NCBI GenBank assembly: GCA_004299145.1
Contig: SCQD01000280.1
Coordinates: 1-43,410 of the forward strand
Reading direction: 5' to 3'
Source: Methylococcaceae bacterium
GTDB taxonomy: Bacteria > Pseudomonadota > Gammaproteobacteria > Methylococcales > Methylococcaceae
DNA length: 43,410 nt
Position 1 is the first letter of the stretch. Each line of letters begins with the position of its first letter. Under the pieces are notes generated by a model, which did no database searches, had not been told where the DNA came from, and was given only the letters and a program-made list of their open reading frames with translations. A program made the translations under genes and the position numbers. Below, piece by piece: positions 1 to 43,410 of this stretch.

Positions 1-185
1 GGGTCGGTGGTTCCCTATCGACATCAACCGGGGGTGTCGCTGCGCTCAACCCCCGGCTAATAGCTGGCAACCCTCCGGGTTGCAAAAGGATTGTCGAGTT
101 TGTTCAGTTGCAGGATACCAAATGCGCCACTGGCGCGCAAAGATACCGCCATTGAGGTAGATATTGACCAAATCTGACCCCACGG

Positions 186-287
186 ATAGCGCGCCAAGAT
201 ATCGGCTACAAAATCAAGCTGCGCAAGCAGGGATACCGTTTGGTCTATAGCGTCGAAGACGATGTATTGATCGTGCTGGTGTTGGCT
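186..287 (+). pseudogene. RelE/ParE-family toxin remnant (C-terminal part)
   Basis: The plus-strand frame from 186 encodes a stretch containing YKIKLRKQGYRLVY and then DDVLIVLVLA. This is the usual C-terminal core of RelE-type mRNA interferases. No start codon or N-terminal half is visible upstream. The family normally continues a few residues past VLVLA (VGKRE or similar), but here the frame runs straight into a dispersed repeat at 288-320. I read it as a decayed toxin fragment. No antitoxin gene adjoins it within the window. Confidence 0.6.
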
Positions 288-320
288 ATGCCGGGATTCG
301 CCGACTCATCCCGGTCTGCG
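288..320. repeat. dispersed repeat GGATTCGCCGACTCATCCCGG
   Basis: These 33 bp recur with few changes at 16923-16955, where they follow an orphan antitoxin gene. Here they abut the end of a RelE remnant. The core resembles the short GTAGG/GGATGAGTC-type palindromic repeats common between gammaproteobacterial genes. Confidence 0.6.
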
Positions 321-323
321 AAA

Positions 324-400
324 CTGAACAGGCGTCGTGTCGATACGGGAAGCCGGAGCTTCCCGGGCGGCGTTCCCAAGCCGGAGCTTGGGAACGAGCG
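324..400. repeat. composite 77-bp palindromic repeat, copy A
   Basis: This stretch has two dyads: GGGAAGCCGGAGCTTCCC at about 347-364 and GTTCCCAAG/CTTGGGAAC at about 372-396. It matches 3633-3709 at 72 of 77 positions in the same orientation, so the two copies flank the SNF2 helicase gene as direct repeats. It is REP-like and can form strong hairpins, so it may also end transcription of the helicase gene. Confidence 0.75.
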
Positions 401-427
401 CTAAACGCGCATCGTCAGGCTCCGGCG

Positions 428-3400
428 TCAGCCGTGGCCGAGTTCCGCGATCAACTGCCGGGCGTCCTGCAAGCATTGCTCCAGCAAATGATCGGGAACC
501 TGCGGGCTTAGACTCAGCGCCATCACCCGGATGATCGCCGCTACTTGTTCCGCCGTCAACAACTGTTGCGGCAAAACGTCGGTGTACAGCCAGACGCTGG
601 CTTGTTCCGGCGCGGGCAGCTGCGTTTGCCCCGCCAACACCGCCGCCGCTGCCAGCATGCCGGCGGCGAGCAGATCGAGCACCCCGGATGCACACTGTTG
701 TTGCCATAAAACTTCCGCCGCCTGTAATTTATCCGTGGCGACTTTGATGAAAGGATGCACCGCCACCGCCTCTGCAACCGGTGCCGGCCATTCCTCGCGC
801 TCAGCGACGGGCGACAAACCCAGGCGCTGCAAACTGCGCAGCGTTTGTGCGGCGATGACCACCACGGGTACGTCGGCTTGGGACAGGGTTTCCGCGAGTT
901 GTTCATCCGCCGCCGCGCAATCCTCCAGCACCACCAGCAAACCGCCGTTGGCGCCCATGATGCGTTGAATGCGCGGTGCAAAGGCGGTTTGTATTTGCAC
1001 AATCAGCGCACTGATCCGGCGGTTGTCTTCGGCGGTAGTCCGGGGTTGTTCGGCGGCTCCCTGTGTGATGGCCGTGCCGGTCACGCTCTGCATGGTTTCC
1101 GCCGGCGATTCCTGGGTCTCTTCCTGCCCGGCATGGGGGGATTGCGTCAAATCCTCGACCAGGGTATCCAGCATTTTTTTGCTGACCCCCACCACGTCCT
1201 CGTCGGCTTCCGGGTTCACCACATTATCGAACAAATTGCGCTTGCCTTTGACTAGACAGGCGACGCGCTGCTCATAGGAGTCTTCCGCCAGCAGCAAAAA
1301 TATCTGGACTTTGTTTTTTTGCCCCAAGCGGTGAATTCTGGCAATACGCTGATCCAATACCGCCGGATTCCAGGGCATATCCATATTGATCAATACCGTT
1401 GCCGACTGCAGATTCAAGCCCGTGCAGCCCGCGTCGGTAGAAATAAATACCTGTACGCTGTCATCGTCGGCAAATTTATCCATCAATGCACTGCGTTTAT
1501 GGGTCGGTACGCCGCCGTGTAAATGGACATAACCCAAACCCATGCCGTCGACGAATGTCGCCACCATTTCCGTCATGGCTTTCCATTGCGAAAACACCAC
1601 TACCTTACAGCTGCTCAAGATACACAATTCATCCAGCAATCTCGCCAACTCATCCAGTTTCGGCGAGCCAAAAGTTTCCTTATCCACCAGACCCGCCGCA
1701 TTGCAGGCCATGCGCGCCTGTTGCAGTGCAGCCATCATGCGGTTCTGTTCACTGGGCGTCAGTGGCCTGCGCTTTGCGAGGACTGCCATCGTCGCAGCGG
1801 CCGACAATCCTGCGTCGTGCAGTTCGCGCTGTTTTCGCGTCATGGCAATATCCAGGGTCACTTCGGTACGATCAGGTAATTGATCTTTGACCAGGCTGCG
1901 ATTGCGCCGCAACATGACCGAACTGATTCTGCGCCGCAACTCCGACAGATTGCGATAACCTATCACTTTGCCGCGCTCATCGGTCACGTGAAAATCCAGC
2001 AGGCAGCGCCATAATGGCCCCAATACACGGGCGTCCACCACTTGCAACAAACTGTATAAATCTTCCAGGCGATTCTCCAAAGGCGTGCCGCTCAATACAA
2101 ATACGTAACGCGAAGGAATCAGTTTGATGGTGGAGGCGATTTTGGTGCGCCAGTTTTTGATGCGCTGGGCTTCATCCAGAATCAGCAAATCCGGTTTTAA
2201 GGATTCACTGATTGCGCTTAAATCGCGCAACACCAGCTCATAATTGACGATAAAAAACAACGCGTCGGCGCGGTAATGTATGCCGCGATTTTCGGCAGCC
2301 CCCTGGACCACTTGCACGCTACGGCCGGTAAATTTGGCAATTTCCCTGGCCCACTGCTGCTTTAACGAAGCAGGGCAGACGATCAGAATTTTCTGCACCC
2401 CTGCCTGATCGGCCAACCAGGTACTGGCGGCAATCGCCTGCAAGGTTTTACCCAGGCCCATGTCGTCGGCCAGCAAGGCGCGGCCACGCGACGCCAAAAA
2501 GGCGATTCCTTCCACCTGGTAAGGAAACAACTTGACTTTAACTCCGGGCAAAATGCCGTGCGATTGCATAATCTCGCGGCGGATCTGCTGGGCGCGCAGC
2601 CGATGGCCGGCATCTTCGGCGCATTGCCGCACGTATTGCTGGGCATCTTCACCCAGTTGAATGTCATCCCGCCCCATCACCCGTTCGGTCAGCCGGAAAA
2701 AATCGTCCGGTATCCGCCCGTTAAACAAGCCTTGCGCATCGAAAAAATCGCTCAGCAAAACGGCCAGGTCGACGGCCAATTCCTGGGATTTATGCAGACG
2801 CAGTTGTGGACTGGTGGCTGATTCCCAGGCCAGATAAACGAACGATAACGGCGAGCCCTGGGTTTTTAACTGGTGATATTCAGGCCGTTTTTTGGCGTAA
2901 TGCAGGACGGCTTCGATGTGTTTGCAAGTACTCAGGCGGTTACTCGCAAGGTCAGGACAGGTGCAGTAATTCATGCGTGCATCCAACGAGCGAATGTGCA
3001 CCTGATAGGAACGTTGCCAATGCGTGGCGGAAACAATCGAAGTGGCCTGCCAGATGCCAAACCCCAGATTGCCGCTGATCAGCTTGACTTTAACCTCGTT
3101 ACGGCCTTTTTTGATGCGCTCGGCAATGGCCTCTTCCATCGCACTGCCGATATTGCCCGCGTTATCCTGGTTACTCGCCTGTTCAGCATAGCTATACAAT
3201 GCCGCAATTGCGTGCTTGCATACCGGTTGTTCGCCGCCACAATCACAGCACGCCAGTAATTGTCCATCAGCGCCACGTGACAATTCTACCCAATAAGGCT
3301 GATCGGGCCTGGAACCTTCCACCTGCGCCAATAGCATGTTTTCTTGCACATCCAGGGCAAAAACACGGTTTTCGATAAAGTAAGAGAGGCCTTTTTTAAT

Positions 3401-3463
3401 GGTGTTTTCGGGGGCCAGCGTACCGAGGCGTTCGGTATCGAAAAGAAAGAAATCGTCGCTCAT
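428..3463 (-). CDS. SWIM zinc-finger SNF2-family DNA helicase/ATPase
   Basis: This is a 1011-residue Swi2/Snf2-type ATPase, expected to translocate on double-stranded DNA and remodel DNA-protein complexes. Two SWIM-like CxC...CxH zinc motifs lie at residues 72-84 (CCDC...CKH) and 167-182 (CTCP...CKH). Walker A (DDMGLGKT) is near 333-340 and the DEAQ box near 430-433. The C-terminal RecA lobe holds the TDAGCTGLNLQ and QRIARIHRLGQ motifs. The last 200 or so residues are Ala/Leu-rich with no recognised domain. The ATG at 3463 begins a continuous frame. The gene stands alone between two near-identical 77-bp repeats. Bacterial SWIM/SNF2 proteins are often linked to DNA repair or defence, but nothing here fixes the role. 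Confidence 0.9.
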   Translation of the reverse strand: MSDDFFLFDTERLGTLAPENTIKKGLSYFIENRVFALDVQENMLLAQVEGSRPDQPYWVELSRGADGQLLACCDCGGEQPVCKHAIAALYSYAEQASNQDNAGNIGSAMEEAIAERIKKGRNEVKVKLISGNLGFGIWQATSIVSATHWQRSYQVHIRSLDARMNYCTCPDLASNRLSTCKHIEAVLHYAKKRPEYHQLKTQGSPLSFVYLAWESATSPQLRLHKSQELAVDLAVLLSDFFDAQGLFNGRIPDDFFRLTERVMGRDDIQLGEDAQQYVRQCAEDAGHRLRAQQIRREIMQSHGILPGVKVKLFPYQVEGIAFLASRGRALLADDMGLGKTLQAIAASTWLADQAGVQKILIVCPASLKQQWAREIAKFTGRSVQVVQGAAENRGIHYRADALFFIVNYELVLRDLSAISESLKPDLLILDEAQRIKNWRTKIASTIKLIPSRYVFVLSGTPLENRLEDLYSLLQVVDARVLGPLWRCLLDFHVTDERGKVIGYRNLSELRRRISSVMLRRNRSLVKDQLPDRTEVTLDIAMTRKQRELHDAGLSAAATMAVLAKRRPLTPSEQNRMMAALQQARMACNAAGLVDKETFGSPKLDELARLLDELCILSSCKVVVFSQWKAMTEMVATFVDGMGLGYVHLHGGVPTHKRSALMDKFADDDSVQVFISTDAGCTGLNLQSATVLINMDMPWNPAVLDQRIARIHRLGQKNKVQIFLLLAEDSYEQRVACLVKGKRNLFDNVVNPEADEDVVGVSKKMLDTLVEDLTQSPHAGQEETQESPAETMQSVTGTAITQGAAEQPRTTAEDNRRISALIVQIQTAFAPRIQRIMGANGGLLVVLEDCAAADEQLAETLSQADVPVVVIAAQTLRSLQRLGLSPVAEREEWPAPVAEAVAVHPFIKVATDKLQAAEVLWQQQCASGVLDLLAAGMLAAAAVLAGQTQLPAPEQASVWLYTDVLPQQLLTAEQVAAIIRVMALSLSPQVPDHLLEQCLQDARQLIAELGHG

Positions 3464-3632
3464 CGGTATCCCGTCATATCAGAATGCAGGCGCTATTTTA
3501 CACCCGCTACGAATACTTTTAATTTATGGAACTATGGAACTCGAAAACAGACGGGGAAAATTTGAATCGGGTTCCTATTAAGCTCCGCTTGGGATACCCA
3601 CTCTCGCGAAGCTCCTTCGCGCCTGTTCAGCG

Positions 3633-3709
3633 CTGAACAGGCGCCGCGTCGATACGGGAAGCAGGAGCTTCCCGGGCAGCGTTCCCAAGCTGGAGCTTGG
3701 GAACGAGCG
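3633..3709. repeat. composite 77-bp palindromic repeat, copy B
   Basis: This is the second copy of the 324-400 unit, with five substitutions and the same orientation. It is preceded by the perfect palindrome CCTGTTCAGCGCTGAACAGG at 3622-3641. It lies just downstream of lysS in the direction of transcription, so its hairpins could serve as a terminator. The rest of the 3464-3734 gap contains no gene I can recognise. Confidence 0.75.
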
Positions 3710-3734
3710 GCCACCAGCCTCCTGCCTCTTCGGC

Positions 3735-5231
3735 CTACCCCACCTTCCGCATATGCGGAAACAAAATCACGTCGCGGATCGACGGCGAGTCGGTGAGGAA
3801 CATCACCAGCCGGTCGATGCCGATGCCTTCGCCCGCCGTGGGCGGCAGGCCGTATTCCAGGGCGCGGATGTAGTCGGCGTCGTAGTGCATGGCTTCTTCG
3901 TCGCCCGCTTCGTGGTCTTCCACCTGCTTGCGGAAGCGTTCCGCCTGGTCTTCCGGGTCGTTCAGCTCGGAAAAGCCGTTCGCCAGTTCCCGGCCCGCGA
4001 CAAAAAACTCGAAGCGGTCGGTGATGAACGGGTCCTGATCGTTGCGGCGCGCCAGCGGCGAGACTTCGGCGGGATAGGCGGTGATGAAGGTGGGCGCGTC
4101 CAAACGGTGCTCCACGGTTTTTTCGAAAATCTCGGTCTGGAGTTTGCCCAGGCCGTCGCCGTCCGCCACTTTAAGCCCTAAGCGCTCGGCCACCGGCACG
4201 ATGGCCTCGCGCGTCGCCAGGTCGGCGGCGCTGAGGTCCGGGTTGAAGTGCAGCACCGATTCCAGCAGCGTCATGCGGCGGAACGGTTCGGCCAGGTCGT
4301 ACACCTGGTCCTGGTAGGTCACTTCCGTGCTGCCCAGCACGGTTTGGCTCAAGCCGCGCAGCATTTCCTCGGTCAGGTCCATCAGGTCGCGGTAATCCGC
4401 GTAAGCCTGATAAAACTCCAGCATGGTAAATTCGGGGTTGTGCCGGGTGGACAGGCCTTCGTTGCGGAACGAGCGGTTGATTTCATATACCCGCTCAAAT
4501 CCCCCCACCACCAGGCGCTTGAGATACAGCTCCGGGGCGATGCGCAGGAACAAATCCATGTCCAAAGCATTGTGATGCGTCACGAACGGCTTGGCGCGCG
4601 CGCCGCCGGGGATGACCTGCATCATCGGCGTTTCCACTTCCAGAAAGTCGCGCGCGGCGAGAAAGTCGCGGATGTATTTGACCACGCCGGAACGCACGTG
4701 AAAGATGCGGCGGGCGTCTTCGTTCATGATCAGGTCGACGTAGCGCATGCGGTAGCGCTGTTCGGTGTCGGTGAGGCCGTGGAACTTTTCCGGCAACGGC
4801 TGCAACGACTTGCTCAACAGGCGGATTTCGCTGACCCGCACCGACAGTTCGCCGGTTTTGGTGATGAACAGCACGCCGACCGCGCCGAGGACGTCACCCA
4901 AATCCCAGCCCTTGAACGCCTGGTATGTCTCTTCGCCCAGGTTGTCGCGCGCCACGAACAACTGCATTTGGCCGCTCATGTCCTGCATGTTGGCGAAGCT
5001 GGCCTTGCCCATCACGCGCCGGGTCATCAGGCGACCGGCCAGCTTGACGCTGACGGCTTCCGCTTCCAGCGCCTCGGGGCTCAGCGCGCCGTATTGGGCG
5101 TGCAGCCTGGCCGCCAAGCTGTCGCGGCGAAAATCGTTGGGAAAGGCGATGCCGGTCTGGCGCAGTTCAGCGAGTTTTTCGCGGCGCAGGGCGATCAGTT
5201 TGTTGTCGTCGTGGGATGGAGTTTCGCTCAT
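3735..5231 (-). CDS. lysS: lysine--tRNA ligase, class II
   Basis: This cytoplasmic enzyme of 498 residues attaches lysine to tRNA-Lys using ATP. It has an N-terminal OB-fold anticodon-binding domain and then the class II catalytic core. Motif 2 reads [18 protein letters not shown], and motif 3 near the C-terminus reads [12 protein letters not shown] start it at 5231 (MSETPSHDD) because family members begin close to this point; a longer open frame to 5279 adds 16 non-conserved residues overlapping repeat DNA. It follows prfB on the same strand, the classic prfB-lysS pair, but a repeat-filled spacer of about 235 bp separates them. Confidence 0.97.
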
Positions 5232-5262
5232 GGGGATGCCTTGCCGTGGGATTAAATGAAGT

Positions 5263-5445
5263 CGTTTTCTCGTTCCCAAGCTCCAGCTTGGGAATGCGGT
5301 ATGCGAAGCTCTGGCTTCGCGGGCGGGCGGGGCGGCGGGGTTTTAGCCATTTTGTATGCTGTCTGCCTATGCGGGTCACGGGAAGCTGGAGCTTCCCTGT
5401 CCGCATTCCCAAGCTGGAGCTTGGGAACGAGCGTAACGCAGGGAA
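5263..5445. repeat. cluster of REP-like dyads between prfB and lysS
   Basis: Several hairpin-forming dyads lie in the prfB-lysS spacer: GTTCCCAAGCTCCAGCTTGG near 5274, GCGAAGCTCTGGCTTCGC near 5303, GGGAAGCTGGAGCTTCCC near 5380, and a GGAGCTTGGGAACG-type unit ending near 5432. They belong to the same family as 324-400, 3633-3709 and 10738-10882. Hairpins inside this operon could partly uncouple lysS expression from prfB. Confidence 0.7.
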
Positions 5446-5467
5446 TGCATCCCTGGCCCCTCATCCC

Positions 5468-6563
5468 TCACAATCCCTGTTTCAAGCTCGCTTCGATGAA
5501 TGGGTCCAGGTCGCCGTCCAGCACGACCTGGGTATTGCGGGTTTCCCAGCCGGTGCGCAGGTCTTTGATGCGTGAGTCGTCCAGCACGTAGGAACGGATC
5601 TGGCTGCCCCAGCCGATGTCGGATTTGGCGTCTTCCACCTTCTGTTTTTCCGCGTTGCGCTTTTGCAGCTCCAGCTCGTACAGCTTGGCTTTCAACTGCT
5701 TCATGGCGAAGTCGCGGTTGGCGTGCTGCGAGCGCTGCGACTGGCAGGCCACCACCGTATTGGTGGGAACGTGGGTGATGCGCACCGCCGACTCGGTACG
5801 GTTGACGTGCTGGCCGCCGGCCCCGGAAGCGCGGTAGACGTCGGTGCGCAGGTCCGCCGGATTGATGTCGATGTCGATGTCGTCGTCCACTTCCGGCGAG
5901 ACGAACACCGCGCTGAAAGAGGTGTGGCGGCGATTGCCGGAGTCGAACGGCGATTTGCGCACCAGGCGGTGCACGCCGGTTTCGGTGCGCAGCCAGCCGT
6001 AGGCGTATTCACCCTCGAAGCGGATGGTGGCGCTTTTGATGCCGGCCACGTCGCCTGGGGAGACTTCTTCCAGTTCGGTTTTGAAACCGCGTTTTTCGCC
6101 CCAGCGCAGATACATGCGTAGCAGCATTTCGGCCCAGTCCTGTGCCTCGGTGCCGCCGGAGCCGGCCTGGACGTCGAGAAAGGCGTTGTGTGCATCCATT
6201 TCGCCGGCAAACATGCGGCGGAATTCCAGCTCGGCCACGCGCGCCTCGTAGCGCTGCAAATCGGCTTCCACGACGGCGACGGTGCTTTCATCGTCTTCCG
6301 CCTCGGCCAGTTCCAGCAATTCTTCAGCGTCGTCCAAGCCTTGGGTCACGGTGTCCAGGCTGTTGATCACGCTTTCCAGTTGCACGCGCTCGCGGCCCAG
6401 GGTCTGGGCCTGCGCGGGATCGTCCCAGATTTTGGGGTTTTCCAGCTCCAGCCGGACTTCGGCTAAGCGCTCGCTTTTGCCGGCATAGTCAAAGATACCC
6501 CCTGAGCGCGTCGCTACGGCTCTTGAGGTCTTTGATGGCGGTGTATAAGGGATTCAGTTCCAT
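5468..6563 (-). CDS. prfB: peptide chain release factor 2 (programmed +1 frameshift)
   Basis: RF2 ends translation at UGA and UAA codons. The SPF anticodon-like tripeptide is present (KSPFDSG), as is the catalytic GGQ loop (SGAGGQHVN). The coding sequence starts at the ATG at 6561-6563 and reads 24 codons ending in RGYL. It meets an in-frame TGA at 6489-6491 and resumes in the +1 frame as [12 protein letters not shown]. The spliced product is about 364 residues, the normal RF2 length. Frameshifting lets RF2 regulate its own synthesis, since low RF2 favours the shift. Annotating only the downstream frame from the ATG at 6385 would lose the N-terminal domain. Confidence 0.96.
6488..6503 (-). 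promoter_or_regulatory. RF2 +1 programmed frameshift site
   Basis: Read on the minus strand the site is AGGGGGTATCTTTGAC: an internal Shine-Dalgarno-like AGGGGG, a three-base spacer, the slippery codon CTT and the stop TGA followed by C. These are the features of the well-studied E. coli prfB site. The stop is codon 25 of the frame starting at 6563. Confidence 0.95.
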
Positions 6564-6593
6564 AACGAATGATTTACCTTGGGTGGGGTGGCA

Positions 6594-6622
6594 ATAAAAA
6601 AGGGCTCAACGGTGATCGTCAA
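6594..6622 (-). promoter_or_regulatory. candidate sigma70 promoter for prfB
   Basis: The minus strand carries TTGACG at 6617-6622, a 17-base spacer and TTTTAT at 6594-6599. This is about 30 bp upstream of the prfB ATG. The -35 matches consensus at five of six positions and the -10 at four of six. This is pattern matching only. Confidence 0.4.
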
Positions 6623-6822
6623 ACCCTGGTTTTTATTGTTTATCCGGCAACGGTGGCGCAGCCTGTTGCCGGTGATCTGGCCGACTATTGTAAAGCAAGC
6701 GCCCATCGTGAACAACCGCTTAACAATCAAGCGCTTACATTTCGGTGGCGTTGGGTTCAGTGCTTAACGCGTAAGCGTTCAGCCTCCCTGGGAGCGCAGG
6801 CGTCTCGCCTGCACGGCGGCCA

Positions 6823-6940
6823 GAAAGCCGCCGCGTCCTCGCGGAAAAGCTAAGGCTTCTTGAAAGCCGCCGCGTCCTCGCGGAAAAGCTAAGGCTTCTT
6901 GAAAGCCGCCGCGTCCTCGCGGAAAAGCTAAGGCATTCTT
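6823..6940. repeat. three tandem copies of the 39-bp palindromic element
   Basis: Units begin at 6823, 6862 and 6901; the third has one extra base. Each holds the hairpin CCGCGTCCTCGCGG followed by CTAAGGCTTCTTGAAA. Related single copies are at 14160, 16427 and 22413 (inverted), and a 36-bp variant is triplicated at 23358. The array lies just after the stop of the MBL-fold gene. Upstream, GGCGTCTCGCC near 6800 is another short dyad. The rest of 6564-6958 holds no recognisable gene. Confidence 0.85.
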
Positions 6941-6958
6941 GAATGCCGGCGCTTCCGG

Positions 6959-7894
6959 CTACTCCCACTCCAGCTCGGCGAAGGCGGTGCTGACGTTGCG
7001 CTTGTGGTAGTGGTCGAACAATTTCCACTGCCCGCGCGCGGATTGGCCTACCTGGGCCAAGGCTTGCTCCAGGCTGCCGCCTTCTTTGATCAGGGCGCGG
7101 ATTTCATCGCGCAGCATCAGCAGGTACTGCTTTTCCGGCAACACGGCTTGCGGCCAGTTGTGTTGCACCGGGCCGTGGCCGGGTATCGCCAGCTTGGCCG
7201 GCTGACCCGCGAGTTGTTCCAGCACCGCCAGCCAGCCCAGCAGGCTGCCGTCCAGCGTGGGCACGTGTTCCACGAACAGCAGATCGGCTAGCCACAAGGT
7301 CCGGGTTTTGTGGTCGTAAATGCTCAGGTCGTTGTTGGTGTGGGCGGTGCGGTGAGCGGTCAGCGTCAGCGTCCGATTGCCCAGGTCCAGATCCAGCTTG
7401 TCCGTTACCGTCAGTGTCGGCGGCACTACGCTGTCGGCGCCCAATGCCATTCCCAGGTCGCGCTGGGCGGTGGCGAGGTAGTGCGGCGCGCGCACCGCCA
7501 TGGCTTCCGCCAGCTTGTGGTGGCCGACAAATACCACGCCTGCTTCCTTGAATGCTTGATTGCCGAGGATGTGGTCGGGGTGGACGTGGGTGTTGACGAC
7601 GTAGCGGATGGGCTTGTCGGTGACTTGGTGCACGGCGGCTTTGAGCGCCGCGCCTTGCTGGGGATTGCCGCCGCTGTCGATCACCGCCACGCTGCGATCG
7701 CCTACCACAAAGCCGATATTGGCAATTTCATCGCGATTACGGCTGTCGGGAAAAGCGTCCAGGCCCTGGTGCAGGTAGATGCCGGGGGCGATTTCATCGA
7801 CCGGCAGTGCGGCGGCGGCCAGACTGGACTGACTGTGCAACAAGAGCAATGTGATCAGCCATAGCCAAGCGATGTAGCGTTTTATTAAATGCAT
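6959..7894 (-). CDS. exported metallo-beta-lactamase-fold hydrolase
   Basis: This 311-residue protein has an N-terminal signal peptide (basic KR, hydrophobic 9-20, likely cleavage after the SSLAAAA stretch). The MBL fold carries the zinc-binding motif HVHPDH at about 103-108, a later TAHTNND histidine region, an LADLLF aspartate and IPGHG near the C-terminus. It looks like the periplasmic zinc hydrolases found with quinoprotein dehydrogenase systems and SoxH-like proteins; the substrate is unknown. I start at 7894 because the ATG there opens the signal peptide; the open frame runs on to 8176 through repeat DNA. A tandem repeat array follows the stop. Confidence 0.8.
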   Translation of the reverse strand: MHLIKRYIAWLWLITLLLLHSQSSLAAAALPVDEIAPGIYLHQGLDAFPDSRNRDEIANIGFVVGDRSVAVIDSGGNPQQGAALKAAVHQVTDKPIRYVVNTHVHPDHILGNQAFKEAGVVFVGHHKLAEAMAVRAPHYLATAQRDLGMALGADSVVPPTLTVTDKLDLDLGNRTLTLTAHRTAHTNNDLSIYDHKTRTLWLADLLFVEHVPTLDGSLLGWLAVLEQLAGQPAKLAIPGHGPVQHNWPQAVLPEKQYLLMLRDEIRALIKEGGSLEQALAQVGQSARGQWKLFDHYHKRNVSTAFAELEWE

Positions 7895-7924
7895 GGTGTG
7901 TTGCCTTGCTGGGTGGTTTTTCTC

Positions 7925-8250
7925 GTTGTTCTCGTTCCCACGCGCTGCGTGGAAATGCCGTTTATCGTTCCCACGCTCCGCGTGGGAATGCAGCCCTGGA
8001 CGCTCTGCGTCCCGTATCGTAGCCATAGAAAACCTAAACTGCCTGAGCTGGGTGAAAAACAAATGCCGGTCATGGGTTGCGTGTGGAGTTGGCTCCATTC
8101 GGCGCGGGCAAAGCGCTGGAGTCTCTTCCGGAGGGTGAGGGGGAATAAGGTCGCCGCGACTTTCATGGCAACCCATTCGGGACGCGGAGCGTCCCTGGAT
8201 GCGTTCCCACGCGGAGCGTGGGAACGATGCCCCTCACCCCAATCCTCTCT
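7925..8250. repeat. palindromic repeat cluster between the MBL gene and rnfE
   Basis: The gap between the MBL gene and rnfE (7895-8309) holds no gene I can support. It contains dyads such as CGTTCCCACGCTCCGCGTGG near 7967 and CGTTCCCACGCGGAGCGTGG near 8202. A 35-bp segment at 8091-8125 recurs near 35843-35877. CCCTCACCCCAATCCTCTCT near 8225 is a relative of the repeat embedded in rnfC. Confidence 0.65.
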
Positions 8251-8309
8251 GGCAGCAGGCAATCCTGCCCGCTGCCCTTCGGGTAAACCCAAATCCGTGC
8301 TCGACGGAT

Positions 8310-9008
8310 TTATCCGGTGGGAGCCGTATGCCGCGTCATCGACATCATTGCGATGCCGGCTTTTTTCCGCCGCGCCAGCCAGCCGTCGATCAGATTTTTG
8401 CCGGCGATGATAAAGCCCAGCCCGATGAAGGCGCCCGGCGGCAATACCGCCAGCAAAAAGCCTTCATAGTCATCAAACAGGGTGATGGCCCAGGTTTTGG
8501 CGTAATCGCCGAACATCAGTTCGGCGTGAGCAAAAACGGCGCCGGTGCCCAGGCCTTCGCGCATGGCGCCCAATACCACCAGCACCAGGGTAAAGCCCAG
8601 GCCCATGAACAGGCCGTCGGCGGCGGATTGCTTGACCGGGTTTTTGGCGGCAAACGCTTCGGCGCGGCCGATGATGGAGCAGTTGGTGACGATCAGCGGG
8701 ATGAAGATGCCCAGGATCAGATACAGCTCGTGCAAGAACGCGTTCATGGTCAGCTCCACCACGGTGACGATGGCGGCGATGACCAGCACGAATACCGGCA
8801 GGCGCACTTCGTCGCTGACTTGTTCGCGGATGGCGGAGATCAGCGCGTTGGAGGCCACCAGGGTGGCGGTGGTGGCAAGCCCCAGGCCCAGCGCGTTGAT
8901 GACGGTGTTGCTGACCGCCATCAACGGACACATGCCCAGCAATGCCACCAGCGCCTGGTTGTTTTTCCACAAGCCGTTGTGGGCGATTTTGCGGTATTCG
9001 GGGGTCAT
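8310..9008 (-). CDS. rnfE: Rnf electron transport complex subunit E
   Basis: This is a 232-residue integral membrane protein, one of the two paralogous Rnf/Nqr subunits (with RnfA) that form the membrane core moving electrons between ferredoxin and NAD. Its N-terminus contains [18 protein letters not shown]. The Cys there and the later [14 protein letters not shown] Cys are expected to ligate the intramembrane iron-sulfur centre shared with RnfA. About six hydrophobic segments are visible. The ATG at 9008 overlaps the rnfG stop as ATGA, showing translational coupling. It is the last gene of the rnf block; the nth gene that often follows in gammaproteobacteria is absent. Confidence 0.93.
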
Positions 9009-9661
9009 GGGGCCTCCTCTGTCTCTATGGCGGGCTCGGTGAACAGTGCTTCCCGGTGTGCGCGGAAATACAGCAGGGTTTTGTAGACGGCTTTGACCAC
9101 CGCGCGCGGCGTGATGGTGGCGCCGGCGAATTGGTCGAAGCGGCCGCCGTCGCGGCGCACTTTCCATTGCGCTTCCGCCGGATCGCTCAATGAAAGGCCG
9201 GTGAAGCGGTGTATCCAGTTGGAGCGGCTTGCTTCCACGCCATCGCCCAGTCCCGGCGTTTCTTTGTGGCCCACCACGCGCACGCCGGCCAGGCTGCCGT
9301 CGGCATTTATCGCCACCAGCAGTTTGATGTCGCCGTTGTAGCCGTCCGGAGCCACGCTGGCAAACACGGCCGCCACCGGTTCACCGCTTTTGCGCGCCCG
9401 GTAGACGGGCACCTCTTGCCGGCTGCCCAGCGCCTCCGGATCGAAAATTTCCAGGCGGTCGGTGAGCATGTCGTTGTCGCACCGCTCCGCCGGCACCAGT
9501 GCTTGCAGGCTGTGCAGCAGGATGGCGCGCTCGTTGGCGGCGATGCGGCCGGCGGTCATGGCGTGGAACACGCCGACCGTGCCCATGCCCAGCAGGGCGA
9601 ACAAGCCCAGTACGCGGGCGGCTTTGACGATGGCGGGGTCGAGATGCTCCAGCGGGTTCAT
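9005..9661 (-). CDS. rnfG: Rnf electron transport complex subunit G (flavoprotein)
   Basis: This 218-residue protein is anchored by one N-terminal membrane helix (about 15-35), with a periplasmic FMN-binding domain. Near the C-terminus, [11 protein letters not shown] matches the family S/T-GAT-x-T motif where FMN is bound covalently to the threonine; the first position is Ala here. [10 protein letters not shown] and W-x-x-x-F-T-G-like segments are also typical. The start at 9661 overlaps the rnfD stop in an ATGA, and its own stop overlaps the rnfE start, so rnfD-G-E are tightly coupled. A longer open frame continues upstream but is only the shadow of rnfD. Confidence 0.93.
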
Positions 9662-10689
9662 GGGCGATGTCCGTAGGTGCGGGGACGGGTGTAGAAGTTG
9701 ATCATGGGCGCCGCCACGTTCATCAGCAATACGGAAAAAGCCACGCCGTCGGGATAGCCGCCAAAGGTGCGAATGACGTAGACCAGCAGGCCGATGAGGC
9801 CGCCGTATACCAAGCGGCCTCTGGGCGTGGTGGCCGCCGTGACGGGGTCGGTGGCGATGAAAAAAGCGCCCAGCATGCTGGCGCCGCCGAACAGGTGCAG
9901 CGTCGGGTAAACGTAGCGGGTCGGGTCGACGAGAAAAAACAGCAGCGCGACGGCGAACAGGCTGGACAAAAAACTGACGGGGATGCGCCAGTCGATCACC
10001 TGCCGCCGCGCCATCCACACACCGCCGGCCAGATAGCCCAGCGCCGCCCATTGCCAGCCGCGTCCGGCCAGTGCGCCGAAGCGCTGATCGGTCCAGATTT
10101 CGCCCACGGTTTTGCCCATGCCCAACTGGGTTTTCAGCGTGTCCAGCGGCGTGGCCATGGCGACGGCGTCGGCCGCCACGCCGGCCGGATACTGCGCGTG
10201 GAAAATGATGTTCCAGGTGTCGCTCAGCCCCAGGTGGAGATCGCTCAGGCCGGACGGCGGCAACCAGGCCGTCATGTGTTTGGGGAAGGAAATCAGCAAT
10301 ACCACGTAGCCCACCATGGCCGGGTTGAAGGGGTTGTACCCCAGCCCGCCGTATAAATGCTTGGCGATGAGTATGGCGAACAGCACGCCGGTCACCGTCA
10401 TCCACCAGGGCGTGAGGGCCGGCACGGACAGGGCCAGCAGCGCGGCGGTGAGCACGGCGCTGTAGTCGGTGATGTATGGCTTTAAAGGCCGGCCCCGCAA
10501 TGACAGCGCCATGGCTTCGGCGGCCAGCGCGGTGCACACCGCCAGCAGCAGGTTGATCAGAACGCCGGCGCCGAAAAACCACAGCATGGCCAGGGCGCCG
10601 GGAATCAGCGCCAGCAACACCTGCTGCATGATGTGGCTGACGCTGTTGGTCGGGTTGACGTGGGGCGAGGCCGCCGTGGAAAAACGCAT
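9658..10689 (-). CDS. rnfD: Rnf electron transport complex subunit D (flavoprotein)
   Basis: This is a 343-residue multi-spanning membrane subunit of the ion- or redox-coupled Rnf complex, homologous to NqrB. It opens with the family signature SPHVNPTNSV. The segment FFIATDPVTAATTPRGRLVY contains the threonine that in RnfD carries covalent FMN. Many hydrophobic helices are visible. The stop overlaps the rnfG start. Upstream, a spacer of about 210 bp filled with palindromes separates it from rnfC, unlike the overlapping junctions elsewhere in the block. Confidence 0.94.
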   Translation of the reverse strand: MRFSTAASPHVNPTNSVSHIMQQVLLALIPGALAMLWFFGAGVLINLLLAVCTALAAEAMALSLRGRPLKPYITDYSAVLTAALLALSVPALTPWWMTVTGVLFAILIAKHLYGGLGYNPFNPAMVGYVVLLISFPKHMTAWLPPSGLSDLHLGLSDTWNIIFHAQYPAGVAADAVAMATPLDTLKTQLGMGKTVGEIWTDQRFGALAGRGWQWAALGYLAGGVWMARRQVIDWRIPVSFLSSLFAVALLFFLVDPTRYVYPTLHLFGGASMLGAFFIATDPVTAATTPRGRLVYGGLIGLLVYVIRTFGGYPDGVAFSVLLMNVAAPMINFYTRPRTYGHRP

Positions 10690-10737
10690 GTTTGGGGGAT
10701 GCTCCGGTCAGGCGTTGTGGATAATGTCGTTGATTTT

Positions 10738-10882
10738 TCTGGTTCCCAAGCTGCGCTTGGGAACCCCCATCGCGAAGCTCCGGCTTCGCATGCATCCGTT
10801 GCAGCGGCTTCTGCGCCACCTTGTAACGAGAAGCCGGAGCTTCCCGGACTTGGGTTCCCAAGCAGAGCTTGGGAACCAGGTA
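10738..10882. repeat. REP-like dyads in the rnfC-rnfD spacer
   Basis: Three hairpin-forming dyads occur: GGTTCCCAAGCTGCGCTTGG near 10741, GCGAAGCTCCGGCTTCGC near 10771 and GGTTCCCAAGCAGAGCTTGG near 10854. They are of the same family as the repeats around the helicase gene and inside the prfB-lysS spacer. Their position within the rnf block suggests a possible internal attenuator or mRNA-stability element (inference). Confidence 0.7.
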
Positions 10883-10900
10883 ATTCAGGGGAATTCCCAG

Positions 10901-12472
10901 TTATGGGCTTGGGGGAGGCCGGCCTGGGCTCTCGTCGGTTGCCGCTTTCGCCAGCGCTTCTTTCTTACGCCGCGCGGCTTCTTCTTTCTCGCGTTTTTCC
11001 CGTTCTTTGCGCGCCTGCCGCGCTTCAAAGCGCAGCCGGGCGTGATCGGCTTTTTGCTGTTCGCGCTGCTTGTCCAGGATGCGGCCTTTGGCGGCGCGGA
11101 AATACTGCACCAGCGGAATGTGCGACGGACACACATAGTCGCAGCAGCCGCATTCGATGCAGTCGAACAGGTTGTAGGCCTGGGCTTTTTTCAACTGATC
11201 GGAACGGCTGTGCCAATACAGCTGCTGCGGGATCAGATTGACCGGGCAGGCTTCCGAGCAGGCGCCGCAACGGATGCAGGGCAAGGCCTGTTTTTCGCCG
11301 CCGACGGCGTCGCTGTCCGCCACCAGGATGCAGTTGGTGGACTTGATGGTGGGCAGTTCGTCGCTGGGCAGGGCCAAGCCCATCATCGGGCCGCCCATGA
11401 TCAAGCGCTGGGCGCGCTCCGTGTAGCCGCCGCAGTAGGCCACCAGTTCGGCGATGGGCGTACCGATGCGCGCCACCACGTTTTGCGGACGGGCCACGCC
11501 GGGGCCGGTGACGGTGACGATGCGCGAAGTCAGCGGCGCTCCTTCCACGACCGCTGCATACACCGCCGCCGCCGTGCCTACGTTCTGGCAGACCACGCCG
11601 ACGTCGGCGGGAATGCCGCGCACCGGCACTTCACGGCCGGTCAGTACCTGGATCAGTTGCTTTTCGCCGCCGGTGGGGTATTTGGACGGCACTTTCAGGA
11701 TTTCAATGTTGGAATAAGTTGTCGCATCAGCGACGCCTTTACTCCCCTCTCCATCAGGGAGAGCGAAGCGAGGGCTGGGGGCCGGGGGTGAGGGTGGCCG
11801 CCCACCAAGCTTTGCTTTCTCCAGCGCTTGCGCCGCTTCCGGCATGTCCTCCTCCACCGCGATGATGCAGCGTTCCACGCCCAGTATGCGCATGAGGATG
11901 GCGGCGCCTTGCAACACGCTGTCCGGCGTGGTGCGCAGCAGGCAGTCGTCGCAGGTGATGTAGGGCTCGCACTCGGCGCCGTTGAGCACCAGCAGGTCGA
12001 TGGTGCGGTTGCCGGTATTCATTTTGGTGGCGGTGGGAAAGGCCGCGCCGCCCAGGCCCACCACGCCGGCCTCGCGGATGCGCCGGCGCAGCGTGTCCGG
12101 TTTGGAATGGTTAAAGTCTTTGACCGATTTGGTACGCACCGCACGATCCAGGCCGTCGGTGTCGATGACGAGGCACAAACCGTCCAGCCCGGAAGGGTGG
12201 GGCACGGGGCGATACTCCAGCGCCGTCACCACGCCGGAACTGGCGGCGTGGGTGGGTACGCTCAGCGGGTGATCGTCGCCGGCGATGATCTGGCCCTTCA
12301 ATACCTGATCGCCCACCGCCACCAGCGCTTTGCTGTTGAGCCCGCCGCGCTGCTGCAAGGGATAGATCAACTGTTTGGGGATGGGCGCGACGGCCAACGG
12401 CTGTTCGCTGGACAGTTCTTTGTGGCGATTCAGGCGCACGCCGCCGTGAAATTCCCAAAACCGGCTCAACAT
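10901..12472 (-). CDS. rnfC: Rnf electron transport complex subunit C, with an in-frame repeat insertion
   Basis: This 523-residue cytoplasmic subunit binds NAD(H), FMN and iron-sulfur clusters. The nucleotide-binding region has GLGGAAFPTATK and the VLNGAECEPYIT motif. Two ferredoxin-type sites read CIRCGACSEACP (about 397-408) and CIECGCCDYVCP (about 436-447). The C-terminus is a charged Lys/Arg/Glu helix. Residues about 219-250 form a Pro/Gly-rich segment (GGRPPSPPAPSPRF...) encoded by a palindromic repeat and absent from the usual family alignment between ALEKA and NIEILKVPSKYP. I choose the ATG at 12472 ([12 protein letters not shown]), which overlaps the rnfB stop as TAATG. Confidence 0.93.
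   Translation of the reverse strand: MLSRFWEFHGGVRLNRHKELSSEQPLAVAPIPKQLIYPLQQRGGLNSKALVAVGDQVLKGQIIAGDDHPLSVPTHAASSGVVTALEYRPVPHPSGLDGLCLVIDTDGLDRAVRTKSVKDFNHSKPDTLRRRIREAGVVGLGGAAFPTATKMNTGNRTIDLLVLNGAECEPYITCDDCLLRTTPDSVLQGAAILMRILGVERCIIAVEEDMPEAAQALEKAKLGGRPPSPPAPSPRFALPDGEGSKGVADATTYSNIEILKVPSKYPTGGEKQLIQVLTGREVPVRGIPADVGVVCQNVGTAAAVYAAVVEGAPLTSRIVTVTGPGVARPQNVVARIGTPIAELVAYCGGYTERAQRLIMGGPMMGLALPSDELPTIKSTNCILVADSDAVGGEKQALPCIRCGACSEACPVNLIPQQLYWHSRSDQLKKAQAYNLFDCIECGCCDYVCPSHIPLVQYFRAAKGRILDKQREQQKADHARLRFEARQARKEREKREKEEAARRKKEALAKAATDESPGRPPPSP
11742..11794. repeat. palindromic repeat embedded in the rnfC coding region
   Basis: The stretch CTCCCCTCTCCATCAGGGAG and the following GGGGGCCGGGGGTGAGGG belong to the CCCTCACCCC...CTCTCC class of intergenic repeats seen widely in proteobacteria; a partial relative lies at about 8225. 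Here it is translated without breaking the rnfC frame. Confidence 0.75.
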
Positions 12473-13011
12473 TAGGGTAAAACACTCCGGGGTTGCGGCC
12501 ATTTCCACGAGGCCAGGGTTTCAGCGACCCGCTCCATGGCGATGCAGTCCACCGGGCACACCGGCACGCACAGTTCACAGCCGGTGCACTCCGAGGCGAT
12601 GACGGTGTGCATGTGCTTGGCGGAACCCAGAATGGCGTCGACCGGACAGGCCTGGATGCACAGGGTACAGCCGATGCATTTTTGTTCGTCGATGACCGCC
12701 AGCGCTTTGGGCTTTTCGCCACCCACCGCGTCGTCCAGCGGCTTGGCTTCCACGCCCAGCAACTCGGCCAGCGCTTTCACGCCGTCCTCGCCGCCCGGCG
12801 GGCAGCGGTTGATGTCCGCCTCGCCCTTGGCGATGGCCTCGGCATAAGGCCGGCAACCGGGAAAACCACACTGGCCGCACTGGGTTTGCGGCAGCACGGC
12901 GTCGATTTTCTCCACCAGCGGATCGCCTTCCACGCGAAAGTGGATGGCGGAATACCCCAGCAGCAGGCCGAACAGGGCGAACAGCGCACAAACCAGCAAA
13001 ATGCCCAACAT
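12472..13011 (-). CDS. rnfB: Rnf electron transport complex subunit B (ferredoxin subunit)
   Basis: This 179-residue protein has an N-terminal membrane anchor (1-20). A Cys cluster follows, CGQCGFPGC at 45-53 plus C70, and then two CxxCxxCxxxCP ferredoxin motifs at 112-122 ([12 protein letters not shown]) and 142-152 ([12 protein letters not shown]). It passes electrons between soluble ferredoxin and the complex. The start at 13011 is three bases after the rnfA stop, and its stop overlaps the rnfC start. The length is normal for the proteobacterial subunit. Confidence 0.95.
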
Positions 13012-13014
13012 CGC

Positions 13015-13596
13015 TTAACCCTTGACCAGACCGGCAAAGCCCATAAAGGCCATGGAAATCAGACCCGCCGTGATCAGGGCGATGGCGTTGCCCTGGAACG
13101 GTCCCGGCACGTCGGCGGCGTCGACGCGCTCGCGCACCGAAGCGAACAATACCAGCACCAGGGTAAAGCCGGCGGCGGCGCCGAAGCCGTACAGAGCGGA
13201 TTGCAAAAAATGGTGCTGCGATTGCACGTTCAGCAAGGCCACGCCCAATACCGCGCAGTTGGTGGTGATCAGCGGCAGATATATGCCGAGCACCTGATAC
13301 AACACCGGGCTGGTTTTTTGCACCACCATTTCCGTGAACTGCACCACCACGGCGATGACCACGATGAAGGCGATGGTGCGCAAATACTCCAGCTCCAGCG
13401 GCGCCAGCACATAGGCATTGACCACATAGCTGGAAATGGAAGACAGCGTCAGCACGAAGGTGGTGGCCAGGCCCATGCCCATGGCGGTATCGAGCTTGCG
13501 CGACACGCCCAGAAACGGGCACAGGCCCAAAAACTTCACCAGCACGAAGTTGTTGACCAGGATGGTGCTGACGAGGATGAGCAAATATTCTTTCAT
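13015..13596 (-). CDS. rnfA: Rnf electron transport complex subunit A
   Basis: This 193-residue, six-helix membrane protein is homologous to RnfE and Nqr[19 protein letters not shown] near the N-terminus and [14 protein letters not shown] in the middle carry the two cysteines that, with those of RnfE, hold the intramembrane iron-sulfur centre. It begins six bases after the coiled-coil gene and is followed immediately by rnfB, so it is the first Rnf gene of the transcription unit. Confidence 0.95.
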
Positions 13597-13602
13597 GGAG
13601 GC

Positions 13603-14217
13603 TCAGTTTCCCAAGGGGAAGTGGGCATTGCCCGCTAGACGCGCCAGTATCACGATCAAGCTGATCGCAGCGATCAGCTTCCAGGTTTGTGAGTTGATGG
13701 CCTGGTAAATTTTGATGAGTTCTTGCTGCATGTCCCGGAAATTGTCGTCCACCTTTTCAAAGCGCTTATTTACTTGCTCGAAACGCTGGTCCATGTCTTC
13801 GCGCAAAGCCGTCAGCTCTGCATGAAAGTCGGCGCGTTCTGCTTGTAAATCCCTTTGAAAATCGGTCCTCTGTGCCAGCAATCCCGCCTGAAAATCAGCG
13901 CGTTGAACCTGCATGTCTCGCTGAAAGTCGGCCCGCTGCGCCAACATTCCTGCTTGAAAATCGGCACGCTGTGCCTGCATTTCCTGCTTGAAATCAGTGC
14001 GCTGTGCCTGCATTTCTTCGCGCAGTTCGATGTCCAGGTGATAAAAATGGTTGGCTTGACCTTTTAAGATCAGCACGATTTTATCGTCCGAATTCAAGCC
14101 TTCACCGGATTTCAGCTTGCTCTGTACACGCTCGACTTCCTCGTCCAGCCATTTATCGAAAAAGCCGCCGCGTCCTCGCGGAAACACTAAGGCTTCTTGA
14201 AAATCGTTATCAAACAT
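13603..14217 (-). CDS. coiled-coil protein with 11-residue repeats and a C-terminal membrane helix
   Basis: This 204-residue protein has no function I recognise. Residues about 60-140 consist of roughly seven tandem 11-residue units of the type MQAQRADFQAG, a hendecad pattern typical of long slightly right-handed coiled coils. Next comes QRFEQVNKRFEKV and a single hydrophobic helix (TWKLIAAISLIVILARL) near the C-terminus. The protein is probably tail-anchored with the coiled coil in the cytoplasm. The start at 14217 has AGGAG upstream on the minus strand. It lies 10 bp after metG and six before rnfA, so it is co-transcribed. Residues about 7-19 come from a 39-bp repeat. Confidence 0.7.
   Translation of the reverse strand: MFDNDFQEALVFPRGRGGFFDKWLDEEVERVQSKLKSGEGLNSDDKIVLILKGQANHFYHLDIELREEMQAQRTDFKQEMQAQRADFQAGMLAQRADFQRDMQVQRADFQAGLLAQRTDFQRDLQAERADFHAELTALREDMDQRFEQVNKRFEKVDDNFRDMQQELIKIYQAINSQTWKLIAAISLIVILARLAGNAHFPLGN
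14160..14198. repeat. 39-bp palindromic element inside the coiled-coil gene
   Basis: This is one copy of the element tandemly repeated at 6823-6940. In the gene it encodes 13 residues including ALVFPRGRGGF. Removing these 39 bp joins the frame as MFDNDFFDKWLDEEV, with no shift. Confidence 0.75.
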
Positions 14218-14227
14218 AGGAATGCTC

Positions 14228-16348
14228 CTATTTCACTTTCATCCCCGGTTGCGCCCCGGCATCCGGCGACAACAGAAATAAACCGGGCGATTTGCCGTCC
14301 GGGTCGCTGGCCGCCAACACCATGCCTTCGGACAGGCCGAATTTCATCTGGCGCGGCGCCAGGTTCGCCACCATCACCGTCAACCGGCCCACCAGTTGTC
14401 CCGGTGGATAGGCCGATTTGATGCCGGCAAATACGTTGCGGGTTTGCGCTTCGCCCACGTCCAGCGTCAATCTTAACAGCTTGTCGGCGCCCTCCACGTG
14501 CTCGGCGTCGACGATTTTGGCGATGCGCAGGTCAACTTTGTTGAAGTCGTCGATGCTGAGGTATGGCGTTTCTTCCTGTAGCAGAGAGGCAGTTACAACG
14601 CCGGCATGCTGCTGGTGCTGTGAATGCCGCACTTGGGAGTGGGGCTGTGCCGCCGCCGGTTGCAGATCTTGCCTGTTGGCCTCCACCAGCGCTTCGATTT
14701 GCTTGGGGTCGACGCGCGTCAGCAAGTGCTGGTAAGGATGGATTTTCGTCAGCGGCAAATGCGCCACGTCTTGCCACAGCAGGCCCTGCGTCAGACCAAA
14801 CAGCTCACTTTCCACCCGCTGTGCCAGTTGGGGCAGGACGGGTTTCAGGTAGAGGGTCAAAACGGCAAACCAGCGCAGCGACGCGCTGCACACCCGGTGC
14901 AACTGTTGATCATTGACCGGGTCTTTGGCCAGCGTCCATGGCGCCTGCGCGGCTACGTATTCATTCACCAGGTCAGCCAAATGCATCACTTCGCGCATGG
15001 CCTTGCTGTAATCGCGAGACTCGTAATGGTCGGCAATGACCGCAGATTGCGCCAGCAAAGTGTCTTGCAAGTGGTTTTCCGCCGGGCTGTAGCACTCCAC
15101 GCCCAGAATACGGCCCTCGAAGCGCTTGCTGATAAATCCCGCCGTACGGCTGGCGATATTGATGTACTTGCCCACCAGATCGCTGTTCACGCGCAGCACA
15201 AAGTCTTCCAGGTTCAAGTCGGCGTCTTCCATGCTGCCGTTGAGCTTGCAGGCGTAGTAATAACGCAGCCACTCAGGATTTAAGCCCTGTTGCAAATAGC
15301 TCTCGGCGGTGATGAAAGTGCCGCGCGACTTGGACATTTTCTCGCCGTTGACGGTGAGAAAGCCGTGCGCGAAAACCTGGGTGGGCGTGCGCAGACCGGC
15401 GTATTGCAGCATGGCCGGCCAGAACAGGGCGTGGAAATACAGAATGTCCTTGCCGATGAAGTGATACAGCTCGGGCTCGGCGTCCGCGCGCCAAAAGGCG
15501 TCGAAATCCAGGCCGGTGCGGTCGCACAGATTTTTAAAGCTGCCCATGTAACCGATGGGCGCATCCAGCCACACGTAAAAATACTTGCCCGGCGCGTCGG
15601 GAATTTCAAAGCCAAAATAAGGCGCGTCGCGGGAAATGTCCCAGTCGGACAAATCGCCGGACAGCCATTCGTCCATTTTATTGGCCGCTTCGGTTTGCAA
15701 CGGCGGGATGGCGGACAGCTCGCCCCTGGTCCATTGCCGCAAAAAGGCCTGGCAGCGCGAATCGGACAGCTTGAAGAAATAATGCACCGACTCCTTGCGC
15801 ACCGGCGCCGCGCCGGAAATCGCCGAATAAGGATCGATCAAGTCGGTGGGCGCATAACTGGCGCCGCAGGCTTCGCAGTTATCGCCGTATTGGTCCTTGG
15901 CATGGCACTTGGGACATTCGCCCTTGATAAAGCGGTCCGGCAAAAACATCGCCTTGGCCGGGTCATAATATTGTTCGATGGAGCGCGCTTCGATCAGGCC
16001 CTGAGCGCACAGGCGCCGATAAACCTCGCAAGCCAGTTGTCGGTTTTCTTCGGCATTGGTGGAGTGATAGTTGTCGAATTCGATGTGGAAACCGGCAAAG
16101 TCGCGCTGGTGTTCGCCCTGCACCCTGGCGATGAGCTGTTCCGGCGTGATGCCTTCTTTTTCGGCGCGCAGCATGATGGGCGTGCCGTGCGTGTCGTCGG
16201 CGCAGACGTAATGGCATTCGTGGCCGCGCATTTTCTGGAAGCGCACCCAGATGTCGGTTTGCAGGTATTCGAGCAGATGGCCCAGGTGAATGGCGCCGTT
16301 GGCATACGGCAGGGCACTGGTGACGAGAATTTGGCGCGGCTGACTCAT
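14228..16348 (-). CDS. metG: methionine--tRNA ligase
   Basis: This class I synthetase of 706 residues charges tRNA-Met and initiator tRNA. The HIGH-type signature is HLGH at 21-24. A zinc knuckle follows near 145 (CPKC...CEAC), and the KMSKS loop ([11 protein letters not shown]) lies around 330-345. The C-terminus carries the EMAPII-like tRNA-binding/dimerisation domain beginning near [14 protein letters not shown], as in long gammaproteobacterial MetG. A Gln/His-rich linker precedes that domain. It is the promoter-proximal gene of the unit that continues into the coiled-coil and rnf genes. Confidence 0.97.
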
Positions 16349-16385
16349 TACGGGCGAGGTCCTGGCGTTACGGAAACGGCCTGAA

Positions 16386-16394
16386 ATTATCCCA
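16386..16394 (-). promoter_or_regulatory. candidate extended -10 promoter of the metG-rnf unit
   Basis: On the minus strand the bases read TGGGATAAT, an extended -10 (TG-N-GATAAT), 37 bp upstream of the metG ATG. The -35 position (CTATGC after 17 bp) is poor, as is common for extended -10 promoters. Confidence 0.4.
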
Positions 16395-16426
16395 CATTTC
16401 GACGATCAGCATAGGGAGTGCGCCGG

Positions 16427-16465
16427 TACAGCCGCCGCGTCCTCGCGGAAATACTAAGGCTGCTG
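16427..16465. repeat. 39-bp palindromic element upstream of metG
   Basis: This single diverged copy (CCGCGTCCTCGCGGAAATAC, then CTAAGGCTGCTG) is followed by GAAAGC. It lies in the 16349-16629 gap between metG and the plus-strand antitoxin gene, upstream of the candidate metG promoter. No gene is seen in this gap. Confidence 0.75.
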
Positions 16466-16508
16466 GAAAGCATCAGCGGCGACGGCGCTATGGCTTTCGG
16501 AAGTTCGC

Positions 16509-16591
16509 AGGATGTGCCGAACCAAGGGAGGTGCATCATTCGTGGCGCGAGGATGCCGCGAATGATGCGCTTCGCCGGCTCAGCGCATCCT
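16509..16591. repeat. repeat bounded by AGGATGTGCCGA and CAGCGCATCCT
   Basis: This stretch begins AGGATGTGCCGA, contains GATGCGCTTC and ends CAGCGCATCCT. The same three blocks in the same order occur at 37241-37306, and the outer blocks are partly complementary. An internal dyad (CATCATTCG...CGAATGATG) lies in this copy only. Confidence 0.6.
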
Positions 16592-16629
16592 GCTAAGCTA
16601 TTAACATCCAATATCCAATGAGGTTAGGC

Positions 16630-16878
16630 ATGACAACCAGTGAAGCTGTAAAGCTAGACGACGCCACCTATGAACGCCTGAAAGCCTTGGCTGAGTCCAG
16701 GCAGCGCACTCCTCATTGGCTGATGGGAGAGGCGATAAAACAATTTCTTGAACGTGAAGAAGCAGCCGAAAGCATCAAGCAAGACACATTGAAACGCTTG
16801 GCACGGTTCGAAGCGACCGGCGAAGCCGTTCCTTATGAAACCGTTGATACATGGTTGGCAACATGGGGCAGTCCGTAG
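16630..16878 (+). CDS. ribbon-helix-helix (CopG-type) antitoxin, orphan and probably truncated
   Basis: This is an 82-residue protein. The N-terminus (SEAVKLDDATYERLKALAES) has the pattern of a ribbon-helix-helix DNA-binding domain, followed by RTPHWLMGEAIKQFLEREE, as in RelE/ParE-linked antitoxins. The start at 16630 has GAGG a few bases upstream; the ATG at 16618 is less well placed. Family members usually continue after the WLATWG motif. Here the stop TAG lies in the first bases of a dispersed repeat (GTAGGCTGGGTTGCGG). No toxin gene follows. I infer that repeat insertion or deletion removed the C-terminus and the partner. Confidence 0.7.
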   Translation: MTTSEAVKLDDATYERLKALAESRQRTPHWLMGEAIKQFLEREEAAESIKQDTLKRLARFEATGEAVPYETVDTWLATWGSP

Positions 16879-16965
16879 GCTGGGTTGCGGTCCTCCGCGT
16901 AACCCAGCAATGACGTGCGGTCATGCTGGGATTCGCCGACTCATCCCGGCCTACGCGCTGTTTTA
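16875..16965. repeat. GTAGGCTGGGTTGCGG-type dispersed repeats
   Basis: GTAGGCTGGGTTGCGG and its inverted partner CGCGTAACCCAGCA form a hairpin at about 16876-16910. ATGCTGGGATTCGCCGACTC at 16923 and onwards matches 288-320. The first unit supplies the stop codon of the orphan antitoxin gene. Confidence 0.65.
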
Positions 16966-16979
16966 ATTAACTGCTGGGC

Positions 16980-17039
16980 GTGTAATTACACCATGAACCG
17001 AACAATAACATTGATATCTTGGCGCGCATTCTGTAAATA
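16980..17039 (+). promoter_or_regulatory. candidate operator palindrome and promoter of the RM operon
   Basis: GTGTAATTACAC at 16980-16991 is a perfect 12-bp palindrome. Downstream, TTGATA at 17011-17016 and TAAATA at 17034-17039 are 17 bp apart and 33 bp from the methyltransferase ATG. The palindrome is a plausible binding site for a regulator, but no controller gene is visible in the operon. Confidence 0.35.
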
Positions 17040-17072
17040 AAAATCTAATTGCAAAAACATCTGGAGAGGCAA

Positions 17073-18287
17073 ATGAAAAAAACCAACAAACTCAAGATGA
17101 TCGACCTATTTGCGGGTGCCGGTGGGTTATCGCAAGGGCTTCGCGAGGTTGGTTTTCATAGTCTTTACGCCAACGAGATCAAGCAACGTTACTCTGAAAC
17201 ATATGAGGCAAATCACGAAAATACAATTGTAGACCAGCGTGACATTCGCAAGGTTGACGCAGGTTCCGTGCGGAAGCGCCTCAAACTTAAACGAGGTGAA
17301 TTAGATCTGATCGCAGGCGGTCCGCCTTGCCAAGGTTTTTCTATTAATGCTCCTGTTCGTTCTTCTGATGACGAGAGAAATCATCTGTTTAAGGAATACC
17401 TTAGGTTTGTGGATGAGTTCTTCCCTCGGGCGGTTCTCATCGAAAACGTGCCTGGCCTTGTATCATTTGAGGGAGGCATCACACTTCAGGCAATTCTGAC
17501 AATGCTCGAAAAACATGGTTATGAGTCAGATGTAAAAATACTATACGCGCCGCACTATGGCGTACCACAGACAAGGTGGCGAACGATCATAATAGGATTG
17601 AGGGATGGGCAGGCACCGGGGCTGGCGTTTCCGGAACCTGTACGCCAAGCTCCGATCCGGGTGAATTTTACATCCCGATTTGAAGGAAGGAACATCGTGG
17701 CGTTACCTGGAAAAGTGGAATTGCCATCCTTTGTTTCAGTAAAGGATGCCATCAGCGACCTTCCCGTTTTGAAAAATGGTGAAACAGGAGAAGAGAGAAA
17801 GAAATACCGGATAGCACCGATAAACGATTTTCAACGAGCAATGCGTGCTGGATCGAATGGTATTTTTAATCACGAAGCCGCGCGGCTGAGCAAAATTAAT
17901 CTTGAAAGGTTGGCATTTATACCTCCAGGAGGGAATTGGACGAGCATCCCAGAAAAACTTTTGCCGAAAGGTATGCAGCGAGCCAGGCGTTCTGATCACA
18001 CAAAACGCTATGGTCGGGTAGAGCCTAACGGACTAGCTTCGACAATTCTGACCAAGTGTGATCCACACTGGGGAGCTTATTTCCATTATGACCAAGATCG
18101 CGCCTTTACTGTCCGTGAAGCCGCACGAATTCAGACGTTCCCTGATACCTTCCATTTTCTTGGTTCCCGTGTTGAGCAATATGAGCAAGTTGGCAATGCA
18201 GTTCCCCCATTGCTTGCTGCTGCCATTGGTTGCTCACTGGCTTGTGTATTAGGTTACGAAATCAAAGAACTGACAGGGGCTTTATAG
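17073..18287 (+). CDS. DNA (cytosine-5-)-methyltransferase
   Basis: This 404-residue enzyme transfers methyl from S-adenosylmethionine to C5 of cytosine at a specific site, protecting it from the partner endonuclease. The ordered motifs are visible: motif I DLFAGAGGLSQG (11-22), motif IV GGPPCQGFS with catalytic Cys86, motif VI ENVPG (124-128), motif VIII QTRWRTIIIG, and motif X YEQVGNAVPP near the C-terminus. The target-recognition region lies between VIII and X. I use the ATG at 17073, preceded by GGAGAG. The stop TAG overlaps the GTG start of the next gene. Codon use is AT-richer than in flanking genes, which suggests acquisition. Confidence 0.93.
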   Translation: MKKTNKLKMIDLFAGAGGLSQGLREVGFHSLYANEIKQRYSETYEANHENTIVDQRDIRKVDAGSVRKRLKLKRGELDLIAGGPPCQGFSINAPVRSSDDERNHLFKEYLRFVDEFFPRAVLIENVPGLVSFEGGITLQAILTMLEKHGYESDVKILYAPHYGVPQTRWRTIIIGLRDGQAPGLAFPEPVRQAPIRVNFTSRFEGRNIVALPGKVELPSFVSVKDAISDLPVLKNGETGEERKKYRIAPINDFQRAMRAGSNGIFNHEAARLSKINLERLAFIPPGGNWTSIPEKLLPKGMQRARRSDHTKRYGRVEPNGLASTILTKCDPHWGAYFHYDQDRAFTVREAARIQTFPDTFHFLGSRVEQYEQVGNAVPPLLAAAIGCSLACVLGYEIKELTGAL

Positions 18288-19210
18288 TGGCGGGATTTAT
18301 ATGGGAATTCTTCGGGTTTCGTTCTAAAGATAAGTCTGCTGAGGCCAGAGAAGCAGCACAGAAAGAACAATGTCCAATTCTTAACGAGAGGTGTGAGAAG
18401 ACTTTTAACGACGGGATAGTTTCCGGCGTCTGTACACTGAAACCAATAACATCAGATCCTGTAATCTGCTGCCCGATTCGACTTTATGCAGATGATTACA
18501 GGATACTTCGGGATGTATCGGTAAAAGCATTTGGAGAGAATCTCGATCTAATTCCAGGGCGCGAAGCTGTTTTTGCAGCCAGGACAGGAGGAAAAACATG
18601 TATTGCTGTTTTTGGTAAGCGCTGGGGTGGGGAATTACGCCTGCCCCAGAAGTCAGGTAGCGGTGGATATTTCGTAGATTGGGTGTTGGCCAAGCTGGAT
18701 ACAGACGGCGAATTATTGGAATTTGTAGCGGTAGAAGTCCAGACAATTGATACAACCGGGAACTACCGTAACGGGTACTCTGAACTCAACAGTGATCGAA
18801 ATGTTGTAAAAACCACTGCTGGATTGAATTGGGAAAACGTATCAAAGCGAATCCTTCCTCAATTGATATATAAAGGACAAGTTCTTCAACGTGAAGAAAT
18901 GTGTAAGAAGGGTCTGTTTTTCGTTTGCCCGCAACCCGTTTTTGAACGTATCGCAAGCAGACTTGGCGGGCAAGATGGCCTTATTCGCTATGCGCTACAA
19001 CCGGCGTCAATCACATTTTTAGCTTACAACCATAATGTGGAAAAACAAGGAAAGGATGGTGAGTTGCTTCCTCTAAAGCAAACACTCTCTCATTCAACTA
19101 CAGTTTATAAAGTTCAAGAGGCTTTCAACAACGTTACTCTTCCTGAAGAGAATGTTTACAGGAACGCTATTATTAAAGCACTCAGGAAGGATCAAACTCA
19201 TCGCGGATAA
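18287..19210 (+). CDS. NotI-family type II restriction endonuclease
   Basis: This 307-residue protein, read from a GTG that overlaps the methyltransferase stop (TAGTG), has AGGGG seven bases upstream. It resembles NotI in order and spacing. The N-terminus has FIWEFFGFR (NotI: FIAEFFGHR). Four cysteines follow in CPIL, ERCEK, GVCTLK and ICCPIR (29, 36, 49, 61/62), as in the NotI iron-binding fold. Then come GGELRL and D131 in YFVDWVLAKLD. E150-V-Q152 in AVEVQTID matches the unusual E-x-Q form of the PD-(D/E)XK site. NotI itself cuts GCGGCCGC; the specificity here is not known. Similarity is from memory, not a search. Confidence 0.82.
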   Translation: MAGFIWEFFGFRSKDKSAEAREAAQKEQCPILNERCEKTFNDGIVSGVCTLKPITSDPVICCPIRLYADDYRILRDVSVKAFGENLDLIPGREAVFAARTGGKTCIAVFGKRWGGELRLPQKSGSGGYFVDWVLAKLDTDGELLEFVAVEVQTIDTTGNYRNGYSELNSDRNVVKTTAGLNWENVSKRILPQLIYKGQVLQREEMCKKGLFFVCPQPVFERIASRLGGQDGLIRYALQPASITFLAYNHNVEKQGKDGELLPLKQTLSHSTTVYKVQEAFNNVTLPEENVYRNAIIKALRKDQTHRG

Positions 19211-19619
19211 AGTTTCCCCAGTAATTCGTAGCAAAACAATGAGCCGTATCCGAAGCAAGGATATGGCGCCAGAAATGCTTGTGAGACGCCTTGTTTACGC
19301 CATGGGATACCGCTATCGCCTTCATCGAACTGATTTGCCGGGGAAGCCTGATCTCGTTTTTTCAAGCCGCAAGAAAATTATTTTTGTTCACGGCTGTTTT
19401 TGGCATCAGCATATAAAATGCAAAGATGGTCATGTTCCAAAATCAAACATCAAATACTGGCAACCCAAACTTGAACGGAATGTTCAAAGAGACAAAAAGG
19501 CACTGAAAGAACTTGAAGAACTTGGGTGGGATGTTTTGGTCGTTTGGGAGTGTGAAATCAAAGATCAAGAATTAATCTCTGTTAAAATCGAACAATTTCT
19601 TTCGAAAAGCATCGCCTAA
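19152..19619 (+). CDS. vsr: very short patch repair (Vsr) endonuclease
   Basis: Vsr nicks DNA at T:G mismatches left when 5-methylcytosine deaminates, so it fits a C5-methylase operon. Recognisable segments are IRSKTMSRIRSKD, YRYRLHRTDLPGKPDLVF, the catalytic/zinc region FVHGCFWHQH, and KYWQPKLERNVQRD. The start is uncertain. Homologues begin about where IADKVSP lies, but that codon is ATC (19200). ATC has AGGAAGG nine bases upstream, yet it is a non-standard start. The ATG at 19152, inside the endonuclease gene, gives 155 residues; the ATG at 19239 would cut conserved sequence. I give the longest frame. Confidence 0.88.
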   Translation: MFTGTLLLKHSGRIKLIADKVSPVIRSKTMSRIRSKDMAPEMLVRRLVYAMGYRYRLHRTDLPGKPDLVFSSRKKIIFVHGCFWHQHIKCKDGHVPKSNIKYWQPKLERNVQRDKKALKELEELGWDVLVVWECEIKDQELISVKIEQFLSKSIA

Positions 19620-19659
19620 CGAATAACAAGGAAACAGGGGCGCCCATTGGCCAGCCGGT

Positions 19660-19935
19660 ACCAACAAGGGAAAGCAGGGTAGAGTAGGGAACAAGGGTTC
19701 CACATTCCGTAGGCTTGGCCTATCCATTTCTGCCCCGTTCGTCTCGTCCGGCGATGTCTCATTAGCCATGCCATAGTCCGCTTCTCCTGCCCTCCCTCAT
19801 CAAACGTGCGTGCGGTTTTATTCGCTCCATCCTTTTAGGGGTTCACCCCTTTGGGGCCAGCCTGCGGCTGTCCAAACCCGCTCCCGCGGCGGATTTGTCC
19901 CGCACACGGCTTTCCGATGTTCTTCACACCAAAGC
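19660..19935 (-). mobile_element. probable group II intron 3' remnant
   Basis: Read on the minus strand, AACATCGGAAAGCCGTGTGC near 19915 and GCACGTTTGATGAGGG near 19800 resemble the conserved 3' portion of group II introns. A stretch of about 80 bp with several dyads interrupts the hairpin. No reverse transcriptase is encoded; only short broken frames are visible up to about 20110. The 19620-20194 gap otherwise shows no gene. The assignment rests on remembered sequence and is tentative. Confidence 0.35.
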
Positions 19936-20194
19936 ATGCGCCACCTTCCAGGCCGCATTAGTGGCAACTTTGTACACCCTCTGCTCTGTGTAGAAATCCC
20001 GGCGGGCAAATCGCTCTCCGCGATGGCGGACTTTGTGAGAATTTCGGCAAATAAATCTGCCCCCCACACACACAAAGCGTTCCGGCGGGAGACTGTTCAT
20101 AAACCTGACTCCTTTGGAACAATATGCATAGAAAAACGGCATTTCCTATATACATCGGTCACGACGTGCATAGGAAAACAGCAGAACGAATTCC

Positions 20195-22261
20195 TCAATC
20201 CCTCGCCCAACCCTCAACCAACGCGCTGGGCATCGGCAACGATTCGCTGGACGGTGGACAAGGCTTGCCGTTGAGGGCGCAGTAGCACACGCGCAGCATG
20301 TCCGCCACCAATACCCAGGTGATGACCAGGAAAAATGCCGTCAGGGCGGCGTCCAGGTAGTTGTTGAAGATTAATTGCGGGGCGCCGGCGGCTTTGGCGG
20401 CGTCCAGTTTGCCCTGCGCCAGCTTGTCGGCCAGATCGCCCGCTTGCGCCAGAAAGCCGATGCGCAGTTCCGGGCTGAACAGCTTTTCCCAGGCGGCGCT
20501 GCTGGTGACGATGACCAGCCAGGCCAGCGGCGCGCCGGTGACCCAGGCATAGTGCGCCTTGCCGGTTTTGACCAGTATGGTGGTGCCCACGCACAGGGCG
20601 ATGGCTGCCAGCATCTGGTTGGCGATGCCGAACAGCGGCCACAGGCTGTTGATGCCGCCCAGGGGGTCGATGGTGCCCATGTAGAGAAAATAGCCCCAGC
20701 CCGCCACAACCAGGAAGGAGGTGATTAGCACACCGGGGTACCAGGAGGTGCGGCCCAGGGCGGGCGACCAGTTGCCCAGCATGTCTTGCAGCATGAAGCG
20801 GGCGACGCGGGTGCCGGCGTCCAGCGTGGTGAGGATGAACAGCGCTTCGAACATGATGGCGAAGTGGTACCACAGCGACAGCAATTTTTCGCCGAAGGCA
20901 GCGGCGAACAGCGAGGCCATGCCCACCGCCAGCGACGGCGCACCGCCGGTGCGGGCAAATAGCGTACTTTCACCCATTTCCCGGGCCAATGCCTGCATTT
21001 GCTCCACGCCGACCGGAAAGCCCCAGGACGAAATCAGCGCCACGGCGTCGGCGGCTTCCTTGCCCACCACGCCCGCCGGGCTGTTGATGGCGAAATACAC
21101 GCCTGGTTCCAGCACGGTGGCGGCGACCATGGCCATGACGGCGACGAACGATTCCATCATCATGGCGCCGTAGCCGATGAAGCGCGCATCGGCTTCGTTC
21201 GCCAGCAGCTTGGGCGTGGTGCCGGAAGCGATCAGCGCGTGAAAGCCGGATATGGCGCCGCAGGCGATGGTGATGAAGACGAAGGGAAACAGCTTGCCGC
21301 CGAAGATGGGGCCGCTGCCGTCGATGAAAGGCGTCAGCGCCGGCATTTTGACTTCCGGGTGCAGGATGACGATGGCGACGGCCAGCGCGCTGATGGTGCC
21401 CAGCTTGACGAAGGTCGACAAATAATCGCGCGGTGCCAGCAGCAGCCAGACCGGCAGCACGGCGGCGGCAAAGCCGTAGGCGATGATCATCAGCGCCAGT
21501 TGCGGGCCGTCGAAGTCGAACCAGGCGCGCCAGGTGGCGTCGGCATCGATCCAGCCGCCGCCCACCACCGCCAGCAACAGCAGGCCGACGCCGATGGCGG
21601 TGGCTTCCAGCACCCGTCCGGGCCGCAGGTTGCGCATGTACAGGCCGACCAGCACCGCGATGGGGATGGTCGCCGCCACGGTGGAAGTGGCCCAGGGACT
21701 GTGCTTCATGGCGTTGACCACCACCAGGCCCAGCACGGCGATGAGGATGATCATGATGGCCATGACGCCGAACAGCGCCGCCGTGCCGCCCACCACGCCC
21801 AGTTCGTCGCGCGCCATTTGGCCCAGGGAGCGGCCGTCGCGGCGCAGCGAGAAAAACAGAATGGCAAAGTCCTGTACGCATCCGCCCAGCACCGCGCCGA
21901 CCAGTATCCACAGCGTGCCCGGCAAATAACCGAACTGCGCCGCCAGCGTGGGGCCGATGAGCGGGCCGGGGCCGGCGATGGCGGCAAAGTGGTGGCCGAA
22001 CACCACCCACTTGTGGGTAGGCACGAAATCGCGGCCATCGTTGAGGCGCTCAGCCGGCGTGGCGCGGGTGGCGTCCAGCACCAATACCTGCGTCGCGACA
22101 AAGGCGCTGTAAAAGCGGTAGCCCAGCGCGTACACGCACACAGCGGCGGTGACGAACCACAGGCTGTTGATGGTTTCGCCGCGATTGAGGGCAATGGCGC
22201 CGACGGCGGTTGCGCCGAGCAGGGCGATGGCGATCCAGATCAACCAGGTTCGATAATTCAT
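20195..22261 (-). CDS. cstA: CstA-family carbon starvation / pyruvate transporter
   Basis: This 688-residue polytopic membrane protein with some 16 or more hydrophobic segments is of the CstA/BtsT family, known for pyruvate or peptide uptake. Typical segments include GHHFAAIAGPGPLIGPTLAA, FGYLPGTLWILVGAVLGG and ALIASGTTPKL. The start at 22261 (MNYRTWLIW) has GGAG upstream; a few extra codons to 22279 are unlikely. It stands alone between the intron-like remnant and the PD-(D/E)XK-like gene. In enterobacteria the gene responds to carbon limitation; no CRP-type site was recognised here. Confidence 0.93.
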   Translation of the reverse strand: MNYRTWLIWIAIALLGATAVGAIALNRGETINSLWFVTAAVCVYALGYRFYSAFVATQVLVLDATRATPAERLNDGRDFVPTHKWVVFGHHFAAIAGPGPLIGPTLAAQFGYLPGTLWILVGAVLGGCVQDFAILFFSLRRDGRSLGQMARDELGVVGGTAALFGVMAIMIILIAVLGLVVVNAMKHSPWATSTVAATIPIAVLVGLYMRNLRPGRVLEATAIGVGLLLLAVVGGGWIDADATWRAWFDFDGPQLALMIIAYGFAAAVLPVWLLLAPRDYLSTFVKLGTISALAVAIVILHPEVKMPALTPFIDGSGPIFGGKLFPFVFITIACGAISGFHALIASGTTPKLLANEADARFIGYGAMMMESFVAVMAMVAATVLEPGVYFAINSPAGVVGKEAADAVALISSWGFPVGVEQMQALAREMGESTLFARTGGAPSLAVGMASLFAAAFGEKLLSLWYHFAIMFEALFILTTLDAGTRVARFMLQDMLGNWSPALGRTSWYPGVLITSFLVVAGWGYFLYMGTIDPLGGINSLWPLFGIANQMLAAIALCVGTTILVKTGKAHYAWVTGAPLAWLVIVTSSAAWEKLFSPELRIGFLAQAGDLADKLAQGKLDAAKAAGAPQLIFNNYLDAALTAFFLVITWVLVADMLRVCYCALNGKPCPPSSESLPMPSALVEGWARD

Positions 22262-22358
22262 GGGGCACTCCGGGTGCAATGTTATGGCTACAAACGTTTG
22301 GGGCAGGGTGCAAACCCCGCCCCGCTATGTCATTTCTCGGCAGTTTTGTGGGTACTTC

Positions 22359-22919
22359 TTACCAAATCCCCGGCACAAAGCGCTGGTCGTTGCGGATTTC
22401 CAGGTGATCGCCGCTTTCGAGAAGCCTTAATGATTCCGCGAGGACGCGGCGGCTTTGGCCGATGACGAACAAGCCCTGGCGGTAGGCGTATTGCGCCACG
22501 TTGTCGGGTATGACCATGGCCGCCACGGCGCCCATGACCCGCGCATCGGCGTAGCGGGGCAGCAGTTGCTTCAGCTTGGCCAGGCGTTCCAGGTGCTCCT
22601 GGACGTCGTCCAGCTTCAGGTTGCTTTTGCATTCGATGGCAATGACGTCGCTGTCGTTGACCACCAGCAAATCGATTTCGATGCCCGCCTCGTTGCGCTG
22701 GGCGCTGACGTTTTGCTGTACCTCGTGGATGTCGATGCCCCGCTCTTTGAACAAGCGCACGGCGGCGGGCCGTACGGCGTCCTCGATAAAATCACCCAGC
22801 CGATTGCCCAGCTTACCGATGCTGGCGGTGACTTCTTTGATCTTGCGGTCGGTTTCCCGCTGTGACTGGGCGAGTTCACGCAGAATGGCCCAGATATCAT
22901 CGGCGACGATGGCGCTCAT
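22359..22919 (-). CDS. PD-(D/E)XK nuclease-like protein (DUF3782 type) with a repeat insertion
   Basis: This 186-residue protein begins with a short coiled-coil region (RELAQSQRETDRKIKEV). A small alpha/beta domain follows, carrying EIDLLVVNDSDVIAIECKSN, the D...ExK pattern of PD-(D/E)XK nucleases. It matches widespread bacterial proteins of unknown function, often present in several copies per genome. Residues 154-166 (RRVLAESLRLLES) are encoded by a 39-bp palindromic element. Without them the sequence reads GLFVIGQSGDHLEI, the usual family C-terminus. The ATG at 22919 is chosen over an upstream ATG. The gene lies downstream of vapBC on the same strand. Confidence 0.72.
   Translation of the reverse strand: MSAIVADDIWAILRELAQSQRETDRKIKEVTASIGKLGNRLGDFIEDAVRPAAVRLFKERGIDIHEVQQNVSAQRNEAGIEIDLLVVNDSDVIAIECKSNLKLDDVQEHLERLAKLKQLLPRYADARVMGAVAAMVIPDNVAQYAYRQGLFVIGQSRRVLAESLRLLESGDHLEIRNDQRFVPGIW
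22413..22451. repeat. 39-bp palindromic element, codon-aligned inside a gene
   Basis: This is an inverted copy relative to 6823-6940. It replaces no codon: it adds exactly 13. GCTTT occurs at its left edge (22413-22417) and again just outside its right edge (22452-22456), like a short direct repeat made on insertion or tandem duplication. Confidence 0.8.
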
Positions 22920-22961
22920 GATGAAGCTCCTTGTAATCAAGTGGGTGAAAAAACCGGATGT

Positions 22962-23354
22962 TCATGCCCAATTCTCCAGTTTTAAACCAGCGACCCGTTC
23001 AAACTCCCGCGTATTGTGCGTCACCAGTACGGCGTCTTCCGCCAGGGCGTGGGCGGCGATGAGCAGGTCCATGTTGCCGATGGGGTTGCCTTGGCGTTCC
23101 AGATCGGCGCGGAGGATGGCATAAATGCGAGCTGCCTCCGCGGGCCAGGGATGGACCGGAAAGGGGCGCAGCCAATCTTCCATGAGCAAACGAAAACGGG
23201 ATGAGCCGGTTTTTTCGATGCCAAAGCGCAGTTCAGCGACCACAATGACCGACAAAAAAATATCGTTGGCGGTCTGCTCGGCAAAGTGTGCCAAAACGGA
23301 TTGAGGATGGCGACGCAAAATATAGCTGCAAATATTGGTATCAAGCATTTTCAT
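22962..23354 (-). CDS. vapC: VapC-type PIN-domain toxin ribonuclease
   Basis: This 130-residue PIN-domain endoribonuclease, type II TA toxin class, probably cuts tRNA or rRNA. The acidic active-site residues are D5 (MLDTN), E41 (VAELRFG) and D96 (NMDLLIAAHA), with the THNTREF motif following. The length is normal and no lesion is seen. The start at 23354 follows the antitoxin gene, but instead of the usual few bases there is a 99-bp gap filled by three tandem 36-bp repeats. Confidence 0.92.
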   Translation of the reverse strand: MKMLDTNICSYILRRHPQSVLAHFAEQTANDIFLSVIVVAELRFGIEKTGSSRFRLLMEDWLRPFPVHPWPAEAARIYAILRADLERQGNPIGNMDLLIAAHALAEDAVLVTHNTREFERVAGLKLENWA

Positions 23355-23357
23355 CGT

Positions 23358-23464
23358 GAAAGCCGCCGCGTAGCGGAATAACTAAGGCTTCTGGAAAGCC
23401 GCCGCGTAGCGGAATAACTAAGGCTTCCTGAAAGCCGCCGCGAAGCGGAATAACTAAGGCTTCT
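23358..23464. repeat. three tandem copies of a 36-bp palindromic element within vapBC
   Basis: Units start at 23358, 23394 and 23430. Each reads GAAAGCCGCCGCG, then TAGCGG or AAGCGG, then AATAACTAAGGCTTC. It is the 39-bp family lacking three bases in the hairpin loop; the CCGC/GCGG stem is kept. The vapB stop codon (CTA on the plus strand at 23454-23456) is inside the third unit. Confidence 0.85.
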
Positions 23465-23705
23465 GAAACCATTCCCTGTCTTGCGGCGGCCCATCGCCAC
23501 GGTCGGCAAGAAAATCATCCGGTAAGGGTTCGTGCGTGGCATAGAATTCTTCCAGCCAATTGGCAAGCGAGGCAGGTTTAGGATGCAGGATGACGCTATC
23601 CCCGCGTTTTTCGACAAACACTTCTTTGCCTTCAAAGCGAAATTCGGCAGGTAATCGCACTGCCTGACTACGACCGTTCATGAATAATTTGGCGGTTTGC
23701 AGCAT
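23454..23705 (-). CDS. vapB: VapB-type AbrB-fold antitoxin
   Basis: This 83-residue antitoxin has an N-terminal swapped-hairpin AbrB/SpoVT DNA-binding domain ([37 protein letters not shown]). An acidic C-terminal tail is expected to wrap VapC. The start at 23705 has GGGAG eight bases upstream. The last residues (FQKP) and the TAG stop are encoded by the adjoining 36-bp repeat, so the native end was probably a few residues different. Confidence 0.9.
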
Positions 23706-23720
23706 GATGGAATCTCCCGT

Positions 23721-23743
23721 GGTATAGGCCTTCAGTATATACC
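23721..23743. promoter_or_regulatory. candidate vapBC operator
   Basis: GGTATA at 23721-23726 and TATACC at 23738-23743 form an inverted repeat 15 bp upstream of the vapB ATG, overlapping possible -10 hexamers on the minus strand. AbrB-type antitoxins usually autorepress from such sites. This is inferred from pattern only. Confidence 0.4.
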
Positions 23744-23770
23744 AGTATGACGGCAGCAGGGCCGGAGTGC

Positions 23771-25084
23771 TTATAGCAAATGCCCCCACATATCGTGTTC
23801 GTCGGTTTCTTCGATTTCCACATCGACAAACTCGCCGACCTCTAAATGGGTGGCGCCGTCGATAAATACCTGGCCGTCGATATCCGGTGCATCCGCCGGG
23901 CTGCGCGCTACCGCGCCTTCCTCCACCACCTCATCCACCAGCACCGTTTCCACGCCGCCGACGCGCTGCGCCAGCTTGGCGGTGCTGATGCGCGATTGGA
24001 CTTCCATGAAGCGCGCCAGGCGCTCTTCTTTCAAGGCTGCGGGGATTTGCCCCGGGAAAGCATTGGCGGTTGCGCCTTGCACCGGCGAATAGGCAAAGCA
24101 TCCCACCCGGTCCAGCTGGGCGGCTTCGATGAAATCCAGCAGCATTTGGAAGTCGTCCTCGGTTTCGCCGGGAAAGCCGACGATGAAGGTGCTGCGCAAT
24201 ACGATATCCGGGCAGACGTCGCGCCAATGGCGAATGCGCGCCAAAGTGTCTTCCGCCGCCGCCGGGCGCTGCATGGCTTTCAAAATGCGCGGGCTGGCGT
24301 GCTGAAACGGGATGTCCAGATAGGGCAGCACTTTGCCCTCGGCCATCAGCGGGATGACTGCGTCCACGTGGGGGTAGGGATAGACGTAATGCAAGCGCAC
24401 CCAGGGCCCCAGATCGCCCAGCGCCTGAACCAGCTCAAAAAAGCGCGTTTTCAGCGGGCGGCCGTTCCAAAAACCGGTGCGGTATTTCAAATCCACGCCA
24501 TAGGCGCTGGTGTCCTGCGCCACGACCAGCAGTTCCTTGACGCCCGCGGCGGTCAAGCGCTCGGCCTCTTCCATGACTTCGCCGATGGGCCGTGAGACCA
24601 GATCGCCGCGCAACGAGGGGATGATGCAAAATGTGCAACGATGGTTGCAGCCTTCGGCGATTTTCAAATAAGCGTAGTGGCGCGGCGTCAGCTTGATGCC
24701 TTCCGGCGGCACCAGGCTGATGAACGGGTCTTGCGGTGGCGGCGCGTGTTCGTGCACCGCCGCCACGACTTCTTCATAAGCATGAGCGCCGGTAATTTTC
24801 AGTAGTTGCGGGTGGCGGGCGCGGATTTCGTCCTCCCTGGCGGCGCCCAGGCAGCCGGTGACGATGACCTTGCCGTTTTCGCGCATGGCTTCGGCTATGG
24901 CGTCCAGCGATTCTTCCACGGCGGCGTCGATGAAGCCGCAAGTGTTTACCACCACCAGGTCGGCTGCTTGATAGGTAGCCACCAGATCGTAGCCTTCGGC
25001 GCGCAGCTTGGTGAGGATGCGTTCGCTGTCCACCAAGGCTTTGGGGCAGCCCAGGCTGATGAAACCGATGCGGGGTATACTCAT
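23771..25084 (-). CDS. rimO: ribosomal protein S12 methylthiotransferase
   Basis: This radical SAM enzyme of 437 residues methylthiolates an aspartate of ribosomal protein S12. The N-terminal UPF0004 domain supplies the first cluster through C13 ([12 protein letters not shown]), C49 (NTCGF) and C78 (TGCLG). The radical SAM motif CNHRCTFC is at 146-153. A C-terminal TRAM domain ends the protein ([18 protein letters not shown]). [12 protein letters not shown] distinguishes RimO from MiaB. It is transcribed away from the REC-PAS regulator at 25226. Confidence 0.96.
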
Positions 25085-25225
25085 GCGGGATAGATGCGGT
25101 GGGAAAGGGCGCCTATTTTACAATGGCCGCCGGATCGCGCGCCGCTTTATGAAGCGGGACCGTTATCACACCAAGAAATAAAATGGCCCTGCCACAGCCC
25201 CAACTCGATGCAAAGCCTGTAGGCT

Positions 25226-26032
25226 ATGGCCGTACTCAACGGTTACCGCACCCTGGTTTTTATGGATACCCAAGCCCCCAGACACACCCTGCTGTTCGTG
25301 GATGACGAACCCGATATTTTGCAGGCGCTGCAACGCGCGTTCCGCAAGCGCTACCGGATTTTGCTGGCCAACTCGGGCAGCGCGGCGATTACGCTGCTGA
25401 ATCAGCAGCCCGTGGATCTGATTATTTCCGATCAGCGCATGCCTGGCGCCAGCGGGGTCGACGTACTCAAGCACGCCTTGAATGTGCAGCCCGAAGCCGT
25501 ACGCATCCTGCTGACGGGCTACGCCGACGTGGAATCCCTGGCTCAGTGCGTCAACGAGGCGCAAATTTACAAGTACATCACCAAGCCCTGGCAGCCGGAA
25601 ATGGTGTTGCTGACGGTTTACCGCGCGCTGGAAAACCTGGACGTCCAGCGTCAATTGCAACGCACCATCGCATTGCTGCAACAACAAAAATCGGCCCTGG
25701 ATCACTATTCACTGGTGGCCATCACCGACAACAGCGGCTGCATTGAGTACGTCAACGACAAGCTGTGCGGCACCAGCGGCTATTCGAGCGACGAATTACT
25801 GGGCGGCAGTTGCCGGATAATCCGCTCGGACCGGCATGATGCCGTTTTTTATCAAACCCTGCGGCAAACCATCGAAGCAGGCCGGGTTTGGCGTGGCGAA
25901 ATCAGTGTTCGCCGCAAGGGCGGCGATTTGTGCTGGCTGGACGCCACCGTCGTGCCTTTGCTCGACGCCGAAGCTCAACGCCCTGGACATTACGTGTCGA
26001 TTGCCCAGGAAATATTCCCGTCCGCCGGCTGA
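25226..26032 (+). CDS. response regulator with receiver and PAS domains
   Basis: This is a cytoplasmic signalling protein of 268 residues, or 256 if it starts at the ATG at 25262. The receiver domain has the acidic pocket FVDDEPD, phospho-acceptor Asp in IISDQRMPG, TGYAD and KYITKPW, a pattern close to RpfG/HupR-type regulators. After a short Gln-rich helix comes one PAS domain (TDNSGCIEYVNDKLCGTSGY). No output domain follows, so it probably acts on partners such as the hybrid kinase at 31335 (inference). Neither start has a strong ribosome-binding site. Confidence 0.82.
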   Translation: MAVLNGYRTLVFMDTQAPRHTLLFVDDEPDILQALQRAFRKRYRILLANSGSAAITLLNQQPVDLIISDQRMPGASGVDVLKHALNVQPEAVRILLTGYADVESLAQCVNEAQIYKYITKPWQPEMVLLTVYRALENLDVQRQLQRTIALLQQQKSALDHYSLVAITDNSGCIEYVNDKLCGTSGYSSDELLGGSCRIIRSDRHDAVFYQTLRQTIEAGRVWRGEISVRRKGGDLCWLDATVVPLLDAEAQRPGHYVSIAQEIFPSAG

Positions 26033-26174
26033 AGCGGGTGACGGTAAACTGTTCCAGCGCATGGCTACCATATGTCGCGTTGGTGTTCGGTGTTCGCTAC
26101 AATATCCGGTAATCAGGCGATGTCATGCACCCTGGTGCATCTCATTGGCAGAGATAATGCTTGTAAATGGGGGT

Positions 26175-26203
26175 TGCTATTCAGCGCATTGCTCAGTACT
26201 ATT
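26175..26203 (+). promoter_or_regulatory. candidate sigma70 promoter of rplM-rpsI
   Basis: TTGCTA at 26175-26180, a 17-bp spacer and TACTAT at 26198-26203 lie about 38 bp upstream of the rplM ATG. The expected start near 26210 leaves a short leader with GGGAG as ribosome-binding site. Confidence 0.5.
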
Positions 26204-26241
26204 CCCGTTTTTGTGGGTGCCAGATTGGGAGCTAAGCAGCA

Positions 26242-26670
26242 ATGAAAACCTTCAGCGCAAAACCGGCCGAGGTAAAGCGTGATTGGTACGTAATCGACGC
26301 CGACGGCAAAACGCTGGGTCGATTGGCTACTGAAGTCGCGCGTCGCTTGCGTGGCAAGCATAAACCCGTATATACGCCGCACGTAGACACCGGCGACTAT
26401 ATCATCGTGGTCAATGCCGAAAAAGTACACGTAACCGGCAGTAAAGAAAAAGACAAGGTGTATTACCACCACACCGGCTACATCGGCAATATGCGCGCCA
26501 CCGCCTTGGGTAAGTTGCGTCAAACCCACCCGGAACGTATCATTGAGATTGCTGTGAAGGGCATGCTGCCGAAAAATGCGCTTGGCCGCGACATGTACCG
26601 CAAGCTCAAGGTTTATGCCGGCGCAGCACACAACCATCAAGCCCAGCAGCCGCAAACTCTGGAAATTTAA
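26242..26670 (+). CDS. rplM: 50S ribosomal protein L13
   Basis: This 142-residue large-subunit protein binds 23S rRNA early in assembly. It shows the family hallmarks [47 protein letters not shown] and the C-terminal [17 protein letters not shown]. The length is normal. It is followed after 31 bp by rpsI, the universal pairing. Confidence 0.98.
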
Positions 26671-26701
26671 GCATTACCCCTAGCCTTTAGAGATCACTTG
26701 T

Positions 26702-27094
26702 ATGGCGGATTCACAGTATTACGGAACCGGACGCCGCAAAAGCGCGGTGGCTCGCGTTTACGCCAAGAACGGCACCGGTCGCATCACCGTCAATAAGCAG
26801 GCGCTGGATCAGTATTTCGGCCGCAAGACCGACTGCATGATCGTACGCCAGCCTTTGGAACTGGTTGAGATGATGGACAAGCTGGATATCAATATTTCAG
26901 TGGCCGGCGGCGGCCCTTCCGGTCAGGCCGGAGCCATTCGTCACGGCATTACGCGCGCTTTGATCGAGTTCGACGAAAACCTCAAGTCTCCTTTGCGCAA
27001 AGCCGGTTACGTAACCCGTGATGCCCGCGAAGTGGAACGCAAGAAAGTCGGCCTGCACGGTGCCCGTAAGCGTCCGCAATACTCCAAGCGTTAA
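26702..27094 (+). CDS. rpsI: 30S ribosomal protein S9
   Basis: This 130-residue small-subunit protein has a basic C-terminal tail that reaches the P-site tRNA. Visible landmarks are [14 protein letters not shown] at the start, [17 protein letters not shown] in the middle and [17 protein letters not shown] at the end, all complete. It is the second gene of the rplM-rpsI operon. Confidence 0.98.
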
Positions 27095-27137
27095 TTTGCA
27101 TGGCGCGGTTTTTTGCCGCGCCCGCTGAAAGACTTGT

Positions 27138-27211
27138 TGGGGGATCGTCTAGCGGTAGGACTGCGGACTCTGACTCCGCCAACCTAGGTTCGAATCCTAG
27201 TCCCCCAGCCA
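27138..27211 (+). tRNA. tRNA-Gln (anticodon CTG), CCA encoded
   Basis: The acceptor stem pairs TGGGGGA with TCCCCCA, followed by discriminator G and encoded CCA. The anticodon arm reads GCGGA-CTCTGAC-TCCGC, placing CTG at 34-36 (reads CAG). The T arm is CCTAG-GTTCGAAT-CCTAG. It lies 43 bp after rpsI on the same strand. Confidence 0.95.
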
Positions 27212-27246
27212 AATCATAGTCTCACCCCGTCGCAAGACGTACCAGA

Positions 27247-27279
27247 AACCCGCTAACCGCAAGGCCTAGCGGGTTTTTT
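27247..27279 (+). terminator. Rho-independent terminator after tRNA-Gln
   Basis: AACCCGCTA pairs with TAGCGGGTT around a short loop and is followed by a run of six T. It would end the rplM-rpsI-tRNA transcription unit. Confidence 0.85.
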
Positions 27280-27361
27280 GCGTCTCATCATGGCTGCAAG
27301 CGCGCATTGATGAGCGAGGCGATGCCTATGCCAAACCGGGGGAGCCATGAGCGTCACCCAC

Positions 27362-27397
27362 AAAAAAGCCCCGCACGGCTGGAAACGGTGCGGGGCT
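27362..27397 (-). terminator. Rho-independent terminator, minus strand
   Basis: A perfect 10-bp stem AGCCCCGCAC/GTGCGGGGCT is followed, on the minus strand, by six T. It lies immediately after the stop of the DUF1640-like remnant and would have ended its transcript. Confidence 0.85.
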
Positions 27398-27414
27398 GAC
27401 GGAATAGGCCGGGG

Positions 27415-27543
27415 TTATAGGAGCTTGACCAGTGTGGCGACGATCCCAACCGCCAGCACCATCAAACCGCCCAGTTTAATAATCATGCGGTATTCCAGTT
27501 CGCGTAATTCGCGCTGCAAATCTTCCTTATGAGACGGCCCGAG
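27415..27543 (-). pseudogene. DUF1640-type coiled-coil protein, C-terminal remnant
   Basis: The minus-strand frame reads KEDLQRELRELEYRMIIKLG, then GGLMVLAVGIVATLVKLL and a stop. This is the heptad-plus-single-helix ending usual for small DUF1640/CCDC90-like bacterial proteins. Upstream the frame hits TAG after about ten codons with no start, so only the C-terminal third survives. The downstream terminator is intact. The remaining 27280-27633 sequence shows no other gene. Confidence 0.6.
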
Positions 27544-27633
27544 ACACTATGGCGGCTTGCGCATAGATGGCCTATCCTGGCTGGCGTTCTATGACTATCT
27601 GGCGAGGCGTAACTGAAAAACGGTCAGAACCCG

Positions 27634-28227
27634 ATGCTGAACATAAACCTACCGCCCTGGCTGGACAGTGTTGCCGGCGCAGAGCAGCAGTGCTTTGCCG
27701 ATCCCGTTGCGCGCATGGCTTTTGTGATCGACTTGGCGCACCGCAACGTACGGGAAGGTACCGGCGGGCCGTTTGCCGCGGCGGTATTCGAGCTGATCAG
27801 CCACCGTCTGGTGGCCGTGGGCGTCAACCTCGTCGCATACACCGGCTTGGGCGTCAGCCACGCGGAAGTGCTGGCGCTAAGCCTGGCACAGCAGTCATTG
27901 GGCACCTTCGACTTGGGAGCGCCGCGTTTGCCCGGCTATGAATTGGTGTGCAGTTGCGAACCGTGCCTGATGTGCCTGGGCGCTGTTATGTGGAGCGGCG
28001 TGCGGCGCTTGTCATGCGCCGCGCGCGACGAAGATGCGCACGCCATCGGCTTCGACGAAGGCCCGAAGCCGCAAGATTGGACGCTGGCCTTGCAGCAGCG
28101 CGGCATCGACGTAGTGCGCGATTTGCTACGCGAGCAGTCTTGCGCCGTGCTGGCGCTGTACCAACAGCGGGGCGGGATGATATACAACCCGACCCACGCC
28201 GGGTCATCGCCCGGAATGCGCCGCTAG
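27634..28227 (+). CDS. nucleoside/nucleobase deaminase (CDA fold)
   Basis: This 197-residue zinc deaminase is of the guanine deaminase/TadA-like group. The zinc ligand and proton shuttle are H76 and E78 (SHAEVLAL); the second zinc motif is CEPCLMC with C111 and C114. GPFAAAVFE matches the substrate-loop region. The C-terminus is longer than TadA and ends in GGMIYNP, as in guanine deaminase-like enzymes; the true substrate is not resolved. Its TAG stop (28225-28227) overlaps the convergent macrodomain gene's stop within CTAG. Confidence 0.85.
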
Positions 28228-28757
28228 CAGGACGGGGGCGGAAGGTTGGCGCAATCGCTGAGCGCTTGCCGATAAGCCGCCAATGTCGCCGCACCAAAGC
28301 ACACCAGATAAACTTTTTGCAGATTCCGGCTGGTTTGCAGATGCGCCGCCACCGTATCGACCGCGATGCGCGCCGCCTGATCCAGCGGGTAACCGTAAAC
28401 GCCGCAGGAAATGGCCGGAAAAGCGATGGTTTGCAAGCCGTGCTGCTCAGCCAGTGCCAAGCTTTCCCGATAACAGGAAGCCAGCAGCGCCGGCTCACCC
28501 TGATTACCGCCGTGCCAGATGGGGCCGACCGTGTGGATCACGTAGCGGACGGGCAGTTTATAGCCCCGGGTGAGCCTGGCCTGACCGGTGGGACAGCCGT
28601 GCAGCGTGCGGCACTCGGCCAGCAGTTCAGGCCCGGCGGCACGGTGTATGGCGCCGTCGACGCCGCCGCCGCCGAGCAGGCTTTCGTTGGCGGCGTTGAC
28701 GATGGCGTCGACCGCCAGCCGGGTGATGTCGGTTTCGATGATTTCCAGGCGTAACAT
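28224..28757 (-). CDS. macrodomain protein, O-acetyl-ADP-ribose deacetylase-like
   Basis: This single macrodomain of 177 residues binds ADP-ribose and probably hydrolyses O-acetyl-ADP-ribose or mono-ADP-ribosyl groups (YmdB/MacroD class). Motifs are [20 protein letters not shown]-like at the N-terminus, with catalytic Asn/Asp in NAANE and [25 protein letters not shown] and [11 protein letters not shown] are also seen. It is complete. The neighbour on the opposite strand meets it tail to tail with overlapping stop codons. Confidence 0.93.
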
Positions 28758-28794
28758 GGGTGCAAGCTCCTGCCGGTTTTCCGGGAGATCAAGG

Positions 28795-29109
28795 TCAGCG
28801 CATCTCGGCGCGGTAGCGGTAGGCGTTGTCCTCGACGCCGTCGATGGCGATAAAGTCGAACCCCACGTCGAAACCGCCTTGATCGGCCGGGCGGCAGCGC
28901 ACCGGCACCACGTAGCCTTCCAGCTTCAAGCCCGGCATGCGGATATGCACTTCCTGCCCCACCACCAGCCTGGGATCGACTTCAAAGTGGGCGCGTATGC
29001 CTTTCAGTGAAAGGTCGCAGATAAAAAACTCCTCCTCGCCCGCGTCGCGCAGCAAAATACCCGTCTGGCGCAGATTTTTTCGATAATAGCGTCGCTGTTC
29101 AGTCATCAT
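28795..29109 (-). CDS. PilZ-domain protein
   Basis: This 104-residue single PilZ domain is a cyclic-di-GMP receptor fold. The RxxxR-type element is RRYYRKNLR at the N-terminus and the second ligand motif is CDLSLKG (D/N-x-S-x-x-G). A beta-barrel pattern follows ([18 protein letters not shown]-like). It may start at the first or second of two adjacent Met codons. It is divergent from xseA with about 70 bp between. In this window it could read out c-di-GMP made or degraded by the GGDEF-EAL protein at 31335 (inference). Confidence 0.85.
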
Positions 29110-29181
29110 GATGCCCCTTTGTAATTATTGACCCGACATAAAAAATACAATCCCTGCAAATGACGACTATACAATGACGGC

Positions 29182-30534
29182 ATGAATAACCCTAGCGATC
29201 AACGCATCATCTACAGTGTGTCCCGCCTCAACCGCGCCGCCAAACTGCTGCTGGCCGAGCACTTTGAGGTGGTATGGGTGGAAGGCGAAATATCCAACCT
29301 GGCCGCGCCCTCGTCGGGGCATCTGTATTTCACCCTCAAAGACGCCGACGCCCAGGTGCGCTGCGCGTTATTCAGGCCGCAAGCGCGCTATTTGTGCTTT
29401 CGCCCGGAAAACGGCATGCACGTATTGGCCCGGGCGCAGGTCAGCCTGTATGAGCCGCGCGGCGATTATCAATTGGTGGTGGAATCGCTGGAGCCCATCG
29501 GCGACGGCGCGCTGCAGCGGGCATTCGAGGCCTTGAAAAAAAAGCTGGCGACGGAAGGCCTGTTCGATCAGGCACACAAGCTGCCCATCCCCCGCCTGCC
29601 CCGTTGCATCGGCATCATCACCTCGCCCAGCGGCGCGGCGGTGCGCGATATTCTCAGCGTACTGAAGCGGCGCTTTGCCGCCATTCCAGTGCTGATATTC
29701 CCGGTGCCGGTGCAGGGGGGAGAGGCCAAATTCGAAATCGTCAAGGCCATGCAAACCGCCGAGCGCCAAGGCCTGTGCGACGTGCTGATCCTGGCGCGCG
29801 GCGGTGGTTCGCTGGAAGACTTGTGGGCCTTCAACGAAGAAATGGTCGCCCGCGCCGTGTATGCCTGCGGCATTCCCATCGTCAGCGGTATCGGCCATGA
29901 AATCGACTTCACCATCGCCGACTTTGTCGCCGATTTGCGCGCGCCCACCCCCTCCGCAGCTGCCGAAGCGGTCAGTCCTGATGGCGCAGCATGGCTGGCG
30001 CGCTTGCAGCGCCTGGAAGCGCGTTTGCAACAGCGCGTAGTGGCGAAGCTCTCCCAGCAGCGCGCTACGCTGAATCTCTGCGAAAAACGGCTGCTCCGGC
30101 AACATCCCGCCAAGCGCATCCAGGGTCAGGCGCAGCGCCTCGACGAAATGGAACTGCGCTTGCGCAGGGTGATGCTGAACCGTATGCGCCAGCAGCGGCA
30201 AAGACTGGAGCACGGCAGCGCCGGATTGCGCCAGTTCAATCCCCGCCGGCAGCTGGACGTGTTGCACCAGCATTTGGCGCATCTGGCGCAGCGCTGCCAA
30301 GCCGCCACGGTCAGTGGGCTGGCAATGCGTCAGCAAGCCCTGGCGCGCCTGAGCCACGCGCTGCAAACCATCAGTCCGCTGGCGACACTGAGCCGAGGCT
30401 ACGCCATTGCGTTTCGCCAACAAGACCACCATGTTTTGCGCTCATACCGCGACATCGGTCCCGGCGAGCGCATGGAAACCCGCCTGGGCACGGGCATTAT
30501 CATCAGCACGGTGGAGGAAACCCGCGATGCGTAA
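29182..30534 (+). CDS. xseA: exodeoxyribonuclease VII large subunit
   Basis: This is the 450-residue catalytic subunit of ExoVII, which degrades single-stranded DNA together with XseB. An N-terminal OB-fold (VVWVEGEISNLAAPSSGHLY) binds DNA. The catalytic region has IGIITSPSGAAVRDIL, ILARGGGSLEDLWAFN and SGIGHEIDFTIADFVADLRA. A long Gln/Arg-rich coiled coil and a C-terminal LSRGYAIA segment follow. The stop overlaps the start of the M23 peptidase gene by eight bases. No xseB is seen in the window. Confidence 0.96.
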   Translation: MNNPSDQRIIYSVSRLNRAAKLLLAEHFEVVWVEGEISNLAAPSSGHLYFTLKDADAQVRCALFRPQARYLCFRPENGMHVLARAQVSLYEPRGDYQLVVESLEPIGDGALQRAFEALKKKLATEGLFDQAHKLPIPRLPRCIGIITSPSGAAVRDILSVLKRRFAAIPVLIFPVPVQGGEAKFEIVKAMQTAERQGLCDVLILARGGGSLEDLWAFNEEMVARAVYACGIPIVSGIGHEIDFTIADFVADLRAPTPSAAAEAVSPDGAAWLARLQRLEARLQQRVVAKLSQQRATLNLCEKRLLRQHPAKRIQGQAQRLDEMELRLRRVMLNRMRQQRQRLEHGSAGLRQFNPRRQLDVLHQHLAHLAQRCQAATVSGLAMRQQALARLSHALQTISPLATLSRGYAIAFRQQDHHVLRSYRDIGPGERMETRLGTGIIISTVEETRDA

Positions 30535-31360
30535 GCTATGGCTGTTGCTCGAAACATTGTTCCTGCTGCCCGGCTTGAGCCTGGCCGGCGGTTTGCCGGA
30601 AACCGAACCGGTCCCCGGCGGTATCGTCAAGCTGGCGTTGGGCAGTGCGCAAGGTCCCGCACCCCAAACTTTTTACCAGGACAAGCGCGTGATGGTGCTG
30701 GCCCGCAACGGCCAGTGGACCGCGCTGGTGGGGATACCCCTGAGCACCAAGCCGGGCCGGCAGCAATTGCTGGTAAAAACCGGCGAGCAAAGCTCCACCC
30801 TGGCCTTCACCCTCCGTGATAAAAAATACCCGGCCCAATACCTGACCATCACCAATCAGCGCATGGTCGAACCCAACCCGGAGGACCAGGCGCGCATCGC
30901 ACGCGAAAGCCAAATTCTGGCCGCCGCCCTGGCAACCTGGACGGAACAGGCCGACGTCGATACCGATTTTCACCTGCCCGCCCATGGCCCGCTGAGCAGC
31001 CCATTTGGTCTTAGGCGTTTTTTCAACCAGCAGCCGCGCGATCCCCACAGCGGCCTGGACATCGCCGCGCCCGCCGGCGCACCGATCACCGCTCCGGCAG
31101 CGGGCAAAGTCATCAATACCGGCGACTATTTTTTCAACGGCAACGCCGTATTCGTCGATCACGGCCAGGGGCTGATCACCGGTTATTTTCACTTGAGCCG
31201 CGTCGATGTTCACGCCGGCCAGATGGTCGATAAAGGCGATGCGCTGGGCGCCGTCGGCGCCACCGGCCGCGTTACCGGACCGCATTTGCACTGGAACGTC
31301 TATTTGAACGGCGCCAAGGTGAATCCGGCGCTGTTTGTCAACCTCCCTGCCGGTAGATAA
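30527..31360 (+). CDS. secreted M23/LytM-family peptidase
   Basis: This 277-residue envelope protein has a signal peptide (MRKLWLLLETLFLLPGLSLA). An Ig-like N-terminal part is followed by a LytM zinc peptidase domain. Zinc ligands are visible in HSGLDIAAP (H and D) and GPHLHWNVY (HxH), so it looks catalytically competent for peptidoglycan cross-bridges. The start at 30527 has GGAGG upstream and overlaps xseA. The stop lies inside or just before the start of the large signalling gene, implying co-expression. Confidence 0.9.
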   Translation: MRKLWLLLETLFLLPGLSLAGGLPETEPVPGGIVKLALGSAQGPAPQTFYQDKRVMVLARNGQWTALVGIPLSTKPGRQQLLVKTGEQSSTLAFTLRDKKYPAQYLTITNQRMVEPNPEDQARIARESQILAAALATWTEQADVDTDFHLPAHGPLSSPFGLRRFFNQQPRDPHSGLDIAAPAGAPITAPAAGKVINTGDYFFNGNAVFVDHGQGLITGYFHLSRVDVHAGQMVDKGDALGAVGATGRVTGPHLHWNVYLNGAKVNPALFVNLPAGR

Positions 31361-34300
31361 CGCCGTGGACTCATTTATACCCCCCTCCAGAAAAATCGCC
31401 GCCGGCAGCGAGGTGTTGTCCTCGCCCGAGCTTATCCGCTTGCCGCGCGAGCAGCCTTTGATCCTGGTGGCCGACGACGATGCCGACGCCCGCTTTACGA
31501 TGATGCAAGGCCTGGCTGCGGCGGGGTTTTTGGTCGATGGCGCGGATTGCGGCGAAACAGCGTTGCAATTATTCATCGCCTTGCAGCCGGACTTGATCCT
31601 GCTGGACGCAACCATGCCGGACATGGACGGCTTTAGCGCCTGCACCACCATTCGCCAATTGCCGGGCGGGGCAAACATCCCCATCCTGATCATTGCCGGG
31701 CTGGAAGATGCCAATACCGTCGTGCAGGCCTTGCAGGTAGGCGCCACGGATTTTTTTACCAAGCCGCTGAACTTCAGCGTTTTAGAAAACCGCCTGCGCC
31801 AAATCTTGCGCGGCAGTGAAGTACTGGCGGAGCTGGAAAACAGCAAGGAAATCCTTAAGGGCAAGGACGAAGCCATCGAGTATTCGATACATTCCTTGCG
31901 CCAAAGCAATGAAGCGCTACAGGCGGAAATCGCCAAACGGCAGGAAATAGAACACAACCTGCACCTGTTGACGGAAACCCTGGAAGCGCAGGTGCAAAAA
32001 CGTACCACGGAACTGGAGCGCGCCAGCCGGACAAAATCGGAATTTTTGTCCCGCATGAGCCATGAATTGCGCACGCCGCTCAATGCCATACTCGGGTTTG
32101 CCCAGTTGCTGAAAAGCGACTGCGATGCGCCATTGAGTCCGAGTCAGCAAGAAGACCTGCAGCAGATCGTCCAATCGGGCTGGCATTTGCTCAATTTGAT
32201 CAATGCCGTGCTGGACTTGACCCGTGTCGAAACCGGTGAAATGGCCATCGATGTGCGCGAAACCGCCGCCAAACCGGTCATAGAAAGCTGCCTGCAAACC
32301 ATAGCCCCGGAAGCAGCCAGCCGTGGCATTCGCCTGTCGGCCAACCTGGCCGAGGCGGAAAACTGTCCGGTATGGGCTGATGCCGCCAGATTGACCAAGG
32401 TGCTGCTCAACCTGTTGTCCAATGCGATCAAATACAACCACAGCGATGGCCGGATCAATATCCACTGCGCCCTGATCGAAAACGACCGGCTCAGAATCAG
32501 CATACAAGATACCGGTTGGGGCTTGACCGCCGAACAGCAAAATCAGTTATTTGAATCGTTTAACCGGCTGGGCGCCGAATCCAGCGATATCGGCGGCGCC
32601 GGCATAGGCCTGGTCATTGCCAAGCGCATGATGGAACTGATGGGCGGCAGTATCGGTATAACCAGCCAGGTCGGCGAAGGCAGTACTTTCTGGATTGAAC
32701 TGGTGACTACGGCGCAGCCGCGTGCCCGCGAAGACGTGGCGCAGGCCACGCCGGAAACGGTTAAGCTTTTGCCCGCCGTCGAGCCGTACACCGAGCCGGG
32801 TCCGGAGCCAAAACCGGAAACTGTCCCGCACAAAAAGCCGATGATTCTGGTGGTCGACGATGAAGAACCGGTGCGGCTGTTGATTATGCAGGGGCTTAAA
32901 CTGGCCGGGTTTTCAGCCGAAGGCGCCGGCGGCGGAGCCGCTGCCCTGGAGTTGTTTTCAGCCCTGAAACCCGATTTGATCATGCTGGACGTGGTTATGC
33001 CGGGTATGGACGGTTTTGCCGCTTGTTCCGCTATACGTCAATTGCCGGGCGGAGCGTTTATCCCCATTCTGATGGTCACCGGTTTCGACGATTTTTATTC
33101 CATCGAGCGTGCCTATCAGGTCGGTGCCACGGATTTTATTACCAAGCCGATCAATCTTGCCCTATTAAAAAAGCGCCTGTATTACTTGCTGCGCGGCGCC
33201 GAATTGGTTGCCGAACACCAGCGGCAGGAAGCCGAGCTCCACACCATTTTATTGACTTCGGTGGATGGCTTTCTGCTGGTTGCGCAGCAGGATGGCCGGT
33301 TGCTGGAAGTCAACCCCGCCTATTGTGAAATGACCGGGTATTCCAGGGAGGAATTGCTGCAAATGCACGTCAATGATCTGGACGTCATTGAAACCGCCGA
33401 AGAAACCCGCCTGCACATGGGGAAGATCAAGCTGAACCTGGCCTGCCGTTTTGCCACCGTGCACCGCTGTAAAAACGGGCGGCTCATGGACGTCGAAGTC
33501 AGCGCCAAATTTCTCGATATCCGTGGCGGCTTGTTCGTGGCGTGCGTGCGCGATATTTCCGAAGAAGTGAAGATTCGCGCCAGCCTGGAATTGGCGGCCA
33601 GGGTATTCGATGCGTGCGGTGAGGCGATTGTCGTCACCGACGACGCCAACGCCATCGTATCGGTGAATCCGGCCTTTACAAGAATTACCGGCTATGCCGC
33701 AGCCGACGTGCTCGGCAAAAATCCGCGCATATTTAAATCCGGCCGGCATGGCGAGTCGTTTTACCGGGAGATGTGGAGCGCGCTGCAAAAAACCGGAACC
33801 TGGCAGGGAGAAATCTGGGACAGACGCAGAAACGGGGAGGTTTACCCCAAGTGGTTGTCCATCGACGAAATCAGAACCCAGCAGGGCAAGCTGAGCAACT
33901 ACGTTGCGATTTTCTCCGACATCACCGAGCGCAAAGCGCGGGAAGACAGCATGCAGCGCATGGCCCATTTCGACCCGCTGACCAGCCTGCCCAACCGCTT
34001 GCTGTTTCACGCCCGCCTGGACCTGGCGCTGATTGCCGCCAAGCGCAACGCCACGCGGCTCGCCCTGCTGTTCATCGATTTGGACCGTTTCAAACACATC
34101 AACGACGCATTGGGGCACGTGGTGGGCGATCAGTTGCTGGTTTCCGTGGCTGAACGATTACAGAACGGCCGGCGGGAAATGGATACCGTCGCCCGTCTGG
34201 GCGGCGATGAATTCGTCATTATTCTGGAAGCGACGGACAGCAATGGCGCCGCCAAGGTCGCGCAAAAAATCATCCACGATCTGTCTTTCCCTCATGCGCT

Positions 34301-35243
34301 GGGAACGCAAAGCCTGATCAGCACGCCCAGCATCGGCATCGCCATCTACCCCAAGGACGGACAGGACACGGAAACCCTGGTCAAGCACGCGGATACCGCC
34401 ATGTATTACGCCAAGGACAAGGGCCGCAACAACTACGTGTTTTTCCGGCAGGAAATGTATACTCTGGCCGAAACCCGGGTCGAACTGGAATCGGAACTGC
34501 GCGCCGCCGTAGCTAATAATCAGTTTGTGCTGGTTTATCAACCCAAAAGGGATATGCCGACGGGGCGGATTACCGGCATGGAGGCGTTGATCCGCTGGAA
34601 TCATCCCAGTAAGGGCCTGATTTTGCCGGATCGTTTTATTCCATTGGCGGAAGAAACCGGCTTGATCATCCCCATCGGTGAATGGGTGCTGCGCACCGCC
34701 TGTCGCCAGGCGCAAATCTGGCACGACCAGGGCTTGGGGCGTTTACGGGTGGCGGTGAACGTTTCAGCGCGGCAATTGCAGGACCAGAATCTGTTTGCGC
34801 TGGTATCGGGAATTTTGCAGGAAACCGGTTTGCCGCCGACGTCGCTGGAGCTGGAATTGACTGAAAGCCTGTTGATGAAAAACGTCGACAACTCGGTCAA
34901 CGTGCTGCGCGACTTGAAATCGCTGGGCATTTCCATCGCCGTGGACGATTTCGGCACTGGCTATTCCTGTCTGAATTACCTCAAGCGCTTGTCCATCGAC
35001 GTCTTGAAAATCGACCAGTCCTTTATCCGGGACATCGCCAGCGATCCCGAAGACCGCGCCATTATTCAGGCCATTATTTCATTGGCCCACGCCTTGAATC
35101 TGGAGGCCGTGGCGGAAGGCGTGGAAACCCTGGAGCAGGAGGAGTTTCTCATGCTGAAAGACTGCCATACCATGCAGGGTTATTTTTTGGGGCGTCCCGT
35201 GATGACGGATGAATTCGAAGCGCTCATCAAGCAGCAGCGATAG
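31335..35243 (+). CDS. hybrid kinase with two receivers, two PAS, GGDEF and EAL domains
   Basis: This protein of up to 1302 residues has, in order, REC1 (about 42-158, Asp91), a coiled coil, HisKA with H243 (MSHELRTPLN), HATPase (GAGIGLVIAKRM), REC2 (about 502-620), two PAS domains (about 640-870), GGDEF (about 955) and EAL (EALIRW near 1082, DDFGTGYS later). GGDEF and EAL motifs are intact, so it may both make and degrade c-di-GMP. No membrane helix is visible. The start is either TTG at 31335, overlapping the peptidase gene, or GTG at 31365, four bases after its stop. The 35244-35350 gap is empty. Confidence 0.92.
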   Translation: MSTSLPVDNAVDSFIPPSRKIAAGSEVLSSPELIRLPREQPLILVADDDADARFTMMQGLAAAGFLVDGADCGETALQLFIALQPDLILLDATMPDMDGFSACTTIRQLPGGANIPILIIAGLEDANTVVQALQVGATDFFTKPLNFSVLENRLRQILRGSEVLAELENSKEILKGKDEAIEYSIHSLRQSNEALQAEIAKRQEIEHNLHLLTETLEAQVQKRTTELERASRTKSEFLSRMSHELRTPLNAILGFAQLLKSDCDAPLSPSQQEDLQQIVQSGWHLLNLINAVLDLTRVETGEMAIDVRETAAKPVIESCLQTIAPEAASRGIRLSANLAEAENCPVWADAARLTKVLLNLLSNAIKYNHSDGRINIHCALIENDRLRISIQDTGWGLTAEQQNQLFESFNRLGAESSDIGGAGIGLVIAKRMMELMGGSIGITSQVGEGSTFWIELVTTAQPRAREDVAQATPETVKLLPAVEPYTEPGPEPKPETVPHKKPMILVVDDEEPVRLLIMQGLKLAGFSAEGAGGGAAALELFSALKPDLIMLDVVMPGMDGFAACSAIRQLPGGAFIPILMVTGFDDFYSIERAYQVGATDFITKPINLALLKKRLYYLLRGAELVAEHQRQEAELHTILLTSVDGFLLVAQQDGRLLEVNPAYCEMTGYSREELLQMHVNDLDVIETAEETRLHMGKIKLNLACRFATVHRCKNGRLMDVEVSAKFLDIRGGLFVACVRDISEEVKIRASLELAARVFDACGEAIVVTDDANAIVSVNPAFTRITGYAAADVLGKNPRIFKSGRHGESFYREMWSALQKTGTWQGEIWDRRRNGEVYPKWLSIDEIRTQQGKLSNYVAIFSDITERKAREDSMQRMAHFDPLTSLPNRLLFHARLDLALIAAKRNATRLALLFIDLDRFKHINDALGHVVGDQLLVSVAERLQNGRREMDTVARLGGDEFVIILEATDSNGAAKVAQKIIHDLSFPHALGTQSLISTPSIGIAIYPKDGQDTETLVKHADTAMYYAKDKGRNNYVFFRQEMYTLAETRVELESELRAAVANNQFVLVYQPKRDMPTGRITGMEALIRWNHPSKGLILPDRFIPLAEETGLIIPIGEWVLRTACRQAQIWHDQGLGRLRVAVNVSARQLQDQNLFALVSGILQETGLPPTSLELELTESLLMKNVDNSVNVLRDLKSLGISIAVDDFGTGYSCLNYLKRLSIDVLKIDQSFIRDIASDPEDRAIIQAIISLAHALNLEAVAEGVETLEQEEFLMLKDCHTMQGYFLGRPVMTDEFEALIKQQR

Positions 35244-35350
35244 CTGTATGAAAGTTGTTTTTAGGGAAGGGGGGCTGAACGGTTTACCCTTGCCGTAGGA
35301 TGGCGCAACCCATCAAGCGATTTATAACCTAAACATTACGGAGCACAATT

Positions 35351-35812
35351 ATGCGCAAGTTGACAGCCGGCCTCGTGGGCTGGTCTATTTTATTGTTCCA
35401 ACCCGCGGTTCACGCCGGCGTGTTGCTGGAAAAAACCACCGCGCCGGGATTTGTGATGCCGGCCTATGCCATCAGCAAGCGCTGTACGATCCATACCGAT
35501 GGGCGCATGGCGCAGACCTATCAGATAGGTGCAGCGAGCAGCAAGCGGGGCATTGTGCTGACCTTGGGCCGGGGCATCGCCGACGTCGTCGACGTCGCCG
35601 CACAAGGAGCCATCCAGGAAAGCAATATACCCGTCGACCTGCCGACGATTGGTTATTATGCGTATCAAAATTCAGGCGGACACGCCAAGAAAATCATTTT
35701 GCTGGAATCCAACGGCGGCTCCGGGATACGCAAGGAAAACGACGCGGAGGCCGCGCTGCAATTGCGCAATTTCATCGACCTGAACTGTGGGGATGCGATT
35801 GGGCAGAATTGA
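35351..35812 (+). CDS. small secreted protein of unknown function
   Basis: This 153-residue protein has a clear signal peptide (MRKLTAGLVGWSILLFQPAVHA) and a start preceded by GGAG. The mature part contains two Cys (KRCTIH and DLNCGDA) that could form a disulfide, and no domain I recognise. It stands alone, about 100 bp after the large signalling gene. Confidence 0.7.
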   Translation: MRKLTAGLVGWSILLFQPAVHAGVLLEKTTAPGFVMPAYAISKRCTIHTDGRMAQTYQIGAASSKRGIVLTLGRGIADVVDVAAQGAIQESNIPVDLPTIGYYAYQNSGGHAKKIILLESNGGSGIRKENDAEAALQLRNFIDLNCGDAIGQN

Positions 35813-35842
35813 GTAATCGCCATGACTGGCGGTATTGCCTAC

Positions 35843-35880
35843 GCTCCATTCGGCGCGGGCAACGCGCTGGAGTCTCACCT
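35843..35880. repeat. dispersed segment shared with 8091-8125
   Basis: GCTCCATTCGGCGCGGGCAA, followed by a CGCGCTGGAGTCTC block, matches 8091-8125 with a single change in the shared core. The 35813-35947 gap has no gene. Confidence 0.55.
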
Positions 35881-35947
35881 CGACGATCACGGCGCTCACG
35901 CCTTCCGGCAATGAAGAACGTGCGCGCCATGATCGTTTCCTCCTGCT

Positions 35948-36280
35948 TTATTTGCACTCCCCCTGTTTCAGCAGGGCGGCATCGAAAGCCTGCTTGTCCG
36001 CCGAACTCTGATTGATGGCGATTTTCAAGGGCTGCATCCGGTCTTCGAACGGCTTTAAGCGGCCATTGATGGTTTCCAGCTGCGGGGAAAGCTGTTCCAG
36101 CGTGTTCTGGTCGTGAGAACGGTGCGCGAGCAGAATGCGGGCGCGGACGCCTTGCTGTAGGCATTTGTCGGCGCGCATGTCCTTGAGCAGCTGGATGGCG
36201 GTTTCAAGTTCGGGGCTGCCGGCAAGAACCGGCGCAGCGGCGAGTGTGGAAACGATCAATAACACGGCATGACGGTTCAT
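35948..36280 (-). CDS. small periplasmic protein of unknown function
   Basis: This 110-residue protein has a signal peptide ending near APVLAGS and a strong GGGGGAG ribosome-binding site. The mature part is helical and rich in Gln/Leu. Two cysteines occur (DKCLQQ and the near-terminal GECK). I recognise no family. It is convergent with the secreted protein at 35351. Confidence 0.65.
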   Translation of the reverse strand: MNRHAVLLIVSTLAAAPVLAGSPELETAIQLLKDMRADKCLQQGVRARILLAHRSHDQNTLEQLSPQLETINGRLKPFEDRMQPLKIAINQSSADKQAFDAALLKQGECK

Positions 36281-36391
36281 GGCTCCCCCTGGAATAATGG
36301 GTTTAGTGGCTGGACGAATTTGGATTTCCTTTCCCGGGGAGATTTATTAATGGAATTGGCGGAAAAAATCCAGTTTTTGCGCGCTCACCCA

Positions 36392-36432
36392 GAAAAGAAG
36401 ACCCCATCCCGATCAAAGATCAAGAGGGGGTC
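36392..36432 (-). terminator. Rho-independent terminator, minus strand
   Basis: GACCCC/GGGGTC form the outer stem and GATC/GATC the inner one; the minus strand continues TTCTTTTC. It lies downstream of the broken metalloprotease gene. The rest of 36281-36526 has no recognisable gene. Confidence 0.6.
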
Positions 36433-36526
36433 GAGTTCGCTGCTCTGTGTCCGGTGGATGGTCAGTGGTGATATTCCACAGCGGAATCCGCCTTATGCGG
36501 CTTATCCAGGAGATTTTTCAAGCGAT

Positions 36527-37303
36527 TTATTTGAATCCAGCCAGCGTAATGGGAATATTGCTGTTTTGGTATGAGTGGTTGGCTTCATCGACCGCGAGCC
36601 GCATCGCTTTGTCCTGAAACAGGTTGCGCTCACCCGCCCAAAGGTCGGGAACCGCTGGAACAACCAGGCTTGGTGTACCGGTTTGTGGAGCCTTGGCGCC
36701 ATCATCATCAGGTCCTGCGGGATATTCCGGTGGGTATTGACTGGGGTCGATGTGGATGAGCGCGTGATTACCGTCTGTTAAAGGCTCCACGGCATAAATC
36801 TCACTGCCCCAGCGGATCATGCCGGTGACCTTGCGCCGGTTTACCACCAGCGTTACTTGACCACCCTGATCGTCAACAATGGAACCGCGCCAGATATAGC
36901 TGTGCTGACCGAGCTGCGTTTGGCTTTTCATCATCACGGACAACACTGAATCATGCTCCACGTTGAAACCCACCGGCTGGCCATGACCCGGTTCCGCCGG
37001 GCGCAACAAGGGCAGTTCTACCCGCACCGCGCGAACGCTTGCCGTGGTCTTAAGCGATGCGATCTTTTTCAGTTGTTGGCGGTCCTGAGGGGACAATGGC
37101 GCGGGTTTTTGGAAAAAAACGGGCTCTTCAAAAATGGGCAGCGCTGAGGCACTGACCGCGAAGCCGCAGAGTGTTAAAACGGTGATAAAAACTTGAATTT
37201 TAAAACAGGCATTCCTGCTGGTTTTCTTCGGACATCTAGAAGGATGTGCCGACGACAGGAGGCGATCTGTCGCGAACGATGCGCTTCCCTTCGTCCAGCG
37301 CAT
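36527..37303 (-). pseudogene. truncated secreted metalloprotease-like gene
   Basis: The frame encodes a signal-like helix (KIQVFITVLTLCGFAVSASA). A propeptide-like region resembling peptidyl-Asp metalloendopeptidase/reprolysin-type proteins follows (YIWRGSIVDDQGGQVTLVVN, GMIRWGSEIYAVEPL), then the helix AMRLAVDEANHSYQNSNIPI. The frame stops at LAGFK before any HExxH zinc motif, and none is found downstream. The first 30 or so codons, including the ATG, lie in a dispersed repeat (37241-37306), so the native start is also lost. It is probably a relic. Confidence 0.6.
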
Positions 37304-37306
37304 CCT
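37241..37306. repeat. second copy of the AGGATGTGCCGA...CAGCGCATCCT repeat
   Basis: It has the same block order as 16509-16591 but lacks the inner CATCATTCG dyad. It lies between the DNRLRE-type gene and the metalloprotease relic and supplies the latter's apparent start. Confidence 0.55.
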
Positions 37307-37318
37307 ATGGTCCTGTGT

Positions 37319-38167
37319 TTAATTCCATTCCATCTGATTGGGATTCCAACAGGTCGCGATAACGGTGACGACATCCTTGGTTTCCTCACCTGTACTCCAG
37401 ACCGCTGAAAAGTCACCGTCCTCGATATCGGTCCTCCGCAACAGCCCATAGTTCCCGCTCCAGGCATTGCCCGCGATCACTTTATGCTGTCCTGGCCAAG
37501 CATTATTGCACTTGACCGTTAATCTCTCGTTTGCCGTGTACCCCGCTTTGTTCTCCACCTTGAACTCCACGCGTTTGATATAGAACGGCGGTCGGATCGA
37601 GGTCACTTCCAGGTAGGGCATAAGGTCGCCGCTCTCCTTGCTGGCGATGGACACCTGCAGGCCTGCGTCACCAAACAGTCCGATACTGCGGCCCTTGTCC
37701 CGATAAAACACCCACTCCGTCAGCGCCGGCGTGGCATTCATCGTGTACCACCTCCCGGCGCCGTTGATATACGCAGAACCGCTCAAACCGCCCGCGTACT
37801 CCACGGTCAGCGGAGTTACCCCGGTAACGCCGCCTTCATCCCAGGGGCTGGTAATCAATTTAGCGGTGAGGTAGCCCGGGACTCCGTTCCAGCTCCTGAC
37901 ATAAAAAGTCAAGGTCGCGTGGCCGATATTCCACGTATCCCGGCTCACGCTGGACGGAAACGCGAATTTCCCGAAATTCAGCAGCATCCAGCTGTCTCCA
38001 CCGCGAACGTTGGCCGATCGGCCCCCACCGTAATTGGTGGCGTCGCCCGGCACTATCATCGCGTCGCCACGCACATTCACGAGGGACGCCATGGCGGGCC
38101 ATGGCGCCAGGGCAGCCAGCAAGGCGGCGATGAACAACGCGGGTATTTTCAATCTCTGGGTTTTCAT
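37319..38167 (-). CDS. secreted DNRLRE-type beta-sandwich protein
   Basis: This 282-residue protein has a signal peptide ending PWPAMA. The mature part begins with the pattern of DNRLRE/CBM96-like domains (GDAMIVPGDATNYGGGRSAN, LLNFGKFAFP, ATLTFYVRSW, YLEVTS). A second part carries two Cys (VKCNNAW, ATCWNPN). Such domains are carried by extracellular and surface proteins and some bind polysaccharide. The start at 38167 has GGGAG upstream. It sits downstream of the Ig-repeat gene on the same strand. Confidence 0.72.
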   Translation of the reverse strand: MKTQRLKIPALFIAALLAALAPWPAMASLVNVRGDAMIVPGDATNYGGGRSANVRGGDSWMLLNFGKFAFPSSVSRDTWNIGHATLTFYVRSWNGVPGYLTAKLITSPWDEGGVTGVTPLTVEYAGGLSGSAYINGAGRWYTMNATPALTEWVFYRDKGRSIGLFGDAGLQVSIASKESGDLMPYLEVTSIRPPFYIKRVEFKVENKAGYTANERLTVKCNNAWPGQHKVIAGNAWSGNYGLLRRTDIEDGDFSAVWSTGEETKDVVTVIATCWNPNQMEWN

Positions 38168-38290
38168 GGTTAGCTCCCGCCATGGGGCGTGGTGGTTGTT
38201 TTTGACTGCCGTTATGGCAGCCGGCAGGGCGGAACGGTATTCGAATTGCCGTTAAGGTAGGGAAATGCAGCGCCTACACTGCTCCAAAGT

Positions 38291-40693
38291 TCACGGCCCC
38301 TGCACGCCGGCATTGCCCACCAGATCAACATAGCTGCCGTCCGGTATGCTGATGCCTCCGCCATTGAAGTTGGACTCAGGGGTGAAGAATGTGGCGGTGT
38401 AGACAGTCCCGCCGCCGGGACTGGCCGTCAGGCCACCCACGGTGCCGCCGGTTACGCTGAGATCGCCGGCGGTGAAACCGATGGGCGCCTCGCTGAAGGT
38501 GAAGGTGACCGTAGGGGTTTTCCCCCAGGTTCAAGTCGTAGTGGGGGCTGGTGATGGTCACCGTCGGGGCCAGGGTATCGCCGCTCAGCGATACCGTGTT
38601 GCCGGCGCCCCCGGCATTGCCCGCCGCGTCGCTGTAGTTCCCCGCCGCCACGGCGATGGAACCGGCCAGGGTAGCGGTGACGGTGGGCGTGTAGGTCGCG
38701 GTGTAGATGCTGCCGTCGCCGGGATCGGCGGCCAGGCCGCTCAGCGCGCCGCCGGCCACGCTGATGTCCTCGGCGCTGAAACCGCTCGGAATCTCGCTGA
38801 AAGTAAAGGTCACCGCCGCCATCTCACCCGCTTTGAGGCGGGTCTGGTCGCCGGCGATGACCAGGCTCGGCGCCAGCGTGTCGCCGCTCAGGGACAGCGT
38901 GTTGCCGCCGCCGGGGTTCCCCGCCGCGTCGGCGTAGGTTCCCGCCGCCACGGTGATGGCGTCGCTCCAGCCGTTGGTGTCGGCGCTGGGGATATACAGG
39001 GCGGTGTACACCTTGCCGTCGCCGGCATCGGCGGCCAGGCCGCTCAAGCTGCCGCCGGCCACGGTGATGTCTTCGGCGGTGAAACCGCTGGGAAGCTCGC
39101 TGAAGCGGAAAGTCAGCGCGGCGGTCTCGCCGGCCTTGAGGCTGGCCTGGTCGCTGCTGATGGCGAGGCTGGGGGAACGGTTGTCCACTTTCAGGGCCAG
39201 CACGTTGCCGGCGGTCCCGAGGTTCCCCGCCGCGTCGCTGTATGCCCCCGCCGCCACCTTGACGTAACCCGTCCGGTCTATCGTTTTAAACAAAGGCGTG
39301 AACAGGGCCGTGTAAACCTTGTCGTCGTTGAGGCCGACGGCCAAATCGCTCAGGCGTCCCCCGATCACGGTGATGTCTTGAAAGGTGAAGTCCCCGGGGG
39401 ACTCGCTGAAACTGAAGGTGATTTGCGCGGCCTCGTTCGGCCGCAAGAGGGTCTTGCCGCTGATGGCCAGGTTCGGCGCCAGGGTGTCGCCGGTCGGTGT
39501 CAGCGTGTTGCCGGCGGCGCCGGCGTTGCCCGCCGCGTCGGTGTAGGTCGCCGCATCCACCCCGATGGAGCCTTTCAGCTTGTTGACGCCGGCGGGGGTG
39601 TACACGGCGGTATACACCTTGCCGTCGTCGGGACTGGCCGCCAGGCCGCTCAGCTTGCCGCCGCCCACGCTGACGTCCTCGGCGCTGAAGCCCTTGGGCA
39701 GCTCGCTGAAGGTGAAAGTCACCACGGCGGTCTCGCCGGCCTTAAAGCGGGCCTGGCTGGCGGCGATGGTCAAACCCGGCGCCACGCGGTGTCTATCGTC
39801 ACCGGGTAGCTGTCGCTCGCCGCAGTGTTGCCCGCCTCGTCCATCGCCTTGGCCTTGAAGGCATAGGTGACGCCGTTGCGCAATGCCCCCGTGGCGTAGC
39901 GCCATTGGCCGGCTGGGTCGGTCAGCGCCGAACCCAAACGGTCAGCGCCATCGAACACATCCACCGTAACGCCCGCTTCCGCCTTGCCGCTCAGCACCAG
40001 CAGGGCGTCGTCGCTCCTGCCCTGCCTGGCAACCTTGCCCTGAACCGATCCGGCATCATCCGTAACGGCATCGATGGAAGGCGCGCTCGGCGGCTGGGTA
40101 TCCAGCGTAACCGGATAACCGGAACCCAGGACGCTGGTGTTGCCGGATGCATCGGTCGTCGTGGCTTTGAATACGTGGTCGCCGTCTTTCACTGCCGGCA
40201 CGCCGAAGTACCAAACGCCGCGCGCGTCGGTGAGCGCCTTGCCCAAACCGAGATCGCCGTCGAACAGCTCCACCCTGCCGTTCGGTTCCGCCTTGCCGGA
40301 CAGGACAAGATGGCTGTCGTTGGTCGCGCCGCGTTTGCCGACGACGCCGGCCAGCGGTTCCACGTCGTCCATCACGGATTCGATGGTCGGCGGTGTCGGC
40401 GGCCCGAGTGGCTGGGTGACTATTGCAACCGTGTACCGGTCGCCGGCCTCGCTGGCGTTGCCGTCGGCGTCCGTGGCCTGGGCCGTGAAAACATGCTTGC
40501 CGTCATCCAAATCGTGGGTCAGGAAAATCCAGCGCCCCGCCGCGCCCGCCGTCGCGGTCCCGAGGCTGTTCTTGCCATCGAAAACCGTCACCGTACCGCC
40601 TGCCTGCGCATGGCCGATCAGCATCAAACCGGGGTCGTAAGTGGCGCCGCTGTTGGAGACCAGCCCCCCATCGCCGGTCACTCTATCAATCAT
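38291..40693 (-). pseudogene. large bacterial Ig-repeat surface protein, frameshifted twice
   Basis: Three units of about 100 residues with VFDG...LG..L.D..G.W.Y patterns come first, then five units with FTFSE.P.GFSAEDISV.GG and YTA.YTP patterns; both are bacterial Ig-like (Big) types of adhesins. The frame breaks near 39782-39790, where ACACC-GCGTG-GCGCC replaces the repeat's usual ACACC-CTG-GCGCC. It breaks again at 38513-38526 in a GGGGGAAAACCCC run, where removing one G restores the frame to the TGA at 38291-38293. No signal peptide precedes the ATG at 40693, so the 5' end is uncertain. It could be a real pseudogene or assembly error. Confidence 0.75.
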
Positions 40694-40996
40694 CGGTATG
40701 CTTAACGCGGATTTGGCTGATTCTTTCCTGGTGCATAGGGATTCCCCGTACTCCGACGTGGAGTGTCGATTAACAAAGCCTGTAGGTTCTTTCGTTAATC
40801 CGTCGCCGCCCCTCTTTTAACAAAAGAAGGCAATCAGGGGGGGGCAGCAGCGTCGAAGCGGCCGCGCGGACGGATCGCTCTAAAAAACGCTGAAATCCTA
40901 TCAATGGAATAATTCTGAAGCAATTCCCCTGAATAAGATTTTATTGCCACGAGATGAGAGCAGGTTCCCGAAACGGAAGCGACAAGACTTTGCCCG
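40694..40996. other. gap between the Ig-repeat and DUF4838-like genes
   Basis: No gene is seen here. The stretch contains a small hairpin (ACTCC-GACGT-GGAGT at 40750-40764), a run of eight G near 40838 and one GCGGCCGC site at 40858-40865. No clear promoter or terminator was found. Confidence 0.4.
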
Positions 40997-43410
40997 TTAT
41001 TCCCTGTACCTAAAAGGCGCAAGACTGCCTATGCCGGCAAAGTTTTTGATTGACCATAACGAATGGGTAAATTGAGCTTTCCATACCTTGCCGCGCAACG
41101 CTGAAGGTACGGCAACACGGTATAAATCCTTAATGCCGGTATCTTCGCGCGGGTGAACAGCGCCTTTCGGGTCAATCATGATACTGCCCAGTGGGTCGTC
41201 CACCGATCCCAGTTCATCATGGAATACAATTTCTGTGGCTGATTTTGGTACGTAAAAATATACCGAAGGATAACCAACCGCGTCAAAATCCGCTTCCCCT
41301 ATGCGTTTGAATAGTGGGATTTTGCTTTGCATGGTGAGTCGGTTGAAATATCCAGTGAAATGCAGGGAATATTCCTGCCCCGCCTGAACGGGGAGCGAGT
41401 AATGTTTCATAAACCAATCCTGTCCATCGAGTGTTTCGGTGAAAGTCGTATTGTCAACCCCAATACTCTCCTTAAGCAGGATGGTGGATTTGTTGAAAAT
41501 CTCCAGCGTTGCCGTATCGGTCGATCCGGCATTAAACACGAGATTCCCCGTCTGCTTGACTTTGAACTGCATGCTGACGTCGCCGCCGTATCGCCACGCC
41601 ATTTTGTCTGCTTGATGCAGAAAGTCAGCCTTGTCTAATTCAAACGAAAAAGGCAACACGACATATAGTTGCGGATTAGACATCAGGTCGAGGGCAAAAT
41701 TTGCTTCAATCTCGTCGACGGACAAAACTTTTCCCACTCCCTTTGGAAAAACATTAACATCATTCACCAGTGGTTGTAGATAAGATTGTGACTGAAAGGC
41801 TGCCGTTTGCACCATCATCAGGTGATGAATGCTGTATAGATATTGAAAAATAGCATCTTTGCCGGCTTGGGTTCCATCATGTTCATAAAAAAGCTTCATG
41901 TAATGCACATAAGCTTTTAATTCATTCAGTCGCTTCCATTCGGCTCCACCATATTCGACCAGTTCGGTCGCATCGCGCAGATCCGCCAGTGATTGCGAAA
42001 CATCGCCTCTCTCCTGATAATTATTGCTCCAGCGGTCATACATTCGACGCATTACCGGCGCAGCCGGCCCAAAGCAATCTTGTAGATATTGGCTATAAAG
42101 CGCATCAAAATTCTTACCCATATCAAACATCAACTGACTGCCCAGCCACCACGCATGACCCATGGCTCCGGCTCCATCAGTCGTTTCGATATAAATGCCG
42201 TCAATCTTGTTTGTATGCCAAAACTTTAGCTTTTCCTTCATGCCATAAATATCGAAACCCGGCACGCCGTAACTCCACGCAGTGATGTTCCAGTAATCGT
42301 AAATCCCCATTTTTTCGACACGTTTCGACCATTCGACGATCATTTCTTCCGGTATGTAAGCGGTCTGAAATGCATACGGCGTCAGTACTGGGTATACGTT
42401 TTTCCTCAAGTCGAAACTCGGCGCTAAAGCAGCCGTAGAGCCGCTTCCGTAGGCATAGGCCGTAATTACCGTCATCGGATCATTTTCGTTATACATTTTT
42501 GCAACTTCATTGGTAACGTACCACCATTTGTCGGCATGATTAAGCAGGTGGGTTTCAACCGGCGGCAACGGGTCATCAATGCCTCCCTTGCCATCCTCCG
42601 GTTCTGTGCCTATGGCAACAAAGCTCTTTCCAATTTCGGCAGAATATTTATCGAATATCCAATCTTTGTAGGCTTGCAAGGCGGCTGGAATTTCAACGCG
42701 AAATCGCCCACCCAACCTTCCCGATTTGGAGTTGAACCATTGGGGATGCGCATCCAGTAGCGCTTTGTTTTCCAAATAAAATGCTTCGCCGGTATGGCCT
42801 TGGGGCTCAAAATCACCATTGATGCGCAACCTGCGTTTCCATTGCAGCCACTGTTTTTTGTAAGATTCGTTTTCGTCGACTCCTGCGGGTTCGGCCAAAT
42901 CGAGTCCGCCTGTGCCTGAGAAAAATCGATTACGAAAGCTTGGCGCTGTCCATCCACCTGATTTGTTGGATAGCTTGATTTTTGCAGGGCGTATCGTCCA
43001 ATTTTCGCCTGGTCCATACCAGCGAAACCCCATGCTTTCGAGTAATGTATAAATGGCGTTTTCCAATGATTCATGGGTGGTGTACTTGATGACCGCATCA
43101 TAACCGTTGCGCTTTAAGTAAAACTCCTGTCCCGTTCGGCCCGCTAAAGCGACCTGCTCAATCCTGATAGTGCCGGCCTCATAATTCGCAAGCTCTTTTT
43201 TTAGATCGGACAAGGCTTCGGAAGCGACGTGCCTGGCGATAATAACTGTCGGATGATGCGACGCGGCAAAGGTGGCGTTGGCTTTGGATGATGCGGGTAT
43301 AAGGGCGGCTTTTGCCGCTGTAAAATCCGACCGTGGTTGGGTTGCTTCTCCTTGAGCCGCAAAAGGAAGAGCGCTCACAAATAATAAAATCGCCCAGGCC
43401 GAGAAAGCGC
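40997..43410 (-). CDS. secreted DUF4838-family protein (5' end outside window)
   Basis: At least 803 residues are encoded. The frame stays open past an internal GTG at 43378 to the window edge, and the upstream codons encode AFSAWAILLFVSALPFAAQG, the core and cleavage region of a signal peptide. The true start is therefore beyond 43410. The body matches the alpha-glucuronidase-like DUF4838 group: an N-terminal helper domain (ENAIYTLLESMGFRWYGPGE), then a TIM-barrel-like part (IYIETTDGAGAMGHAWWLGS). A C-terminal beta-rich region follows. A glycan-degrading role is inferred, not shown. Confidence 0.78.
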   Translation of the reverse strand, partial: AFSAWAILLFVSALPFAAQGEATQPRSDFTAAKAALIPASSKANATFAASHHPTVIIARHVASEALSDLKKELANYEAGTIRIEQVALAGRTGQEFYLKRNGYDAVIKYTTHESLENAIYTLLESMGFRWYGPGENWTIRPAKIKLSNKSGGWTAPSFRNRFFSGTGGLDLAEPAGVDENESYKKQWLQWKRRLRINGDFEPQGHTGEAFYLENKALLDAHPQWFNSKSGRLGGRFRVEIPAALQAYKDWIFDKYSAEIGKSFVAIGTEPEDGKGGIDDPLPPVETHLLNHADKWWYVTNEVAKMYNENDPMTVITAYAYGSGSTAALAPSFDLRKNVYPVLTPYAFQTAYIPEEMIVEWSKRVEKMGIYDYWNITAWSYGVPGFDIYGMKEKLKFWHTNKIDGIYIETTDGAGAMGHAWWLGSQLMFDMGKNFDALYSQYLQDCFGPAAPVMRRMYDRWSNNYQERGDVSQSLADLRDATELVEYGGAEWKRLNELKAYVHYMKLFYEHDGTQAGKDAIFQYLYSIHHLMMVQTAAFQSQSYLQPLVNDVNVFPKGVGKVLSVDEIEANFALDLMSNPQLYVVLPFSFELDKADFLHQADKMAWRYGGDVSMQFKVKQTGNLVFNAGSTDTATLEIFNKSTILLKESIGVDNTTFTETLDGQDWFMKHYSLPVQAGQEYSLHFTGYFNRLTMQSKIPLFKRIGEADFDAVGYPSVYFYVPKSATEIVFHDELGSVDDPLGSIMIDPKGAVHPREDTGIKDLYRVAVPSALRGKVWKAQFTHSLWSIKNFAGIGSLAPFRYRE

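Follow-up and report, generated by a model that had tools for sequence, protein, structure and literature searches.

Do three adjacent, AT-rich genes in a Methylococcaceae bacterium form a complete restriction-modification system of the NotI kind and, if so, how was this system acquired, and what might it recognise? The window analysed here, meaning the whole stretch of 43,410 nucleotides of contig SCQD01000280.1 (assembly GCA_004299145.1), had been read in an initial annotation as carrying a C5-methyltransferase, a NotI-like endonuclease and a Vsr protein between positions 17,073 and 19,619, the first two genes being joined by a TAGTG overlap. Both this overlap and the extent of the three genes hold in the sequence (Table 1). 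It is very likely that together they constitute a complete NotI-type cassette for type II restriction and modification, one that probably functions and that was acquired through horizontal transfer.

Table 1. Coordinates of the cassette genes, their junction and their borders, as positions in the window
Feature	Positions	Strand	Details
Left-hand border: small ribbon-helix-helix gene among short dispersed repeats of the host	16412..16960	.	
Small ribbon-helix-helix gene	16630-16878	+	Inside left-hand border
C5-cytosine DNA methyltransferase, 404 aa	17073..18287	+	ATG start, TAG stop; GGAGAGG-like ribosome site before ATG
TAGTG stop/start overlap, methyltransferase to endonuclease	18285..18289	+	Sequence
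NotI-family type II restriction endonuclease, 307 aa	18287..19210	+	GTG start, TAA stop; PF12183, phmmer, fold
Vsr mismatch endonuclease	19200..19619	+	ATC codon aligned with family Met1; alternatives ATG 19152, ATG 19239
Right-hand border: two pieces with further copies elsewhere in host genome	19671..20037	-	

Every feature tested, in sequence and in predicted structure, places the endonuclease in the NotI family. It scores 35.3 bits against the PF12183 (NotI) profile, for which the curated cut-off is 22, and its top match among solved sequences in a phmmer search is NotI itself (3bvq; E = 1.8e-5). PADLOC assigns it to REase_II (type II; 4.3e-43), and NCBIfam returned no restriction-enzyme model for it. 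An AlphaFold2 model, built from an alignment in which the protein and its relatives filled 44 rows, had a mean pLDDT of 89.5; a Foldseek search with this model gave four matches at E <= 0.001, all of them NotI chains, and VIA-align matched it to DNA-bound NotI over 270 aligned residues at 3.1 A with Z 23.4, against Z 6.6 for the next unrelated chain. Hence the structural comparison on which the initial annotation had staked its NotI-like assignment came out in favour of it, and the four-cysteine and E-x-Q patterns that it had described are likewise present. In the phmmer alignment, C29, C36, C49 and C62 fall on C42, C55, C65 and C81 of NotI, and D131, E150 and Q152 fall on D160, E182 and Q184, which we take to be the catalytic residues of NotI. 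None of the seven residues varies among the 97 relatives, a set of loci from the genome collection and from viral contigs in which a few look like one sequence present in both. Overall identity to NotI is approximately 24%. The substitution of Q for K in the NotI active site, and the uptake of iron in its Cys4 motif, have been described (PMC4081073).

Judged by gene order and by the divergence of their sequences, the methyltransferase and the endonuclease are a type II restriction-modification pair that has been inherited together. The methyltransferase matches PF00145 (E = 1.6e-68, 231.9 bits) and the TIGR00675 dcm model (210 bits), and retains the FxGxG, PPCQ (Cys86), ENV and QxRxR motifs. 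A methyltransferase gene was located by script directly upstream of the endonuclease, on the same strand, at 94 of the 97 loci, and by coordinates L032 has one upstream too, leaving L117 and L118, in which it lies downstream in the opposite orientation; the methyltransferase is in pieces in L091 and L097, and runs off the end of the contig in L102. The two proteins have also diverged in concert, with pairwise distances correlated at r = 0.913 over 93 loci, and none of 999 permutations as high. The loci left out of this correlation (L073, L074, L116 and L118) encode a different methyltransferase, and the endonuclease lineage has therefore swapped its partner at least once. In the tree, the alternative partners in L073, L074 and L118 form a branch of their own, and the figures for L116 equal those for L074. 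Among solved structures, 3g7u and M.HaeIII are the closest to two of the four, with no alignment found between the target-recognition part of the L073 methyltransferase and M.HaeIII; as a guide to the recognition site, these partners pointed to none. The host genome contains further C5-methyltransferase matches beyond the one in the cassette.

From what is known of the two families, the methyltransferase would place 5mC on a palindromic site of the host DNA, and the endonuclease, with its PD-(D/E)XK-type fold and Cys4 metal site, would cut the same site in unmethylated incoming DNA, probably as a dimer by analogy with other type IIP enzymes. Successive genes overlap, the end of one with the start of the next, and the three would probably be expressed as one transcription unit. 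The effect that such a system could have on incoming DNA may be illustrated by Xanthomonas oryzae PXO99A, in which an insertion sequence is reported to interrupt a NotI/EagI-like gene beside a methyltransferase gene, a disruption that could, according to the authors, account for better transformability (PMC4853030).

Acquisition of the cassette by horizontal transfer is well supported by sequence comparisons. Firstly, the methyltransferase, endonuclease and Vsr genes have GC contents of 0.47, 0.44 and 0.41, respectively, whereas the remainder of the window has 0.59. Secondly, the single sister species in the search lacked the endonuclease, and matches were found in only six of the 37 other genomes searched from the host's family, at 31-37% identity. 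Thirdly, the relatives are mobile. The closest found (L109) is on a viral contig, IMGVR_UViG_3300007510_001430, where the three genes occur in the same order, with identities of 83, 84 and 77%, flanked by a lambda-type portal gene and a Peptidase_S49 gene, and are again AT-rich (GC 0.446, against 0.58 and 0.54 around them). Endonuclease relatives also occurred in 27 plasmid records, 20 of them predicted to be conjugative; in one of 50,697 phage records, that of Pseudomonas phage vB_Pae_U8; in 17 viral contigs; and in 186 stretches of the genome collection, 80 of which were kept as loci. Hence the initial annotation's view of a complete, AT-richer and acquired cassette is upheld by its composition, by the sister species and by the mobile relatives. 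Its description of the family as uncommon is not: within the window's phylum, 13 of 398 genomes, host included, have PF12183, besides the plasmid records and genome-collection stretches just listed, and plasmid records already carry the name. No empty site of the cassette was found in the sister genome, as its matches to metG and cstA, the genes between which the cassette lies in the host, are approximately 150 kb apart.

The carrier was most likely a phage or another mobile element, as the company kept by the relatives suggests. The repeated pieces of the right-hand border have identities of 87 and 91% to copies on one host contig, and 86 and 83% on another; a short frame beside one of the pieces seems to resemble the beginning of a group II intron reverse transcriptase, with no match to it in Pfam. 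An Rfam scan of positions 13000-23000 gave three matches, each under the family gathering score.

This distribution raises the alternative that the cassette is mainly selfish or phage-serving, acting as a stability module harmful to cells from which it is lost, or as a means of excluding rival phages, rather than as a defence of the host. The position of the closest relative among phage structural genes favours this, as do the many relatives on conjugative plasmids and the one in a phage. However, the host cassette lies between metG and cstA, and a Pfam scan of five neighbouring frames identified no phage genes. The alternative is credible, if somewhat doubtful; the biochemistry would be identical in either case, and the selfish and defensive readings are not exclusive of one another.

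The specificity of the restriction-modification pair was approached through the avoidance of short palindromes. The initial annotation had suggested that the cassette may yield a new rare-cutter specificity, and this is possible. No convincing motif emerged from either of two tests, the first on DNA flanking 88 endonuclease loci, without controls, and the second comparing 12 carrier genomes, sampled as 60 stretches of 20 kb (1.2 Mb of carrier DNA), with eight comparison genomes of the window's phylum, sampled as 40 stretches, five of these genomes having no PF12183 match and three (G398, G403 and G407) no match to P0002. In the flanks, the lowest 6-mers by z were CCGCGG, CGGCCG, CTCGAG and CGATCG. 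In the controlled test, many palindromes, CTCGAG, CGATCG and CCGCGG among them, were low in carriers and controls alike. ATCGAT stood at 0.55 in carriers and 0.76 in controls, being below 1 in 12 of 12 carriers (range 0.17-0.93), CATATG stood, unevenly, at 0.62 and 0.89, and GTTCGAAC was seen six times against 15.9 expected in carriers and 20 times against 15.1 expected in controls; these are not taken as evidence of the site, because hundreds of palindromes were compared and the lineages were unmatched. A target of eight bases, or a short residence, could mask a real site, so the avoidance tests do not decide the specificity.

It would not be new were the endonuclease an isoschizomer of NotI (GCGGCCGC) or EagI (CGGCCG), which is unlikely, albeit with several observations in its favour. 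The fold and active site are shared with NotI; in the 88 flanks, only one 6-mer was more depleted by z than CGGCCG (287 seen against 450 expected), and GGCC ranked second among the 4-mers; and a Xanthomonas oryzae gene aligning with NotI/EagI homologues is reported to adjoin a methyltransferase annotated as 'PliMCI' (PMC4853030). Against it, each weakly, are the low identity to NotI and the controlled comparison, in which CGGCCG (0.79 in carriers and 0.78 in controls, ranking 25 of 64 in carriers) and GCGGCCGC (0.87 and 0.82) were no lower in carriers than in controls.

The methyltransferase itself resembles a eukaryotic enzyme. Its best match among solved structures is the eukaryotic DNMT1 (E 3.5e-52), ahead of M.HaeIII (5.5e-31), and the 'PliMCI' label, which we take to denote the sea-urchin DNMT1, fits this. 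When a piece of DNMT1 was searched against samples of two phyla, centres included, 60 matches came back: 37 in 33 of the 398 genomes from the window's phylum, and 23 in 23 of the 299 from Bacillota, to which a Christensenella belongs. Of these, 53 were made into loci, the 11 that adjoin NotI-family endonucleases holding ranks 1-9, 11 and 13 by summed score; adding the host's second methyltransferase as a 54th, at rank 18, left those ranks unchanged. The NotI-linked methyltransferases form one group in the tree (SH-aLRT 99). A sister relation between this group and DNMT1 is not shown by the trees. The first free tree placed DNMT1 beside another methyltransferase, that of L231, with support of 86, on a long branch. 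A second tree was made with 14 of 75 rows, long-branch or swapped, left out. A tree joining DNMT1 to the NotI-linked group was not rejected (p-AU 0.69), its log-likelihood being 6.2 above that of the free search.

It is distinctly improbable that the NotI-type methyltransferases are the bacterial group nearest to DNMT1, such that the eukaryotic maintenance methyltransferase descends from a NotI-type cassette. The hypothesis was framed after the ranks were seen, and the high scores could arise from nothing more than slow evolution in the NotI-linked group. The likeness is therefore a lead rather than a finding. Dnmt1 has been reported to derive from a prokaryotic methyltransferase (PMC3227630), and the bacterial source of eukaryotic maintenance methylation has been called unclear (PMC12344493); the likeness offers a concrete place to seek that source.

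The third gene was identified by PF03852 (E = 3.9e-28, 97.6 bits, cut-off 27) and TIGR00632 (E = 2e-44, 150.7 bits, cut-off 97.85), bearing out the Vsr partner that had been annotated, with a frame ending at 19619. Its canonical Met1 position is an ATC codon (19200-19202) rather than ATG, position 2 of the TIGR00632 model corresponding to residue 18 of the frame counted from 19152. The nearest in-frame ATGs are at 19152, which is inside the endonuclease gene, and at 19239. The sequence AGGAAGG stands 9 nt before the ATC. The closest relative has the same ATC (5914-5916), with AAGGAG 7 nt before it, and the Vsr frame in L032 opens at 5905, with its first ATG, GTG or TTG not before 5947. We infer from these sequences that Vsr translation may begin non-canonically at ATC, which might keep Vsr scarce. 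That the cassette is silent or decayed, with the methyltransferase alone, or nothing, at work, is very improbable: it could be read from the lack of a standard Vsr start codon at the canonical place and of any sigma-70-like site on the plus strand of positions 16850-19800, but the three frames are open, catalytic residues are kept, a ribosome-site-like sequence also precedes this ATC in L109, and the promoter scan is uninformative, with two sites on the minus strand against 3.8 expected by chance, and promoter and terminator signals near the cassette close to chance level.

A Vsr gene beside the endonuclease is seen in few of the relatives. A clear Vsr-like frame is nearby at six of the 97 loci, with a weak seventh (38 bits) in L099, and directly downstream of the endonuclease at only three (L109, L032 and L073); hence the partnership is restricted to a small group, 91 of the 97 loci having at least 500 nt of downstream sequence, enough to show Vsr. 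As the linkage suggests, Vsr would nick T:G mismatches where the methylated cytosine deaminates, such that the site would not be lost by mutation. Two other Vsr genes are present in the host genome. In Caulobacter, a Vsr-like protein is reported to be functionally tied to a methyltransferase at an unlinked locus (PMC12907096), meaning that linkage alone is no proof of partnership.

With this cassette, a widespread branch of the NotI family, a family itself already known and annotated, gains a member that is compact and intact. In the literature outside most subscription journals, no functional study was found of the plasmid and phage branch. Once mapped, the target of this cassette, or of a close relative, would probably suggest the site for many plasmid, phage and bacterial systems.

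Among the closest known systems is NotI (PDB 3bvq and 3c25; PF12183), with which the endonuclease of the cassette shares the fold over those 270 residues, the Cys4 site and the D...E-x-Q arrangement. NotI has 383 aa, compared with 307 aa here, and the small group to which the cassette belongs differs in the addition of the Vsr gene. The pairs of cytosine methyltransferase and 'NotI family restriction endonuclease' already annotated on plasmids, such as Variovorax WDL1 plasmid 6 and Cronobacter pESA2, have the same order of these two genes and an endonuclease of 68-69% identity, whereas no Vsr relative was found in the stretches inspected from three plasmids and one phage. L109 shares all three genes, yet lies among phage structural genes, as the host cassette does not. 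The catalytic domain of DNMT1 is on a long branch of the tree, separate from the cassette methyltransferase. In the Dcm-Vsr system, a C5-methyltransferase gene adjoins a Vsr gene, as is reportedly also the case for the XorII methyltransferase and Vsr, and this adjacency is the likeness that both bear to the cassette; we know of no cognate type II endonuclease beside Dcm in E. coli. The order of methyltransferase, endonuclease and Vsr seen here shows that a NotI-type cassette can carry a mismatch-repair gene along with it.

In the window and in two related cassettes, those of locus L032 and of L109 (the viral contig with the closest relative of the cassette), the Vsr frame lacks a conventional initiation codon at its canonical start. 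In two of these three, the window and L109, this position is instead occupied by ATC, preceded by a sequence resembling a ribosome-binding site. At four loci (L073, L074, L116 and L118) the relative of the cassette endonuclease is accompanied by a methyltransferase from a different branch, which represents partner replacement.

Directly left of the cassette, Pfam identified a small ribbon-helix-helix protein that is possibly one half of a toxin-antitoxin pair. The short repeat dispersed across the window has additional copies elsewhere in the host genome, and the second AT-rich stretch contains a single long frame, of approximately 800 amino acids, reaching near or past the window end.

Features of the window and of related loci
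Feature	Position	Strand	Remark
Canonical Vsr start	window 19200-19202; L109 5914-5916; L032 5905-5947		no ATG/GTG/TTG
Ribbon-helix-helix protein	16630-16878	+	PutA/CopG-type
Dispersed repeat	6826-6934, 14163-14202, 16430-16471, 22413-22454		about 40 bases
Presumed VapC-type PIN nuclease	22962-23354	-	by resemblance
Second AT-rich stretch	40997-43408	-	GC about 0.46-0.51
NotI-linked methyltransferases	window 17073-18287; L226, L228-L230, L256-L259		most similar to DNMT1 catalytic domain in the samples searched

Among the bacterial enzymes of the two genome samples searched (398 and 299 genomes), these NotI-linked methyltransferases show the greatest similarity to the catalytic domain of eukaryotic DNMT1.
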